From Pseudolactococcus reticulitermitis (GTDB lineage: Bacteria; Bacillota; Bacilli; Lactobacillales; Streptococcaceae): a stretch of DNA of 64,000 nucleotides. Positions 1 through 64,000 of the stretch are shown here, piece after piece. Location: positions 1 through 64,000 of the forward strand of contig NZ_BEDT01000001.1 of NCBI RefSeq assembly GCF_002260845.1, written 5' to 3'. Made by a program: the position numbers and the translations under genes. The notes beneath the pieces were generated by a model, which worked only from the letters and a program-made list of their open reading frames with translations, ran no database searches and had not been told where the DNA came from. Every line of letters starts with the position of its first letter. The stretch's first letter is position 1.

Positions 1-1990
1 TATCTTCGACATCATCACCAAATTCGTAATCGACAAGCTCGGATTTTGCATCACCGATATTTTTTACAGTCAATTCATAAGTTAAGACATCTCCAACCTT
101 GACACTTTCTCCATCAATTTTCTTTCCTGTGCTATCAAAGACATGTTTTTCTGCCTCTGCTTTTCCTTTGTAGCCCGGGACAATCGTTTTAACTTCGTTT
201 GATGTGACTGTATTGACATTAGCAGCACCAACTGTTGCAGTATTAGGAATAGTAGTCATAATCGTATCTGATTCCCAAGGAAAGTTTTTTGGTACGACTG
301 CCCTAACTTCCACTGTTATCTGAACAGCATTTGATTCATCATCTTCTGTGTGCATCACTTCACCCGGAATTTGACTATCAATCGAATGAATACTCAAACC
401 CGTTGATGAGAATAACGGACTTTCGCCTGCTACATCTGAAACAAGTGAGCCATTAACTTTTGTTGTATTAGGGACATATTCCAAGTTCTCTGGTAAAACA
501 TCTTTCACACGGGTATCAAGCGTTGGAATTGTACCAATATTTTTCACTTTAAATTGATAGGTGAAGGTATCGTTATTCTCTACTTTTGGCGGTGCTGATT
601 TTTCAATCGTTAATTCAGGAGAAATATTTTTAGGTATGACAAGCGAAGCATAATCCCCCTGTGCTTGGTCTTCTTGTCCAATAAATGATTGTTTGTCCTT
701 CGTACGAATCGTTCCTACCCCGGTCTTCAAATCAATAATTGTTTGAATACCAGGATCTGTATACGTTCCACCCGGTTTATAGCCTTTGTTTATCAAACGA
801 CCATCTGGCAAGAATGCTAGCGCACCACTACTAAAGGTCCAATCATCACCATTGCTTTTACTTATTGTTTCGGCAGCGGTTATTACTCCTGTATTTTTAT
901 CTGCCCGATATAATTTTTGATCCTCTCCGTTAAATGCCCAAAGATAGCCTGCATCATCAATGACAATGTCCGCTAAATTATCTGGATTTGTGGCAACTTG
1001 TAAAGGTATAGAATGATCTAGGGTCAAACTATGATCTGGATTAATCGTATAAAACTCAAATACTGTGCCACGCAAGACGATATATTGATTTTCTTTGACA
1101 TCAATCGTTCCTGCAAGAATGTCAATCACTGGCAGGTCATTTTGTAAAATTGTTGCCTCACCATTCCAATCAATGAACACAAAGTGCTGCACTTTTGCCC
1201 CATTAACAACTTGAACAAGTGTAGCAAAAAAACCATCATCATACACGGAAAGAGCATTCAGCCAACCATATAAGGGTTGTCCTCCCACTGTAAGCGTACT
1301 ACGATACACCTGAGTTGTTGCATCGTTCGCGTCTATCTCATATCCTTCTAAATATGTTAATTTATGGGCATCATCTGCCGGTATTTCAGAAAAATTAACA
1401 GAGTAGAATCCATTTGGGATATAAGGAATGGGTGTTCCCACTTTTTGAACTATCTTCGGTATTGGTGTAGCTGATGGTTTTTCTTCTTTTAGTTGAACTT
1501 CTTGCGCTTCCTTCTCAATTTCCTGAGCTTTTGATTGATCAGTTTCAGAAGAAGTTTCTTTTGTCTGTGCTTCCCTTGAAATTAAGTTTAAACTTGCACC
1601 TGTATCACTTGTAATGCTACCTTGCTTCAAATGTTTGACTGAAAATTTGAAATCTACTCGTTTTTTATCACTCTCCCCCTCATTTTTTATGCTTTGCCAA
1701 TCAATAGAGCATTCTCCACCTTGGATAATGACTCCTTCTGGAACATTTTCTTCCATTGCAAGCCCATCTGGAAGATAAAGTACTGTTTTTCCTTCTTGCT
1801 GAAGTGAAGCAACCGAAAACTCTAAAGTTTCGTTCTGAATCTCCACTTCTTCTATTTTTTTCTCAGTCTTATATTGTGTAAAATAAACTAGCTCCTGATT
1901 CACTGCCACAGCATTCACCTGCCCAAACGGTAAAATCACTTGCAGCAACAAGATAATTAGCATAAAATAGGACTTTGCAACGTTCTTCAT
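1..1990 (-). CDS. Secreted DUF11-repeat surface protein, C-terminus beyond window
   Basis: An open frame runs without a stop from an ATG at 1988-1990 to the left edge (663 residues seen). A strong ribosome site (AAGGGGGG) precedes the ATG. Residues 1-27 look like a signal peptide (MKNVAKSYF, a hydrophobic core, then a small-residue site near QVNA). A Lys/Glu-rich linker covers about 135-175. The middle, about 180-440, is a beta-rich region that may be propeller-like. Near 450-590 is a DUF11-type module (ELTIEKSAPPKVENNDTFTY, then KVKNIG), and a second starts near 615 with VGDVLTYELTVKNIG. DUF11 modules are common in wall-anchored adhesin-like proteins of Gram-positives. An LPXTG anchor would lie beyond the edge and is not seen. 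Ligand and function are unknown. Confidence 0.85.
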   Translation of the reverse strand, partial: MKNVAKSYFMLIILLLQVILPFGQVNAVAVNQELVYFTQYKTEKKIEEVEIQNETLEFSVASLQQEGKTVLYLPDGLAMEENVPEGVIIQGGECSIDWQSIKNEGESDKKRVDFKFSVKHLKQGSITSDTGASLNLISREAQTKETSSETDQSKAQEIEKEAQEVQLKEEKPSATPIPKIVQKVGTPIPYIPNGFYSVNFSEIPADDAHKLTYLEGYEIDANDATTQVYRSTLTVGGQPLYGWLNALSVYDDGFFATLVQVVNGAKVQHFVFIDWNGEATILQNDLPVIDILAGTIDVKENQYIVLRGTVFEFYTINPDHSLTLDHSIPLQVATNPDNLADIVIDDAGYLWAFNGEDQKLYRADKNTGVITAAETISKSNGDDWTFSSGALAFLPDGRLINKGYKPGGTYTDPGIQTIIDLKTGVGTIRTKDKQSFIGQEDQAQGDYASLVIPKNISPELTIEKSAPPKVENNDTFTYQFKVKNIGTIPTLDTRVKDVLPENLEYVPNTTKVNGSLVSDVAGESPLFSSTGLSIHSIDSQIPGEVMHTEDDESNAVQITVEVRAVVPKNFPWESDTIMTTIPNTATVGAANVNTVTSNEVKTIVPGYKGKAEAEKHVFDSTGKKIDGESVKVGDVLTYELTVKNIGDAKSELVDYEFGDDVED

Positions 1991-2011
1991 TTTATTCCCC
2001 CCTTTTTACCT

Positions 2012-2039
2012 TTATTACAGTCATTTCATATACTTTCAA
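2012..2039 (-). promoter_or_regulatory. Candidate promoter of the DUF11 surface protein
   Basis: On the minus strand a TTGAAA box (2034-2039) and a TAATAA box (2012-2017) are 16 bases apart and lie just upstream of the ribosome site. Boxes are imperfect, so this is a plausible but unproven sigma-A promoter. Confidence 0.4.
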
Positions 2040-2064
2040 TGATAGAAAGTCATGTGCTATCATT
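2038..2064. promoter_or_regulatory. Inverted repeat at the -35 of the surface-protein promoter
   Basis: Perfect 8-bp arms AATGATAG and CTATCATT are separated by 11 bases and touch the candidate -35 box. This position suits an operator for a dimeric regulator; no family is recognised. Confidence 0.4.
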
Positions 2065-2626
2065 TCCCCAAATGACACACTTCAGTTTATTTTGCTTGAT
2101 GCTTTTTTTATCTAACTTTTTAAAATTAGACAATATCGTCGCTCATCTCTGTTATTCCCTTAAAATACACTTGAAACGACCTTACTCTTTAATAGTAATT
2201 TAATAAATAGTAATTTGATATTTTATAAACCTTTTACGTTATTTTTTCAAACTAAAAACATAATCCCACCCCCTTTGGAACAGTCTTTACGAAAAAGTAT
2301 AACTTAGTAATAAGTAGTAAATCTTTAGAAATTATTTGATTATAACATCATATTTAGTACCTCCCAACTAAAAATTAACACAATTTTATATATTTGTCAA
2401 GATGTTATGCTTAAAATAACCAAAGTGTTTTATATTAAAGACATTTGATATTTTATCTGCGAATTTCTCTTGATTGACCGTTGAAATTCCTAAAATAATA
2501 ACAAAAAAATACCCCGCTACATTTAACAAAGGTATTTAAAGATTATTACCCAAAAAATTTGGGATGAGCATCTATGATATTTTTAATTCATAAAATAACT
2601 ATCTTTCTAATTCTGCTATTACATCA
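2065..2626. other. AT-rich intergenic stretch without recognisable genes
   Basis: No credible coding frame is seen. At about 2508-2539 a minus-strand hairpin (arms AAATACC and GGTATTT followed by a T-run) resembles a weak terminator. At about 2551-2565 there is a short palindrome CCCAAA-AAA-TTTGGG. Both could end transcripts from the remnants at 2627-3110. Confidence 0.4.
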
Positions 2627-2790
2627 CTAATCCACTCCCCCCGATTGATTCACCGGATCAAACGTCGTCCAAGAAGTCGCCATAAAGATTTTTTCTGCTT
2701 GTGTTTTCTTGCTACTTAGATAAGCTCTAGCTTATTTGAGTTCCTTCCTACCTAGTAAGGCTTCATTTTTCATCAAGGTCAGCACTTCAA
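2627..2790 (-). pseudogene. Decayed coding fragment of unknown family
   Basis: Read on the minus strand, a frame starting near VLEVLTLMKNEALLGRKELK hits an in-frame TAA, then continues as ARAYLSSKKTQAEKIF and ends MATSWTTFDPVNQSGGVD before a TAG at 2627-2629. The mix of coding-like sequence and an internal stop suggests a degraded gene. It is in a different frame from the short ORF upstream (2838-3098) and may be its broken continuation. No family is recognised, and it may be chance. Confidence 0.3.
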
Positions 2791-2837
2791 GAACATTCGT
2801 TCAATAAGGGTAGGGATAAAACAATTTACCAATATCA

Positions 2838-3098
2838 TCAGTCATCAGTCATCAGTCCGTCAGTTTCCAAACGATAAATGCCTCTGTGCGCTAAAATGCA
2901 TTCTAATCCTAAATCAAGTTTTTCCTGTAACTCTATCAATCTGAACTCCATTTTCCGTAAACCTGTAAAAGTATCGATTCTTACTTTTTGATTGAGTAAT
3001 TGATTGACAATTTCAGAACGATTAAGTAAATCTTGAGTGACTACCTCAGATAAATCTTCTGTGCGCAATCGTTGCTTTAAACTCAATGCTGTATCCAT
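2838..3098 (-). CDS. Short hypothetical protein, possibly a truncated gene
   Basis: About 86 residues from an ATG at 3096-3098, preferred because AAGAAGG lies 11 bases upstream; a GTG at 3108-3110 sits too close to that site. The product is highly charged and probably helical (MDTALSLKQRLRTEDLSEVV, then RLIELQEKLDLGLE). No family is recognised. The last codons run through a CATCAGT triple repeat (about 2838-2862), and decayed sequence follows, so the original gene was probably longer. Confidence 0.45.
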   Translation of the reverse strand: MDTALSLKQRLRTEDLSEVVTQDLLNRSEIVNQLLNQKVRIDTFTGLRKMEFRLIELQEKLDLGLECILAHRGIYRLETDGLMTDD

Positions 3099-3126
3099 AC
3101 CAACACGCACCTTCTTTCTATTAGTG

Positions 3127-3654
3127 TCAAGCTAATATTTCTTTTACATAAGTAAGCAAAGGTATCAACACTTCTTTATCAATGAAATCAACCTTTTGAC
3201 CATAGGTCTCAAGTATCGCTTTACCCTCAGCAGATATCTCCGAATCAGATTTTTTCTCAACCGTCTTTTTGAGCAATGTCATCAAACTGCGATGGAGGAA
3301 ACTGAGTTTTGGATAGTCAATCCCGCCACGAAAATGATAAACTTGATCAGGTTGATATGCTTGATTTTGGAATGCTTTCGCCATAATTTCTGCATAATCC
3401 ATGAGCTTGGGGTCAGCAAGTCCAACTGTGAACACTACAAGATGCTTGAACTTGCTTTTTGAAACCAAGTCTATGCCAAGTAAGCCACCCGCATATAAAC
3501 CACCTCCATAAATAATCATGTCATATTGACTTAAGTCAGATACAGATACTTTTTTTCTATTCAATAAATCAGCATCAAGTGCTTGGGCGATCCACTCAGC
3601 ATATTTTTGGGTCGTACCATAATGTGATTGATAGATAACTGCGATATTATTCAT
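3127..3654 (-). CDS. Flavodoxin-like protein
   Basis: A 175-residue protein with the flavodoxin FMN-phosphate loop at its start (YQSHYGTTQKYAEW, residues 8-21). IYGGGLYAGG near 48-57 fits the second flavin loop. The family includes flavodoxins and HemG-like protoporphyrinogen oxidases, which use FMN for electron transfer. The C-terminal third is divergent, so the substrate cannot be named. Its start overlaps the 3' end of the serine hydrolase gene by 8 bp, and GGAG lies 12 bases before the ATG inside that gene, so the two are probably co-transcribed. Confidence 0.75.
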   Translation of the reverse strand: MNNIAVIYQSHYGTTQKYAEWIAQALDADLLNRKKVSVSDLSQYDMIIYGGGLYAGGLLGIDLVSKSKFKHLVVFTVGLADPKLMDYAEIMAKAFQNQAYQPDQVYHFRGGIDYPKLSFLHRSLMTLLKKTVEKKSDSEISAEGKAILETYGQKVDFIDKEVLIPLLTYVKEILA

Positions 3655-4618
3655 TGATCAGTATATCTCCTAACTGAAGAATTTTTACATTGGGGTAATT
3701 AAGCAGTATGACAATGGCTTTTTTACTGACGCGATCCATTTTTAAATAAGAAAAATGCGTTCCCGTTGCGCCAGCTTTTTCAATAAACCGACCAACTAAG
3801 TCCCAGCCTATGCCCATTGATTTTTTGCTAGAGACATTTGGCGCTAATTTAGCATGCGTTAGGCGAATAAAATCTGATGTTGCACTCAAATGATATTGTG
3901 CAAATGTCAACAAATCGCTAGCACTGCTATTTAAGCCACCTGCTGCCAATCCAAGATTATTGACACCAGATTGCCACGCCCAAGGTTCATACTGATGATT
4001 CTTTTTATCAAAACAAGCGACAAGAGGAGCATTTACGAAATTTGTCTCGGTCAAGTCATGCTCAGATAACCATTTTAGCATCACTTCAGAATAATTTTCA
4101 TTTGCCAACCTAGAAATCAGCAACCCGACAACTGTATAACCAAAATTTGAGTAAACATATCTGTATTTTTTCTTGCTATCAAATTTAAAATTAGCAAGTG
4201 CTCTAAGTACCGCATCTTCATGCAACGCACAAAAGTAGGGATTCTTCTCTCTTGTACCAGTTGAAAGCCCAATTTTTAAATAGTGCATCCAGCTAAAGGG
4301 CATCGCCAGACCAAATCCAGCTGTATGCGTGACCACTTGTCTAATCGTCGGATAGTCTCTATTCGGAAGATGGTTGATGATTTGATTGATAGGTGTATCT
4401 ATGGGAATACGATGGTTGATTAATAGCTCTGCTAATACAGTGCCGCTCACTACTTTTGATATTGAGCCAATTTGATAACGACAAGTTTCCCCCAAGACTA
4501 CTTCGCCATTTTCATCGTAAGTTTTTATTTCTGGGATGCCATTTGTGAGCTTACCGACCGTCAGCCTTACCCCTTCGTGACCAGTTACAATTTGCTTTAG
4601 TAAGTGTTCTGAGTTCAA
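3647..4618 (-). CDS. Beta-lactamase-fold serine hydrolase
   Basis: A 323-residue protein of the class C beta-lactamase/penicillin-binding-like hydrolase family. The catalytic SxxK is in GSISKVVSG (about 51-59) and the YxN motif in YVYSNFGYTVVG (about 153-164). No signal peptide is seen, so it is probably cytoplasmic. These proteins cleave esters or peptides; the substrate is unknown and nothing shows antibiotic hydrolysis. The start is TTG, chosen because GAGGTG sits 5 bases upstream. It forms a two-gene unit with the flavodoxin-like gene. Confidence 0.8.
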   Translation of the reverse strand: MNSEHLLKQIVTGHEGVRLTVGKLTNGIPEIKTYDENGEVVLGETCRYQIGSISKVVSGTVLAELLINHRIPIDTPINQIINHLPNRDYPTIRQVVTHTAGFGLAMPFSWMHYLKIGLSTGTREKNPYFCALHEDAVLRALANFKFDSKKKYRYVYSNFGYTVVGLLISRLANENYSEVMLKWLSEHDLTETNFVNAPLVACFDKKNHQYEPWAWQSGVNNLGLAAGGLNSSASDLLTFAQYHLSATSDFIRLTHAKLAPNVSSKKSMGIGWDLVGRFIEKAGATGTHFSYLKMDRVSKKAIVILLNYPNVKILQLGDILINE

Positions 4619-4800
4619 CTTGTCACCTCTGATTTATCTTTTTAAATTTGTCATGACGCTACTGGTCCAGTATTTAACAGGTAGATTAATATGACATCAA
4701 TCAGTTATATTTTCTATGTTTTCATTGTATAATTGATTGTGTTTTTTATCCCTTTATTATATACTTAATTTGATAAACTCACAAGGAGATAGTTGAACTG

Positions 4801-5568
4801 ATGAACAATAAAGAGATCTTACGAATCGCAATGAAGCAATCAGCTATTGATTTAAGTTGTGAGCCAGATGATTTTCGGTCAACCCAAAATAAAGTGGTGC
4901 TATCATCTGAAAATAATGATGCTCGAAAAGATTTGATACTGCCTTTTTTCTGTCATTTGATTTCATATGGTGATAACATCGTTGCTTCAGTGGCTGCTAC
5001 CATTGCCGATGTCGTCGAAACTTATATCAATCAATTTGAAGTCGGTCATTGTTTTGAAACACCAAATTTATACGTTCTAAATAAAGCACTCGAAAAGCAC
5101 GGGATGCAAGTCTGTTTTATGGCGGAATATTTTCTCCCAGACCTTGACTGCTTAAAGCAACTGCCGTGCCAATATGACCTCAAAGTTTTGCAGCCTGATG
5201 ACTTCTCTTCCTTGTATGTATCTGAGTGGCGCAATGCCTTGTGTAAAAATCGTAAAGAATTAGATGTTTTAGCTGTTGGTGCATTTGATAATGGTAAACT
5301 AGTAGGATTAGCAGGATGTTCAGCCGATTGTGAAACCATGTGGCAAATTGGCGTTGATGTCCTGCCAGACTATCGACAACAGGGGATTGCTGCTGCTTTG
5401 ACAAGCACTTTGGCTCTGGAAATTATAAAGTTAGGAAAAGTGCCTTTTTATTGTTGCGCTTGGTCAAATATTCGCTCAGTAAGAAACGCTATTAAGAGCG
5501 GTTTTAGACCAGCATGGGTCGAATTGACGGCGGAAAGCATTGTGTTTATTGATGATTTGAATAAATAA
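4801..5568 (+). CDS. GNAT-family N-acetyltransferase
   Basis: A 255-residue protein with AAGGAG 13 bases before the ATG. The C-terminal half carries the acetyl-CoA-binding loop (GVDVLPDYRQQGIAAALT, about 184-201) and a following strand ending FYCCAWSNIRSVRNAIKSGF, typical of GNAT enzymes. The N-terminal 120 residues are a separate domain found in the GNAT_acetyltran group. The acceptor is unknown. It is transcribed away from the hydrolase pair and ends at a shared terminator before guaA. Confidence 0.8.
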   Translation: MNNKEILRIAMKQSAIDLSCEPDDFRSTQNKVVLSSENNDARKDLILPFFCHLISYGDNIVASVAATIADVVETYINQFEVGHCFETPNLYVLNKALEKHGMQVCFMAEYFLPDLDCLKQLPCQYDLKVLQPDDFSSLYVSEWRNALCKNRKELDVLAVGAFDNGKLVGLAGCSADCETMWQIGVDVLPDYRQQGIAAALTSTLALEIIKLGKVPFYCCAWSNIRSVRNAIKSGFRPAWVELTAESIVFIDDLNK

Positions 5569-5580
5569 AATAACCTAAAT

Positions 5581-5623
5581 ATCAAAAATCCCACCAAGAA
5601 TTTTTCTCGGTGGAATTTTTGAT
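5581..5623. terminator. Bidirectional terminator between GNAT gene and guaA
   Basis: 15-bp arms (5581-5595 and 5609-5623, one mismatch) around CCCACC/GGTGG carry T-rich 3' flanks in both directions. It can end the plus-strand GNAT gene and the minus-strand guaA transcript. Confidence 0.8.
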
Positions 5624-5714
5624 GGGAACTATTTAGATTTTAACAAATTTATACCATTTTACGACTTCAAAACGTTGTTAAATCGGCGTAAACACTCCAA
5701 TTCGATTTACTCTG

Positions 5715-7268
5715 TTATTCCCACTCAACAGTAGCAGGTGGCTTAGCGGTAATATCATAGACGACGCGATTGACGCCTTTGACTTCATTGGTGATACGAC
5801 GTGAAACCTCAGCAAGGACTTGCCAATCAATCTCAGCGAAATCAGCAGTCATGCCGTCAATAGATGTGATCGCCCGAATAGCGATAACGGTATCATAGCT
5901 ACGGAAGTCACCTGTTACACCAACTGAGCTAACGCCTGTATCGACAGTGAAGTATTGCCAGATTTTCTCGTTGAGCCCTGCTTTAGCGATTTCTTCACGG
6001 AGAATCAAGTCTGAATCACGTACTTTTTCAAGACGTGGTTCTGTAATTTCACCCATGATACGAATGGCAAGACCTGGACCTGGGAAAGGTTGGCGCCATA
6101 CTAAATCATGTGGCATGCCAAGGACTTCACCAAGCTCGCGAACTTCATCTTTAAAGAGTTTGTTCAAGGGCTCAATCAGTTCAAACTGCATATCCTCAGG
6201 CAATCCACCAACATTATGATGGCTCTTAATCGTTTGTGCTGTGTCCGTCCCTGATTCAATGACGTCAGTGTAAAGTGTGCCTTGGGCAAGGAAGTCAACA
6301 CCGTCAAGTTTTGAGGCTTCATCGTCAAAGACTTCGATAAATTCATTACCGATGATTTTACGTTTTTTCTCAGGATCAGCAACACCGGCTAGTTTGCTCA
6401 TGAAGCGTGCTTTGCTGTCTACTTTGATGATATTGAGGCCGAATTTGCCGCCTAAATCGTTCATGACTTGTTCTGCTTCGCCTTTACGGAGTAAGCCATG
6501 GTCAACAAAGATAGACGTCAGTTGGTCACCAATAGCACGTTGCAAAAGGACACCTACAACTGATGAATCGACACCGCCAGAAAGACCGAGCAAGACTTTT
6601 TTATCGCCGACTTTTTCACGAATTTCTTTGATTTGTTGGTCAACGAAACCTGCCATTGACCAGTCGCCTGATGCCTTAGCGATTTTTTTAACGAAGTTTT
6701 CAATGATGTCATGACCATATTCGCTGAGAGTTGTTTCAGCATGGAATTGTACACCATAAAGCCCTTTTGCATCATTGGCAATCGCAGCAATCGGTGTTTT
6801 TTCGGTATGGGCTGCAACTTTAAAGCCTTCTGGTAGGACTGTGACATTATCAGAATGGCTCATCAAAACGGTTTGTTCAGCGGGTGTGCCTGCAAGCAAT
6901 TGAGATGTGGCATCGAGGTTGATTTTAGTTGGACCAAATTCCCCATTGCCTGGGTTCGCTTCTACTTTTCCCCCTAGTTTTTGGGTCATGAGCTGCATAC
7001 CATAACAGATGCCCAGAACGGGAACGCCAAGCTCGAAAACGCCGGGGTCAATATCAAACGCGTCATCCTCATAAACTGAGTTAGGGCCACCTGAAATGAT
7101 AATGGCTTTAGGATTGTAGGCTTTAATCTCGTCGAGGGTCATTTTATGGCTTTTCAGCTCGGAAAAGACGCCAAATTCACGAATGCGACGGGTAATCAGC
7201 TGATTGTACTGGCTACCGTAGTCGAGGACGATGATTTTCTGCATCTCTTGCATATCAGTGGTTGTCAA
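5715..7268 (-). CDS. guaA: GMP synthase (glutamine-hydrolysing)
   Basis: 517 residues, normal length. It converts XMP to GMP using glutamine and ATP. The N-terminal class I amidotransferase domain has the nucleophile in GICYGMQ and the His-Glu pair in FHAETT. The ATP pyrophosphatase loop is [10 protein letters not shown] (about 229-238), and the C-terminal dimer domain ends KPPATVEWE. The start is TTG at 7266-7268, with AAGGAG 7 bases upstream; the ATG at codon 6 lacks such a site. It has its own extended -10 promoter and no riboswitch in its short leader (about 37 nt). Confidence 0.97.
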
Positions 7269-7311
7269 AGTAGAACTCCTTCTCTTATGTTGGATAAATT
7301 AGATTATCTCT

Positions 7312-7320
7312 ATTTTACCA
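7312..7320 (-). promoter_or_regulatory. Extended -10 promoter of guaA
   Basis: TGGTAAAAT on the minus strand (TGn plus TAAAAT) lies about 44 bases before the guaA start, giving a leader of about 37 nt that contains the ribosome site. No good -35 box is visible, as expected for extended -10 promoters. Confidence 0.5.
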
Positions 7321-7335
7321 AAAAAATGACATTTG

Positions 7336-8235
7336 TTAGTCTTCTCTTAATTTTTCTAGTGTCGCTTGGAATAATTTCGGTGGCTCAAGTTCAAATTCTA
7401 GCCATTCATGCGTTGTTGGATGTTCAAATCCTAGCATTTGCGCATGTAGAAACTGACCTTGATTCGGTTTGAGCGCATTTTTCGGCCCGTACAAGGGATC
7501 GCCTGCGACGGGATGCCCGATATAGGCCATATGCACCCGAATTTGGTGGGTACGACCCGTCTCAAGTGTTAAGCTGACCAAGGTAAAATCACCAAAACGT
7601 TCTAACACTTCAAAATGGGTCAAGGCAGGCTTACCACCCGCAATCACAGCTTGCTTTTTCCGATCCTTAGCATTGCGACCTATCGGCGCTTCAATCACAC
7701 CACGGTCATTCAACAAATTCCCATGGATAATGGCAAGATAACGACGTTTCGAGGTATGTGCTTTGAGTTGTGCGGCTAGAAATTCATGCGCTTGGTCATT
7801 TTTAGCAACCATTAACAGACCACTGGTATCCTTATCGATACGGTGGACAATGCCGGGTCTGATGACACCATTGATGCTTGACAAGTTGGTCATGTGGTAC
7901 ATCAAGGCGTTGACGAGTGTACCTGTTTGATGACCTGCTGAGGGATGGACGACCATGCCTTGGGGTTTGTTAATCACGGCGACAGCATCATCTTCATAGA
8001 CGATATCAAGCGGGATGTTTTCTGCCTCGTAGGACAGCACTTCTGGCTCAGGAATTTCAAAGGACACGATGTCATTTTCTAATACTTTGTACTTGGCTTT
8101 TTTGACTTGACCATTGACCAAAACAGCATCTGCTTTAATCAAGTCGTTGGCCTGAGTTCGTGAGACGTCTGAGTTATCTGAGATGGCCTTGTCAAGTCGC
8201 AATCCTGCGGACTGGGCTTTAATTTTTATTTCCAA
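7336..8235 (-). CDS. rluD: 23S rRNA pseudouridine synthase, RluD family
   Basis: 299 residues. An S4 RNA-binding domain (about 13-60) is followed by the pseudouridine synthase domain with the catalytic Asp in HRIDKDTSGLL (Asp134). Family members of this architecture modify uridines in helix 69 of 23S rRNA; the precise target here is inferred. It starts 6 bases after lspA ends, and this lspA-rluD pairing is common in Firmicutes. Confidence 0.9.
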   Translation of the reverse strand: MEIKIKAQSAGLRLDKAISDNSDVSRTQANDLIKADAVLVNGQVKKAKYKVLENDIVSFEIPEPEVLSYEAENIPLDIVYEDDAVAVINKPQGMVVHPSAGHQTGTLVNALMYHMTNLSSINGVIRPGIVHRIDKDTSGLLMVAKNDQAHEFLAAQLKAHTSKRRYLAIIHGNLLNDRGVIEAPIGRNAKDRKKQAVIAGGKPALTHFEVLERFGDFTLVSLTLETGRTHQIRVHMAYIGHPVAGDPLYGPKNALKPNQGQFLHAQMLGFEHPTTHEWLEFELEPPKLFQATLEKLRED

Positions 8236-8241
8236 TTTATC

Positions 8242-8700
8242 TTAACCTTCATCTTTTTCTATCAAAATACCAATAAAGAGCACCACGAATCCTACCGACA
8301 GCAAAATATCTGCCACATTGAAAATAGGAAAGTTGATAAAGTCGAGCTGAAACATATCAACGACATAGCCTTGGCGCACTCGGTCAATAAAGTTGCCCAA
8401 AGCACCTGAAATAATCAGCGTTAGCCCAATAGCATACCAATTTTTTGACAGATTTTTGAGCCAAAACCAGATGGCGACTACCAAGACAAGCACAGTTGTC
8501 AAGACAAAGAACCATTGCTGACCTTCTAAAATCGACCAAGCCGCGCCATCATTTTGCAGATGTGTCAGTGATAAAAGACCTTTAAGCATAGGCTTTTGTT
8601 CAGATAATTTGATATTTTTGACAGTCGCCATTTTGACCACTTGGTCAAGAATAATACCTAATACAATCACAATTGGTAAACTTATTTTTTTCAACTTCAT
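8242..8700 (-). CDS. lspA: Lipoprotein signal peptidase II
   Basis: 152 residues with four hydrophobic segments (about 7-23, 60-80, 90-105, 125-148). It removes signal peptides from diacylated prolipoproteins in the membrane, such as the ApbE lipoprotein encoded at 51637. The two catalytic aspartates are in GNFIDR (Asp106) and FNVAD (Asp131). No Shine-Dalgarno site precedes the ATG. Instead TATAAT ends 6 bases before it, so the mRNA may be leaderless. Confidence 0.95.
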   Translation of the reverse strand: MKLKKISLPIVIVLGIILDQVVKMATVKNIKLSEQKPMLKGLLSLTHLQNDGAAWSILEGQQWFFVLTTVLVLVVAIWFWLKNLSKNWYAIGLTLIISGALGNFIDRVRQGYVVDMFQLDFINFPIFNVADILLSVGFVVLFIGILIEKDEG

Positions 8701-8706
8701 CGTTCT

Positions 8707-8715
8707 ATTATAACA
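8707..8715 (-). promoter_or_regulatory. Extended -10 promoter directly before lspA
   Basis: TGTTATAAT on the minus strand immediately follows the parC terminator T-run. Six bases separate the box from ATG, so +1 should coincide with the A of the start codon. Confidence 0.5.
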
Positions 8716-8739
8716 AAAAAAGCAAGCCTCTGCTTGCTA
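8715..8739 (-). terminator. Terminator downstream of parC
   Basis: Minus-strand stem AGCAAGC / GCTTGCT with a 4-base loop is followed by seven T residues, 28 bp past the parC stop. Confidence 0.85.
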
Positions 8740-8767
8740 AATTTTCTGATTACAGCGTTGTCCTCAT

Positions 8768-11215
8768 TTATTTCAAGTTTGCCGATTTAACGCCACCTTC
8801 AATCGCCTCATCAAAGATGAAAGAACCATTTGAGGTGCGGTCGAGTAGATTTAAATCTGGTAGATTAATTTCAAACAATTTATCGGTTTGGGATTGGACT
8901 TGTAAAATTTGTAAGTCTTGATCCGTTTCAGCAAATAAATCGCCACCGTAGACGTTTTTAACGGTTCCTGAATCAAAAACTTTATGCGGTGATTTTTTAA
9001 GCTCCCGGAGTATTTGCAAGCCACGACCCGCACGGCTTTTAGCAGGAATTTCAATGAAATTCACACGTTTCAAAGAGCCACGCTGGGTCAAGACATAGAA
9101 TGAATCGGTCTCAGCAAAATAGCTTGCGACAACAAAATCACCATCTTTTAAGTTAATGGATTTAACACCAGCTGCTTTTGCCCCCACAACTGGCACATCT
9201 TGCGACGGAAATCTCAAGGCGTAGCCGTTGTAAGTGACTAACATCACATCTGCTTGTCGATCAAAGTCTACTGAAACAACTTGATCATCAGCTTGTTTAA
9301 ATTTGGCATACTGGGCTGATTTAGAGCGGTAAGTGCGCCATGGTTTGAAATCAGTCAGTGCAACTTTTTTGATTAAACCAAATTTCGTTGCGACCATTAA
9401 TTCGCGCGTTTCCAAGTCGAAATCATCTAAAATTTGGACAAATAGAATTTCTTCCTCTTGAGAAAAATTGTTGACCAAAGAAGAGCTGTGTGTGCCAATA
9501 TCTTTCCACTTAATATCATCCAGCTCATGAATCGGTCGATAGATGACATTGCCAAAAGTCGTAAATAACAACAAATGCTGAGTCGTCAGCGCTGCTTGAT
9601 GGAAAATCAGGCAATCATCTTCACGTTTGCCAATTTCTGCCAGTTTAGAGGCTGAAAAACTACGTGGCGTTGTCCGTTTGACATAGCCAGAACGCGTCAC
9701 GCTGACAATCGTTTCTTCTTTAACGATGAGTGAGGCCGCCTCCACTTCAATCGCGACCACTTCGTCCACTAAGATACTTTTACGGGGTTGCCCAAATTTC
9801 TTCTTAACTTCACGAAGTTCACGTTTCATGACATTAAACATTGTTTTTTCATCATTGATGATAGCTGACAAGGTTGTGATGCGTTCTTTGAGCTCCGCCT
9901 CTTCATTTTGTAGCGTCACCACATCGGTATTTGTCAAACGATAAAGCTGTAAGGTCACAATAGCCTCAGCCTGTGCTTCACTAAATTCATAGGAAGCCAT
10001 CAAGTTTTCTCTGGCATCCGCTTTATTATCGCTGGCACGAATGAGGGCAATGACTTCATCCAAAATGCTCAGAACACGAATCAGACCTTCCACGATATGG
10101 AGACGTTTTTCAGCTTTGTCTCGATCATAAATCGACCGTGAGCGAATGACATCTCGTTTATGGCTGATATAGCTTGACAAGATTGGGACAATCCCGACTT
10201 GACGCGGTGTGGCATTGTCAATCGCCACCATATTGAAGTTGTAATTGACCTGCAAATCGGTATATTTGAGCAGATAATTCAAAATCAGCTCAGCATCGGC
10301 ATCTTTTCTCAGCTCAATCGCAATTCGCAAGCCATCACGGTCAGATTCATCACGGACTTCCGCAATGCCTGCGACTTTCGCATTGACACGGACATCATCG
10401 ATTTTCTTGACCAAGGTTGCTTTGTTGAGTTCATAAGGAATTTCAGTGACGACAATTTCCTTTTTCCCGCCCTTGAGCTCTTCAATCTTGGTTTGAGACC
10501 GAACGACGACTTTACCTTTACCCGTTTCGTAGGCTTTTTTTATCTCAGACTTGCCTTGAATCATCGCACCCGTCGGAAAGTCTGGGCCTGGTAGAAAATC
10601 CATCAGTTTATCAACAGTGGCAGTCGGATGGTCAATCATATAGACTGTGGCATCAATGACTTCACTTAAATTATGCGTCGGAATGTCCGTCGCGTACCCC
10701 GCTGAAATTCCTGTTGACCCATTAACCAAAAGATTGGGAAAGCTGGCGGGTAAAACAGTCGGCTCTTTTTCGGTATCATCAAAATTCCAGGCAAAGGGTA
10801 CGGTGTTTTTGTCGATATCTTGTAGGAGGTAGGCGGAAATTTCAGATAGGCGGGCCTCGGTATAACGCATGGCTGCGGGTGGATCACCATCCATGGAGCC
10901 GTTATTACCATGCATTTCGACGAGGACTTGCCCCATCTTCCAGTCCTGAGAGAGGCGAACCATGGCATCATAAATCGAACTATCGCCGTGGGGATGATAG
11001 TTACCCATGATATTGCCGACGGACTTGGCAGATTTCCGGTAACCTTTGTCAAAGGTATTGCCATCTTTATTCATCGAATAGAGAATCCGCCGTTGAACGG
11101 GTTTTAAGCCATCGCGAATATCAGGCAGCGCCCGCTCCTGAATGATGTATTTTGAATAGCGACCAAATCGGTCGCCCATAATCTCCTCTAGAGAGAGTTT
11201 TTGTACATTGCTCAT
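8768..11215 (-). CDS. parC: DNA topoisomerase IV subunit A
   Basis: 815 residues. It is the DNA breakage-reunion subunit that decatenates chromosomes with ParE. The active tyrosine is Tyr118 in [11 protein letters not shown]. The quinolone-determining segment reads HPHGDSSIYD, with Ser79 and Asp83 present, i.e. the susceptible state in streptococcal numbering. Beta-pinwheel repeats fill the C-terminal third. Its length and C-terminus separate it from GyrA at 52697. It is separated from parE by two potassium-transport genes, unlike the usual parE-parC arrangement. Confidence 0.95.
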   Translation of the reverse strand: MSNVQKLSLEEIMGDRFGRYSKYIIQERALPDIRDGLKPVQRRILYSMNKDGNTFDKGYRKSAKSVGNIMGNYHPHGDSSIYDAMVRLSQDWKMGQVLVEMHGNNGSMDGDPPAAMRYTEARLSEISAYLLQDIDKNTVPFAWNFDDTEKEPTVLPASFPNLLVNGSTGISAGYATDIPTHNLSEVIDATVYMIDHPTATVDKLMDFLPGPDFPTGAMIQGKSEIKKAYETGKGKVVVRSQTKIEELKGGKKEIVVTEIPYELNKATLVKKIDDVRVNAKVAGIAEVRDESDRDGLRIAIELRKDADAELILNYLLKYTDLQVNYNFNMVAIDNATPRQVGIVPILSSYISHKRDVIRSRSIYDRDKAEKRLHIVEGLIRVLSILDEVIALIRASDNKADARENLMASYEFSEAQAEAIVTLQLYRLTNTDVVTLQNEEAELKERITTLSAIINDEKTMFNVMKRELREVKKKFGQPRKSILVDEVVAIEVEAASLIVKEETIVSVTRSGYVKRTTPRSFSASKLAEIGKREDDCLIFHQAALTTQHLLLFTTFGNVIYRPIHELDDIKWKDIGTHSSSLVNNFSQEEEILFVQILDDFDLETRELMVATKFGLIKKVALTDFKPWRTYRSKSAQYAKFKQADDQVVSVDFDRQADVMLVTYNGYALRFPSQDVPVVGAKAAGVKSINLKDGDFVVASYFAETDSFYVLTQRGSLKRVNFIEIPAKSRAGRGLQILRELKKSPHKVFDSGTVKNVYGGDLFAETDQDLQILQVQSQTDKLFEINLPDLNLLDRTSNGSFIFDEAIEGGVKSANLK

Positions 11216-11233
11216 AGTGTCTTCTTTTTCTTT

Positions 11234-11887
11234 TTATATGATTTCTGAGAATTTTTCGATGTCGTCTTTGGTGCCGACGACATAAAGGACATCGCCCAAA
11301 CCGATTTTAGTATTGTGTTTACCGATTGTAGCGGTGCCGTCTGCCTTCTTAACAAAGGCGACATTGACATGGTGATCTTGCGTGAGGTTGGCTTGAAAGA
11401 GGGTCAGACCGTTAAATTTGATATTTCTGACGACAATCTTCGCAAAGGAATAATCATCCGACAAATCGAGGTATTCCGAAATATCTGGGTGTGCTAAATT
11501 ATCGGCAACGCGATTCCCAGCATCTTTTTCTGGCTGAATAATCTTATCTGCTCCAATTTTCGTCAAGACTTTGATTTGTACATCGGTCGTGGCTTTAACG
11601 ACGACGTTTTTAGCGCCTGCCTCAATCACAATCATCGTCGTCAAAATACTGGCTTGCACATTTCTGCCAATGCCAACAACCACACCGTCAAACTTATCAA
11701 TTTCGACATTTTTAAGCACACGCTCATCCGTCGCATCCGCAATCATGACGTGCGTGGCAATATCTTTATACTCATCAATTTTTTTGGCATCCGTATCAAT
11801 CGCCACCACTTCGTGACCATTCTTGACGAGACTTTTCACCACACTAGAGCCAAAGCGCCCCAGACCAATCACACAAAAACTTTTCAT
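11234..11887 (-). CDS. ktrA: Potassium uptake regulatory subunit, Ktr/TrkA type
   Basis: 217 residues: an N-terminal RCK domain with a Rossmann nucleotide loop (VIGLGRFGSSV, about 6-16) and an acidic residue ending the second strand (VVAIDTD), then an RCK_C domain from about 135. Such rings bind ATP/ADP or cyclic di-AMP and gate the KtrB channel. It lies 36 bp downstream of ktrB and 18 bp upstream of parC, so all three may share a transcript. Confidence 0.9.
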   Translation of the reverse strand: MKSFCVIGLGRFGSSVVKSLVKNGHEVVAIDTDAKKIDEYKDIATHVMIADATDERVLKNVEIDKFDGVVVGIGRNVQASILTTMIVIEAGAKNVVVKATTDVQIKVLTKIGADKIIQPEKDAGNRVADNLAHPDISEYLDLSDDYSFAKIVVRNIKFNGLTLFQANLTQDHHVNVAFVKKADGTATIGKHNTKIGLGDVLYVVGTKDDIEKFSEII

Positions 11888-11923
11888 CTCATCTTCTTTC
11901 TTTTAGGCTAGTTCAGTCAAGCC

Positions 11924-13264
11924 TTAACCGACGACAATTTCTTCTTCTGGATAACGAATCAATTCTTCATCTACTTTAGCATGGCTACTGAGGGCATAAA
12001 TCACGGTCATAATCCCAATTCGCCCAATAAACATTAGTACCATGATCAAGAGTTTACCAATCGCAGTCAAATCAGGGGTCAAGCCTAAAGATAGGCCAAC
12101 CGTCGCTAGTGCCGAGATAACTTCGAAAAAGACATATTCAATCCCATTATTTAGTGGCAAATTTTCTGTGATCAGTAAAACAAATGAAAACATAAAGATA
12201 ATCGCCAGATAAATGAAAATGATTTCGTAGACACGACGAATTGTCCGGCGTGGAATTTGTCTTTCGTGGTAAATCGTTTTGAAACGATTGCTAAAAATGT
12301 AGCGGATGTTCATCACTAGCACACCAAACGTCGTCGTCTTGACGCCACCAGCAGTCGAACCCGACGTGCCACCAATAAACATCAGCACCATGGTCAAGAC
12401 CAGACTGGCATAGCTTGTCGCATTATAGTTACTAAAGGTAAAACCACCAGAACGCGGAGTGATACTCAGGAAAAAATTCTGTGCCAAAAATGTCAGTGGA
12501 TGACCATTAAAACTTTTGATATTGAGCAGACTGTATAAAACTGTGCCCGCAACGACTAAAATTGCCGTCATTGTCAAAGCCAAGCGAGAATGGAGGGTGA
12601 TTTTCTTCACCTCCCAAAAACTAATCAAGTCAAACCAGACGATAAAGCCAAAGGAGCCCGATAAAATCAGAAAACTCATAATCATCAGGACATAGGGATT
12701 ATCTCTAAACTGAAAGAGGGATGTCTCAAATAAGTCAAAGCCAGCGTTAGAATGAGCCGAAACCGCATGGAAAACGCTAAACCAAATCCCTTTTCCCCAG
12801 CCAAATTTAGGAATGAAATCCACACTCAGCAACACCGCACCGATAAGTTGTGTCACCAAGGACAGCTTGACAATGGCCTTGACTAACTTATCACCGTTGT
12901 TAATACTCGTGAAATTATAGGCATCACGAATCAGCATTTTAGATTTGAATGAGGGATGCTGCCCTGTCATGTTCAACAAAAGCACTAAGAAACTCATAAA
13001 TCCCAGACCACCTACTTCAACCATGATCAGAATAATCACTTGACCAAAAGTATTCCAGTGGTCGGCAGTATTGACAACGGCCAAGCCCGTCACACAAGTC
13101 GCTGAAACAGCCATAAACAAGCTGTCCAAATAAGAGGTTGCTTGCCCATTTTGGTCCGAAATAGGCAAGGCTAGAAAAATCGAGCCAATCAGAATCACAG
13201 ATAAAAATCCGAAGATAATCATCTGTGGCGGTTTCATTTGTTTGATAAATTGGGGCATAGGCAT
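11924..13264 (-). CDS. ktrB: Potassium transporter, KtrB/TrkH type
   Basis: 446 residues, multi-spanning membrane protein with four pore-loop repeats. Selectivity-filter glycines are visible in TCVTGLAV, SAHSNAGFD, ITPRSGGFT and ATVGLSLG. It is the K+/Na+-conducting subunit partnered by the RCK protein encoded next. The ATG follows the parE stop by one base, so translation is probably coupled. Whether it is ktrB or ktrD cannot be decided from the sequence. Confidence 0.92.
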   Translation of the reverse strand: MPMPQFIKQMKPPQMIIFGFLSVILIGSIFLALPISDQNGQATSYLDSLFMAVSATCVTGLAVVNTADHWNTFGQVIILIMVEVGGLGFMSFLVLLLNMTGQHPSFKSKMLIRDAYNFTSINNGDKLVKAIVKLSLVTQLIGAVLLSVDFIPKFGWGKGIWFSVFHAVSAHSNAGFDLFETSLFQFRDNPYVLMIMSFLILSGSFGFIVWFDLISFWEVKKITLHSRLALTMTAILVVAGTVLYSLLNIKSFNGHPLTFLAQNFFLSITPRSGGFTFSNYNATSYASLVLTMVLMFIGGTSGSTAGGVKTTTFGVLVMNIRYIFSNRFKTIYHERQIPRRTIRRVYEIIFIYLAIIFMFSFVLLITENLPLNNGIEYVFFEVISALATVGLSLGLTPDLTAIGKLLIMVLMFIGRIGIMTVIYALSSHAKVDEELIRYPEEEIVVG

Positions 13265-13265
13265 C

Positions 13266-15221
13266 TTATTGCATCACTTCACTTTTCTCTTCAAGCGTAA
13301 ATTCAACATTATTTTCAATCCATTTACGGCGTGGCTCGACTTTATCGCCCATGAGCACCGACACACGCTTTTCAGCCTGCGCCACATCATCCAAAGTCAC
13401 CTGAATCAAGGTTCTACTGTCAGGATTCATGGTCGTTTCCCAAAGCTGGTCAGCATTCATCTCGCCCAGTCCTTTGTATCGCTGTAAAATCGCGCCTTTC
13501 CCAAAATGCTTGCGCACTTCGTTTAATTCACTATCAGTCCAGGCATACTCAAGTTTTTCGGATTTCCCTTTCCCTTGACTCATTTTATAAAGCGGTGGCA
13601 GGGCAATGTAGACATGACCATTTTCAACGAGTGGTTTCATGTAGCGATAAAAGAAAGTCAGTAACAAGGTTTGAATATGGGCACCGTCGGTATCGGCATC
13701 GGTCATGATGATGATTTTATCGTAGTTAATATCCGAAATATCAAAATCAGCGCCAACTCCCGCACCAATCGTGTAAATCATGGTATTAATTTCTTCATTT
13801 TTGAGAATGTCTGCCATTTTGGCTTTCTCAGTATTGATGACCTTACCTCGAAGTGGTAAAATCGCCTGAAACTTACGGTCACGGCCTTGTTTAGCAGAAC
13901 CGCCAGCGGAATCTCCTTCGACTAAATACAATTCGTTTTTAGCAGGATTTTTACCCTGAGCTGGCGTCAACTTGCCTGATAAAAGCCCCTTATCTTTCTT
14001 GCCTTTTTTACCCGTTCTCGCATCATCACGCGCTTTTCGAGCAGCCTCACGCGCATCACGCGCCTTAATCGCTTTGCGGATTAGGTTTTGTGATAATTCC
14101 GCATTCTCCATCAGGAAAAAGGCTAATTTATCACTGACGATGTTATCAACGATTGGGCGGGCTTTGGGACTACCTAATTTATCCTTGGTTTGCCCTTCAA
14201 ACTGGAGATGTTCTTCGGGTACAAGGACAGATAGAATCGCTGTTAAGCCTTCTCGGTAATCAGAGCCCTCTAGGTTCTTATCCTTTTCTTTAAGCAAGCC
14301 AACTTTTCTAGCATACTCGTTCATCGATTTGGTAATGGCTTGTTTGAGTCCTGCTTCGTGCGTCCCACCATCTTTTGTTTTAACGTTATTGACGAAACTG
14401 AGAATGTTGTCAGAATAGCCGTCATTGTACTGAATGGCCACTTCAACTTGGAAATTCTCAGCTTCCCCTGCAAAATACATGACAGGTGTTAAGGTATCCT
14501 TATCTTCATTGAGGTAAGCGACAAAATCTTGCACACCATTTTCATAGTGGAAACTTGCTGATTCAGGTTGACCATCAATCTCATTACGTTCGTCTGTCAA
14601 GGTCAATGTGACATTTGGCAAAAGAAAAGCAGATTCATTGAGGCGGTCAAAAATGGTACTGTATTTAAAGTCTGTCGTTGAAAAAATCGTCGCATCTGGC
14701 ATAAAGTGGACTTTTGTACCCGTTTTAGATTTGGGTGCTTTACCGATTTTTTCGAGCGTTGTAACCGGTTTGCCACCATTTTCAAAACGTTGGCGGTAGA
14801 CCACACCATCACGCGTGATTTCAACTTCAAGATAACTTGAGAGAGCATTCACGACAGATGAACCAACACCATGAAGACCGCCTGACGTTTTATAGCCACC
14901 TTGCCCAAACTTACCACCCGCGTGGAGGACGGTGAAGATAACTTCAACGGTTGGAATCCCAGTTGCGTGCGTCCCAACTGGCATCCCACGACCGCTATCA
15001 GAGACGGTCAGTGAGCCGTCTTGATGGATTGTCACCTTAATGTCATCACCGAAACCAGATAAAGCTTCATCAACAGCATTGTCGACAATTTCCCAGACCA
15101 AATGGTGGAGACCAATCCCATCGGTTGACCCAATATACATTCCTGGGCGCTTACGAACTGCATCAAGACCCTCCAAAACCTGAATGGCATCATCATTGTA
15201 ATTATTAATATCTATTGTCAA
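13266..15221 (-). CDS. parE: DNA topoisomerase IV subunit B
   Basis: 651 residues. GHKL ATPase motifs are EIVDNAVDEA (about 45) and DSGRGMP (about 75). The TOPRIM domain has YLVEGDSAGGSAKQGRDRKF and DADTDGAH. It supplies ATP-driven strand capture to ParC. The start is TTG at 15219-15221, with AAAGGA 8 bases upstream and no competing ATG before the conserved start. The leader contains a long hairpin. Confidence 0.95.
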   Translation of the reverse strand: MTIDINNYNDDAIQVLEGLDAVRKRPGMYIGSTDGIGLHHLVWEIVDNAVDEALSGFGDDIKVTIHQDGSLTVSDSGRGMPVGTHATGIPTVEVIFTVLHAGGKFGQGGYKTSGGLHGVGSSVVNALSSYLEVEITRDGVVYRQRFENGGKPVTTLEKIGKAPKSKTGTKVHFMPDATIFSTTDFKYSTIFDRLNESAFLLPNVTLTLTDERNEIDGQPESASFHYENGVQDFVAYLNEDKDTLTPVMYFAGEAENFQVEVAIQYNDGYSDNILSFVNNVKTKDGGTHEAGLKQAITKSMNEYARKVGLLKEKDKNLEGSDYREGLTAILSVLVPEEHLQFEGQTKDKLGSPKARPIVDNIVSDKLAFFLMENAELSQNLIRKAIKARDAREAARKARDDARTGKKGKKDKGLLSGKLTPAQGKNPAKNELYLVEGDSAGGSAKQGRDRKFQAILPLRGKVINTEKAKMADILKNEEINTMIYTIGAGVGADFDISDINYDKIIIMTDADTDGAHIQTLLLTFFYRYMKPLVENGHVYIALPPLYKMSQGKGKSEKLEYAWTDSELNEVRKHFGKGAILQRYKGLGEMNADQLWETTMNPDSRTLIQVTLDDVAQAEKRVSVLMGDKVEPRRKWIENNVEFTLEEKSEVMQ

Positions 15222-15250
15222 TTTACTTTTCCTTTGGACATACAGTCTAG

Positions 15251-15311
15251 ATTTTTCAAATCAAACGGTGTTCAGACCTTTTAAGTCTATCATCTGAATG
15301 ATTTGAAAAAT
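15251..15311 (-). promoter_or_regulatory. Long stem-loop in the parE leader
   Basis: Perfect 13-bp arms (15251-15263 and 15299-15311, ATTTTTCAAATCA and its complement) enclose a second 6-bp arm pair (TTCAGA/TCTGAA). The structure would start at the predicted +1 and end about 17 bases before the parE ribosome site. No T-run follows, so it is not a terminator. Confidence 0.5.
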
Positions 15312-15323
15312 GCTCTATACTAT

Positions 15324-15352
15324 AGAATACCTTATTTTCTTGATTTTGGCAA
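15324..15352 (-). promoter_or_regulatory. Candidate promoter of parE
   Basis: TTGCCA (15347-15352) and TATTCT (15324-15329) are exactly 17 bases apart on the minus strand, about 100 bases before the parE start. A TTGACA/TATACT pair further upstream (15368-15394) has only a 15-base spacer. Confidence 0.55.
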
Positions 15353-15392
15353 AAAACTTCTGATTTAAGTATACACGACAATTCATTTTGTC

Positions 15393-15418
15393 AAAAAAAC
15401 ACCTCTTTTGAGATGTTT
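15393..15418 (-). terminator. Minus-strand terminator upstream of parE
   Basis: Arms ACATCTC / GAGGTGT with an AAAA loop are followed by seven T residues on the minus strand. No minus-strand gene ends here, so it may end a small RNA or read-through from topA. Confidence 0.6.
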
Positions 15419-15444
15419 TCAATTGTTAAATCAACAAATTGTAG

Positions 15445-15633
15445 TATAAAAAGAACTTAGTCATAAATCAAAGTCTTAATACCTCGGCAAGCCATTTGTC
15501 AATAAACAATAATATGGACTATCGGAAGTATAGTTCCACTTTTCTAAAATATATTCAAAAAATATAAGTATAGTTCCTGTTTCTGTAAAGATACTAGAAC
15601 AAATCTAAAAAGAGATTTTGAGTCTCTTTTTTA
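15445..15633 (+). ncRNA. Candidate small RNA between parE and topA
   Basis: On the plus strand TTGTTA (15423-15428) and TATAAA (15445-15450), 16 bases apart, could start a transcript near 15457. It would end at a clear terminator (arms AAAAAGAGA and TCTCTTTTT, 15607-15633), giving about 176 nt with no ORF. Two copies of AAGTATAGTTCC (15526-15537 and 15566-15577) lie 40 bp apart inside. The terminator also works in the other direction, so orientation is uncertain. Confidence 0.35.
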
Positions 15634-15696
15634 TGATACAGATTCTAAAGCATATTTCTATTCACGTATTGAATGAAATTTTAAAAAACAACAAGC

Positions 15697-15727
15697 AAAA
15701 AACGCTATCAACCGACAGCGTTTTTTT
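15697..15727. terminator. Terminator downstream of topA
   Basis: Arms AAAACGCT / AGCGTTTT (15699-15706 and 15717-15724) carry T-runs on both strands. They lie 14 bases past the topA stop. Confidence 0.8.
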
Positions 15728-15740
15728 GATTTAAAATAGA

Positions 15741-17891
15741 TTACTTAATCTTCTCTTCTTCATAATCGCCATTACTACACACGACCTGTTTACCACCACC
15801 ACGGACTTTCTTCTCAACCAAGAATTGACCACATTTTGGACAATCTCGACCGATGGGTTTATCCCATGAGGTAAATTCACAGTCTGGATAGCGGGCACAG
15901 CCGTAAAAAATCCGATTGCGTTTAGACTTACGTTCAATGACTTGACCTTCGTGACAAGTCGGGCAAACAACACCAATTTCCTTGACGATCGCCATGGTAT
16001 TGCGACAGTCTGGGAAATTACTGCAGGCGTAGAACTTGCCGTATTTGCCAAGTTTAATCACCATCGGATGGCCACAAACATCGCAATCAAAACCGGCAGG
16101 CTCATCTTTTATCTGGATTTTTTCAATCTCGGTTTCAGCTTTTTCAAGCTCAACGGCGAAAGGTTGATAGAACTCATCGACGACCTCCACCCATTGGCGC
16201 ATGCCGTGTTCGACATCATCCAATGACTGCTCCATATCGACTGTAAATTCAGTGTTGACGATATTGGGGAAGAATTCGACGACCATGTTATTGACGATTT
16301 CACCGAGTTCTGTCGGTTCAAAGCGCTTAGCTGAGAGTTTGACATAGTAACGGCGCTGAATCGTTTCAAGCGTTGGCGCATAGGTTGACGGGCGACCGAC
16401 ACCGATTTCTTCCAATGTTTTGATTAGCGTGGCTTCACTGAAACGTGCTGGTGGCTGCGTGAAATGCTGCTCAGGCTTGATATTGTCTTTCTTAACAACA
16501 TCACCCTCAGCCATTTCCGGCAGCATCTTGTTCTTATCCGCATCATTGTAAACCGCCATATAACCGTCAAATTTGACTTGTGAGCCATTTGCCGTAAACA
16601 TGACCCCATTTTGCGAAAGATTGACTTTCACCGTATCAAAAACAGCAGGCGTCATTTGGCTGGCAACGAAACGATTCCAAATCAGGCGATAGAGCTTGAG
16701 CTGATCTTTATCGAGATATTTGGCAATGGTCTCAGGCGTATTTAAAACGTTGGACGGCCGAATGGCCTCATGGGCATCCTGAGCACCCGCGACATTTTTA
16801 ACTTTACTGCCGTGTTTACTATATTTTTCGCCAAAGGTATCGACGATATAACTGGCTGCTGCCGCTTGTGCAACTGGTGAAATACGTGTCGAGTCGGTCC
16901 GCATATAGGTAATCAACCCCTGATGACCGTTAGGACCTAAGGTAATTCCCTCATACAATTGTTGCGCAACAGACATGGTCTTACGCGCTCTGAAATTGAT
17001 TTTGTTGGCTGAATCTTGTTGGAGAGAAGATGTCGTATAGGGCAGTGGTGCATTGCGACGACGTTCTTTCTTGTCAACTTTATTGACAGTAAATTCGTCT
17101 GTCGTCAGGCGTTCCATAACTTCTAAGACATCAGAATTTTTGTGTAGTTTCTTCTTCTTATCGTCAAGACCATAGAAACTACCTGGAAATTTCTTAGTCC
17201 CTTTTTTGAAATTGCCTTCAATTGACCAGTATTCTTCTGGAATAAAGGCATTAATTTCATTTTCACGGTCAATGATTAGTTTTAAGGCGATGGATTGGAC
17301 ACGACCTGCCGACAAGCCTTTTTTAATCTTCTTCCAAAGAATTGGCGAGATGGAATAGCCGACTAAACGGTCTAAAATTCGACGGGCTTGTTGGGCATCT
17401 ACCAAGTCCAAATCAATCGAACGTGGTTCTTTAAAAGCATCTTTGACCGCATCCTTGGTAATCTCATTAAAGACGACACGATTTTTATCCTTAACATCAA
17501 GCCCTAAAATATGCGCCAAATGCCAAGCAATCGCTTCTCCCTCTCTATCCGGGTCACTTGCAAGATAGACAGCTTTAGCATTTTTAGCTTCTTTTTTAAG
17601 GGAATTAATCAAAGGACCTTTGCCTCGAATATTGATATATTGAGGTTCGTAGTCGTGTTCAATATCAACAGACATGGTTGATTTCTTCAAATCACGGATA
17701 TGCCCGACAGACGCCACAACTTTGTAATTGCGACCGAGATATTTTTCAATCGTCTTTGCCTTAGCAGGTGATTCGACAATGACCAAATTCTTTTTAATTT
17801 TTGTTGCTGCTCTTTTCTTAGTTGTTTTTTTAGCCGTCGTTTTTTTAACGGCTGGTTTCTTTGTTGTCGCTGTTACCATGTGGCTAGCCAA
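15741..17891 (-). CDS. topA: DNA topoisomerase I
   Basis: 716 residues. It relaxes negative supercoils by single-strand passage. The TOPRIM domain has [16 protein letters not shown] and [12 protein letters not shown], and the active tyrosine is in [13 protein letters not shown]. Three C-terminal zinc-ribbon modules carry CxxC pairs (CDVCGHP, CPTCHEG, CPKCGQF). An unusual Lys/Ala/Thr-rich segment of about 35 residues precedes the TOPRIM. The start is TTG 17891 or ATG 17880; GGAG lies 15 bases before the TTG, so neither is ideal. Confidence 0.95.
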
Positions 17892-18013
17892 CTTTCTATC
17901 AGATTACTCCACCTATCATAACGGCTTTTTTTCTGATTGTCAAGACAAATCTGTTTTTCTTATAGGAAAAACGTGATTTTTTTGCTACAAGAAATAGGCC
18001 TTTTGAGATAAAA

Positions 18014-18073
18014 TGTAACACTTAGGTATTACTGATTGACCTATTTCTTTTTTAGTGTTACAATGGTGTTACC
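18014..18073. promoter_or_regulatory. Promoter and operator of the RelBE module
   Basis: TTGACC (18036-18041) and TACAAT (18059-18064) are 17 bases apart on the plus strand. TGTAACACT (18014-18022) and AGTGTTACA (18054-18062) form a perfect inverted repeat, and a further half-palindrome GGTGTTACC lies at 18065-18073. The repeats cover the promoter, as expected for autorepression by a ribbon-helix-helix antitoxin. Confidence 0.75.
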
Positions 18074-18091
18074 AAGAAAGGAGCTACCATT

Positions 18092-18337
18092 ATGGCAACT
18101 ATTACAATTAAAGTCCAAGACAGTGAAAAACAATTTTTCCAAGCGATGGCCAAGTTTGAGGGGTTATCATTGTCCGAAAGCATCAAACGCACAATGCTTG
18201 AAAAATACGAGAATGAATATGATTTAAAGCTTGCAGAAACTTCTGTTGCTGAATTTCAAGAATACATCGTAACAGGCAAACCAGTCCAATCTTGGGAAGA
18301 CTTACAAGCGGAATTGGGGCTTGATGATGACCTATGA
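18092..18337 (+). CDS. relB: RelB-type antitoxin (ribbon-helix-helix)
   Basis: 81 residues. The N-terminus (TITIKVQDSEKQFFQAMA) fits a ribbon-helix-helix DNA-binding strand and helix, followed by SLSESIKRTMLEKYENEYD; the C-terminal half is acidic and would bind the toxin. AGGAG precedes the ATG by 8 bases. It overlaps the toxin gene by 17 bp. Family knowledge says the pair represses its own promoter, and the inverted repeats upstream agree. Confidence 0.85.
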   Translation: MATITIKVQDSEKQFFQAMAKFEGLSLSESIKRTMLEKYENEYDLKLAETSVAEFQEYIVTGKPVQSWEDLQAELGLDDDL

Positions 18338-18593
18338 TTTTGTCCCATCCCCTAAATTTAATCGTCAATTTCGTAAACTAGATAAATTTACCCAAAAACG
18401 TATTCAAAACTATATCAATCAGGCCATCTTAAAAGCTGATGACCCACACGACTATGGCAAACAACTTGTCGGCGATTTAGCGGGACTTTGGCGTTATCGC
18501 ATTGGAGACTATCGGTTAATCGTCATGATTAAAGATAATGAGCTGATGATTCTTGCCTTGCAGATTAGTCATAGACGAGATGTTTATAGATAG
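18321..18593 (+). CDS. relE: RelE/ParE-family toxin
   Basis: Up to 90 residues; ATGs at 18321 and 18324 compete. It has the RelE pattern: YDFVPSPKFNRQFRKLDK, a long basic helix, LAGLWRYRIGDYRLIVMI and a C-terminal HRRDVY. RelE members cleave mRNA at the ribosome, and the terminal RxxxxY fits that group. Activity is inferred. The frame is intact, so the module is probably functional. Confidence 0.85.
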   Translation: MMMTYDFVPSPKFNRQFRKLDKFTQKRIQNYINQAILKADDPHDYGKQLVGDLAGLWRYRIGDYRLIVMIKDNELMILALQISHRRDVYR

Positions 18594-18613
18594 AAAAACT
18601 ATCTATTTCAATC

Positions 18614-18653
18614 AAAAAACTTTCATGTTCAATAGCGAAGATGAAAGTTTTTT
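18614..18653. terminator. Bidirectional terminator between relE and ROK gene
   Basis: 13-bp perfect arms AAAAAACTTTCAT / ATGAAAGTTTTTT around a 14-base loop. It can end relE on the plus strand and the PTS-operon transcript on the minus strand. Confidence 0.85.
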
Positions 18654-18667
18654 ACTTTGATATGATA

Positions 18668-19531
18668 TTAGTTATTACCTGCCAAAAAATCAGCAGCTGC
18701 GCCAATCAAATTAGCATCGTTTTGAAACTCACAAACGGCGATTTTCGGCATGATGGTTGCAATTTCGACCTTGTCATAAACGACTTGCAGGGCTGCTTGA
18801 AGTTTTGGAATCAGGAAATCTGCCTGAGAAATGCCGCCACCAATCAAAACGATTTCTGGGTCAAGCGCATACTGTAAATTAAAGATAGCACGTGCTAGAC
18901 TGTCAAATAAGGTGTCAACGCGTTCTTGAGCGTCTTTATCCCCCTTCTCCGCCAAGGCAAAGACTTCTTGTCCATTAAAGTCTGTCCCATGCGTTTCATT
19001 GTAATCTTTAGCCATGCGGACAGGGCTAGAGTTCGTTGATAAAGTTTTGTCCTTCATCAACATGAAACCAAATTCACCGCCCATGAGATGGGCACCGTGT
19101 CGGATTTTTTTATCGAGGACGACCGCACCACCGATGCCAGTTCCGATGACAAAGAAAAGTAAATCTTGATAGTCTTTTCCTGCACCGTAGGAAACTTCCG
19201 CAAGCGCTGCACAATTGGCGTCGTTTTCCACTGAAACTGGTAAACCAAACAGGTCTTCAAAGGCTGTTTTGATTGGAAAATGATGGATATAAGGAATGGC
19301 TGATGCGCCATAAATCACACCGTCAGTTTTACTCACAGCACCTGGACAGCTGATGGCAATCCCTGTTAGCTCAACTTGTTTAGAGATTTCATCTTTAATC
19401 GCTGTAAAGGTCTGGTAAAACGCCTCTAAGGTTGCAGGTGTGTCCTTCGTCCCTTTGTGTGCTAATTTTCCCTTGTCAAAACTGGCATACTTGATGGTTG
19501 TGCCACCGACGTCGATTGTTAAAAGTGCCAT
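18668..19531 (-). CDS. ROK-family sugar kinase
   Basis: 287 residues from the ATG at 19529-19531, preferred because GGAG lies 10 bases upstream and the ATPase phosphate loop follows at once (LTIDVGGTTIKY). VENDANCAALAE and IGTGIGGAVVL are the other ROK motifs. The usual zinc motif CxCGxxGC is absent; the corresponding stretch reads HGAHLMGGEFGFMLMKDK. It starts 4 bases after the GH1 gene, suggesting it phosphorylates the glucose (or another sugar) released by that enzyme. Substrate is inferred. Confidence 0.88.
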   Translation of the reverse strand: MALLTIDVGGTTIKYASFDKGKLAHKGTKDTPATLEAFYQTFTAIKDEISKQVELTGIAISCPGAVSKTDGVIYGASAIPYIHHFPIKTAFEDLFGLPVSVENDANCAALAEVSYGAGKDYQDLLFFVIGTGIGGAVVLDKKIRHGAHLMGGEFGFMLMKDKTLSTNSSPVRMAKDYNETHGTDFNGQEVFALAEKGDKDAQERVDTLFDSLARAIFNLQYALDPEIVLIGGGISQADFLIPKLQAALQVVYDKVEIATIMPKIAVCEFQNDANLIGAAADFLAGNN

Positions 19532-19535
19532 TTGT

Positions 19536-20960
19536 TTATTTCTCCATTTCTGATTCATGTAATTCAAGGCTTGAGCTATCTGCTAAGTCTTTAAAGAAGT
19601 AAGCTGATTTTTTAAGTGTTTTAATTTGTCTGCGAATATCGACTGAAATCAAACCGTAGCGATTGCGATAGGAATTGCGCCAGCTGAAACAGTCAATCGG
19701 CGTCCACAAATGATAGCCAAAGCAGTTACTGCCTTCGGCAATGGCTTTGTGGACATAATAAAGGTGTTCTTTGATGAATTGAATCCGATAATCATCCTTG
19801 ATTTGATTGCTTTCAGAATCATAATAACGGTCTTCGCGACTGACGCCCATACCATTTTCAGAGACAAACCAAGGGATATTGCCATAGTTTTCTTGGATAT
19901 TTTTGGCAATGTCATAGAGCGCTCGTGGATAGATTTCCCAACCTTTATCAACATTCATCCGAACACCACGTTTCTCGTATTCTTCGAAATATTTATTAGG
20001 CAACCAATCCACAGCTAGGGAATCAGACGAATATTTCGGCGCACGCGCACGATTGGGGTGATAGAAATTGACACCCAAATAATCAATGGTATTTTCCTTA
20101 ATAATGGCTAATTCTTCTGGCGTCGACTCCCAAAGGACATTGTCTTTCCTCAAAATGTCAACGAGTTCGGCTGGGAATTCTCCCTTGACAGAAGCATCCA
20201 TAAAGAGACGATTTTGCCACAAATCAGCAAAATGTGCTGCTCCTTGATCTGCCTCAGACTCACTGGCTGGATAATTAGGGGTCAAATTCAAAATCACACC
20301 GATTTTACCCTCAGGATTTTTGTTGTGCTTGCGAAAAGCCGCAATTACTTTTGCCGATGCTAGTTGCAAATTATAAGCCACTTGTACCGCTTTTTTCCCA
20401 TCAACCAAATCTGGATAATGGAATTGGTAGAGATAACCACCTTCAACGACGACCATGGGTTCGTTGTGCGTGAACCAATCTGTTACACGATCACTGAAAA
20501 GCTCAAAACATTTTTCAGCAAATTGGACAAACAAATCAACGACATCTTTCGATTCCCAACCACCATATGTGTGAATCAAGTCAACAGGCACATCAAAATG
20601 GTGCAGGTTCATGATTGGTCGAATGCCTTGTTTAATAAATTCATCAATCACATCGTTGTAAAATCTAACCGCATCAGGATTGAGCGTACCCGTTTCCAAA
20701 TCATCAATCAGACGCGTCCATTGAATAGAAGTTCTGACAGAATTTAGACCTGCTGCTTTCATCAAGGCGATATCGTTTTTATAGTCGTTGTAGAAATTTG
20801 ACGCTGTATCAGGGCCAATACCATGCCAATATTTATCAGGGGTCATTTCAAACTCATAGTCAAAAATATTAGCGTGGGGTTTGTTAAAACGCCCTTCAGT
20901 TTGAGGACCAGATGTTGCGGCACCCCACCAAAAGTTTTGGGGGAAATTTAAAGTTGTCAT
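19536..20960 (-). CDS. Glycoside hydrolase family 1, 6-phospho-beta-glucosidase type
   Basis: 474 residues. The acid/base Glu is in THNEPM (Glu167) and the nucleophile in FVSENGMG (about 370). The N-terminal FWWGAATSGPQTEG is typical. PTS context and the motif WTPIDCFSWRNSYRNRYG favour a phosphorylated substrate, giving glucose 6-phosphate and an aglycone or sugar. It has its own candidate extended -10 (TGTTACAAT, 20987-20995) in the 88-bp gap after IIB, so it may be both co-transcribed and independently expressed. Confidence 0.9.
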   Translation of the reverse strand: MTTLNFPQNFWWGAATSGPQTEGRFNKPHANIFDYEFEMTPDKYWHGIGPDTASNFYNDYKNDIALMKAAGLNSVRTSIQWTRLIDDLETGTLNPDAVRFYNDVIDEFIKQGIRPIMNLHHFDVPVDLIHTYGGWESKDVVDLFVQFAEKCFELFSDRVTDWFTHNEPMVVVEGGYLYQFHYPDLVDGKKAVQVAYNLQLASAKVIAAFRKHNKNPEGKIGVILNLTPNYPASESEADQGAAHFADLWQNRLFMDASVKGEFPAELVDILRKDNVLWESTPEELAIIKENTIDYLGVNFYHPNRARAPKYSSDSLAVDWLPNKYFEEYEKRGVRMNVDKGWEIYPRALYDIAKNIQENYGNIPWFVSENGMGVSREDRYYDSESNQIKDDYRIQFIKEHLYYVHKAIAEGSNCFGYHLWTPIDCFSWRNSYRNRYGLISVDIRRQIKTLKKSAYFFKDLADSSSLELHESEMEK

Positions 20961-20986
20961 GTTTAATCTACTTTCTATATAGTTTT

Positions 20987-20995
20987 ATTGTAACA
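20987..20995 (-). promoter_or_regulatory. Extended -10 promoter before the GH1 gene
   Basis: TGTTACAAT on the minus strand lies 26 bases upstream of the start; AGAAAG serves as ribosome site. No cre site is seen nearby. Confidence 0.4.
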
Positions 20996-21048
20996 AAATT
21001 GCATCGATTTCTACAAGTTCTGCTGTCGAAAATGTGAGATTATCAATT

Positions 21049-21459
21049 TTAAATCACGCCGATTTCTTTCAGATATTTAATATTTGCTTCACCATCAACT
21101 CGCCCGAAAATTGTAAACGGGACGACCTCAATAATTTTGTCTGGATAGGCTTTTTTGGCATCCGCTTCAACATATCTGGTCTGTGGTCCGATAAGTATGG
21201 CATCGGCATTAGCACCCTCTGTCTCAATTTCAGCAACAGGATAGGCTGAAACGGTTCCTGAAATCCCTTGTTGATGTAAGGCTTCTTCCGTTTTCAAAGC
21301 CCAAAGTGAGGTTGAAAAACCACCTGCACAGAAAATTTTAATGACAAGTGCTTTGCCTGCTGAATTTATCGGATTTACCGCTACTTTTTCAGTCACTTCT
21401 TCTGCTATAATCGGCGCACTTTCTGGTACCGTTTGCTTTTTCTTTCCAAATAGACCCAT
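21049..21459 (-). CDS. PTS IIB component, lactose/cellobiose family
   Basis: 136 residues. The phosphoryl-accepting cysteine is Cys44 in IKIFCAGGFSTSL, matching the CxxGxSTS loop of this family. A charged extension of about 37 residues (MGLFGKKK, then Glu/Val-rich) precedes the domain, which is unusual for a stand-alone IIB. Its ATG overlaps the acetylesterase stop by one base, so the two are coupled. It would pass phosphate from a IIA encoded elsewhere to the IIC proteins. Confidence 0.85.
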   Translation of the reverse strand: MGLFGKKKQTVPESAPIIAEEVTEKVAVNPINSAGKALVIKIFCAGGFSTSLWALKTEEALHQQGISGTVSAYPVAEIETEGANADAILIGPQTRYVEADAKKAYPDKIIEVVPFTIFGRVDGEANIKYLKEIGVI

Positions 21460-22949
21460 TATTCCACTTCCTTACTTAAGATAAACTCAAAGGGTGACAC
21501 TGGATAGCCAACTTCGTTAAAAAGGCTCAATTCTGGCGCATTTTGCCAACCATATCGGACGACTTTCGCGTCTGGTTTCAAGTTGATGATGAGCTGGTTT
21601 CCCTTAACTTTGGCAGATGTTTCTCTATCATCTATGCTGATAACAACTGGATAGTTTTTTAGTACTACCGTCTCTGCATTTTTGATAGTCAAAATCAGAT
21701 GTTCTGCACCATGTTCAGAAATAAAGGCGTAAGGTGAGTTATCGTAATATTTGTTGTTGATAATCTCACCAATTCGCTTACCGACTTCTGACTTGTCGGT
21801 CGGATGAACGTCATCCTTGTCGCCTGTGTCAGCAGTCACGATGAGATGACTATGAGCATCTGCAAGTGCTATTTCGAGCTGAGCTTGCCGAATACCTGCC
21901 CAACTTTTAAGTGGCGTCTCATCAAAAATAGGAAGCTGCACGATATAGAATGGTAAATCTGGACTTTTCAAATCGCGTCGCCAGGTTTTCAGTAAAATCG
22001 GGAGTGTTTCCGCATACATATCTGGATAACGGCTATCTTCCTCGCCTTGATACCAAAGCACCGCCTTAAATGTATAGGGGGTAATTCCCTCAAACATGGT
22101 ATGGTAAACGCCACTTGGTCGCGTGAAAATCTGCGGTGTTGACGGCGGTGGCCATGGACTACCACCAATCACTTCCTTAATTTCGCCCAAGGTCAATTCT
22201 GGATGTTCGCGCACCCACTTCTCTCGTAAGGCATAGTAGGTTTCCGCAGTCTCACGGTAGTCACTTGCTAGACGATCAAAATCTGCTGCTGTTTTGCCAA
22301 GGAGGGCTGCTTGATAAGGTTCAACCACATATTTTTGTGCCAATGGCGAGGCTTTCAAACTCTCCTCATCAAGCCAAGTTGTGACACTAGTGCCTCCTTT
22401 ATTACAGGCAACTAGACCAACTGGCACATCTGGATGATTTTTTGCCCATTCAATCGCAGCATAATAACCAACTGCCGATAGCTCAGCAAGGCTTTCACGA
22501 TTGACAGGTAACCAGCCTTGCCACTTGGCATCATCAGGTTTTGTCACACCATTTTCATCGAGATAGTCAACCTGTGGGACAATGACATAAGAGATATCAT
22601 ATTGACCAAAGTCCTTAGCGTCATGAACTGTTTCAAAATGCTTTTCTTGCGACATTTTGAATTCAATATTGGACTGTCCGCCTAGTAAGAAAACTTCACC
22701 GAACTTGACATCTGAGATGATGAGTGTGTCCTCTTTTTCAGTGATCACTTCTAATTCGCCACTGATACCATAGGCATGAGCTGGTAATTCAAACAAGAAC
22801 TTACCCGTTTCGTCAGCCTGTGTTTGATATTGTTCATCACCAAAAGATAAACTGACAGAAATATTGCTTTGGGTAGTCCCACTAATCAAGACTGGCTCTT
22901 CTGCCTGTAAAACAACACCTTTGGTGATTAAAGGATTTAATCTTAACAC
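21459..22949 (-). CDS. SGNH acetylesterase, sialate O-acetylesterase-like
   Basis: 496 residues from a GTG at 22947-22949, chosen because AAAGGA lies 8 bases upstream and the family's domain begins there. A longer frame reaches 23123 but runs through a repeated leader element and is rejected. The catalytic Ser is in LLGGQSNIEF (about Ser93), and the Asp/His pair is in DVHPTDK (near 405). Family members remove O-acetyl groups from sugars. No sialic-acid genes are present, so the substrate is more likely an acetylated beta-glucoside taken up by the flanking PTS. No signal peptide, hence cytoplasmic. Confidence 0.85.
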   Translation of the reverse strand: MLRLNPLITKGVVLQAEEPVLISGTTQSNISVSLSFGDEQYQTQADETGKFLFELPAHAYGISGELEVITEKEDTLIISDVKFGEVFLLGGQSNIEFKMSQEKHFETVHDAKDFGQYDISYVIVPQVDYLDENGVTKPDDAKWQGWLPVNRESLAELSAVGYYAAIEWAKNHPDVPVGLVACNKGGTSVTTWLDEESLKASPLAQKYVVEPYQAALLGKTAADFDRLASDYRETAETYYALREKWVREHPELTLGEIKEVIGGSPWPPPSTPQIFTRPSGVYHTMFEGITPYTFKAVLWYQGEEDSRYPDMYAETLPILLKTWRRDLKSPDLPFYIVQLPIFDETPLKSWAGIRQAQLEIALADAHSHLIVTADTGDKDDVHPTDKSEVGKRIGEIINNKYYDNSPYAFISEHGAEHLILTIKNAETVVLKNYPVVISIDDRETSAKVKGNQLIINLKPDAKVVRYGWQNAPELSLFNEVGYPVSPFEFILSKEVE

Positions 22950-22957
22950 AATAATTT

Positions 22958-23129
22958 TCCTTTCTGCGATTTTACTCTGTAAAATCTTGAAACTTGACCT
23001 ACGCTGGCGCTCCGTCCAAGCGGGGGCATTCGCGAGCTTTGTCCGCTCAAAGACTTTCTGCGATTTTACTCTGTAAAATCTTGAAACTTGACCTACATTG
23101 GTGCCTCGTCCAAGCTGGGTCATTCATAA
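22958..23129 (-). repeat. Tandem pair of leader repeats before the acetylesterase gene
   Basis: Two copies of a 70-75 base element lie in the gap after the IIC gene. Shared blocks are GCTTGGAC, AGGTCAAGTTTCAAGATTT and AAATCGCAGAAAG. Both contain the hairpin GATTTTAC-AGA-GTAAAATC. The second copy ends in AGAAAGGA, the ribosome site of the esterase gene. A third copy lies at about 61906-61976 in the opposite orientation. Confidence 0.8.
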
Positions 23130-23133
23130 TTCC

Positions 23134-24477
23134 TTATACTGTTTCGCTCATTTGTTGTGCTTCTTCCAATGCAACTTGTTTTTCATAACTCTTCATAAAT
23201 GGCATAAAGATGATGAAATTAATGGCTAATAAAATCAACCATAAGGCACCTGCTTTCCAATCCATTGTCGATAGAATGGCATAAAGTGGTGCTGGCAAGG
23301 TCCAAGGAATAGAGACTGTCGTTTTAGCAATCAAACCAATATCTGTCAAGATATAGGCTGCTGCAACATTGATGAATACACAGATCAAACTAGGCAGCAA
23401 AGTCATAACATTCAAAACAGTTGGCACACCAAAGACCAGAGGTTCATTGATATTGAACATGGTTGAGGGAATTGCCATGCGCCCTAGTGACCGTAAACGT
23501 TTATGTTGATTGACAAAATTCAGATGTAGGATAATCGCCACATAGCAAATCGCAATCCCGAAGATAAAGGTGAAGTTCCCTGCGACGACATTGGGAACAT
23601 CAGTGCCATTTTGATAGGCCTCTAGATTGGCAATCAGATTTCCTGTGAAAATCGGTGTCGTCACAAAACTCACCATGTTATCGCCATGAATACCGAAGAA
23701 CCAGAAAATCACTGTCAATTCACAAATCAGCAGCATTGACGGCAATGAAGACGTTGCTGAAATCAGCGGTTGAAAGATGAAGAAAACGAGTTCAGTCAAG
23801 CCGTGATCAATCGTGTTTTTGAATAAGACATCAATCCCGACAAATATCACAGTATTGACCACCAAAGGAATCAAAATTTCAAAGGGTGCTGCAACCATTG
23901 GCGGGATGCCTTCCGGCATCTTAATTTTGACATTTTTCTTAATCAAGAAACGGTTGACTTCAACAACTAAGATGCCGATAATAACCGCTGAAAACATAGA
24001 CGCAGAGCCTAGTTTTGATAATTCAAGAAATTTTGATTCATTGATTACTTCTGGTACTGCTGCGACCAAAAGAAAGACAAAGAGGGCTGTTAAAGCATTG
24101 GGAAGGGCGGGCATTTGATGTTTTTGCGCCAAACGATAGGAAACACCGGACACGACATAAACAGAGATGAGTCCGATACTCAAATCAAACGGTAGCGATA
24201 ACAAGGCATTATTGGCATCGGCAAAATGTTTCCAAGCAATCATAAACTGAAAGAAAATATTAGTCGGGTGCATGGTTGCTAAATCAACAGGTGGATTAGC
24301 AATCATTAAGGCAATCCCGCCGACAATCGTGAACGGAATTAAAATTGTCAAGCCATCACGCAACGCTGAGAGATGGGTTTGATTGGAAATTTTGTTGGCA
24401 ACTGGTACGACTTTTTCTTCCATTAAGTTTTGAAATTTATCAAAAATGCCGTGATGTGTCTTTTCTGACATCTGCAA
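23134..24477 (-). CDS. PTS IIC permease, lactose/cellobiose family
   Basis: 447 residues with about ten membrane segments. Typical IIC features include PPMVAAPFEILIPLVVN mid-protein and the substrate-loop region MFNINEPLVFGVPTVLN (about 345-361). It moves a sugar across the membrane with phosphorylation by IIB. A second, related IIC follows upstream, and only one IIB is present. The two could have different specificity. Start is ATG or an ATG two codons later; both fit. Confidence 0.88.
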   Translation of the reverse strand: MQMSEKTHHGIFDKFQNLMEEKVVPVANKISNQTHLSALRDGLTILIPFTIVGGIALMIANPPVDLATMHPTNIFFQFMIAWKHFADANNALLSLPFDLSIGLISVYVVSGVSYRLAQKHQMPALPNALTALFVFLLVAAVPEVINESKFLELSKLGSASMFSAVIIGILVVEVNRFLIKKNVKIKMPEGIPPMVAAPFEILIPLVVNTVIFVGIDVLFKNTIDHGLTELVFFIFQPLISATSSLPSMLLICELTVIFWFFGIHGDNMVSFVTTPIFTGNLIANLEAYQNGTDVPNVVAGNFTFIFGIAICYVAIILHLNFVNQHKRLRSLGRMAIPSTMFNINEPLVFGVPTVLNVMTLLPSLICVFINVAAAYILTDIGLIAKTTVSIPWTLPAPLYAILSTMDWKAGALWLILLAINFIIFMPFMKSYEKQVALEEAQQMSETV

Positions 24478-24535
24478 CTCCTCTGTATTCTATTTAATAT
24501 TTTTATCAATCTAGATGTTGAATCTTGAACTTAAA

Positions 24536-25894
24536 CTACGCCTTAAGTTCAAGCTTTTGTTTCTCTAATTTATCCGCCATTCGAACAAATGGAATATAGA
24601 GGAGCGTTGCAACCGTGAGACAAATGGCTTGGACAATCGCGCCTTTGAAAGAACCTGTATATAAAATTCCTGAAATAATCGGCGGCATGGTCCATGGTGC
24701 ATTCATCGAAATCACATCAATAAAGCCAATTTTAGTAAAGAAGACGCCGATAAAGAAACAAAGTGGCTGTGAAATGACCATGGGAATCAAGTAAACTGGA
24801 TTTAAAACGAGTGGCAAACCAAAGACAATCGGCTCAGAAATATTGAAGATTGCAGGCATGAGCGCAATTTTAGAAACCTGCTTTGAAGTATCACTTCGAC
24901 TAACCAGAATAAGTGCAAGAACGGGGGCTAAAGCAATTGTTCCAGCAGAAACCGTTGAAAAATTCATAAACATGGTTGAGTAGAGATGATGCGCTTCACC
25001 TGCCATATTTTGCACATCATTAATATTCCAAGTCATGCCAAAGATGGCACCCCAGATAGAGGATGGGTGAATCCCGAACCAGAAGAATAGTAACCATGTA
25101 AATTGTGAAATAAAGGCAAAGGCTGGGGTACCTGAAATCATTTCAGCAGGTTTTTGGAGCAATGATAATAAAAGCTCAGGTAATGTTAAATCAAAGAAGC
25201 CTGTGCTAATTCCTGTTAAAACACCGAAGAACAATAGTGTCACAGTTCCTGGTAACAAGCTCTCAAAACTAGAGGCAACCATTGGTGGCACTGATTCTGG
25301 CAATTTGATTTTAAAATTCGTTCGTAACAGTTTATTGTATAAAAAGACTGCCACACCACCAACCAGAAGGGCTGAAAAGACGCCTTGTGTCCCAAAGAAA
25401 GCTGGATTAACCACATTTGCTAAGTCAACGGTTGTATCACCATTGACATAGCTCCAGTTCCATGGTAAACAGATAAAGAAGGCAGCGACTGCATAAAGAA
25501 TACTCGTCAAATGCTCTGAATTATCTGAAAAGAAATTGCGGGATAGCACAAATGAAAAGACAATGACTAGCATGAGGGCAAAAACACTCAAGGTACCTTG
25601 CGAGATGAAATTGATGATGGTTTGAATATTAGAAAGACTTTTTGCAAAGCCACTAGCAAGCCATGCTTTCTCGCTACCTGCAATCAAAGAGCCTATATGT
25701 AGCCCAGATTTTGAGAAAATGAGCCCATTAGCTGGATCCAAAAATACTGAATTAATCATGATTGCAAAACCGGCAATCATCGTTGTAACAGATACGAGTA
25801 CAAAGGAATCCCGCAGTGTTAATAAGAAACGATTTCCTGATATTTTAGCCACAATATCAGAAAATACAGTCGAAAAACTTTTTTTGTCACGCAT
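24536..25894 (-). CDS. PTS IIC permease, second copy
   Basis: 452 residues from the ATG at 25892-25894, chosen because GGAGG is 7 bases upstream; a TTG at 25921 would swallow that site. The same IIC signatures are present: PPMVASSFESLLPGTV and IFNISEPIVFGLPLVLN. It is similar in layout to the IIC at 23134 but clearly diverged, so duplication is old or the pair was assembled. First gene of the operon after a long leader. Confidence 0.88.
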   Translation of the reverse strand: MRDKKSFSTVFSDIVAKISGNRFLLTLRDSFVLVSVTTMIAGFAIMINSVFLDPANGLIFSKSGLHIGSLIAGSEKAWLASGFAKSLSNIQTIINFISQGTLSVFALMLVIVFSFVLSRNFFSDNSEHLTSILYAVAAFFICLPWNWSYVNGDTTVDLANVVNPAFFGTQGVFSALLVGGVAVFLYNKLLRTNFKIKLPESVPPMVASSFESLLPGTVTLLFFGVLTGISTGFFDLTLPELLLSLLQKPAEMISGTPAFAFISQFTWLLFFWFGIHPSSIWGAIFGMTWNINDVQNMAGEAHHLYSTMFMNFSTVSAGTIALAPVLALILVSRSDTSKQVSKIALMPAIFNISEPIVFGLPLVLNPVYLIPMVISQPLCFFIGVFFTKIGFIDVISMNAPWTMPPIISGILYTGSFKGAIVQAICLTVATLLYIPFVRMADKLEKQKLELKA

Positions 25895-25959
25895 GATGTA
25901 ACCTCCGTTAATTTTTAGCAAGATGAAATAATTTTAAAAGTTAAGTTTTTCTAACGATT

Positions 25960-25973
25960 TGACAGCGCTTTCA
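25960..25973. promoter_or_regulatory. cre site (CcpA) in the PTS leader
   Basis: TGACAGCGCTTTCA differs by one base from the palindromic catabolite-responsive consensus. It lies 66 bp before the start codon and about 180 bp after the predicted +1, which would suit a roadblock type of repression. The flanks add a GATTTGA/TCAAATC inverted repeat. Confidence 0.75.
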
Positions 25974-26157
25974 AATCATTAGAGATACTCCCTTTAAAAT
26001 TGTTGTTCTAGTTCAAAGCAAGATTTGGATGTCATTCAATCTTCTTGATAATTATTGACATCAGACCTTAAAATTAAATTCTCCTTTTGGCATTTGAAAA
26101 TCATGTGAAATTAAGATAAAATATTTTCGAAAATTGTGTTGACATGTCCTTAAGTTC

Positions 26158-26186
26158 ATTTTATCAAAAAAAATTTCAATGTTCAA
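26158..26186 (-). promoter_or_regulatory. Promoter of the PTS operon
   Basis: TTGAAC (26181-26186) and TAAAAT (26158-26163) are 17 bases apart on the minus strand, with a TGA extension before the -10. The leader to the first IIC gene would be about 255 nt. That leader contains ribosome-site-like stretches followed by very short frames, whose meaning is unclear. Confidence 0.6.
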
Positions 26187-26190
26187 CACT

Positions 26191-26222
26191 TTTTAGAAAT
26201 AAATTTTATTAAATTTCTAAAA
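26191..26222. promoter_or_regulatory. Inverted repeat next to the PTS promoter, candidate RpiR operator
   Basis: Perfect 10-bp arms TTTTAGAAAT and ATTTCTAAAA with a 12-base AT spacer lie just upstream of the -35 box, between the regulator's terminator and the PTS promoter. Binding by the adjacent RpiR protein is inferred from position. Confidence 0.5.
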
Positions 26223-26240
26223 CCAGAAAAAATTTCAAAG

Positions 26241-26270
26241 AAAAAAAGCAGAGAACTGTTTCTCCACTCT
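26241..26270 (-). terminator. Terminator of the rpiR-type gene
   Basis: Minus-strand stem GTGGAGAA / TTCTCTGC with an ACAG loop is followed by a run of T residues, directly after the regulator stop. Confidence 0.7.
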
Positions 26271-26279
26271 TATGTTTTG

Positions 26280-27074
26280 CTACTTAGCACGCCTTTGATC
26301 CAGCTCATTTTTAACATAATAAGCGATACTTTCGGACAGGACAAAAAATAAAATACGATTATCCACTTGATAAAGTGAACCATTTTCCGAAATCTGCGCT
26401 TGGCCATTGGGTAAAATCAGTTCGATAGTGGCAAGTTCAGCTGCTTGACTTTCAGGATTTAGCGTGATTACAACGGTTTTAGCCCCAACTCGATTGGCGT
26501 TTTCAATGATTTCACGATAATAGTCATCAATCCCACTCACCGTGTAAATAATCAGCAGATAAGAGGCATCTAACACCTCTTTTAAATAATAAATTTGCGT
26601 TTGCGATGTGACTGCTTCAATAAAAAGGCCTTGGGTATAAAGTGAATAGACCAACTGTTCAGCGGGCAAACCTGAGTTCCCAATACCGATAGCCTTGACC
26701 TGTGGAGTATCTAAAATCAAGTTCGCCACCTGCCGCAAATCAGAATCATAAGCTCGCTTGCGACTGCGCTCAAGCGACGCCATATAAGTTTCTAAAACCT
26801 TGGTAAACAGCGTATCACTTTCTGAAACTTCCTTAGTTGCATCTGCCGTTTCTTCTTGTGCTTCCAAAGCTAAGATAAATTCCTTGAAACCCCGATAGCC
26901 TAGCTTTTTCACATAACGAATCATGGCTGCTGGGGACACATTTATCTTGTCCGTCACTTGCTGAATGGTGTGGGTTAAAAATAATTCAGGTTGCTTGATG
27001 ACTGCTGTTGTGATGATTTTATCCGTTGGTGTCAAACCACTATAATTTAAACTCAAACGTTCTTTATAATTCAT
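26280..27074 (-). CDS. MurR/RpiR-family transcriptional regulator
   Basis: 264 residues. The N-terminal helix-turn-helix domain (about 1-77) includes HTIQQVTDKINVSPAAMIRY. The C-terminal SIS sugar-phosphate domain (about 105-250) includes KAIGIGNSGLPAEQ and LLIIYTVSGIDDYYREI. Members sense phosphosugars. It lies upstream of the PTS genes on the same strand, so control of that operon is likely; whether it activates or represses is unknown. Confidence 0.88.
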   Translation of the reverse strand: MNYKERLSLNYSGLTPTDKIITTAVIKQPELFLTHTIQQVTDKINVSPAAMIRYVKKLGYRGFKEFILALEAQEETADATKEVSESDTLFTKVLETYMASLERSRKRAYDSDLRQVANLILDTPQVKAIGIGNSGLPAEQLVYSLYTQGLFIEAVTSQTQIYYLKEVLDASYLLIIYTVSGIDDYYREIIENANRVGAKTVVITLNPESQAAELATIELILPNGQAQISENGSLYQVDNRILFFVLSESIAYYVKNELDQRRAK

Positions 27075-27147
27075 GATATATCTTTCTCTTTATATTTATC
27101 TAAATCCTAACATTTTAAGCTGTAATTTGCAATCTTCACACCACTCA

Positions 27148-27843
27148 TCATTTCAAAATAATCGCCGCAATCATGGGGCTAACAATCACGTACATAATCC
27201 CTGTCACGCCGATAGATAGACCTGCCATGGCGCCTTCAATTTGCCCTAACTGCATGGCTGCACCTGTTCCAATGGCATGCCCCGTGCCTCCCAGCGCCAC
27301 ACCTTTCGCCACCCGATCCTTAATCCCAAATAAATCAAGCAACACAGGCCCGATAACTGAGGTTAAAATCCCAGTCGCCACAACAACAACAAGGGTAATC
27401 GTTATCATCCCCCCCATTTTACTGGTAATCCCGATGGCCATGGCGGTGGTGACAGATTTAGGAAAGAGACTAATGGCAAGGAAAAACTTCATGCCAAAGG
27501 CTTTGGCGAGGAGTGCTGTTAAGGTCGTATTGACGATAGCACCGATGGCAACACCTGCGATAATGCTGCGCGCATGGAATTTCATGAGTTTAAAAGCTTG
27601 GAATAGCGGTATGCCTAAAGCCACAGTTGAGGGTACAATCAAGGTATTGAGGTAAGAGCCGCCGACATAGTAATCCCTATAAGAAATGCCAGTAGCTTTT
27701 AGAAAAATAATAATCATGATAACCGCTAATAATAATGGTGTCGTTGCTGGGTTTGTCCATTTTTTATGGATTTGCGCCGCGATAAAATAAGCTAAAATAG
27801 ACAGGGTCAGACCAAATAATGGATTGGCGACAACTTCTTTCAT
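27148..27843 (-). CDS. lrgB: LrgB-family membrane protein
   Basis: 231 residues, about seven hydrophobic segments; family motifs GGTGHAIGTGAAMQLGQIEGAM (in part) and FPKSVTTAMAIG are visible. LrgAB/CidAB proteins affect murein hydrolase activity, and in streptococci and bacilli related pairs move pyruvate. It overlaps lrgA by 4 bp. No LytSR-type regulator is adjacent. Confidence 0.9.
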   Translation of the reverse strand: MKEVVANPLFGLTLSILAYFIAAQIHKKWTNPATTPLLLAVIMIIIFLKATGISYRDYYVGGSYLNTLIVPSTVALGIPLFQAFKLMKFHARSIIAGVAIGAIVNTTLTALLAKAFGMKFFLAISLFPKSVTTAMAIGITSKMGGMITITLVVVVATGILTSVIGPVLLDLFGIKDRVAKGVALGGTGHAIGTGAAMQLGQIEGAMAGLSIGVTGIMYVIVSPMIAAIILK

Positions 27844-28202
27844 TTTTTATAATCCCCCTCAAAACGATGTTTGACAAACTGTGTCACAAAGCCAATAACG
27901 GCGATATTGACAACAATCGCAAGCACTGTAATCACAATAATCTGCCACCAATACTTGGAAATGGCATCCCAGTGGCTCATGATGCCGACACCTGCTGGCA
28001 AAAATAAAATGGTCATATTTTCAATCATGAATTGACCGGCATCATATATTTGACGAAGTCTGATGACTCGAAATTTAAGGGCTAAAAATAATAAAATCAT
28101 CCCAATAATCGAACCTGGAATCGGAAGATTAAGACCCGTGGATAAAATTTCTCCAATCATCGAAAATAAGAGGATATACATGAACTGAAAATAAATTTTC
28201 AT
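27840..28202 (-). CDS. lrgA: LrgA/CidA-family holin-like protein
   Basis: 120 residues with four membrane segments; the family motif NLPIPGSIIGMILLF (about 25-39) is clear. It is the partner of LrgB. The ribosome site AGAAAGG is 14 bases before the ATG, which is long. A TATAAT lies at 28236-28241. Confidence 0.9.
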   Translation of the reverse strand: MKIYFQFMYILLFSMIGEILSTGLNLPIPGSIIGMILLFLALKFRVIRLRQIYDAGQFMIENMTILFLPAGVGIMSHWDAISKYWWQIIVITVLAIVVNIAVIGFVTQFVKHRFEGDYKK

Positions 28203-28288
28203 TGTAGCAATGCGACCTTTCTGGTAGATAAACTTATTATAGCGTTTTTTTCTGAAAATTACAGGAAAAATCTTGATTTTCTCACAAA

Positions 28289-28317
28289 TAAAAAATCTGA
28301 CTAGTTTCAGATTTTTT
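28289..28317. terminator. Terminator between lrgA region and icd
   Basis: Perfect arms AAAAAATCTGA / TCAGATTTTTT with a 6-base loop. It ends the citZ-acn-icd transcript on the minus strand. Confidence 0.85.
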
Positions 28318-28331
28318 ACAATATCTACAAA

Positions 28332-29564
28332 TCAAAGATTGGCAATAATCGCTTGCGTAAAGTCAGCTGTTGTCAACTGTCCGCCTAAATCGCGCGTCGT
28401 CTGACCACTTGCGATAGCTTTGGCCAGTGCCGACTTGACAAGCGTCGCAGCTTCTCCCCAGCCCATAAACTCAAGCATCATCACACTTGATAAAATCAAA
28501 CTTGAGGGATTAGCAAGCCCAAGACCTGCAATATCTGGCGCTGTGCCATGCGTCGCCTCAAAAATCGCGTGGCCCGTGATAAAGTTGATATTGGCACCTG
28601 GTGAAATGCCGATGCCGCCAACTTGTGCCGCTAAGGCATCCGAAATATAGTCGCCATTCAGATTAAGCGTAGCGACCACTTGATAGTCTGACGGATTGAG
28701 CAAGATTTGTTGCAGGAAATTATCCGCAATGGCATCATCGACATAGATTTTACCGTCAGCTAAAGCTTGATTTTTCGCAGCTTTAGCTGCCTCAATCCCA
28801 TCTTGCGCCTTAATTTGGTTAAAGGCATCCACCGTGAAAGTCGGATACTCACTTGCGACTTCATAGCCCCATTTCTTAAAGCCACCCTCGGTAAATTTCA
28901 TGATATTGCCTTTATGAACAAGCGTCAAGCGTGTCTTGCCATTGGCAATTGCATGGTCGAAGGCTGCTCGAACCAAGCGTTTTGTCCCATCTGGCGACAC
29001 AGGTTTGATGCCAATGGCGGAAGTCTTGTCAAAACGGATTTTATTGATGCCAAAGTCAGCCTTTAAAATCTCAATTAAACGACGGGCGTCTGCACTTTCA
29101 CTTTCAAACTCAATCCCAGCGTAAATATCCTCTGTATTCTCACGAAAAATCGTCATATTCACATTTTCAGGACGCTTAACAGGCGAGTCAACACCCGTGA
29201 AATAAGCCACTGGGCGAACATTGGCAAAGAGATCAAAATTTTGACGCAAGGTCACATTCAAACTACGGAAACCACCGCCAATTGGTGTCATCAAGGGGCC
29301 TTTGATGGCAATGAGGTTGTCTGTCAGGCTCGCCAGTGTCGCTTCGGGTAAATAATCCCCCGTTGTCTCAAAAGCTCTTTCACCCGCCAGCAATTCCTGC
29401 CAAATAATTTTTTTCTCGCCAGCATAAGTCTTTTCGACTGCTCTATCCACCACTTCAATCATGGCAGGGGAAATATCAATCCCCACACCATCGCCAGTTA
29501 TATAAGGAATTTCAGGATGATTGGGAACGTTTAACTTCCCGTCAATCATTTCAATCTTTGTCAT
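28332..29564 (-). CDS. icd: Isocitrate dehydrogenase, NAD-type cofactor signature
   Basis: 410 residues, bacterial homodimeric type. It oxidises isocitrate to 2-oxoglutarate, the precursor of glutamate. The substrate loop has [13 protein letters not shown]. The cofactor segment reads [10 protein letters not shown], whereas the NADP-dependent E. coli enzyme has Lys-Tyr at the Asp-Ile position; Asp-Ile is typical of NAD-dependent relatives, as known in some streptococci. So NAD use is inferred, although such genes are often labelled NADP-dependent. It overlaps acnA by 14 bp. Confidence 0.92.
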
Positions 29565-32160
29565 CTAACACCTTTTTCTTAATTACCATTTGCAAGATAC
29601 CACCATTTTCATAGTATTCTAAATCAGCTTGCGAGTCAAAACGTAATTTTGCTTGGAATGTTTTGTCGTCTGCCTGAACTGTAATCAGTTGACCGATTTC
29701 TGGTTTTTCAGGGAAATCAAAGCTATAGCTTTCAAAACCTGTCAAACCAAGACTATCTGCGGTTTCACCAGCTAAAAATTGCAGTGGAATCAAGCCCATC
29801 ATGGCGAGATTACTGCGGTGAATCCGCTCAAAACTTTCAGCAATGACGACTTTAACCCCTAAAAGATTCGTCCCTTTAGCTGCCCAGTCACGAGATGACC
29901 CCATCCCATAGTCTTTACCAGCTAACACGACAAGCGATGTCCCGTCTGCCTTGTATTTCATGGCTGCATCGTAAATCGGTAGCACGTCTTCACCGTATTT
30001 GGTCACGCCACCTTCAATGCCGGGTGTCAATTGATTTTTAATGCGAATATTAGCAAATGTCCCACGTGTCATGACTTTATCATTCCCACGTCGGCTACCA
30101 TAGGAGTTAAAATCACGCGGTTCAACGCCTGCTGCAGCGAGAAATTCTCCTGCTGGTGATTTCATGGCAATGTTACCAGCAGGGCTGATGTGGTCTGTTG
30201 TGACAGAATCGCCAAATTTTGCCAAAACACGTAAATTCGTGAGTGGGGCATGACTAGCATTGTCAGCTAAACTTAAACCGTCAAAATAGGGCGGATTGGC
30301 CACATAAGTTGAGTGGTCATCCCAATCATAAGTTTCAGATTTTGATGATGTGATGTCATTCCAGGCGTCATTGGCATCAAAAACATGGGCATAGTAGGTT
30401 TCATAGAGCTCACGTGTGACATATTTATCCACTTCTGCCTTAACGGTTTCATAGTCGGGCATAATATCTTTGAGGTAAACAGCCTGACCATCTTGGTCCG
30501 CGCCTAGCGGCTCCGTCGTCAAGTCTTTTTTGACATTGCCCGCAATGGCGTAAGCCACAACGAGGGGTGGACTAGCCAAGTAGTTGGCTTTGACAAGAGG
30601 GTGGATGCGGCCCTCAAAGTTTCGGTTGCCGGACAGCACCGATGTCACGAGCACGTCTTGGTCGATAATCGCTTCAGATACGTCGTCAGCAAGGGGGCCT
30701 GAGTTTCCGATGCAGGTCGTACAGCCATAGCCAACGACATCAAAACCGAGGCTGGCGAGAGGGGCTAGTAAACCGGCATTTTCGAGGTAGGCGGTCACGA
30801 CTTTGGAGCCAGGCGCCAGTGATGTTTTGACTGTTTGCGGGACGGTCAAGCCTTTCGCCACGGCATTTTTGGCTAAAAGTCCCGCCATCATCATCACATA
30901 GGGATTACTGGTGTTGGTACAAGAGGTAATGGCGGCAATCGCGATGTCGCCTTCTTGCATGAGGGTGTCAGCTTTAGGTGGGGTAGTCGCAAGGTCTTTT
31001 GAAAAGGTCTTAAATTCAGAGGCCATTTGTCCTAAAGCAATCAAGTCTTGCGGACGTTTAGGGCCGGATAGATAGGTTTCAATCGTTGCCAAGTCAACTT
31101 CGATGACTTGGTTGTAAGCCGCTTCTTTTGTGGCATCGTAAAACAAATGATTAGCTTTGGCGTAGGTTTCAACTAGGGTCACTAATTTTTCATCTCGATT
31201 AGTATTGGTTAAATAATTCAGCGTTTCATCGTCAATCGGGAAGAAGCCACAGGTTGCCCCGTATTCTGGTGCCATATTGGCAACCGTGGCACGGTCTGCA
31301 AGGGTTAAACTAGCAAGACCTGGTCCAAAATACTCAACAAATTTACCCACAACATTTTGGTCGCGGAGAATTTTCGTCATCGTCAAGGCTAAGTCGGTGG
31401 CTGTTGCAAGGGGATTAAGCTTGCCGACAAAGCGCACGCCAATCACTTCAGGCATCGGGAAATAAGAGGCTTCGCCCAAAATAGCAGCCTCAGCTTCAAT
31501 CCCACCGACACCCCAACCCAGAACGCCAAGCCCATTAATCATAGTCGTGTGGCTATCTGTTCCGAAAACCGTATCTGGCAGTAAGACGCCGTCCTTTACA
31601 CTGACAACGTCTGACAGATATTCGATATTGACTTGGTGAATAATCCCTGTTGCAGGTGGGACAACTCGGAAGTTTTCAAAAGACTCTGTCGCCCATTTGA
31701 GAAATTCATAACGCTCGCCGTTGCGTTCAAACTCTCGTTTGGCATTAAATTGTAGCGCTTGCTCTGAACCCGAACAATCCACTTGGAGGGAATGGTCAAT
31801 GACCAAATCAACAGAGACTTCCGGATTAATCAACTCAGGCTGACCGCCTAATTTTTTAACTGAATCGCGCATGGCAGCGAGATCCACAACTGCTGGTACA
31901 CCCGTAAAATCTTGCAGGATGACACGGCTAGGCTTGAAAGGAATTTCACCCGAATCTAATGTTTGACCATCATAGCGCTGTAACTTTTCCAAATGTTCTG
32001 AGGTAAATTTGACACCATCAAAATTTCGGAGAATGCCCTCTGTTAAAATCCGCAAAGAATAAGGCAGCAACTCAATCTTTTCAATAGCAGCTTGAATATC
32101 AAAATAGCTGTAATCAGTCCCATTAACTGTCAACGTTTTCTTATAATTTTTCGATGTCAT
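29551..32160 (-). CDS. acnA: Aconitate hydratase
   Basis: 869 residues, AcnA/IRP type. It isomerises citrate to isocitrate. The [4Fe-4S] ligands are in TSCTNTSNP and [14 protein letters not shown]. The C-terminal swivel domain has [16 protein letters not shown]. It lies between citZ and icd with overlaps on both sides (4 and 14 bp), a compact operon for making 2-oxoglutarate. Confidence 0.95.
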
Positions 32161-33482
32161 GCGTTCCTATCCTCTAATTTTATATAGTTTTTCGTCTTTA
32201 GTACACTTTCATAAGCCGGTCGGATAATTTTATTCATATTCAGCATTTCTTCCATACGGTGGGCACTCCAACCGACAATCCGCGCGATGGCAAATAAAGG
32301 CGTGAAAAGCTCCTCAGGGAGACCTAACATTTTGTAGACAAAGCCACTATAAAAGTCGACATTGGCCGATACGCCCTTATAGATATTCCGTTCTTGAGCG
32401 ATAACTTGCGGTGCAAGTTGTTCAATTTTTTTATAAAAATCATATTCGTCATGCAAGCCTTTTTCTTCGGCAAGCTCTTGGACGTAAGATTTGAGGACTT
32501 CTGCCCGCGGATCAGAAATGGAATAAATGGCATGCCCCATCCCGTAAATCAAGCCCTGTTTATCAAAGGCTTCTTTGTTCAAAATTTTACGTAAATACTC
32601 AGAAATTTCTGCTTCATCACATGGATTATCAAGATGATGCCAAATGTCATCCAACATTTTCGAGACTTGGATATTAGCACCACCATGTTTCGCCCCTTTA
32701 AGGCTGGATAAAGAAGCGACGACTGAGGCATACGTATCCGTGCCAGAGCTGGTCACAACGTGCGTCGTGAAGGTCGAGTTATTTCCACCGCCATGCTCCA
32801 TGTGCAAAATCAAAGCTAAATCCAAAACTTTGGCTTCGATGTCTGTAAACTGCTTATCTGGGCGCAAGAGACGCAAAATATTTTGCGCTGTCGTCAAGTT
32901 TTCATCTGGATAGTGGATATAGAGACTTTCACCATTTTCGTAATGATTGTAAGCCTGATAGGCATAGATTGCCAGTAATGGAAAATTAGCAATCAAGCAA
33001 AGCGATTGGTCTAAGACATTTTCCAGCGTCATGTCACTCGCCTGAGCATCAAAAGTCGCCAAAGTCAAAATACTTCGGCTAATCGAATTCATGATGTCAC
33101 AAGATGTCGCTTCCAAAATAATGTCCCGCACAAAGTCTTCTGGCAACTGCCGTTTTGCTGCCAGTAACTGGGTAAATGCTGTCAGTTCGTCAGATGTCGG
33201 TAGTTCACCAAAAAGGAGCAGGTAGGTAATCTCTTCAAAACCAAATCTGTTTTCCGCTTTGAGATGCGATGAAATATCTTTAATATTGATGGCACGATAT
33301 TCCAAAATGCCAGGCATGGGATCGCCATTGGCATCAAAAGAGTGGATGGCTGAAATATTCGTCAGACCAGCTAAAACACCTTTACCATTGAGATCACGGA
33401 GACCTTTTTTGACATCAAATTTTTGATAAAATTCAAATGGAATAATCGAATTTTTTTTAATCTTTTCTGTATAGTTACTCAT
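32157..33482 (-). CDS. citZ: Citrate synthase
   Basis: 441 residues from the ATG at 33480-33482; a longer frame starts before the predicted +1 (about 33527) and is rejected. Active-site motifs are [12 protein letters not shown] and [14 protein letters not shown]. It condenses oxaloacetate with acetyl-CoA. The usual ribosome site is weak (AAAGG 12 bases upstream). First gene of the three-gene oxidative branch; no 2-oxoglutarate dehydrogenase is present in the window, so the branch appears biosynthetic. Confidence 0.93.
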
Positions 33483-33533
33483 AGTAGGAATCAACCTTTC
33501 GAATGAATCTTCTGAAAATTTTGATATTGCCTT

Positions 33534-33562
33534 ATTATAATTCATTTTAAACAGTTTGACAA
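33534..33562 (-). promoter_or_regulatory. Promoter of citZ-acnA-icd
   Basis: TTGTCA (33557-33562) and TATAAT (33534-33539) are exactly 17 bases apart; +1 falls near 33527. Confidence 0.75.
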
Positions 33563-33633
33563 GTTTTTGCCAGCATTTTATTTCGCTTTTTATTATAATT
33601 GTTCGTATTTTATTTCTGCTGCTAATCAGGTAT

Positions 33634-33665
33634 CAAAAAACTTCATCAGAGTGTCTGACGAAGTT
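33634..33665 (-). terminator. Terminator overlapping the whiA stop codon
   Basis: 12-bp arms AACTTCGTCAGA / TCTGATGAAGTT with a 3-base loop are followed by TTTTTT on the minus strand. The TGA of whiA (33646-33648) lies in the 3' arm, so a terminating ribosome would cover the hairpin. Confidence 0.8.
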
Positions 33666-34551
33666 GATTGGCTAATGCTTTAATTTTTCTGAGGCGATGA
33701 TTGACGCCTGATTTGCCTAAAGGTATCGCTAATTTTTGCCCTAGCTCAACAATCGTTGCATCGGGATGCGCAATCCTAGCCACTGCAATCTCTCGTAGAT
33801 TATCCGGTAATTTGTCCTGACTTTGTAAGAATTTAATGTCCTCAATCGCTGATTGGGCTGCGTTGACTGTTTTACCGATATTGGCAGCCTCAAAATTAGT
33901 CTGACGATTAGCGGTGTTGCGCATGTCGCGGACGATTTTGGCGTCTTCATACTTAAACCGTGCGGCGTTGGCGCCAATTAGGCTGAGAAAATCGATAATC
34001 ATCTCAGAATTTGACAAATAAGTCATGACACGCGTTTTTCGAGCGATAAGCTTGCTTTTGATGCCAAAATTTTCTAGTAAATACTGCAAGTCTGACGCAT
34101 GTTCCTCGTAATAAGAGGCGATTTCCAGATGATACTTACCATTTTCAGGATTGGTCACACTGCCACTGCTCAAGAAAGCGCCACGCAGATAACCGATGGC
34201 TTTTTTTTCATCGAATTTAACACTGTCGGGAACGCCATGATCCAGCAAGAGACTGTCAGCTAACTCGAAACGATCTAAAACTTCTGACACCTTATCTTTG
34301 ACCATCAAAGTATAAACCCGATTTTTAGACAGGGTCGTTTTTTGATGTGTCTTGATTTCGGATTTGATGCCGTATTCATCTGATAAAGTCGCATAAATAA
34401 AACGTGCTGTTGTCGCATTTTCAGTCGTGACAGAGAGGCTCAAACCATTTGAAATGCCCAGCACGCCATTCATCCGAATCAGCGCAATGATAACGCCATC
34501 TGTAACTCGCAGCTGGGTCAATTCTTTCTTAACATCCGATGAAAAACTCAT
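33646..34551 (-). CDS. whiA: Sporulation/cell-division regulator WhiA
   Basis: 301 residues. The N-terminal part resembles LAGLIDADG homing-endonuclease folds (AIGYLRGAFLSSGSVTNPE, about 135-153). The C-terminal helix-turn-helix reads VELGQKLAIPLGKSGVNHRLRKI. In Gram-positives it affects division and chromosome segregation. It is last in the rapZ-yvcK-whiA trio with 4-bp overlaps, an order conserved in Firmicutes. Confidence 0.95.
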   Translation of the reverse strand: MSFSSDVKKELTQLRVTDGVIIALIRMNGVLGISNGLSLSVTTENATTARFIYATLSDEYGIKSEIKTHQKTTLSKNRVYTLMVKDKVSEVLDRFELADSLLLDHGVPDSVKFDEKKAIGYLRGAFLSSGSVTNPENGKYHLEIASYYEEHASDLQYLLENFGIKSKLIARKTRVMTYLSNSEMIIDFLSLIGANAARFKYEDAKIVRDMRNTANRQTNFEAANIGKTVNAAQSAIEDIKFLQSQDKLPDNLREIAVARIAHPDATIVELGQKLAIPLGKSGVNHRLRKIKALANQLRQTL

Positions 34552-35525
34552 TGACTGCGACGCTCACTGATGCGCATGATTTCTTCTGTGACGGCATCGC
34601 CATTATGAAAGGCACCGCCATCTACTAATTTCAGAAAATTCGCCGAAATCACGCGCACTTCTTCTGCCTGTAAGCCACCAAAATCATGCGTCACTTGAAC
34701 CAGATATTCATCGAATTTATTGGTATTCATGTAGGCGTCTGGAACGGTCTCAACATTAACCAAAACGGTGTCAATGAAGGGCACGCCAACGTGTTCATGT
34801 AAAATTCTAACGTGATCAGCGTCAGTAAAATTCTCTGTTTCGCCACGCTGGGTCATGATATTACAGACATAGACGACTTGCGCTAGCGTTCTCACCAGTG
34901 CCTCACGAATTTCAGGAATAACCACATTCGGCAAGATAGACGTGAAAAGACTACCAGGTCCCATGACAATCATATCTGCCGCCATAATGGCATTGACCAC
35001 ATGGCGTGATGCGGTTGGCTGTTCGTCATTACAAGTATTGGTCACATAGACATGGTCGATTGTTCCGGGATAATCTGCAATCCGGCTTTCGCCAACGATT
35101 TCTGTTTTATCTTTAAAAACGGCGTGTAAGGTCAGAGCTGATTCGCTTGACGGCAGGATACGACCTTGAACATGGAAAAATTTAGATAAAATTTTAAGGG
35201 CATTATAGGTCGAGCCTTGCATCTCAGAAACGCCCGCAATCACGAGATTACCAATCGGGTGACCACTAAGTGGCCCGTCAGTATCTTTAAAACGATACTG
35301 AAAAATTTGCCCGTAAACGCTTGGCATATCGCTCATAGCGACTAGGACATTACGCAAATCACCTGGCGGGGCAATGTCTAGCGTGCCTCTGAGTTTACCA
35401 GAACTGCCGCCGTCATCAGCCACTGTCACAATCGCCGTCAACTCAACATCTTCTTTTCGTAAAGAGTCTAAAATGACTGGAATGCCTGTTCCGCCGCCGA
35501 TGACAACAATTTTTTTCTTTCTCAT
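34548..35525 (-). CDS. yvcK: YvcK/CofD-like protein
   Basis: 325 residues. The N-terminal [13 protein letters not shown] (about 10-22) and [13 protein letters not shown] (about 35-47) are the nucleotide-binding signatures. YvcK binds UDP-sugars and supports cell-wall synthesis on gluconeogenic carbon. Overlaps rapZ and whiA by 4 bp each. Confidence 0.95.
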
Positions 35526-36415
35526 GAGCGGTTCACCGTCTCCTTTCTTCTGTCTTTGTCGCGATGGCTGAGATTGACCAACCAGTCTTTGCTTGCTAAT
35601 TCATCTGAAATACGTTTGGCAAAGGCGACACTTCGGTGTTGACCGCCCGTACAGCCTATCGCAATCACTAAAACAGATTTACCTTCTTTTTCATAGCCAG
35701 GGATAATCGGATTGAGCATGGTCATCAAGTTGGTGTAAAACTCCTCAGATTCTGGCGCATCCATAACATAATGGTAAACAGCATCGTCAAGTCCTGTTTG
35801 ATTCCGCAATTCTGGGACATAGTGCGGATTGGGTAAAAATCTCACATCAAATACTAGGTCGGCATCCAATGGCAACCCGTATTTGAAACCAAAACTCATG
35901 ACTTCAATTCTAAACGGTGCTTTGGTATTTTCTGTGGCAAATTGTTGGGTCATTTGCGAGCGTAGATTTCGGGGCGTTAATTCTGTTGTATCAATCACAT
36001 TTTGGGAGAATGATTTGAGCGGCAATAACAATTCACGTTCACGCATGATGCCGTCCAAGACACGACCGTCTTCTGAAAGCGGGTGACTGCGCCGTGTTTC
36101 TTTATAGCGCGCCACCAATTCCTCGTCAGAACTGTCTAAAAAGAGCAGCCTAAAATCGACCTGTGGATTATCTGATAGGTCATTGACAATGTCAGATAAG
36201 GCGTCAAAAAAGCTACGGCTCCGCATGTCCACTACCATTGCTACCTTATCAATATCACCACTTTCAGAAGTCGTCAATAAACTGATAAATTTCTCAATCA
36301 AATTAGCTGGCATATTGTCAATCGTAAAGTAGCCCATGTCTTCAAAAGACTGAATGGCGACCGTTTTACCGGCACCGCTCATGCCTGTGATAATCACTAA
36401 ATTAATTTTTTGCAT
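35522..36415 (-). CDS. rapZ: RNase adapter protein / nucleotide-binding RapZ
   Basis: 297 residues from the ATG at 36413-36415, chosen because AAAGGAG is 8 bases upstream. Walker A is [12 protein letters not shown], and [12 protein letters not shown] lies near the C-terminus. It binds nucleotides and, in Gram-negatives, small RNAs; in Firmicutes its role is less clear. Its start overlaps the end of the DUF1461 gene by 14 bp. Confidence 0.93.
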
Positions 36416-37031
36416 TTGAAAAACTCCTTTTCGTTTTAAGCCATAAAACACACCAAAATGCTAGATAAATCACGCCGAAAATCATGAAACATAGCATGAA
36501 ATAGGTTTCAGGTAAGATATTAATAATTGGATCCGTTGCGGGATCAAACAGCCAAGTGCTATCTCGGAAAAAGATTTGATGAAAACTAATGAAAATCGAC
36601 TCAAATCCACCAAATAAAGCGACAACTGCGAGCAAAATCGGTATCAGTAAACAAATTTTTATCCCTTGATAAAACTGGCTATAACGCTTTTTCTTGATAA
36701 AGTTGATAGCTGGTACAAGCAAAACCACTGTAACAAGCAAGGCTAATAGAAAAAGTAGCTTAACATCAGCAAAGTGTTTCAGTCCAGCTTGCGAACTCTT
36801 AAAATCAGGCATGTCTAAATTTTTAACCATTGGATTGAGTAAGTAGCTCATCAATCGATTAAAATTATAGCTAATCGTTTTTGGACTGAGATAGGTCAGC
36901 TCTGGTAATTTAAAGATAGTGATTAAGCTGTGAAATAAAGGAATAGCAGCCAAAATCGTTAAACTGGCACTTACTGCGATTGACCAAATCATCGTGAGCA
37001 AAAAGTAAACTTTAGCTTTCATAAGGGTCAC
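36402..37031 (-). CDS. DUF1461 (TIGR01906-type) integral membrane protein
   Basis: 209 residues with about five membrane helices (about 8-30, 88-108, 122-146, 180-200 are clear). The pattern matches the DUF1461 family of streptococci, whose function is unknown. Start is GTG 37031 or ATG 37022; the GTG directly abuts the upstream stop. It lies between a HAD phosphatase and rapZ in a tight operon, which does not reveal its job. Confidence 0.75.
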
Positions 37032-37796
37032 TCATATCATCCACTCATCAAGCGTTGCGACAACGTGTGTCGGTGCAATCGGCAAGTTAGGGACTTCTTC
37101 TGGTCTTGTAAAGCCAGTCGTCACGAGCAAGGTGTCAAGGTCATTATCAATACCGGCACGAATATCGGTCAGGTAATTATCCCCAACCATCAGCAACTCA
37201 CGACGGGCAATGCCAATCCGCTCAACTGCTTTGTTCATGATAATGGCGTTTGGTTTACCGATAAAAATCGGTTTGACCCGTGTCGCAACTTCCAGTAATT
37301 TATTGAGACTACCCGCACCAGGTAAAAGACCACGTTCTGTTGGAATGTTTAAATCAGGATTGGTCCCGATAAACATGGCACCTTTGGCAATGGCAAGCGT
37401 AGCTAAGGTCAATTTTTCATAAGTCAAATCATTATCCAGTCCGACGACTACATAGGCAGGATTTTCAGTATCCCGTTGGTAGCTGGCGTAGATTGCCGAC
37501 TTCAGACCAGACTCGCCAATCACATAGGCTGTCTTGCCTTTCGCCATATCATCCATATAGGCTAAGGTTGCCAAAGTCGCTGTATAAATCGTTGCCTCAG
37601 ACGTCGTGATGCCAAATTTTTCTGCTAACCGTGCCTGGACTTGCGCCGGTGTTTTCGTCGTATTATTGGTCACAAATAAATGGGGCATATTCTTTTCTTG
37701 TAGGCGTTTGACAAATCGCGTGCCTGCCTCAATCCGGTCTTCGCCAAGATAAATCGTGCCATCTAAATCAATCAAATAACCTTTATAGTTAGTCAT
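37032..37796 (-). CDS. HAD-superfamily phosphatase, TIGR01457/NagD-like
   Basis: 254 residues. HAD motif 1 is [11 protein letters not shown] (nucleophile Asp11), motif 2 VTNNTTK, motif 4 [17 protein letters not shown]2 cap like that of NagD/YutF covers about 70-170. It probably dephosphorylates small phosphometabolites. One base separates it from the thioesterase stop. Confidence 0.88.
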
Positions 37797-37797
37797 C

Positions 37798-38523
37798 TTA
37801 TTTTTCTCTCCAAGTCATCTCAGCCTGAGCATGCTTGCCTTCCGATGCAATATCGTGAAAGGACTGCAGTCCCACTAAGTCCACACGTGATGTCACGGTT
37901 GCGCCATAAAGCACTTCCTTGCTGTATTTCAAGTGAATTTTCGACGGCACATGGCTGCTCAAAAAATCATAGCCCAAGACATCCGTCATCCAATCAAAAT
38001 ACTTACTATTATTGACATGGTCATTTTGGTCAATGTCATTGAACCGCACATGATAGTCCTTTTCGAGGGTCGTAGCAGACAAAGCCGTGTACTTGTGACC
38101 ACGGATAATCTTCGCTATTTTCTCAGACTGATAAGGGGCGACAATCTCATTTTCGACATGAACGACCTTTCGGCTCTCAATGTCAATCAAGACAAAAGTT
38201 GAATGTATCGTTAGAAGTTCATCCCCATTTTCAGCATAAAAAACAAAATCTCGGTAGCAGAAAAATTTATTATAAGATCTAGCAAAGGTTGCAATCGTCA
38301 TCACTTCGCTAAATCTCGGCAGACGATGAATGGTTACCTCGTACTCAACGACCACCCAACCGTAGTGATAGGTCTCTTTTAACCAGTCATCACTGACCCC
38401 AAGACTATGCGATTGTTCACCAGAAACTTGCAAGGCAATATTGAAAAGGCTCGGCAGTTTCATATTGCCATTGGCATCACTTTCATAATAGGGCACAGTA
38501 TATTTTTTCGTGTAAGTTAGCAT
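37798..38523 (-). CDS. Acyl-ACP thioesterase
   Basis: 241 residues, a double hot-dog protein of the FatA-like bacterial thioesterase family. Motifs include [20 protein letters not shown] and, in the second half, [19 protein letters not shown]. It would hydrolyse acyl-ACP to free fatty acid. It is the first gene of a six-gene chain to whiA. Its ATG is preceded by an extended -10 box only 6 bases away, so the transcript may be leaderless. Confidence 0.9.
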
Positions 38524-38529
38524 ACCTTT

Positions 38530-38538
38530 ATTTTACCA
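38530..38538 (-). promoter_or_regulatory. Extended -10 promoter directly before the thioesterase gene
   Basis: TGGTAAAAT on the minus strand lies 6 bases from ATG and directly after a terminator T-run, the same layout as at lspA. Confidence 0.5.
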
Positions 38539-38563
38539 AAAAAACGCCCAAAATGGCGTTTTG
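38538..38563 (-). terminator. Terminator downstream of the GH25 gene
   Basis: Arms AAAACGCC / GGCGTTTT with a 6-base loop, followed on the minus strand by a T-run. Confidence 0.8.
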
Positions 38564-38607
38564 TGAGTAGTTTATCTTTAACTATCTTTAAGTGAATTAC
38601 GCTCAAT

Positions 38608-39438
38608 TTATTTGACCAGTTGCCCATGATTAAAGAGCTTATTATAATCTTCAATATTTGCGACGCGATTAAAGTCTAAGCTACCATTAAACCCGTTCAG
38701 CCGACCTTTATCAGTGTACTGATGCAAGTCATAAGGGATGGTCGTATTAGGCGATGCATCCCAATAGCCCGTATTCCCGCCGTAATGCGCCAACCAGACA
38801 CTGCTAAAAGGTGTCACATCTAATTGATTGGCTGTGACAAACCAATCTTGGGTGTAAATGCCGATATTTTTCGCGCCGAGCTTAGCCAATTCGTCTCGAA
38901 AAGCTTCAATCCCCTGATTGAAATTTTGCTTCATCGTCACTTCTTCGACATCTAACCACCAATAAGTAGGTTTATATTTCTCAGCACGTTCATAAAATTT
39001 CTTGGCTTCTTGTCGCATTTCTGCGTTAGATGTACCATTGACAAAAGCATAAACCGCAACGGGGACATTGCGCTTTTGAAACTCTTGAATGTGGGTATCC
39101 ATGGCCTTGTCTTTGCCATTTTGATCCGCCGCATTATTTTTTTTCTTCATACTAATGCCATGCTGCACACGCACAATGACACCATTGATTTGTTGCGACA
39201 AGGTATCGTAATCCATCTCTGACGGCAATTGCCAACCAGAAATATCAATGATGGGTTTGTTGAGGTTGATCCCGTGGTCAAGTGAAACCTTGGTCACCGT
39301 ATCATTTTTAGTAGTATCATCTTTAGCCGTATCATTTTTTGTGATATTTAGCTTAACAAAAAACGTGGCGAGGGCAAGTGACAAAATGATGGCCAGCAAA
39401 AAACCTGGCGGTTTTAAATGTTTTCGCATCATATTCAT
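38608..39438 (-). CDS. GH25 lysozyme-like muramidase, membrane-anchored
   Basis: 276 residues. One N-terminal membrane segment (about 10-28, GFLLAIILSLALATFFV) is followed by a repetitive Asp/Thr/Lys spacer (NDTAKDDTTKNDT). The GH25 domain starts at PIIDISGWQ with the catalytic acidic residues in YWWLDVEEV. It would cut peptidoglycan outside the cell, probably as a housekeeping muramidase; no phage genes are nearby. TATAAT lies 6 bases before the ATG, so the mRNA may be leaderless. Confidence 0.88.
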   Translation of the reverse strand: MNMMRKHLKPPGFLLAIILSLALATFFVKLNITKNDTAKDDTTKNDTVTKVSLDHGINLNKPIIDISGWQLPSEMDYDTLSQQINGVIVRVQHGISMKKKNNAADQNGKDKAMDTHIQEFQKRNVPVAVYAFVNGTSNAEMRQEAKKFYERAEKYKPTYWWLDVEEVTMKQNFNQGIEAFRDELAKLGAKNIGIYTQDWFVTANQLDVTPFSSVWLAHYGGNTGYWDASPNTTIPYDLHQYTDKGRLNGFNGSLDFNRVANIEDYNKLFNHGQLVK

Positions 39439-39444
39439 TGTTCC

Positions 39445-39453
39445 ATTATATCA
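39445..39453 (-). promoter_or_regulatory. Extended -10 promoter directly before the GH25 gene
   Basis: TGATATAAT on the minus strand is followed by GGAACA and the ATG. Confidence 0.5.
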
Positions 39454-39460
39454 AAATTTT

Positions 39461-40597
39461 CTACTCATCGTCTAGTATAAACGCCTCAAATACACTATTG
39501 CCAAGCATTAGCCCCTGCCGGGTCATGAAAATATAGTCTCCTGATTGTTCAAGCAGTTGCTTTTCTATCAAATTTGCGACGATTTGACCATAAATCACCT
39601 CGAAATCTTGATTAAATTTTTCAGAAAACTGTTTGGTATTCACGCCCGATTTCTTCCGTAGCCCCAAAAACAATTCTTCTGCCATTTGCTCTTTCTGCGT
39701 GAGCTTTTCTTCGACAGCTTGTTTGTCCGCATGTTCCAGATAATGGTGAATCGGCACATGGTTCTTATAGCGAACACCATTGACATAACCGCTCGCCCCA
39801 GCGCCAAAACCATAGTACTCAGCGTTATCCCAGTACATGAGATTATGCGCGCTTTCGTAGCCGGTTTTCCCGAAATTCGAAATCTCATAATGGTCATAGC
39901 CCGCAGCCTCAAGGCTATCGATAATGTAGTTATACATCTCGAAATCGGTATCTTCACTCGGCAAATCAAGGCGACCACGACGCATTTTATTCATGAAAAT
40001 GGTGTGGTTTTCAAGAATCAGTGAATATAAGGCAACATGAGGAAGATTTAAACTCAGAATATGTTTGATGTCTTGTTTAACATCAGCCATGGTCTGACCG
40101 GGTAGGGCGTAAATCAGATCGATTGTAATATTGTTAAAGCCTGCTGCTCGAAGTTTTGCCACATTGTCAAAAACATCTTGCGCACTGTGACTGCGACCAA
40201 TTTTTTTGAGCAGTTTATCATTAAACGTCTGCACGCCTAGCGACACTCGGTTGACCTGATTTTTTTTGAGGACGGCAATTTTCTCATCTGACAAATCGCC
40301 AGGATTAGCCTCCACGGTAAATTCTTGGAGTTTGCTTAAATCAAGATGCTGTGTCAAGCCAGATAGCAGTCTGTCAAGTTGCTCAGCAGATAGCGCCGTT
40401 GGCGTCCCACCACCGATATAGAGTGTGTTGAGTTCCCTGATATTTTCAGCCGCAACCTCCGCTAAAAGTGCTGTGATATAGGCGTCGACGGGTTGATTTT
40501 TGATATAAACCTTGGCAAAATCACAATAGTAACAAATTTGCGTACAAAAGGGAATGTGGACATAGGCTGAGGTGGGTTGGTAAGGCGCTTTTTTCAT
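39461..40597 (-). CDS. hemW: HemW-type radical SAM protein
   Basis: 378 residues from the ATG at 40595-40597; the upstream frame extension contains the promoter and is rejected. The radical SAM cluster is CTQICYYCDF. GGGTPTAL and the C-terminal HemN domain follow. HemW is a heme chaperone; it is often labelled coproporphyrinogen oxidase HemN, but HemN's extra N-terminal cysteine is missing. No other heme genes are present in the window. Confidence 0.9.
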   Translation of the reverse strand: MKKAPYQPTSAYVHIPFCTQICYYCDFAKVYIKNQPVDAYITALLAEVAAENIRELNTLYIGGGTPTALSAEQLDRLLSGLTQHLDLSKLQEFTVEANPGDLSDEKIAVLKKNQVNRVSLGVQTFNDKLLKKIGRSHSAQDVFDNVAKLRAAGFNNITIDLIYALPGQTMADVKQDIKHILSLNLPHVALYSLILENHTIFMNKMRRGRLDLPSEDTDFEMYNYIIDSLEAAGYDHYEISNFGKTGYESAHNLMYWDNAEYYGFGAGASGYVNGVRYKNHVPIHHYLEHADKQAVEEKLTQKEQMAEELFLGLRKKSGVNTKQFSEKFNQDFEVIYGQIVANLIEKQLLEQSGDYIFMTRQGLMLGNSVFEAFILDDE

Positions 40598-40631
40598 TGA
40601 TATTCTTTCATTTCTTCTTGGTATAGAACAA

Positions 40632-40681
40632 GTCTCAAAGTTCATTATGCGTTTTTTGAGAAAGCATGTCAAGTTTGAGAC
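40632..40681. promoter_or_regulatory. hemW promoter flanked by an inverted repeat
   Basis: TTGACA (40667-40672) and CATAAT (40644-40649) are 17 bases apart on the minus strand. GTCTCAAA (40632-40639) and TTTGAGAC (40674-40681) form perfect arms exactly bracketing the promoter, as an operator might. Confidence 0.6.
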
Positions 40682-40690
40682 ACTTGTCAG

Positions 40691-40910
40691 AGTTTTTTGC
40701 TCTAGCTCATACAATTTTTGGTTATAGCTCATACAATTTTTTGCTACAGCTCATACAAATTTTTGTTGTAGCTAATACAATTTTTTGCTACTGCTCCTAC
40801 AAATTTTTGCTACTGCTCCTACAATTTTTTGCTACTGCTCCTACAATTTTTTGCTACTGCTCCTGTAATTATTTTTTACTGCTCCTGTAAAACTTTTTTA
40901 CTACTCGTGT
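40691..40910. repeat. Ten 22-bp tandem repeats with T-tracts
   Basis: Ten units of exactly 22 bp fill 220 bp. The central consensus is AATTTTTTGC-TACTGCTCCTAC, and the outer units are more diverged. Every unit has a T-run of 5-7. Period 22 is close to two helical turns, so the tracts are roughly in phase. There are no variable spacers, so it is not a CRISPR. It lies between the hemW promoter and the surface-gene terminator. An apparent plus-strand ORF here is only the repeat. Confidence 0.9.
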
Positions 40911-40950
40911 AAGCTGATGTTGATGTGCGACCGATGGTGACTAGGCTCAA

Positions 40951-40985
40951 AAAACAAGCCACTTCATCAGTGACTTGCTTGAAAG
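40951..40985 (-). terminator. Terminator downstream of the surface-protein gene
   Basis: A minus-strand stem (CAAGCAAGTCACT with AGTGGCTTG, small bulge) is followed by TTTTTTG. Confidence 0.7.
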
Positions 40986-40997
40986 AGAGAAGCGTTG

Positions 40998-41939
40998 TTA
41001 ATCAATTAAGAGAGACAAAGCAGGACGGACAGTGACAGGGTACTGTACATTAGCGTCATTCATGGCACCATTATTGACAGATCCCGCGCTCTGAGCGGAG
41101 CGTCCGGGTGAGCGGAGCAAAATGTAACTAGGTTTACTACTGAAATTTAATAGGGATACATTGCTATCTGCTTCGCTATCTGCTTCTGGCACTCCCATAT
41201 GCCTATGAATATCACCATAACTCAAAGCAAAAGCTTGTTGATTGCCTGACGCATCTAGCGTCGTCGCAAAACGATTGTCTTGATGCCAGTTACTACAAAA
41301 CCAAGTTATTGGACCATTATTAAAATCAAATGGACCGTTATTAGAATTAAATATAATACCAGTAGAAAATGCCGTATAATCTGGGTTGTCCAAGGCAACT
41401 TTTTGCACCCTATCCACTAAAGCAGGATTGCTCGCGATGTTTGTAGCATACCAAGTATCGATGACTTGACCAACACCACCGTTAGTTCGACTAAGGTCAT
41501 AGCCGTTTGTCCCACTAGTATCAAAGTAATCCACCCCACTACCGTGAAATTTATGTTGACCAATATCTTCAATTTTGATGACAAGCGCCTGCAAACCATT
41601 ACTTGCGTCATCATCCATATCCTCATCTAGGATTTGGAACCAAGCGTTTGCGAACCAAACCGCATCCCCTGGAGTACCGAGTTTACCATCAGCGTATGAG
41701 GCGACAGCAACATCAGTATTCACTAGACCAGCTTCTGTGATGGGCAAGCCCCATTTCGCATAGAGTGTGATATTTTCTGTCATCGGTGTCTCAAAATCAA
41801 ATGGCGTTGTTAAGTCTGGCTCTGTGTACCAACCTTTGAAGATAAAATCATGTTGGCGCTGGACCATACGGCACGGATGAGACATTAGGGATGGCATCAT
41901 CTTTTGTTGGAGCAACTGGTTCTGAAACTGTTTGCCCAT
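40998..41939 (-). pseudogene. C-terminal part of frameshifted surface protein (InlB repeat, DUF6273-like)
   Basis: This frame continues the upstream ORF after a frame change. Its first real residues are HDFIFKGWYTEPDLTTPFDF and LYAKW, the second half of a Listeria-Bacteroides (InlB-type) repeat whose first half is in the other frame. The following 240 residues include SYILLRSPGRS and a C-terminal TVRPALSLLID, the pattern of DUF6273 domains. It has no ribosome site or signal peptide of its own, so it is probably not translated alone. It may be a true pseudogene, a phase-off allele or a sequence error. Confidence 0.7.
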
Positions 41940-42933
41940 GATTGACTGTTGCTGAAGCTACCGCTTCGCCACCAGTGCTGTCAAATGTGACTTGATAGGT
42001 TTTAGGTGTCGTTTTGCCATAGAAGACTTTATCGCCTGTCGCCCCTTTCGCGATACTTGTGATGACATCACCCGTGTAAGTATCATTGTCATACCAACCT
42101 GAGAAATCTTCAGCCTCATATGTTGGCGTTTTTAAATCAGTCGCTTGCTCACCCGCAACGTAACCATATACCAGAGATAAGTTGGTGACTTTGACACCAT
42201 TGATGTAGTAGGTAATGGTAAAATTATTCGTGACTTCTGAACCACCGTTATCCCCACCTGTATCGCCAGTGTTAGCGTTGTCTTCTTCAAAATCACCTTC
42301 GCCCGCTAAGTGGAAAACATAGGTCGTACCCGCTAACTCAACCGCATGGTTGCGCACTTCATCGCGATGATGGTAGGTTTCTGCTGCATAGACCGTTGCT
42401 ACACCGCCTAAGCCTACCAGTAAAAGTAAAATGGCGAATAGACTTTTAGCACCTTGGAAACGTCTGAAGCCGATGGTTGCAATACTTGCTAATAGGAACA
42501 GACCAACGAGGATGACTAGCGGTCTTGCCATATCGCCTGTTGTCGGTAAGGCAGTTGTTGCGTTATTGCCTGTTGTGGGTAGCGGCGTAGTCGCTACTGT
42601 ACCAGCTGCTTTTCGGCTGACTTGATACGTTTTAGACTCGCCCGCTTTCAAAGTGCCGACCTTAAACGTGACTTTTTTCATGTCCTTATCGTGGAAAATC
42701 GTAGGTAAATCAGCTTCAAACGTGACATTGGTGCCCGTTTTCCCACTGATGTTTTTAATCGTCAAGTCGGCAATTTCTGCACCTGACTTGCTCTCTTTGT
42801 TTTCGACGACGGTCAGTTCAAAATGCTCTGTACCTCCCGTATCTGCCGCGTGCGCAATACTTGGAAAACTCAGGACGAATACTGTCCCGAGCATCAAGAT
42901 TAGGGCACTTAATTTTTTAAGTCTTGTTTTCAT
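41848..42933 (-). CDS. Surface protein with internal LPXTG signals, truncated by frameshift
   Basis: 361 residues; GGAGGGG lies before the ATG. Residues 1-30 are a signal peptide ending AHAA. About 31-105 form a small DUF11-like domain. Two LPTTG motifs follow (118-122 and 129-133), then a membrane span (138-156) and RR, a complete sortase signal. Yet the frame goes on through a second membrane segment (165-182), an acidic spacer and InlB-type repeats. The frame is lost at a 46-bp stretch (41853-41898) that interrupts the repeat, ending the protein early. It may be a fusion of two genes. The srtA at 50874 would be the anchoring enzyme. Confidence 0.7.
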   Translation of the reverse strand: MKTRLKKLSALILMLGTVFVLSFPSIAHAADTGGTEHFELTVVENKESKSGAEIADLTIKNISGKTGTNVTFEADLPTIFHDKDMKKVTFKVGTLKAGESKTYQVSRKAAGTVATTPLPTTGNNATTALPTTGDMARPLVILVGLFLLASIATIGFRRFQGAKSLFAILLLLVGLGGVATVYAAETYHHRDEVRNHAVELAGTTYVFHLAGEGDFEEDNANTGDTGGDNGGSEVTNNFTITYYINGVKVTNLSLVYGYVAGEQATDLKTPTYEAEDFSGWYDNDTYTGDVITSIAKGATGDKVFYGKTTPKTYQVTFDSTGGEAVASATVNHGQTVSEPVAPTKDDAIPNVSSVPYGPAPT

Positions 42934-42968
42934 ATTGTCTCCCCTCCTATTATTAACATTTTCTCATT

Positions 42969-43024
42969 CAAAAACCGTCCCCTGGCTGAGGTAGACTAAA
43001 AGTCTATCCCAGCCAGGGGACGGT
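42969..43024 (-). terminator. Attenuator-like hairpin in the surface-protein leader
   Basis: A GC-rich stem of 15 perfect pairs (42974-42988 with 43010-43024), one mismatch and 8 more pairs closes on an AAA loop. On the minus strand TTTTTG follows the 3' arm. It has all parts of an intrinsic terminator but sits between the promoter and the start codon, 41 bases before the ATG. Confidence 0.7.
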
Positions 43025-43076
43025 GATTAACTATCATCAAAAAAATGGCACACTGAACTAAGGCATACTTCTACCG

Positions 43077-43118
<42 letters not shown>

Positions 43119-43122
43119 GCTT

Positions 43123-43151
43123 ATCATAGCCCAGCTCCTCTCGACTGTCAA
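43123..43151 (-). promoter_or_regulatory. Strong promoter of the surface-protein gene
   Basis: TTGACA (43146-43151) and TATGAT (43123-43128) with exactly 17 bases between. Confidence 0.8.
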
Positions 43152-43272
43152 GTTTTTGCTGTAATATTTAAAGTTAAATACTTAACTTCTTTTTATTATT
43201 TAAAACCCATTTATCTTACTTTTATTTTACCATAATTTACTGCCTTATCAAACTAAAAAGTCGATAAAAAGC

Positions 43273-43295
43273 AAAAAACAAGCTTTTTAGCTTGC
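43273..43295 (-). terminator. Terminator downstream of ribF
   Basis: Minus-strand stem GCAAGCT / AGCTTGT with an AAAA loop and a T-run just past the ribF stop. Confidence 0.8.
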
Positions 43296-43298
43296 TCC

Positions 43299-44195
43299 TT
43301 AAAACTCACGTGAAATCTTTTCATCACTATCCATTTGGGCAATCAAGGCTTCTACGCCATCAAATTTGATCATGCCTCGGATTAGTTTTAGAAAATAAAC
43401 TATCACCCTTTCGCCATAGATTTCATCATGAAAATCAAAAATATTGACTTCAAGTGTTTTGTTTTTCCCACCAAAAGTATCATTATAGCCGATAGATGCC
43501 ATGCCACGATAGCGCGTGCCAGAAACTTCAATATCCACCACATAAACGCCGATTGCCGGTAAATATTGATAATGTTTCGACTCGACATTAGCTGTCGGAA
43601 AACCAATCGTCCGACCTCTAGCCTCGCCATGAACAACTAAGCCTGTGACTTCATAATCATAGCCTAAAAGGCGATTGGCAAGGCTGACATCACCAGCAAG
43701 AATGGCTTGACGCACTCTCGTCGATGAAATCTTTTCTCCATCATCTGAGACTTGGGCGATTTGATGGCTTTCATAGCTTGATAGCTGACTTAAATCGCCG
43801 TGGTCAGATCCGAATTGATAATCAAAACCGACGACAATCGCTGCCACATTTAATTTTTTGACATATTTTTGGACAAAATCATGGCTGGTCAATTTGGCAA
43901 AATGGCTGGTAAAATCAGTCAAATAAAGAAAATCAACCCCATTTGCTTCAAAAAGCGCCAAACGTTGCTCTGGTGAGGTCAGATGCTTGAGCAAGTCTTC
44001 GTTAAATTTTTCAAAAACCAGAATAGGACTTTCAGGAAAGGTCAGCACTGAAATACTGGCATTTTTTTCAACCGCCAACTCACGCGCCTTATCAAATAAG
44101 GCTTGATGGCCGCGATGCAAGCCGTCAAAATAGCCTAAAACGAGAATGGTTGGCGCTGGATCAAGATTTTTTTCACTAAATTGTTTAACTTTCAT
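43299..44195 (-). CDS. ribF: Bifunctional riboflavin kinase / FAD synthetase
   Basis: 298 residues. The N-terminal nucleotidyltransferase has [14 protein letters not shown] (HxGH-like). The C-terminal flavokinase domain has [12 protein letters not shown] and [12 protein letters not shown]. It makes FMN and FAD, cofactors for the flavodoxin-like protein and for ApbE substrates encoded in this window. It overlaps truB by 4 bp, a common arrangement. Confidence 0.95.
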
Positions 44196-45088
44196 TTGAT
44201 GACCTTCTTAGGTTTATAGAGTTGACCGTTGCGTTGTTCTAAAATCGCAATGAGTTGCCCCTTGTGCATGCCTGCAACAGTCTGATTTTGAGCTGAAATC
44301 ATAACGAAACGACCAAAACCAATTTCTGAAACTTGCGTCTCTGTCAGCTCGACTTTTTCCAAATCGGAAACACCATATTCGATTGGCAAGAAAGCTTCGT
44401 CTAAGCGATTTTCAGATTTGAGTTGCTCAATTTCTGATAGTTTAAAGGCTTTATCAATCGTCAAGCCTGCTGATGCCGTTCGCTGTAAGTAAGACATATG
44501 ACTGGCAAAGCCGAGTTTTGCCCCCAAATCAACAGCCAGCGTTCTGACATAGGTCCCCTTGCTACAAACAACACGGAAGTCAAATCGCACAAGACCATTT
44601 GCCGCATCAAAAATCGGCTCGGACGTTCTCACAAACTCAGCAATCGTGACCGTGCGTTCTGGTCGCTCAACAGTTTCGCCCGCCCGCGCATACTCATAGA
44701 GCTTGCGCCCGTTGACTTTGACCGCCGAATACATGGGCGGCATCTGCGTGATTTCCCCGACAAAGTCGGTCATGGCGGCATCGATTTCTGTGGTCGTTGG
44801 CATAGCTAAAACGGGAGTGGCTGCGACCACTGCACCACTGGCATCCTCTGTTTCCGTCGAAAAACCTAGGGTCACTTGCCCCTCGTAGACCTTACCAGCC
44901 TCGGTCATGTACTCAATCACGCGCGTCGCCTTGCCCACCGCAATCGGTAAAACACCGGTCACGTCAGGATCCAAAGTCCCACCATGACCGATTTTTTTCG
45001 TCTGCAAAATCTTGCGCAACTTGAAAACGACATCATGACTGGTCATGCCCGCTTCTTTATAAATATTTAAAATGCCGTTCACTGTCAT
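44192..45088 (-). CDS. truB: tRNA pseudouridine-55 synthase
   Basis: 298 residues. The catalytic Asp is Asp40 in [14 protein letters not shown]. It modifies U55 in the T-loop of tRNAs. ATGA-type overlaps with the DUF2130 gene and ribF make a three-gene unit. Confidence 0.95.
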
Positions 45089-46362
45089 TTTGTTTCCTTG
45101 TTTAGAGTGGCAAATTTCTCTGCCATGGTTGGATTTTTCTTGGTCAATTTCTTGACTGAGACATCTTCTAGCTTATTGTTAGCCAGACGGAGTTGATTTT
45201 CACTGGTTAGCAGTGCTTTTTTGACTTCTTCCATGCGTTTGATAGATTTGTCAATCTCATCAATCGCTTTGGCAAAATTTTTGCTGGCTGAATTGTAATT
45301 TTTAGCAAAACCAGTTTTAAAAACATCTAAATCCGCTTCAAAGGTCGTGATATCAATGTTTTGTTCTTTAATTAAAGCAATTTCCTGTTTGTAAGCCAGC
45401 GAATTCATGGCAGCATTTCGGAGCAAGCCAATCAGTTGGATAAAGAAATTCGGACGAACGACATACATTTTAGGATAGTCATGCGACACATCAACGATGC
45501 CTGTATTGAAATAGTCACTATCCGCTTCGAGCATGGTCACTAAAACGGCATATTCACAGTTTTTCTCCTTACGGTCTTTATCCAATTCCTTATAAAAATC
45601 ACGGTTTTTGTGCTTGGTCGCTGTTTCGTCGCCCTCATTTTTCATCTCAAACATAATCGAGATGATTTCATTGCCAAATTCATCAGTTTCACGATAAATA
45701 AAATCGCCCTTACTGCCTGTTCTAGCATCATTATCTTTTTCAAAATAAGCCTTGGGAAACATGGTCGCACGGACTTTATTGAATTCATTTTCAGCAAAAT
45801 TTTCGAGACTTTCGCCAATCGCTTTGGTCGATTGCTGCGCCTTGAAGTTCTTGTAGAAATCGACTTCATCGTTTTTAGCTTTGAGTAAAATTTCGTACTC
45901 ATTTTTGATGGCGTTGACATTTAACTCTTGCTCTTTTTCTGCTAAAACTAGCTGATTTTTAACTGCATCACGTTCTCTAGCAAGCTCAGCTAATACTTTT
46001 TCTTTTTCCGAAACTGTTTGTTGTAAAGTGAGTTCTTTTTGCGCTTCAAGCGTTGCTAACTGTGATTTAAGGTCTGACAACTCCGTCTGCAAGGCAGATT
46101 TGGTCTTTTCTTCGACTAATTTCAGCTCAGCAGACTGGGCATCTGAGATACTTTTCTTCTCTAACTCAGCTTTCTCGAGCTTGTTTTTCAGCTCTGATAC
46201 TGTAGCTTCAGCTTGAACTGCTAACAGTTCTTTTTCTTTTTCCAGCTGGGCATGGATTTCCTGTTCAAATTCCTGTGTCCGAACCTGTGCTAAGATATCC
46301 GCAAAACCTGACGCATCAACTGTAAAGACTTCCCCACAATGCGGGCATTTGATTTGATTCAT
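45085..46362 (-). CDS. DUF2130 protein with zinc finger and coiled coil
   Basis: 425 residues. The N-terminal [11 protein letters not shown] is a treble-clef-like zinc motif with only one CxxC pair. About 40-175 is a long Glu/Lys-rich coiled coil. The DUF2130 domain follows: [32 protein letters not shown] and FEMKNEGD, whose E-x-K looks like a nuclease-type active site. A second coiled coil is at the C-terminus. The arrangement recalls RmuC-like DNA-linked proteins, but function is unknown. GGAG is 5 bases before the ATG. Confidence 0.8.
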
Positions 46363-46430
46363 TTGTTCTCCAATATAAATTTTTTTCAGAAATAACTAGC
46401 TGATTATCTAGTCAAAGTATACCCCAAAAT

Positions 46431-48386
46431 TTAAATTAACAAACTAATCAATTTCTCTTCGTTATAAATCGAAATAATCTCAGAAAAATTTGGTAAATAA
46501 CTTTTTAATTCTACAAAATCTATATAATTTCCAAAATCGCCTAACATATCACTAACTTCTTTAAATAACTCTAGATATGTTGAAGATTTTTCTTCATCAG
46601 AAACTTGTAAAGGAAATCTTTCAAGAAGTTTTTCTAAAGTATTTTTATAATCTTCAAAACGTTCTTGATAGTATTCCTTCTCACTATAAATAGCATATAT
46701 CTTATCATCTAAAAATATGATATTTATTTTTTTAATCAGGGTTCTGATAAATAATTCTATATTTGGAATATCAACACCTAAGACTCCTCTAGCTTTTAAA
46801 AATTCAAATAATTCATAAAATAAATTACTGAATTCATGACCAGTATAAATATTATTTATATCCAATTTATAAGAAGACGCTCTATAATGTGTTAATTTTT
46901 CAAACATTTCTTTACTAATATCTTCTTTTTTAAAATAACTTTTAGTATTTTCTATATTTATTTTATCTTTGTTGCATGAAGAAATATAAAATCTATCATT
47001 AGTAAGGCTATCATCACCGAATATATTTTTTCTATATATTCTATAAGCACCTTGAATTTTCATGATGATCTCTTCAATTATAAAATTATATGTTTCAGAT
47101 ACACTATACCAAAATTCATCATATTTTAAATACTCAGTAAACTCAGGAGCATTCCATATCACCTCAACCACTGACTCATTATTATACCCCAACTTATAAT
47201 TTCCTTCTACATAAAATAATGTTTGATGAGGAAAATTATTCTGACTGGCTAATGCTAAAATATTATTGAATTTTTCAAATTTATAACCTTTATCATAATC
47301 TCCATTTTCAATTAAATGCTCTTCCTTAAATTCAAGCATCTCTTCCCATAACTCTTTTTCAATAGTCATCAATTTTATTTGAGTAGGATTATGGCCTATA
47401 GGTTTTAACCCAATCGAATTATATCGTTGTGAAAATTTCATTATTCTTTCAACGTACTTTTCAATAAATACATCAATAACTTTATTTAATTCTTCAAGTT
47501 CATTTTCATAAAGATATACGGTAGTATTCCCGAACTCAATATGAAACTCATGATAATCTGGAAGTGGTATACGAATATACTGTCTGTGATTTTTTTCATG
47601 TTCAAAACTTATCGATGTTTTTCTACCAAAATAGAACAATCTCAAAATATCTTTATGATTCAACTGAATAGAACTCTTAGATAATTTTTGAAATCTAGCA
47701 AAAATTATCTGATATGCCCCAAATCCGTTAGATTTTGGCGTCCAAAAAAATCCTGACAAGCGAACATTTCTATAACTTATGGTGATAGACTCCGCAGTCT
47801 CTAAAATTTCTGGTTTTTTACTGTTAGAAAACCAATCTTTTTCTGAAAATGTATTTAGATATTCTAAAGCCTTTACAAATTCACCATTAAATAATTGTTC
47901 ATCAAAAGAAGACATTGATTTTAAAATATCAGGTGGTAATGCCTCTCCTTTTTTAAAGCTATTTTTTAACGGAACTCTGATACCTAAAGTCTGTTTAGTT
48001 TGAATCTTAGATAAGTTATTTCTTATTTGCTCTGTCGGATCTATATAATATATTTCCTCAGTAGTTTTATCAATGATAAATAAAAAAGTTATATACTTTC
48101 TTTTAAGCCAGAAACTCAAATTAGACGTTTCCATTGTCTGTATGTATTCCTCTTTAGTTTTATCAATTTTTTTATGCGCCTTAGCTTGTCCAAAAAACAT
48201 TTTTTCTGTGATTTTTCCAGTCGAATCAGTGAGTGAGCATATACAATCATCTCCAAAGTCAGATTGAACTCTGTTGACTATGGCATACTCCTCAAGTCTT
48301 GCTTGTAACAATGACTCTCCTATTGCCCCAGTCTTCTGCGGCTTGCTCCGTTTAGGTGATTTTTCACTTAAAATTAAATTTTCCAT
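46431..48386 (-). CDS. DUF4365 protein, putative nuclease-like, AT-rich
   Basis: 651 residues. The N-terminus has GAIGESLLQARLEEY (Glu24), QSDFGDDCIC (Asp46/47) and FGQAKAH (Gln67, Lys69), the E-D-QxK order of PD-(D/E)XK nucleases and of DUF4365. The rest has no recognised domain. Its base composition is clearly more AT-rich than pcrA or truB beside it, suggesting transfer. It starts 16 bp after pcrA with no good ribosome site. DUF4365 proteins are sometimes found in defence loci, but none is seen here. Confidence 0.7.
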   Translation of the reverse strand: MENLILSEKSPKRSKPQKTGAIGESLLQARLEEYAIVNRVQSDFGDDCICSLTDSTGKITEKMFFGQAKAHKKIDKTKEEYIQTMETSNLSFWLKRKYITFLFIIDKTTEEIYYIDPTEQIRNNLSKIQTKQTLGIRVPLKNSFKKGEALPPDILKSMSSFDEQLFNGEFVKALEYLNTFSEKDWFSNSKKPEILETAESITISYRNVRLSGFFWTPKSNGFGAYQIIFARFQKLSKSSIQLNHKDILRLFYFGRKTSISFEHEKNHRQYIRIPLPDYHEFHIEFGNTTVYLYENELEELNKVIDVFIEKYVERIMKFSQRYNSIGLKPIGHNPTQIKLMTIEKELWEEMLEFKEEHLIENGDYDKGYKFEKFNNILALASQNNFPHQTLFYVEGNYKLGYNNESVVEVIWNAPEFTEYLKYDEFWYSVSETYNFIIEEIIMKIQGAYRIYRKNIFGDDSLTNDRFYISSCNKDKINIENTKSYFKKEDISKEMFEKLTHYRASSYKLDINNIYTGHEFSNLFYELFEFLKARGVLGVDIPNIELFIRTLIKKINIIFLDDKIYAIYSEKEYYQERFEDYKNTLEKLLERFPLQVSDEEKSSTYLELFKEVSDMLGDFGNYIDFVELKSYLPNFSEIISIYNEEKLISLLI

Positions 48387-48402
48387 TTATAATACTCTAC
48401 TC

Positions 48403-50691
48403 TTACTTCTCAACTTTCTCAATCGGTGCCATCTGCGCTAGCAGGCGTTTCAAGCCAACTTCTGGGAAGGCGATTTTCAACTCCATATTTGAGCCAGTGC
48501 CTGACACATCTAAGACCGTACCATCGCCCCATTTTTTGTGGTGGGCGGTGTCGCCAATGTGCCAGTCTCCGACTGGTTTAGCAGTCGCGCCTTGTTTTAC
48601 TGAGACTGAGCCAGTTGAAGATACTGCAGATTTTCTGCCTTTAATCGCATCTGCCAAGCTCATACCTGACCCGAATTGACTTCTTGACGCTGTGTTAGAA
48701 GATTTATAAGTCGCATTAAAGCTCGTGTTGGCTTTTCTGGCCTGACCTGTATAAGTCAATAAATCATCGTCGATTTCCTTTAAAAAACGCGAGGGTTGAT
48801 TATAACTTGACCGGCCAAAGAGCATGCGTGAGTTGGCATTCGTCAAATATAGGACTTCTTCTGCTCGTGTAATCCCGACATAAGCAAGCCTACGTTCTTC
48901 CTCTAATTCGTCTTCATCTTCGGCTTGCCGACTGAGTGGAAAGATGCCTTCCTCCATGCCGACGAGGAAAACGACCGGAAACTCTAGACCTTTAGCAGCA
49001 TGCAAGGTCATGAGGGTGACTTGGGACGTTTCATCATAGCTATCAGTATCCGCGACAAGGCTGAGGTCGTTGAGGAAACGGCTGAGTTTATCAAGACCTG
49101 TTTCGCCCTCGACGGCATTTTCTGATTCTTTATCGTCGAAACTTTTGGTAACGGTCAGGAATTCTTCGATATTTTCCAGACGATTTTGCGCCTCAAGACT
49201 GGTCGTTTGCATTTCTAGCGCTTTTTTATAAGTGGTTTTATCTAGGACTTTTTCGACTAACTCAGTAATGGTAAACTGGTCGACATCATCGGCGAGATTA
49301 AGTAAAACATGCGCCAGATTAAAGAGTTCTGATGCCGCCTTACCTTTGAGGGAACTGAGTGTGACATCGCGCGCCGCCTCTAAGAGCGAAACATTTTGCT
49401 GATCCGCAAAATCACGAAGGGTCTCGAGCGCTTTAGGTCCAACACCGCGTTTCGGTTCATTGACGATGCGTTCAAAAGAAAGATTATCACGGACATTGGC
49501 AATGACGTTCAGGTAGGCGACAACATCTCTGATTTCTTTACGTGAGTAGAATTTCGTACCGCCGACCATGGTATAGGGAATGTTAGATTTGAGGAGGGCT
49601 TCCTCGATGGCACGCGACTGGGCGTTAGTGCGGTACAGCACGGCAAAATCTGAATAGTTCCGACTGTTTTCTTGCAGTTCATAATTAATTTGACCCGCAA
49701 CAAAATTGGCCTCCTCACGCTCATCACCTGAGCGGTGATAAATGATATTTTCACCATCTGCGTTTTGCGTCCAAAGGTCTTTAGGCCGACGTTTCTTATT
49801 GTGATTGATGACTTCGTTGGCGGCTTGGAGAATGGTTTTTGTCGACCGATAATTTTCTTCTAACAAGACGACTTTGGCCTCGGGGTAGTCCTTTTCAAAA
49901 TCTAAAATATTCTGCATATCAGCGCCACGCCACCCATAAATCGATTGGTCTGCGTCCCCTACGACGCATAAGTTTTTAAACCGTTTCGCGAGGAGCTGCA
50001 CTAATTGATACTGGGCATGGTTGGTATCTTGGTACTCATCAACATGGATGTATTGGAATTTCCCTTGATAATAGGCGAGAACTTCAGGATTTTTGTCGAA
50101 AAGCAAAATCGTGTTCATGATGAGGTCATCAAAGTCCATAGACTCGCTACGTTTGAGTTCGGTTTCATAACGTTTATAGGCCTTGGCGACGATTTCTGAG
50201 TACAAATCACTGGCATTTTTGGCATAGCTTTCAGCTGTGACCATGTCATTTTTACTGTTAGAAATCGTGCCTAAAATCGTGCGTTCTGTGAATTGTTTCG
50301 GGTCAACATTAAGCTCTTTTAAAATGCGTTTCATCAGGGTGCGTTGTTCACCGGGATCGACAATCGTAAAATTACGGTTGTAGCCAATATGATCCGCATC
50401 ACGACGGAGAATCCGAACACACATACTGTGAAAGGTTGCAATCAGCGCATCTTGCGCCCGTGGATTGAGATTAATCGCGCGTTCCCGCATTTCCCGCGCG
50501 GCTTTATTGGTAAAGGTAATCGCCAAAATATTCCAAGGATTGATCATTTTTTCATCAATCAAATAAGCAATTCTGTGGGTCAAAACGCGTGTTTTGCCAG
50601 AACCAGCACCCGCCATAATCAAAAGTGGGCCTTCTGTTGCCTGTACTGCTTCAGCTTGGCGGTCGTTCATACCTTGTAATAATGGATTCAT
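48403..50691 (-). CDS. pcrA: ATP-dependent DNA helicase PcrA (UvrD/Rep family)
   Basis: 762 residues. Walker A is [14 protein letters not shown] (about 28-41), motif [14 protein letters not shown], motif [16 protein letters not shown], motif IV ENYRSTK, motif [15 protein letters not shown]. It unwinds DNA in repair and plasmid replication. Normal length with the C-terminal Tudor-like segment ([14 protein letters not shown]). An extended -10 (TGCTATAAT, 50725-50733) precedes it. Confidence 0.95.
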
Positions 50692-50724
50692 TTTACTCTC
50701 TTTTCCTGTTTGACTATCTCTTTA

Positions 50725-50733
50725 ATTATAGCA
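50725..50733 (-). promoter_or_regulatory. Extended -10 promoter of pcrA
   Basis: TGCTATAAT on the minus strand, about 33 bases before the ATG; the leader carries a purine-rich ribosome site. Confidence 0.5.
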
Positions 50734-50831
50734 TAAATACGCGGTATTCGAGGTAATGTAGTGGCTTTGAAACATGTCAAAATTCCTCATTCTTAATGTT
50801 GATATGTTGTTTAGCATGGCTGAATTTAACT

Positions 50832-50867
50832 AAAAATGACCTTCCGTTTCTCGAAAGATCATTTTTT
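50832..50867. terminator. Terminator downstream of srtA
   Basis: Arms AAAAATGACCTTCC and GAAAGATCATTTTTT with two G-T or A-C positions, T-runs on both sides, just after the srtA stop. Confidence 0.75.
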
Positions 50868-50873
50868 ATCATT

Positions 50874-51602
50874 TTAAAAATTAGTAAACTGATTATACTT
50901 CATCTCAAAGGATTTGAGCACGCTTTTTTTAGCTGTATCAAAAGGAAATTCCTTGACATAATCAGCAAAAACGATGATACGTCTGACCGCTTCAATATCA
51001 TCACAAGTCACAAGCGTTAATTCTTTCTTGCCCGGATGGTCATCAATCACTTCGACATGATCCGGTGTCATGACTTGCACATCCCGAATTTTGTACTGGT
51101 AAATTTTTTCCTTATCTGTGATGTAAATCACCATATCTTTTTTTGCCCGTTCAAGCGGTGTGAAGAGCAACTCAGGAGCACCCGTGACACCACTGACATG
51201 GTGACTTGCCAAGGCGTAATTTCCTTGTCCCATGACAGCATCTTCTTTTAGCGTGCCAGCACCGTACATCAGCTCAACATTACCAATCCCACGAAAAATT
51301 GGTAAGTTTATCCCCAAATCAGGAATGGCAATGCCGCCAATCACTGGCAATTTTTGCGCATTTAACTGATTTTTCATGACATCTTCAAAGGAAATCGGAT
51401 TGACTTTTGAAAAGTCAAAGTCACCAATCCCTTTTTGATTATTTTTCTTCAATATATTTTTATCAATCTTCGTGACCTGATACTTGTTAGCATTCCAAGC
51501 CATCAACATGTTTCGAAAACCTTTATTGAAAATGAGTAATAGCCCCAGCATTAACAGCAAAATCAGGAAAATATTGACTAACCAGCGTCTCACTTTTTTC
51601 AT
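50874..51602 (-). CDS. srtA: Class A sortase
   Basis: 242 residues, type II membrane protein: one N-terminal helix (about 8-25), then the sortase barrel. Catalytic residues are His134 or His135 in ASHHVSG, Cys200 in LTLVTCDD and Arg207. It cleaves LPXTG and attaches proteins to the wall; the frameshifted surface protein at 41848 has such motifs. Placement after gyrA (here via apbE) is common in streptococci and lactococci. Confidence 0.93.
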   Translation of the reverse strand: MKKVRRWLVNIFLILLLMLGLLLIFNKGFRNMLMAWNANKYQVTKIDKNILKKNNQKGIGDFDFSKVNPISFEDVMKNQLNAQKLPVIGGIAIPDLGINLPIFRGIGNVELMYGAGTLKEDAVMGQGNYALASHHVSGVTGAPELLFTPLERAKKDMVIYITDKEKIYQYKIRDVQVMTPDHVEVIDDHPGKKELTLVTCDDIEAVRRIIVFADYVKEFPFDTAKKSVLKSFEMKYNQFTNF

Positions 51603-51636
51603 GTAGTCTTCCTTTCTATATCTTATCAGTCATGCC

Positions 51637-52710
51637 TTATTTTAAATCAGCGATTTCGCCTAATCGATACTCAGATTTTTTATCGAGTTCAAAGCGATTT
51701 TTCAGATTTTGCGTGACATAGACTTTATTATCTTTATCGACAAATACGGCCTCGACATCTTTTTGTTTCGTAACAAATTCATAGCCTTTTTTAGTACCCA
51801 AGGCAAAAATCGTGGTGGATAGCGCATCCCCATCCACCCCTTTTTTACTGACAATGGTCACACTCTGAATATCACTGTCAAAAGGATAACCTGTTTTGGG
51901 ATTTAAGAGATGCGGATAGATTTTGCCATCTGCTTCTAAATAACGTTCATAAATGCCAGAAGTTGACACAGATTCATCTTGCGCCTCTAAGAGCCCAACT
52001 TGTGCGGTTACCGCTTGATTAGGGTCTTTAATGCCAATCGTCCAAGGCTCATTTTCCCCCCGATACGACTGACCAATCAAGGACAGACTTGACGACCCTA
52101 AATCAACAATCGCCGTTGTCACACCGTGTGCTGTCAGATAATCCGTCATTCGATCAGACACATAGCCTTTGGTAATGGCACCCAAATCAATCTTAGCACC
52201 TTTTTGAGTAATATAAACAGTTTGTTTTTGGTCATCAAACTCTACTAAACGATAAGAAACGAGCGGCAAGGCTTGATCAATTTCAGCCTGACTGGGTTTC
52301 CTAGCATCGTCAAAGCCGATATGCCAGAGGCTACTGATAGCCCCAATCATCATGTCAAATCCAGTCTGCTTTTCAGAGTAAGCATAAGCTTCTTTAAGCA
52401 GTTTGTAAACTGATTTTGAGACCTTGACCGGTTTGATACCGGCTTGATCATTGATGGCATCTAGTTCACTGCCCGATTGGTTGACAGAAGTTTTTTGATC
52501 ATAATCTTTGGCAATGGCAAGCGCTGCGGCAATATCTTTTTCATGTCCTTTATCGTAGGCTGTGATTTTAACGTAAGTACCCATGGTAAAAGTTTCTTTG
52601 ACATAGGGTTTTGACCGCAAATCACGCTTGTGTGTCCCGCAGGCTGTCAAAATCAGACTAAGCCCTAAAAGCAGGGCAAGGAAGCCCAGACTTTTTTTAT
52701 ACTTCTTCAC
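51637..52710 (-). CDS. apbE: FAD:protein FMN transferase lipoprotein
   Basis: 357 residues. Lipobox LTAC (Cys24) after a hydrophobic signal marks a lipoprotein. [11 protein letters not shown] and [14 protein letters not shown] with [11 protein letters not shown] are ApbE signatures. It attaches FMN to threonines of extracytoplasmic redox proteins, such as fumarate reductase-like or PplA-type proteins of flavin-based extracellular electron transfer; no target lies in this window. It overlaps gyrA by 14 bp, so it is translationally coupled. Confidence 0.93.
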
Positions 52711-55180
52711 TTGTCACTTCCTCAGTACCATTTTCAGCGGTTTCGTCATTAAGCTGCTCAGGTTCTTTTTCGACTAGAGCAAAGGTCACGATGTGGGCTT
52801 CTTTGTCCAAACGCATGACTTTCACGCCTTGGGCGCTACGGCCAGTTTGGGAAATGTTGGCAACGTCGGTACGGATGACGACACCTGTATCTGTAATCAG
52901 CATGAGGTCTTCGTCGCCATTAACGGTCACGAGACCGGCTAATTTCCCTGTCCGCTCAGTGATGTTCATGACTTTAATCCCTTTACCGCCACGACCTTTA
53001 GTTGGATATTGTTCAGCAGCTGTCCGTTTGCCGAGACCATTTTCGCTAATCACGAGGACTTCTTGGCTATTGTCAATGGTACTAGAACCAACGACAAAGT
53101 CACCGTCACGGAGATTAACCCCTTTGACACCCGTCGCTGTTCGACCCATGTCACGGAGAATATTTTCTTTGAAACGAACAGAGTAGCCGTTATGTGTACC
53201 AATAATCAACTCTTCCTGACCAGTTGTGAGTAACACATTGACCAATTGGTCGTCTTCACGCAGGTTGAGGGCTTTCAAGCCATTAGTTCTGATGTTGGCA
53301 AAATGATTAGCATTCGTCCGTTTGACAATCCCACGCAGGGTTGTAAAGAGGAGGAAGCGTTCTTGATCAGATTTTTCAACATTGATAACAGTCTGAATCG
53401 TTTCGCCCTCATCCAATTTGAGGAGGTTGACGATTGGCAAGCCTTTGGCCTGACGACCGTACTCTGGAATTTCATAGGCTTTCATGCGATAGACGCGACC
53501 ACGATTGGTAAAGAATAAGAGATGGTCATGCGTTGAGGTTGACACCATATGTTTGATGAAGTCTTCATCGGAGACGCCAGAGCCTTGAACACCACGACCG
53601 CCACGGTTTTGCGCACGGAATTCGTCTTGGTTGAGACGCTTGATATAGCCTTTATTTGACAGGGTAATCAAGACATCTTCTTCTTCGATTAAGTCTTCGT
53701 CTTCCACACTGAGGACTTCACCGACCAGCAATTCTGTCCGACGCGCATCCGCGAATTTGCGCTTAATCTCTTCCATTTCTTCCGTGATAATGGCAACAAC
53801 ACGCTCAGGTTTCGCCAGAATATCAATCAAATCAGCAATCAGAGCCAGTAAGTCATCATATTCTTTCTGAATTTTATCGCGTTCCAAACCTGTCAAACGA
53901 CGCAAGCGCATGTCTAAAATGGCTTGTGATTGACGCTCTGACAGCTCAAAACGTGACATTAATTCAGCTTGGGCAATCGCATCTGTTTCAGACCCTCGAA
54001 TAATCTTGATAATTTCATCAATATTATCCAGGGCAATTAACAAACCTTCTAAAATATGGGCACGTGCCTCAGCTTTTTCCTTGTCAAACTGAGTCCGACG
54101 GGTAATCACTTCTTTTTGGTGGGCGATGTAGTGCGTCAGAATTTCTTTGACTGACAAAATTTTCGGCGCACCATCAACGATGGCCAGCATATTAAAGCTG
54201 AAATTGGTCTGAACGCTGGTTAATTTATAGAGGTTATTCAGGATAACATTGGCTGACGCATCACGGCGGACTTCAATAATAAAGCGCACACCGTCACGGT
54301 TAGACTCATCACGAACTGCCGTAATGCCCTCAATCCGCTTTTCTTGCGCCAAACGCACGATATGCTCATGAAGTTTGGCTTTATTGACCATGTAAGGAAA
54401 TTCGGTAATGACAATCCGTTCCTTACCAGATTTGGTGATTTCAATCTCTGACTTGGCACGTAGCGTAATGCTCCCTTTACCCGTTTCATAGGCGCGGTGA
54501 ATCCCGCTACGTCCCATGACAAGCGCACCCGTTGGAAAGTCAGGACCAGGCATGACTTCCATGATGTCGCGCGTCGTTGCCTCAGGATTTGCCATGAGGA
54601 GTTTCACGGCATCAATCGCCTCACCAAGATTATGTGGTGGAATATTGGTCGCCATCCCGACAGCAATCCCTGTCGTTCCATTGACCAAAAGGTTAGGGAA
54701 ACGCGCAGGGAGGACAACGGGCTCACGCTCTGTGCCGTCATAGTTATCGATAAAATCGACAGTTTTCTTATTAATATCGCGCAACATTTCGAGCGCAATC
54801 TTGCTCATCCGTGCTTCCGTATAACGCATGGCAGCGGCGCCGTCGCCGTCCATAGAACCGAAGTTCCCATGACCGTCGACGAGCATATGCCGATAACTCC
54901 ACCATTGTGCCATCCGAACCATGGATTCATAAATCGCCGAATCGCCATGCGGGTGATATTTACCCATGACATCACCGGTGATACGGGCAGATTTTTTATG
55001 CGCTTTATCAGGGGTGACCCCCAGTTCATTCATGCCGTAGAGAATACGACGATGGACTGGTTTGAGACCGTCACGTACATCGGGTAATGCCCGTGCCACA
55101 ATGACACTCATGGCATAGTCGATGAAACTTGTCTTCATTTCACTCGCCAGATTGACACTGACGACATTTTTGTCTTGCAT
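52697..55180 (-). CDS. gyrA: DNA gyrase subunit A
   Basis: 827 residues from the ATG at 55178-55180, chosen because AAAGG is 10 bases upstream and the longer frame begins before the predicted +1. The active Tyr120 is in [11 protein letters not shown]. The quinolone-determining segment [11 protein letters not shown] keeps Ser81 and Glu85, the susceptible state. The C-terminal pinwheel includes the GyrA box ([10 protein letters not shown]), which confirms gyrase rather than topoisomerase IV. GyrB is not in the window. Confidence 0.96.
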
Positions 55181-55220
55181 TAATTTACAGCCTTTCAAAT
55201 ACCAAACATGTATTGTTTCC

Positions 55221-55229
55221 ATTATATCA
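55221..55229 (-). promoter_or_regulatory. Extended -10 promoter of gyrA
   Basis: TGATATAAT on the minus strand gives a +1 near 55214 and a leader of about 34 nt, directly after the arg-operon terminator. Confidence 0.6.
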
Positions 55230-55240
55230 AAAATATAGGA

Positions 55241-55264
55241 AAAAAGCTAGGCACAACCTAGCTT
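55241..55264 (-). terminator. Terminator of the arginine operon
   Basis: Arms AGCTAGG / CCTAGCT with a 5-base loop followed by a T-run on the minus strand, about 70 bp past argB. Confidence 0.75.
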
Positions 55265-55335
55265 TACAGTCTGTTGCTGGTTTTGAAAAAAGCAAATTTT
55301 GGTGTCTTTGTCAAGCCTGCTCACTTCGTTGCGAC

Positions 55336-56193
55336 TTAAAATGTTAATTTGTCATCTTTTTTAATCAAAGTCCCAAACCCTTCACTGGTAAACAGTTCAA
55401 AAATCAAGGAGTTTTTCAGGCAACCATCTAATAAAACCGCCTCATTCAAGCCGTTTTGCATGGCATATTTAATAGCCTCCAGTTTTGGCATCATACCACC
55501 CGAAATCTTACCTGCCGCAATCAAATGATCAATTTCTGCCAGCGTCGTTTCGGGTAAAAATGATGCTTCATCCGGAAAATTTGAATACAAGCCACGCACA
55601 TCAGACAAGAGAATAAAACGTTCCGCCTGCAATTCTCCCGCAATCCGGCTGGCTGCGGTATCGGCATTGACATTATAAATCTCGCCCGCCGTATCTACTC
55701 CTGCTGTCGCAATGACGGGAATGGTTGAGGTCTTAGCAATCCGTTCGATAATTTCAGTATTGATTCTCGTGATTTTTCCGACGAACCCGAGGTCTTCAGA
55801 CAGTTGCTCAACTTCAATCATCCGCCCATCAATGCCAGAGATGCCAATCGCTTCGCCCCCTAGCCGTTGAATATCCCGAACCAGACTTTTATTGACCATG
55901 CCCGACAAGGCTGTCAGCGCAAGCTCAGCGGTCTCCTCATCGGTGTAGCGCAAGCCATTGATGAACTTAGACTCTTTGCCGTACTTGTCCAGCAACTCAT
56001 TGATGGCAGGCCCACCGCCATGCACGAGAACGACGTTAATCCCCAGCGTTTTCAGGAGCAAAATATCGCTCAGTACCGATTTTTTAATGGCGTCGTCGGT
56101 CATAGCATTGCCGCCGTACTTGATGACGACCGTCTGCCCCTGATACTTGAGCATGAAAGGCAGCGCCGCCGTCAGCGTTTCAGGTACATTCAT
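55336..56193 (-). CDS. argB: Acetylglutamate kinase
   Basis: 285 residues. Nucleotide motif KYGGNAM (about 25-31) and substrate motif VLVHGGGPAI (about 56-65). It phosphorylates N-acetylglutamate in arginine synthesis. Last of argC-J-D-B, with a 4-bp overlap with argD. Confidence 0.95.
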   Translation of the reverse strand: MNVPETLTAALPFMLKYQGQTVVIKYGGNAMTDDAIKKSVLSDILLLKTLGINVVLVHGGGPAINELLDKYGKESKFINGLRYTDEETAELALTALSGMVNKSLVRDIQRLGGEAIGISGIDGRMIEVEQLSEDLGFVGKITRINTEIIERIAKTSTIPVIATAGVDTAGEIYNVNADTAASRIAGELQAERFILLSDVRGLYSNFPDEASFLPETTLAEIDHLIAAGKISGGMMPKLEAIKYAMQNGLNEAVLLDGCLKNSLIFELFTSEGFGTLIKKDDKLTF

Positions 56194-57326
56194 AAGATTC
56201 CCTCCAATATCGCCACCCCGTCCGCCAACTGCGCTTTTGTCATGACTAATGGTGGCAGAAGTCTGACAATGTCTTTGCCTGCCGACAAGACGAGGAGACC
56301 TTGCGCTCTAGCGTCTGACAAGACCTGTTGCACTTGCGCAACGTCAGTGAGTTGGATCCCGATCATCAGACCCAGATTTCGGATGGCTTTAACGGATGAT
56401 TTGCCTGCTAATTTTTCGTCAAGTAGCGCTTTGAGAAAATCTGCTTTATCAGTCACGTCAGCTAAAAAAACATCGGAAGTCAGTTCAGTCAAGACAGCCC
56501 TAGCACTTGCCATCGCTAAAGGATTCCCACCAAAAGTTGAGCCATGTTTACCCGCACTGAAAAAATCTGCATAGCAATTTTTAACCAACATGGCGCCAAC
56601 TGGTAAGCCATTGCCCAAACCTTTAGCGGTCGTGAAGATATCAGGTTGCAGTCCGAAATGTTCAAAGGCAAATAATTTGCCAGTCCGACCATTGCCAGTT
56701 TGGACTTCATCCACAATCAGCAGAATCCCCTGTTCTTGACAGCTTTTGAGTGCTGCCGAAAATTCTGCTGTGAGTGGGGTCACGCCACCTTCACCTTGCA
56801 CGACTTCAAAAAGAATGGCACCCGTTTGAGGTGTGACAGAGGCTTTAAGACTGTCGACGTCGTTATAGATGGCTTTTGAAAAACCAGAAACTAAAGGTGC
56901 AAAACCGTTTTGAATTTTATCCTGCATGGTCGCTGACATGGCGCCGAAAGTCCGACCGTGAAAGCCGTCTTCAAAGGCTAAAATTTCGTTGCCCGGTTTG
57001 ATTAAGCGTGCCAGTTTAAGCGCTGCTTCATTGGCTTCTGCGCCAGAGTTGGCGAAAAAAGCCTTGTAGTGACCCGCTTGGTCTAGCAAGTCTGCCACTT
57101 CTTCCTGCAAGGGATTATTGTAGAGGTTAGAGAGATGGGCGATTGCATCCACTTGCGCTTTAACAGCAGCTTTCCCCGCTTCAAAAGAATAACCTAAATT
57201 CATCACGCCAATCCCACTCGTGAAATCTAAGTATTTTTTGTCCCTCTCATCAAATAAATAAACGGTTTCACCATGCGTAAAGGTCAGGGGAATTCTTGTC
57301 CCGTAGTTTTGGAGTAAATGTGTCAT
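56190..57326 (-). CDS. argD: Acetylornithine aminotransferase
   Basis: 378 residues, fold-type I PLP enzyme. ANSGAEANEAALKLAR binds the cofactor phosphate, DEVQTGNGRTG contains the ring-stacking Asp, and the PLP lysine is in TTAKGLGNG. Normal length. Confidence 0.95.
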   Translation of the reverse strand: MTHLLQNYGTRIPLTFTHGETVYLFDERDKKYLDFTSGIGVMNLGYSFEAGKAAVKAQVDAIAHLSNLYNNPLQEEVADLLDQAGHYKAFFANSGAEANEAALKLARLIKPGNEILAFEDGFHGRTFGAMSATMQDKIQNGFAPLVSGFSKAIYNDVDSLKASVTPQTGAILFEVVQGEGGVTPLTAEFSAALKSCQEQGILLIVDEVQTGNGRTGKLFAFEHFGLQPDIFTTAKGLGNGLPVGAMLVKNCYADFFSAGKHGSTFGGNPLAMASARAVLTELTSDVFLADVTDKADFLKALLDEKLAGKSSVKAIRNLGLMIGIQLTDVAQVQQVLSDARAQGLLVLSAGKDIVRLLPPLVMTKAQLADGVAILEGIL

Positions 57327-57340
57327 AGGCTTTTTCTTTC

Positions 57341-58540
57341 TTAGGAATGGTAGAGGGCATTGATTTCAACGTATTGATAGGTCAAATCACAGCCCCAAGC
57401 TGTACCAGACGCTGTGCCATTGTTAAGTTCAGCATCAATGACAATCACTTTTTCTTTAAGTTTTTCAGAGAGTTCTGCTTGGTCAAAATCAACAGGTGTC
57501 GAATGGAGTAAGACCAAATCGCCTTGGATTTCCAACTCAATATCTGGCACATCAAAGGCTGCCACTTGCCCAATCGCTGAAATCACGCGCCCCCAGTTAG
57601 GGTCAGCACCAAAAATCGCTGTTTTAACAAGACTAGACCCCACAATCTGTTTAGCAATCATGCGCGCTGACAAGTCATCTGGTGCCCCCGTTACATTAAC
57701 TTCGATCAGCTTGGTTGCCCCTTCACCATCTGCTGCGATTTTTTTTGCCAACTCTTGACAGACGATAGCTAGAACAGTTTTGAAAGCTTGGTAGTCTTCG
57801 GTGTCAGCTAGAATTTCAGGATTACCAGCCTGACCATTTGCCATGACTAGCACCGTATCATTGGTAGACGTATCGCCGTCTACCGTGATTTGGTTGAAAG
57901 TCGTCTCAATTATTTCTGACAGCATGTTTTGCAGTAAAGGCTGGGCGATTTTAGCATCGGTTGTGATAAAGCCAAGCATGGTCGCCATATTGGGATGAAT
58001 CATGCCTGATCCCTTGCAGACGCCTGCGACCGTAACCGTTTTGCCCGCGATCTCAACTTCATAGGTCACTTCTTTTGTGACCAAATCAGTTGTCAAAATC
58101 GCCTCAGCAAAACCGTTGGTATGACCATTTTCAGCAGAAAGTTTGGAAATGCCCAGCGCGATTTTGTCCATAGGCAACTGTTTGCCGATGACGCCGGTCG
58201 AGCAAACCGCCACGTGACTTGGGTTGAGGTCAAATTTTTCCGCCACCAAACGTTGCGTCGTTTTAGCATTGCTGACGCCCTCATCTCCTGTCACAGCATT
58301 GGCAATAGCTGAATTGACAATGATGGCTTGCGCCACGCCACCTGCAACCACTGCTTTATCCAGCTCAATCGGTGCCGCAGCGACCTTATTTGTCGTGAAA
58401 ACACCCGCAACAGCTGCCGGCACTTCTGATAGGATAAGTCCTAAATCTAGCTTTTGAAATTTCATCTCCGCGTGTGTGGCATCTGCCGTGAACCCCTTAG
58501 GTGAGGCGATATTCCCTTTGATTGCTTTAAATTTTGTCAT
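57341..58540 (-). CDS. argJ: Bifunctional glutamate N-acetyltransferase / amino-acid acetyltransferase
   Basis: 399 residues from the ATG at 58538-58540, one base after the argC stop; a longer frame inside argC is rejected. The autocleavage site is in GMIHPNMATMLGF, before the Thr nucleophile. It recycles the acetyl group from acetylornithine to glutamate, so no separate argA or argE is needed. Confidence 0.94.
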   Translation of the reverse strand: MTKFKAIKGNIASPKGFTADATHAEMKFQKLDLGLILSEVPAAVAGVFTTNKVAAAPIELDKAVVAGGVAQAIIVNSAIANAVTGDEGVSNAKTTQRLVAEKFDLNPSHVAVCSTGVIGKQLPMDKIALGISKLSAENGHTNGFAEAILTTDLVTKEVTYEVEIAGKTVTVAGVCKGSGMIHPNMATMLGFITTDAKIAQPLLQNMLSEIIETTFNQITVDGDTSTNDTVLVMANGQAGNPEILADTEDYQAFKTVLAIVCQELAKKIAADGEGATKLIEVNVTGAPDDLSARMIAKQIVGSSLVKTAIFGADPNWGRVISAIGQVAAFDVPDIELEIQGDLVLLHSTPVDFDQAELSEKLKEKVIVIDAELNNGTASGTAWGCDLTYQYVEINALYHS

Positions 58541-58541
58541 G

Positions 58542-59579
58542 TTATAAAATCGGCACGAGGTCAAGCCCAGCTTTTTCGTCAAAACCGAAAAAGTGGTTCA
58601 TATTTTGAATCGCTTGCCCTGCCGCTCCTTTCACGAGGTTGTCGATAACGGTCACGACCGTCAAGGTATTCGTCAGTTCATTATGGCCGAGGCCAATGTC
58701 GGTAAAATTTGTACCAACGACACTATGCAAATCAGGCAAGAGACCGTCAGTTAAGACTCTAACGAAGTATTTAGCGTCATAAGTCTGGTGATAAGCCGCC
58801 ACCACATCTGTGAAAGTAACCCCCTCAGCTAATTTGGCATAGGTTGAAACAAAAATGCCACGATTGACCGGAATCAGAGACGTTGAAAATTGGATTGGTT
58901 TCGCATCGGTGTTCCAAGAGACTAATTTGTTAAAGATTTCTGGAATGTGTTGGTGCTGATTGAGTTTGTAAAGACTGACATTTTCGTTAGCAGTAACGTA
59001 GTGACTACTGTCGGTCAATTTCTTGCCTGCGCCTGACAAGCCTGATTTGGCATCAATAATGACACTGTCTAGCTGAATCAGATTGGCTTGATATAGCGGT
59101 GCTAGGCTTAATAGCGTTGCTGTCGCATAACAGCCAGGATTAGAGATATAAGCTTGCGTCGGTCTATCAAAATCAGCTAAGACATAATCCGCTTTTGATA
59201 ATAAATTCTTATGGATGGCTGGTTTTTTGTACCATTTTTCATATTGCGCCGGAATTTTCAAACGGAAATCACCTGACAAATCGACGACTGGAAAGTCTGC
59301 CGCGATGAAATCTGTCGCTAACTCCGCCGCAATCCCAGCTGGTGTCGCAAAGAAAACCAAATCGGTTGTGGTCATGATTTCATCAGACGAGAAGGTCTTG
59401 ATGGTCAAGTCTGCATATTTTGGAAAATGAAGCAGTTTTGGAAAAAGGTCTGTGAGTTTAGCACCGATATTTGACGTGCCGTAGACAGTAACAATTTCAG
59501 CTTCTGGGTGGCTATGGAGCAGCCTCAGCAGTTCTAATCCTGAGTATCCCGAGATACCAATGATGGCTATTTTTTTCAT
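58542..59579 (-). CDS. argC: N-acetyl-gamma-glutamyl-phosphate reductase
   Basis: 345 residues. The NADP loop is GISGYSGLELLRLL (about 8-21) and the catalytic Cys is in SNPGCYATATLL. First gene of the operon; AAAGGA is 8 bases before the ATG. Confidence 0.95.
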   Translation of the reverse strand: MKKIAIIGISGYSGLELLRLLHSHPEAEIVTVYGTSNIGAKLTDLFPKLLHFPKYADLTIKTFSSDEIMTTTDLVFFATPAGIAAELATDFIAADFPVVDLSGDFRLKIPAQYEKWYKKPAIHKNLLSKADYVLADFDRPTQAYISNPGCYATATLLSLAPLYQANLIQLDSVIIDAKSGLSGAGKKLTDSSHYVTANENVSLYKLNQHQHIPEIFNKLVSWNTDAKPIQFSTSLIPVNRGIFVSTYAKLAEGVTFTDVVAAYHQTYDAKYFVRVLTDGLLPDLHSVVGTNFTDIGLGHNELTNTLTVVTVIDNLVKGAAGQAIQNMNHFFGFDEKAGLDLVPIL

Positions 59580-59593
59580 AAGCGTTATCCTTT

Positions 59594-59639
59594 AATTGAA
59601 TATATATACAATAATAATGTATATTTTTTCATTTGTCAA
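59594..59639 (-). promoter_or_regulatory. argC promoter with ArgR-box-like repeats
   Basis: TTGACA (59634-59639) and TATTAT (59611-59616) are 17 bases apart. TGAATATATATACA (about 59597-59610) and the near-palindrome around TATACAATAATAATGTATA overlap the -10 and +1. They resemble ArgR/AhrC operators, so repression by arginine is inferred. Confidence 0.65.
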
Positions 59640-59699
59640 GTTGAAAGTGGGTTATTTTGAAAATTTATGCATTTTCCCATAAATTTTGTATTGATATAC

Positions 59700-59723
59700 A
59701 AAAAACGCATCACTGCGATTTTT
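59700..59723 (-). terminator. Terminator of lepA
   Basis: Minus-strand CGCA-GTGA-TGCG stem with flanking A-T pairs and a TTTTTT run, 18 bp past the lepA stop. Confidence 0.7.
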
Positions 59724-59740
59724 CAATATTTCAGTAAACC

Positions 59741-61570
59741 TTACTCATCATCCATACTCAAAACACTCAAGAAGGCTTCTTGCGGCACTTCGACATTACC
59801 GATGGCTTTCATGCGTTTCTTACCTTTTTTCTGTTTCTCGAGGAGTTTACGTTTCCGAGAAATATCGCCACCGTAACATTTAGCGAGGACGTTTTTACGT
59901 AAGGCTTTAATGTCTGAGCGTGCGACAATTTTTTGACCAATGGCAGCTTGAATTGGGACTTCGAATTGTTGGCGTGGGATGATTTTCTTGAGCTTGTCCA
60001 CGATAATTTTACCGCGTTCATAGGCAAATTCTTTATGGACAATAAAACTCAAGGCATCGACACGCTCGCCGTTAAGCATAATATCCATCTTAACAAGTGA
60101 ACTCTTACGGTATTCCGAAATTTCATAGTCAAAGCTGGCATAGCCTTTAGTGCTTGACTTGAGCTTATCAAAAAAGTCAAATACAATTTCTGACAGCGGC
60201 ATTTGATAAATCACATTAACACGATTTTCATCCAGATAATCCATGGTCACAAAATCACCACGTTTACGCTGGGCTAACTCCATCACGGCACCAACATAGT
60301 CTTGAGGCACCATAATTTGAGCCTTGACAAAGGGTTCTTCGATATTATCAACCCGAGTCGGATCAGGAAATTCAGACGGATTAGCCACTTCAAGCATTTC
60401 GCCATCGGTTGTATTGATATGATAAACCACGCTCGGGGCAGTCATGATTAGGTCAATGTTGAACTCACGTTCCAAACGTTCCTGAATGACATCCATGTGC
60501 AATAAGCCGAGGAAACCACAACGGAAACCAAAGCCGAGGGCTTGCGATGTCTCAGGCTCAAACTGGAGACTGGCGTCATTAAGCTGCAATTTATCCAAGG
60601 CTTCACGCAAATCATTGTATTTATTGGACTCAATCGGATAAATCCCCGCAAAAACCATGGGATTCAACTGTTTGTAGCCATGAAGCGGTTCTTCCGCTGG
60701 ATTTTCAGCCAAGGTAATGGTATCACCGACACGTGTATCAGCGACGGTTTTAATAGCAGCAGCGATATACCCCACATCACCTGTCGCTAGGAACTCACGC
60801 CCAACGGTTTTCGGTGTGAAAATGCCAACTTCGGTGACATCAAAAGTTTTGCCATTGCTCATGAGCTGAATTTTGTCACCCGGTTTGACAATGCCGTCCA
60901 TGACCCGAACTTGGAGAATGACACCGCGATAGGCATCATAAACTGAGTCAAAAATCAAGGCTTTCAAAGGATTGTCGACAGAGCCTTGTGGTGCAGGCAC
61001 TTTTTCAACGACTTGCTCTAAAATTTCTTCAATCCCAATCCCAGCTTTAGCTGATGCCAAGACCGCTTCAGAGGCATCTAAACCTATCACGTCTTCGATT
61101 TCTGCGCGAACACGCTCGGGATCTGCTGCTGGCAAGTCGATTTTATTGATGACTGGCAAGATTTCAAGGTCATTGTCCAAGGCCAAATAAACATTGGCAA
61201 GGGTCTGAGCCTCAATCCCTTGCGCCGCATCCACGACTAAAATCGCACCCTCACAGGCTGCAAGGGAACGTGACACTTCATAGGTAAAATCGACGTGTCC
61301 GGGTGTGTCAATCAAATGAAAAGTATAGTCTTCCCCATTTTTAGCAGTGTATTTCAACTCAATGGCATTCAGTTTAATGGTAATGCCACGCTCGCGCTCC
61401 AGATCCATTGAATCTAAAAGTTGCGCCTGCATTTCACGCGCCGTTACCGTTTTGGTCTGCTCCAAAATACGGTCAGCCAGCGTTGACTTCCCGTGGTCAA
61501 TATGGGCAATAATCGAGAAATTCCGAATATTTTTCTGCCGTGTTTTAATTTCATTTAAGTCTATCGTCAT
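59741..61570 (-). CDS. lepA: Elongation factor 4 (LepA GTPase)
   Basis: 609 residues. G1 is [10 protein letters not shown]3 [13 protein letters not shown]4 NKIDLP. The C-terminal LepA domain with [25 protein letters not shown] (in part) is present. It acts on stalled or mispositioned ribosomes. No ribosome site precedes the ATG; an extended -10 ends 7 bases before it. Confidence 0.96.
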
Positions 61571-61577
61571 AAGCTTT

Positions 61578-61586
61578 ATTTTACCA
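61578..61586 (-). promoter_or_regulatory. Extended -10 promoter directly before lepA
   Basis: TGGTAAAAT on the minus strand puts +1 next to the start codon, as at lspA, the GH25 gene and the thioesterase gene. Confidence 0.5.
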
Positions 61587-61630
61587 TATTTTATGTTAAT
61601 TAGAAACTGCTTTTCAAGTTACCATTCTCT

Positions 61631-61691
61631 TAAAATGTAAAAACAGTTTGACTTTTCTCTCTATTTTGATAAAATGTAAAAGAAGTTTGAC
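61631..61691 (+). promoter_or_regulatory. Direct repeat pair forming a possible upstream promoter
   Basis: Two 22-base copies (61631-61652 and 61670-61691; 20 of 22 identical, core AGTTTGAC) lie 39 bp apart. TTGACT in copy 1 and TAAAAT in copy 2 are 16 bases apart on the plus strand, a possible distal promoter for the right-edge operon or a regulator site. Confidence 0.35.
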
Positions 61692-61766
61692 AAAAAACTT
61701 CAAGCGAATATCCGTTCAGAGAAAGCCTTGGAGCGGGCATTGTACTCAATTTAAGCAAATACAGTA

Positions 61767-61873
61767 AAAATTTTCGGCTATTTTCTGTCACTTCTTCGTT
61801 GTCAAGTCTTGACATACACCTGTACGCCTACGCCTTGTCGCCTCGAATTGGCGAAAAATAGCTCAAAAATTTT
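61767..61873. repeat. Long imperfect inverted repeat enclosing a 15-bp palindrome
   Basis: AAAATTTTCGGCTATTTT (from 61767) and its near complement ending at 61873 are about 70 bp apart. Between them lie TGTCAAG-T-CTTGACA (61800-61814), a perfect palindrome fit for a dimeric repressor, and a TCGCC/GGCGA hairpin near 61838-61854. Confidence 0.5.
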
Positions 61874-61874
61874 G

Positions 61875-61903
61875 TTCACTTTCTTTACTTAACTGAGTAT
61901 AAT
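61875..61903 (+). promoter_or_regulatory. Promoter of the hydrogenase-like/ABC operon
   Basis: TTCACT (61875-61880) and TATAAT (61898-61903) are 17 bases apart; +1 is near 61910, exactly where the repeated leader element begins. Confidence 0.7.
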
Positions 61904-61905
61904 TC

Positions 61906-61976
61906 GCGAATGACCCCGCTTGGACAAAGCGCAGGTCAAGTTTCAAGATTTCATAATATGAAATCGCAGAAAGGAG
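61906..61976 (+). repeat. Third copy of the leader repeat, at the 5' end of the operon mRNA
   Basis: It shares GAATG, GCTTGGAC, AGGTCAAGTTTCAAGATTT and AAATCGCAGAAAGGA with the tandem copies at 22958-23129 but lacks a 7-base segment in the middle. The hairpin arms are changed in a paired way (GATTTCAT / ATGAAATC instead of GATTTTAC / GTAAAATC). It ends in the ribosome site of the first gene. Confidence 0.8.
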
Positions 61977-61981
61977 AAACT

Positions 61982-62599
61982 TTGAAACAAAACCATATTT
62001 TGCAGTTAGATGCCAAGAATGCTTTTACTTATCAATTACCAATCAATCCAATGATTGATTTAGTTGACCAATATCTTTTTGAGGCCAAGCTATTAAATGA
62101 CTACGATTGCCTATTGATAACTGAATTTGTTGATCAAGAATTACTTTATCGGCATCGACAAGCTATTTTACACTTTTTAAACAGTCAAAAAATTGTCATC
62201 TTCTGCGGTCAACTCTTCCGTGATTTTATACCGGGGGCGACACTTTTCATGCCTAAGGCTATCAAGGCTCATCAAGATTACAACCTGTACATCACGCCAG
62301 AATCAGAGATTTTTAAATCTGTTAAAGTCGATGAGCTCAACTATCGGCGTGGGGTTGCTGGCTTTAATGCTAGAGGCTACCATCGCCCCGCTGAAACTGC
62401 TGAGATACAGTTGACTTTTAAATCTGGAGAAGTCGTGACATATATAGATAGAACAACGACCCCAGGCACGATTTTAATGCACGCTGGTCGCAATTTATTT
62501 GGCTATCAAGGAGAAAATAAGTCGACAGACCAAATCAGCCAAAATACGTTGGCTTGGGTCAATCAAGAAATTTTAAAACTGAAAGGGGGGCTAAAATGA
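61982..62599 (+). CDS. Uncharacterised protein, first of two tandem paralogs
   Basis: 205 residues from a TTG at 61982-61984, with AGGAG 5 bases upstream. A longer frame from 61910 lies wholly in the repeated leader and is rejected. An alternating strand/helix pattern, with LLITEFVDQELL then KIVIFCGQLFRDFIPG, suggests an amidotransferase-like (DJ-1/ThuA-type) fold. A catalytic triad is not evident. TTTPGTILMHAGRNLFGYQ near the end matches the next protein in position. Function unknown; it is cytoplasmic by sequence. Confidence 0.7.
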   Translation: MKQNHILQLDAKNAFTYQLPINPMIDLVDQYLFEAKLLNDYDCLLITEFVDQELLYRHRQAILHFLNSQKIVIFCGQLFRDFIPGATLFMPKAIKAHQDYNLYITPESEIFKSVKVDELNYRRGVAGFNARGYHRPAETAEIQLTFKSGEVVTYIDRTTTPGTILMHAGRNLFGYQGENKSTDQISQNTLAWVNQEILKLKGGLK

Positions 62600-63201
62600 G
62601 AAAGATTGGTGTTTTGTATGCAGGTGCTTTTTTCCATTTTAGAGCATTCTCAGAAGGCAAATTTGCGCAATTTATTCATCAAATAATTTATCTGCCAGAA
62701 CTGACACCCCAAGATTTAAAAGACTTAGATATTCTTTGGGTGCCGTCACAGTTGCCCCTGAACTTACTTGACCGTCATCAAGCCACGATCAGAGCCTTTG
62801 CGGCAAGCGGTGGCATCGTCGTTGCCATGGGACCTCAACCAAATGATTTGATTCCAAATACGGCATGGATTGACAGAGAAACTAATTTTTGGTGGTGGTT
62901 GGATTCTTCACAGTCCAGTGGTTTAAAGCTTGATACGCCTGATTATCCACTCTTTGACTACATCACTTTAGCTGATGCGACTTGGCATCAACATGGTTTC
63001 TTTAAACCACTCAATCAGGTGACCAGTCTGATTTCCAAAGAAAATGAAGGCACCATTTTTTATCTTGATAAAACGCCTGAGTTCGGTACATGGCTTGTCA
63101 CTTGTCTTGATCCTGAGTACCATTTTGGCAGTTATTTCATGCCCGCCACAGAGAAATTTTTAGAAGGTTTCTTGCCTTGGCTGGCTTATGGAGAGATATA
63201 A
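62596..63201 (+). CDS. Uncharacterised protein, second tandem paralog
   Basis: 201 residues from an ATG overlapping the previous TGA (ATGA), with AAAGGGGGG upstream. It aligns with the preceding protein by shared blocks: LLDRHQATIRAFAASGGIVVAMG against LLYRHRQAILHFLNSQKIVIFCG (parts), and DKTPEFGTWLV against DRTTTPGTILM. The residue aligned with the first protein's Cys is Met, so a shared cysteine catalysis is unlikely. The two may form a heterodimer. Function unknown. Confidence 0.7.
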   Translation: MRKIGVLYAGAFFHFRAFSEGKFAQFIHQIIYLPELTPQDLKDLDILWVPSQLPLNLLDRHQATIRAFAASGGIVVAMGPQPNDLIPNTAWIDRETNFWWWLDSSQSSGLKLDTPDYPLFDYITLADATWHQHGFFKPLNQVTSLISKENEGTIFYLDKTPEFGTWLVTCLDPEYHFGSYFMPATEKFLEGFLPWLAYGEI

Positions 63202-63819
63202 ATGACCTATGTTTGGATTAATCCTGTCGTAGAAAAGCTCTATGACCCGAAAGCATTGACACAAGTCCTTGACACGCTAGGCATGACGCGTTTTATCAAC
63301 CAAGAAAATCATGTCCAAGATGTCAAAAATCACTATCAAGAAGCGGTTAATCAGGCAACAAGTTGTGTCATCGATCAGCGATGTCCCTTAGCAGTTCAGC
63401 ATGTTCAAAGTCATTATCCCAATCGTTCGCTTACCTACCCTCAAATTCAGCCGATTTTGATTCATGCTGCCTTAGAAGCTAGGAAAAATTGCCCGTCAAC
63501 CGCCCTCCTTTACATTACAACACCTTGCCAATCCTTAGCCGAATTAGGCGATAGCCTAGCCCTAGACAATACAATCTTCCTAACTTGGCGTGCCTTTGTC
63601 CAGAAATTTAAAGTTCAGCTCGCCGCCAAAAAATTAACCGCAAGTCCTATTCCACCCGGTTTCTTTGAGCTTAAAACGGGGCAAAAAATAGCCAATCTTT
63701 GCAATAAAAATCAGATTGACTTTTTCTTTCAGCAGCATCAAGAAGAGACAACAACACTCGCTGAAATGCTCTATTGTCAAGACGGCTGTCATAACGGAGA
63801 TGGGGTCACGGATGTCTAA
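63202..63819 (+). CDS. [FeFe]-hydrogenase-like H-cluster-domain protein, small
   Basis: 205 residues; ATG directly follows the previous stop. Seven cysteines are seen: 55, 61, 97, 109, 167, 192 and 196. SCVIDQRCPLAVQHVQSHYP resembles the first H-cluster motif (TSCCPGW region), ITTPCQSLAEL the second (MPCxxK), and EMLYCQDGCHNGDG the third (CxxGCxxGGG), in the right order. The Lys after the second motif is missing. The ferredoxin-like N-terminal domains of true hydrogenases are absent and the protein is far shorter. It may bind an Fe-S cluster and act as a redox or cofactor-handling protein; hydrogen chemistry is not implied. Confidence 0.55.
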   Translation: MTYVWINPVVEKLYDPKALTQVLDTLGMTRFINQENHVQDVKNHYQEAVNQATSCVIDQRCPLAVQHVQSHYPNRSLTYPQIQPILIHAALEARKNCPSTALLYITTPCQSLAELGDSLALDNTIFLTWRAFVQKFKVQLAAKKLTASPIPPGFFELKTGQKIANLCNKNQIDFFFQQHQEETTTLAEMLYCQDGCHNGDGVTDV

Positions 63820-64000
63820 AAAAATCATACCCTCGCTACTGCTACCAGCTATCCTCTTGCTATTCTGGCAACTTGCCACCATGAACCATTGGGTAAGCGC
63901 CTATATCCTGCCTTCCCCTGCGAAAGTACTTGACACGTTTACCCTGATGCTGAAAAATGGTAGCTTACTTGTTGATACCGCCATTAGTATGAAACGGGTC
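63812..64000 (+). CDS. ABC transporter permease, SsuC/TauC/ThiX type, cut by window end
   Basis: 63 residues seen, starting with an ATG that overlaps the hydrogenase-like gene by 8 bp. A first membrane helix (SLLLPAILLLFWQLATM) is followed by the family's typical stretch VSAYILPSPAKVLDTF and a start of the transport domain. These permeases import nitrate, sulfonates, bicarbonate or thiamine precursors. The ATPase and binding protein should lie beyond the edge. The overlap implies co-translation with the three upstream genes. Confidence 0.8.
   Translation, partial: MSKKIIPSLLLPAILLLFWQLATMNHWVSAYILPSPAKVLDTFTLMLKNGSLLVDTAISMKRV

Follow-up and report, generated by a model that had tools for sequence, protein, structure and literature searches.

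We propose that an operon of Pseudolactococcus reticulitermitis encodes an uptake system for a metal chelate, most likely of iron, in which a small relative of the [FeFe]-hydrogenase H-domain, here called miniH, reduces or handles the metal; we give this reading a probability of about 55%. In it we infer the substrate, the cluster content of miniH, its role as a reductase, the part played by the accessory proteins P1 and P2, and iron control in this organism. The operon begins at the end of the window, that is, the whole stretch of 64,000 nt analysed (contig NZ_BEDT01000001.1, positions 1 to 64,000), of which it occupies positions 61982–64000. Its genes follow each other in the order P1, P2, miniH, SsuC-like permease, SsuB-like ATPase and SsuA-like SBP, the importer genes extending beyond the window edge.

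P1 (61982–62599, forward strand; 205 aa), a paralog of P2 with homologs that adjoin ABC importers, is read from a TTG start with AGGAG 5′ of it; a longer alternative ATG frame opens at 61910. P2 (62596–63201, forward strand; 201 aa) overlaps P1 by 4 bases and is followed by miniH (63202–63819, forward strand; 205 aa). The first part of the gene for an Ssu/Tau-type permease (BPD_transp_1) takes up 63812–64000 of the forward strand, and this gene extends to contig position 64579 (L002 2313–3080). The importer ATPase (contig 64557–65276) lies 3′ of the permease and is succeeded by an SBP of SsuA/NMT1 type (contig 65273–66265), the N-terminus of which is lipobox-like; 3′ of the SBP gene, a terminator-like hairpin of 12 pairs closes the operon. 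Permease, ATPase and SBP each score far above their Pfam cut-offs. A preliminary description of this DNA had listed four overlapping or abutting genes, among them two tandem paralogs and an SsuC/TauC-type permease. All four genes were found in place, the permease assignment was borne out by the Pfam score, and the kinship of P1 and P2 proved weak yet real (BLASTP 23% identity, E 3e-7; P2 profile on P1, E 1.5e-10).

One scan of a collection of 84,980 species returned six miniH loci, one of them in genome G710, which together with the window protein make seven homologs. The six relatives belong to Caccovicinus, Treponema UBA4328, Clostridia bacterium UC5.1-1D2, Erysipelotrichaceae, Lachnoclostridium An14 and Peptococcaceae. 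Within the family of the window genome, miniH is present in 1 of 196 genomes, namely the window genome itself. A search of the phylum at E 0.01 matched 45 of 398 genomes, the match being full-length only in the window genome and G710; many of the other matches are ordinary long H-domain proteins. At the same threshold, 5 of 395 genomes of the order were matched, and the four besides the window genome were rejected as miniH, three crossing stop codons and the fourth (L008) reaching a sub-threshold 4.7 bits with the miniH profile. Plasmid and phage collections contained no miniH homolog at E 1e-3.

Comparison of the neighbourhoods shows that the linkage of miniH to the importer is not unique to the window strain: the order miniH, permease, ATPase, SBP is found in 7/7 loci, with genes that overlap or lie at most 52 bases apart. 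The SBP gene of one draft record (L042) is split into two frames (7414–8411). In the six relatives miniH is the first gene of the operon; P1 and P2 adjoin it in the window only (1/7 loci), one other contig having just about 600 bases upstream. The Treponema (L041) and Peptococcaceae (L045) loci additionally carry an FmdE-like protein.

Profile comparison shows that miniH is genuinely related to the H-domain of [FeFe]-hydrogenases, though in trimmed form. When the seven miniH were compared with 14 H-domains by hhalign, a value of 98.8% was obtained (E 9.6e-17, 188 columns), control alignments of P1, P2 and FmdE-like proteins giving at most 0.8%. It is the relatives that settle this kinship, the window protein alone scoring 13.9 bits against PF02906, under the cut-off of 22.1. 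The Peptococcaceae miniH exceeds that cut-off with 45.9 bits, alone among the seven members, and a match to PF02906 at E up to 0.1 is seen in four of them. Run on 29 proteins from loci with PF02906 or miniH matches, a profile of the seven miniH reached 43.5 bits at best; in the same test no more than 6.0 bits was obtained among 609 reversed or shuffled sequences. When only solved structures were searched with the miniH profile, the best match was an iron hydrogenase, at a weak E of 0.18. Hence the profile match to PF02906 that had been set beforehand as a check on the 63202–63819 product was obtained, and is clear only with relatives included. As described previously, the window protein has three cysteine motifs in H-domain order, and these are kept in all seven homologs. 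In the miniH of L044 (6434–7423), an inserted stretch of about 100 residues, built from degenerate repeats, separates the first two of these motifs.

Residues were compared in an alignment of the seven miniH with 12 other H-domain proteins. Common to both groups is the Pro of the SPQQ-type segment, and the four cubane-ligand cysteines (C61, C109, C192 and C196; L1, L2, L3) are conserved, 4/4 in 7/7 miniH. The diiron-site positions, which we take to be C299 (the proton-relay Cys), M353, K358 and M497 in CpI numbering, are changed in every miniH: the proton-relay Cys to R, M353 to T, K358 to L or F, and M497 to L. The lysine of K358 is kept by all 12 other H-domain proteins, M353 and M497 varying in some. 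Thus miniH resembles the [FeFe]-hydrogenase H-domain proteins (PF02906) in the profile match over 188 columns, in the ordered cubane cysteines and in the SPQQ-type Pro, and differs from them in its length of 205 aa, in having no extra cluster domains and in its diiron positions, with an Arg in place of the proton-relay Cys. As the cubane cysteines are kept and the four diiron-site positions are changed, miniH is probably a [4Fe-4S] protein devoid of the diiron subcluster, and not a hydrogenase. HydF is present in four of the six other miniH genomes and was not found in two (some of these genomes are drafts). In the window genome, which is 99.9% complete, neither HydF (best 93.6 bits, cut-off 325.55) nor HydG (19 bits, cut-off 312.15) was found. 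Taking these results together, miniH seems to be independent of H-cluster maturation.

In Pfam nothing matched P1 even with E allowed up to 1, and in NCBIfam nothing matched it significantly; P2 matched no Pfam or NCBIfam family significantly. Four aligned homologs of P2 share invariant His, Trp and Asp residues, including H131, H133, D172 and H176, which would fit metal or ligand binding. As to a class-I GATase/ThuA-like fold of P1 and P2, a fused P1/P2 paralog in L057 scored 25.1 bits with DUF4159 (cut-off 25.9) and 17.4 bits with ThuA (cut-off 33.4), both under the cut-off. At E 1e-8 the P2 profile matched 1 of 398 genomes of the phylum, the window genome, and P2 matches were found in 32 plasmid records. 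Neighbourhoods were sampled at 19 of those 32 plasmid loci and at the window, 20 in total, with profiles built in part from the same loci. An ABC importer adjoins P2 in 20/20; 15 of these importers are FecCD-type (siderophore), 2 are Dpp/Nik-type, 2 are Ssu-type and 1, from a haloarchaeon, is Fbp-like. P1 accompanies P2 as a separate or fused protein, the P2 half alone being recognised in L073 and L074; in L057 the importer is divergent to P2, and 3 of the 19 plasmid loci adjoin TonB-type receptors or hemin genes. The P1/P2 and FmdE-like accessory proteins are shared with FecBCD-type siderophore importers, whereas the permease of the latter (FecCD) is unrelated to that of the window and the scanned FecCD loci contained no miniH.

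FmdE-like proteins occur in 16 of 30 loci scanned. One published study (PMC2954224) reports that the FmdE family adjoins metal-ion transporters. An FmdE-like protein of Methylosinus scored 22.2 bits with FmdE (PF02663; E 1.5e-4), just under the cut-off of 22.9. The FmdE-like proteins of two miniH loci did not match FmdE when compared with Pfam at E values as high as 1; one miniH-locus protein finds the Methylosinus place by tblastn (E 4e-8). From the FHGHxC metal motif of FmdE, only His-Gly is invariant in the FmdE-like proteins. The membership of the miniH-locus proteins in the FmdE family is borderline, since the link is made by similarity to a single protein that nearly reaches the cut-off. 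At four plasmid loci (L063, L068, L058 and L059) a FecB-FecCD-ATPase importer and an FmdE-like gene are followed by C-P lyase genes, an arrangement that suggests an unusual uptake route for phosphonates or metal-phosphonates. An importer of related type on an E. coli plasmid (L062 5927–9404) is flanked by two FmdE-like genes; no miniH was detected there. DNA near-identical to this importer region is present in 5 of the 5,426 complete genomes of E. coli, always on plasmids.

We then consider the promoters. In 5/7 miniH loci a palindromic operator, GTTA-N6-RCTAA, is no farther than about 35 nt from the listed start; it was first spotted by eye on four miniH promoters, and a fifth gut locus was added by script. 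In L043 it overlaps the listed start codon. The chance of finding it per shuffled 72-nt promoter is 0.0017–0.0053; beyond the promoters, these loci have a single copy in 68 kb, and 32 other loci have 5 copies in 104 kb. The feoB loci of the miniH genomes (the Peptococcaceae one included) and of the window genome provided an independent test, in which the first 1,500 nt of 15 of the 22 matched loci were scored. Eight operator sites were found in the 15 loci, compared with a mean of 0.20 and a maximum of 2 in 200 shuffles. In four of five operator genomes, An14 being the exception, such a site immediately precedes the first feoA-like gene (so named by reading), and two genomes have an extra site just 5′ of feoB. 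At the Erysipelotrichaceae feoAB locus L084, a DtxR-family gene (452–838) is divergent to the operator.

The miniH operon of Peptococcaceae (L045) has instead a Fur box matching at 17/19 positions, a value reached by 0 of 300 shuffles; one feoB locus of the same genome has a candidate box with a 15/19 match. A DtxR-type box of the haloarchaeal P1-P2 operon (15/19, p 0.003) stands out among 21 promoters scored for Fur/DtxR boxes, a sample in which weaker values of p 0.03–0.05 are expected by chance and in which one locus (L080) is unannotated, its gene start being guessed. Irr-type boxes were not enriched in 14 loci containing P1/P2, FmdE-like or Ssu proteins (1/14 at p 0.025). Predicted iron-type sites are thus present at 6/7 miniH loci, comprising five feoAB-type operators and one Fur box. 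At the level of such predicted sites, iron control is supported for the six relatives; neither the feoAB-type operator nor a Fur/DtxR box was found at the window operon, nor any of these sites at feoB of the window genome.

Since the operators are shared with feoAB, a Fur box is present, and P1/P2 and FmdE-like partners elsewhere are found mostly with FecCD importers, iron or another chelated metal is favoured as the substrate. The SsuA-type lipoprotein would bind a small metal-ligand complex, the SsuC/SsuB-type permease and ATPase would import it, and cytoplasmic accessory proteins would release the metal. P1 and P2 may bind or cleave the ligand, and miniH, which retains the [4Fe-4S] ligands alone, would donate electrons one at a time to the complex once imported (ferric to ferrous), in the manner of FhuF or SIP. 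FhuF and SIP reductases reduce ferric siderophores; FhuF is a [2Fe-2S] protein and the SIPs are flavoproteins, with folds different from that of miniH, and the likeness lies in the proposed job, namely reduction of an imported ferric chelate. By this analogy, we favour an electron-transferring reductase as the role that would most economically explain a cytoplasmic [4Fe-4S] miniH in an iron-starvation operon.

Several findings count against the metal-chelate reading: the feoAB-type operator and the Fur box are both missing from the window operon, whose palindrome belongs to a dispersed repeat, the SBP exceeds the SsuA_fam cut-off, P1/P2 and miniH occur together in the window only, Irr-type boxes are not enriched, the FmdE-like miniH-locus proteins have no FmdE match, and FmdE-like proteins are also found in C-P lyase operons, which may point to a phosphonate-like substrate. 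If the reading is true, known ways of freeing iron from imported chelates, which are few, would be extended by a further reductase type, derived from the hydrogenase H-domain, and that fold would acquire a second bacterial job; three orphan families (miniH, P1/P2 and FmdE-like) would receive a function, and gut anaerobes as well as a lactic-type bacterium are predicted to import metal chelates in an iron-responsive way. P1/P2 and FmdE-like proteins are linked to FecCD, Dpp/Nik, Fbp-like and Ssu importers, and a wider proposal is possible, although we hold it tentatively: that the hydrogenase fold was recruited for metal acquisition, as a diiron-less [4Fe-4S] reductase removing iron from an imported chelate, and that miniH, P1/P2 and FmdE-like proteins make up an interchangeable set of accessories serving at least four ABC importer classes in bacteria and archaea. 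The parts of the operon belong to known superfamilies. In the open-licence papers searched, no description was found of a diiron-less H-domain in an iron-type importer operon or of accessory exchange among importer classes, and nothing on FmdE or PF02906 together with an ABC transporter and a siderophore.

The main rival for the role of miniH is that of a carrier, scaffold or sensor for Fe-S clusters or iron, similar to eukaryotic Nar1 and receiving the imported iron with no reduction of the chelate. Nar1 likewise is an H-domain protein without the diiron [2Fe]H cofactor, and one report states that recombinant Nar1 carries a [4Fe-4S] and an unexpected [2Fe-2S] cluster and proposes that it traffics clusters (PMC12621388). 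However, Nar1 has two conserved [4Fe-4S] sites and acts in cytosolic Fe-S assembly, whereas miniH has a single H-domain set of four invariant cysteines, is bacterial and is tied to an importer. We consider such a carrier somewhat unlikely.

The metal-chelate reading has also to be weighed against the kind of importer involved. The SBP of the window scored 171.1 bits in an NCBIfam run against the SsuA_fam subfamily, above the cut-off of 163.5, and among solved structures it comes closest to an aliphatic-sulfonate-binding protein (2x26); permease and ATPase are of the matching SsuABC/TauABC kind. Because the SBP family is SsuA-like, some weight is kept by an Ssu/Tau-like importer of sulfonates or other organosulfur compounds, with a redox Fe-S protein aiding desulfonation. 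We regard it nonetheless as unlikely: no SsuD- or TauD-like gene (sulfonate monooxygenase/dioxygenase) was noticed on reading the ORFs of the seven miniH operons, the relatives have feoAB-shared operators and a Fur box, and P1/P2 are elsewhere mostly accompanied by FecCD importers. The preliminary description had supposed that an Fe-S or redox protein works with an importer of an organic or sulfur-containing substrate. The partnership stands, an H-domain relative being tied to an Ssu/Tau-type importer in 7/7 loci, but the substrate is not favoured, as the same operators, Fur box and FecCD partners indicate a chelated metal. SaoX, which shares its wider superfamily with the window SBP, belongs to the ABC transporter of the SAO system, a system implicated in metal chemistry (PMC13188914); the window SBP falls far under the SaoX cut-off (38.2 vs 300 bits), and no SAO gene was noticed in the operon.

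The SBP belongs to the NMT1/THI5 Pfam family as well, which would suit an importer of a vitamin-like cofactor precursor (thiamine, flavin or similar). This is very improbable, as TPP, FMN, cobalamin and NiCo riboswitches gave no match in L002 1–5300 at E up to 1, nor in the six other miniH loci at the gathering threshold. One glycine riboswitch was found in L044, about 1.2 kb beyond the SBP gene.

The organism type had been described as not known for hydrogenases, which is wrong for the window genome: it has HydABC-type genes adjoining PFOR, an ECF S-component and a flavodoxin, the latter named by reading (L003 707–10061, L003 being contig 1, 538000–552000). The closest solved relative of the resident HydA is HydA1 (729 bits), and HydA is over the cut-off in 3/12 genomes of the genus. 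That miniH is itself a small hydrogenase, or a maturation helper of this HydABC in a genome where HydF and HydG were not found, is scarcely credible given the changed M353, K358, M497 and proton-relay Cys equivalents in 7/7 miniH, the distribution of HydF among the other miniH genomes (4/6) and the genus relatives G009 and G035, which have HydA without a miniH match. A degeneration of the resident HydA, considered because of its TSCSPGW segment with Ser where other aligned proteins have Cys, was dropped, since HydA1 of PDB 7q4v is identical there and also has Ser.

Upstream of the operon, a palindrome and RBS occupy 61945–61980 (no strand assigned). The perfect 19-bp palindrome GATTTCATAATATGAAATC (61947–61965) was rejected as an operon-specific operator because it lies inside a repeat unit of about 97 bp, palindromic at its core, that is dispersed in the genome material examined, occurring in the window at 22955–23125 and 61897–61973, in L003 at 9286–9525 and in L048 at 609–702. 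This repeat stands in tandem copies between hydB and hydC.
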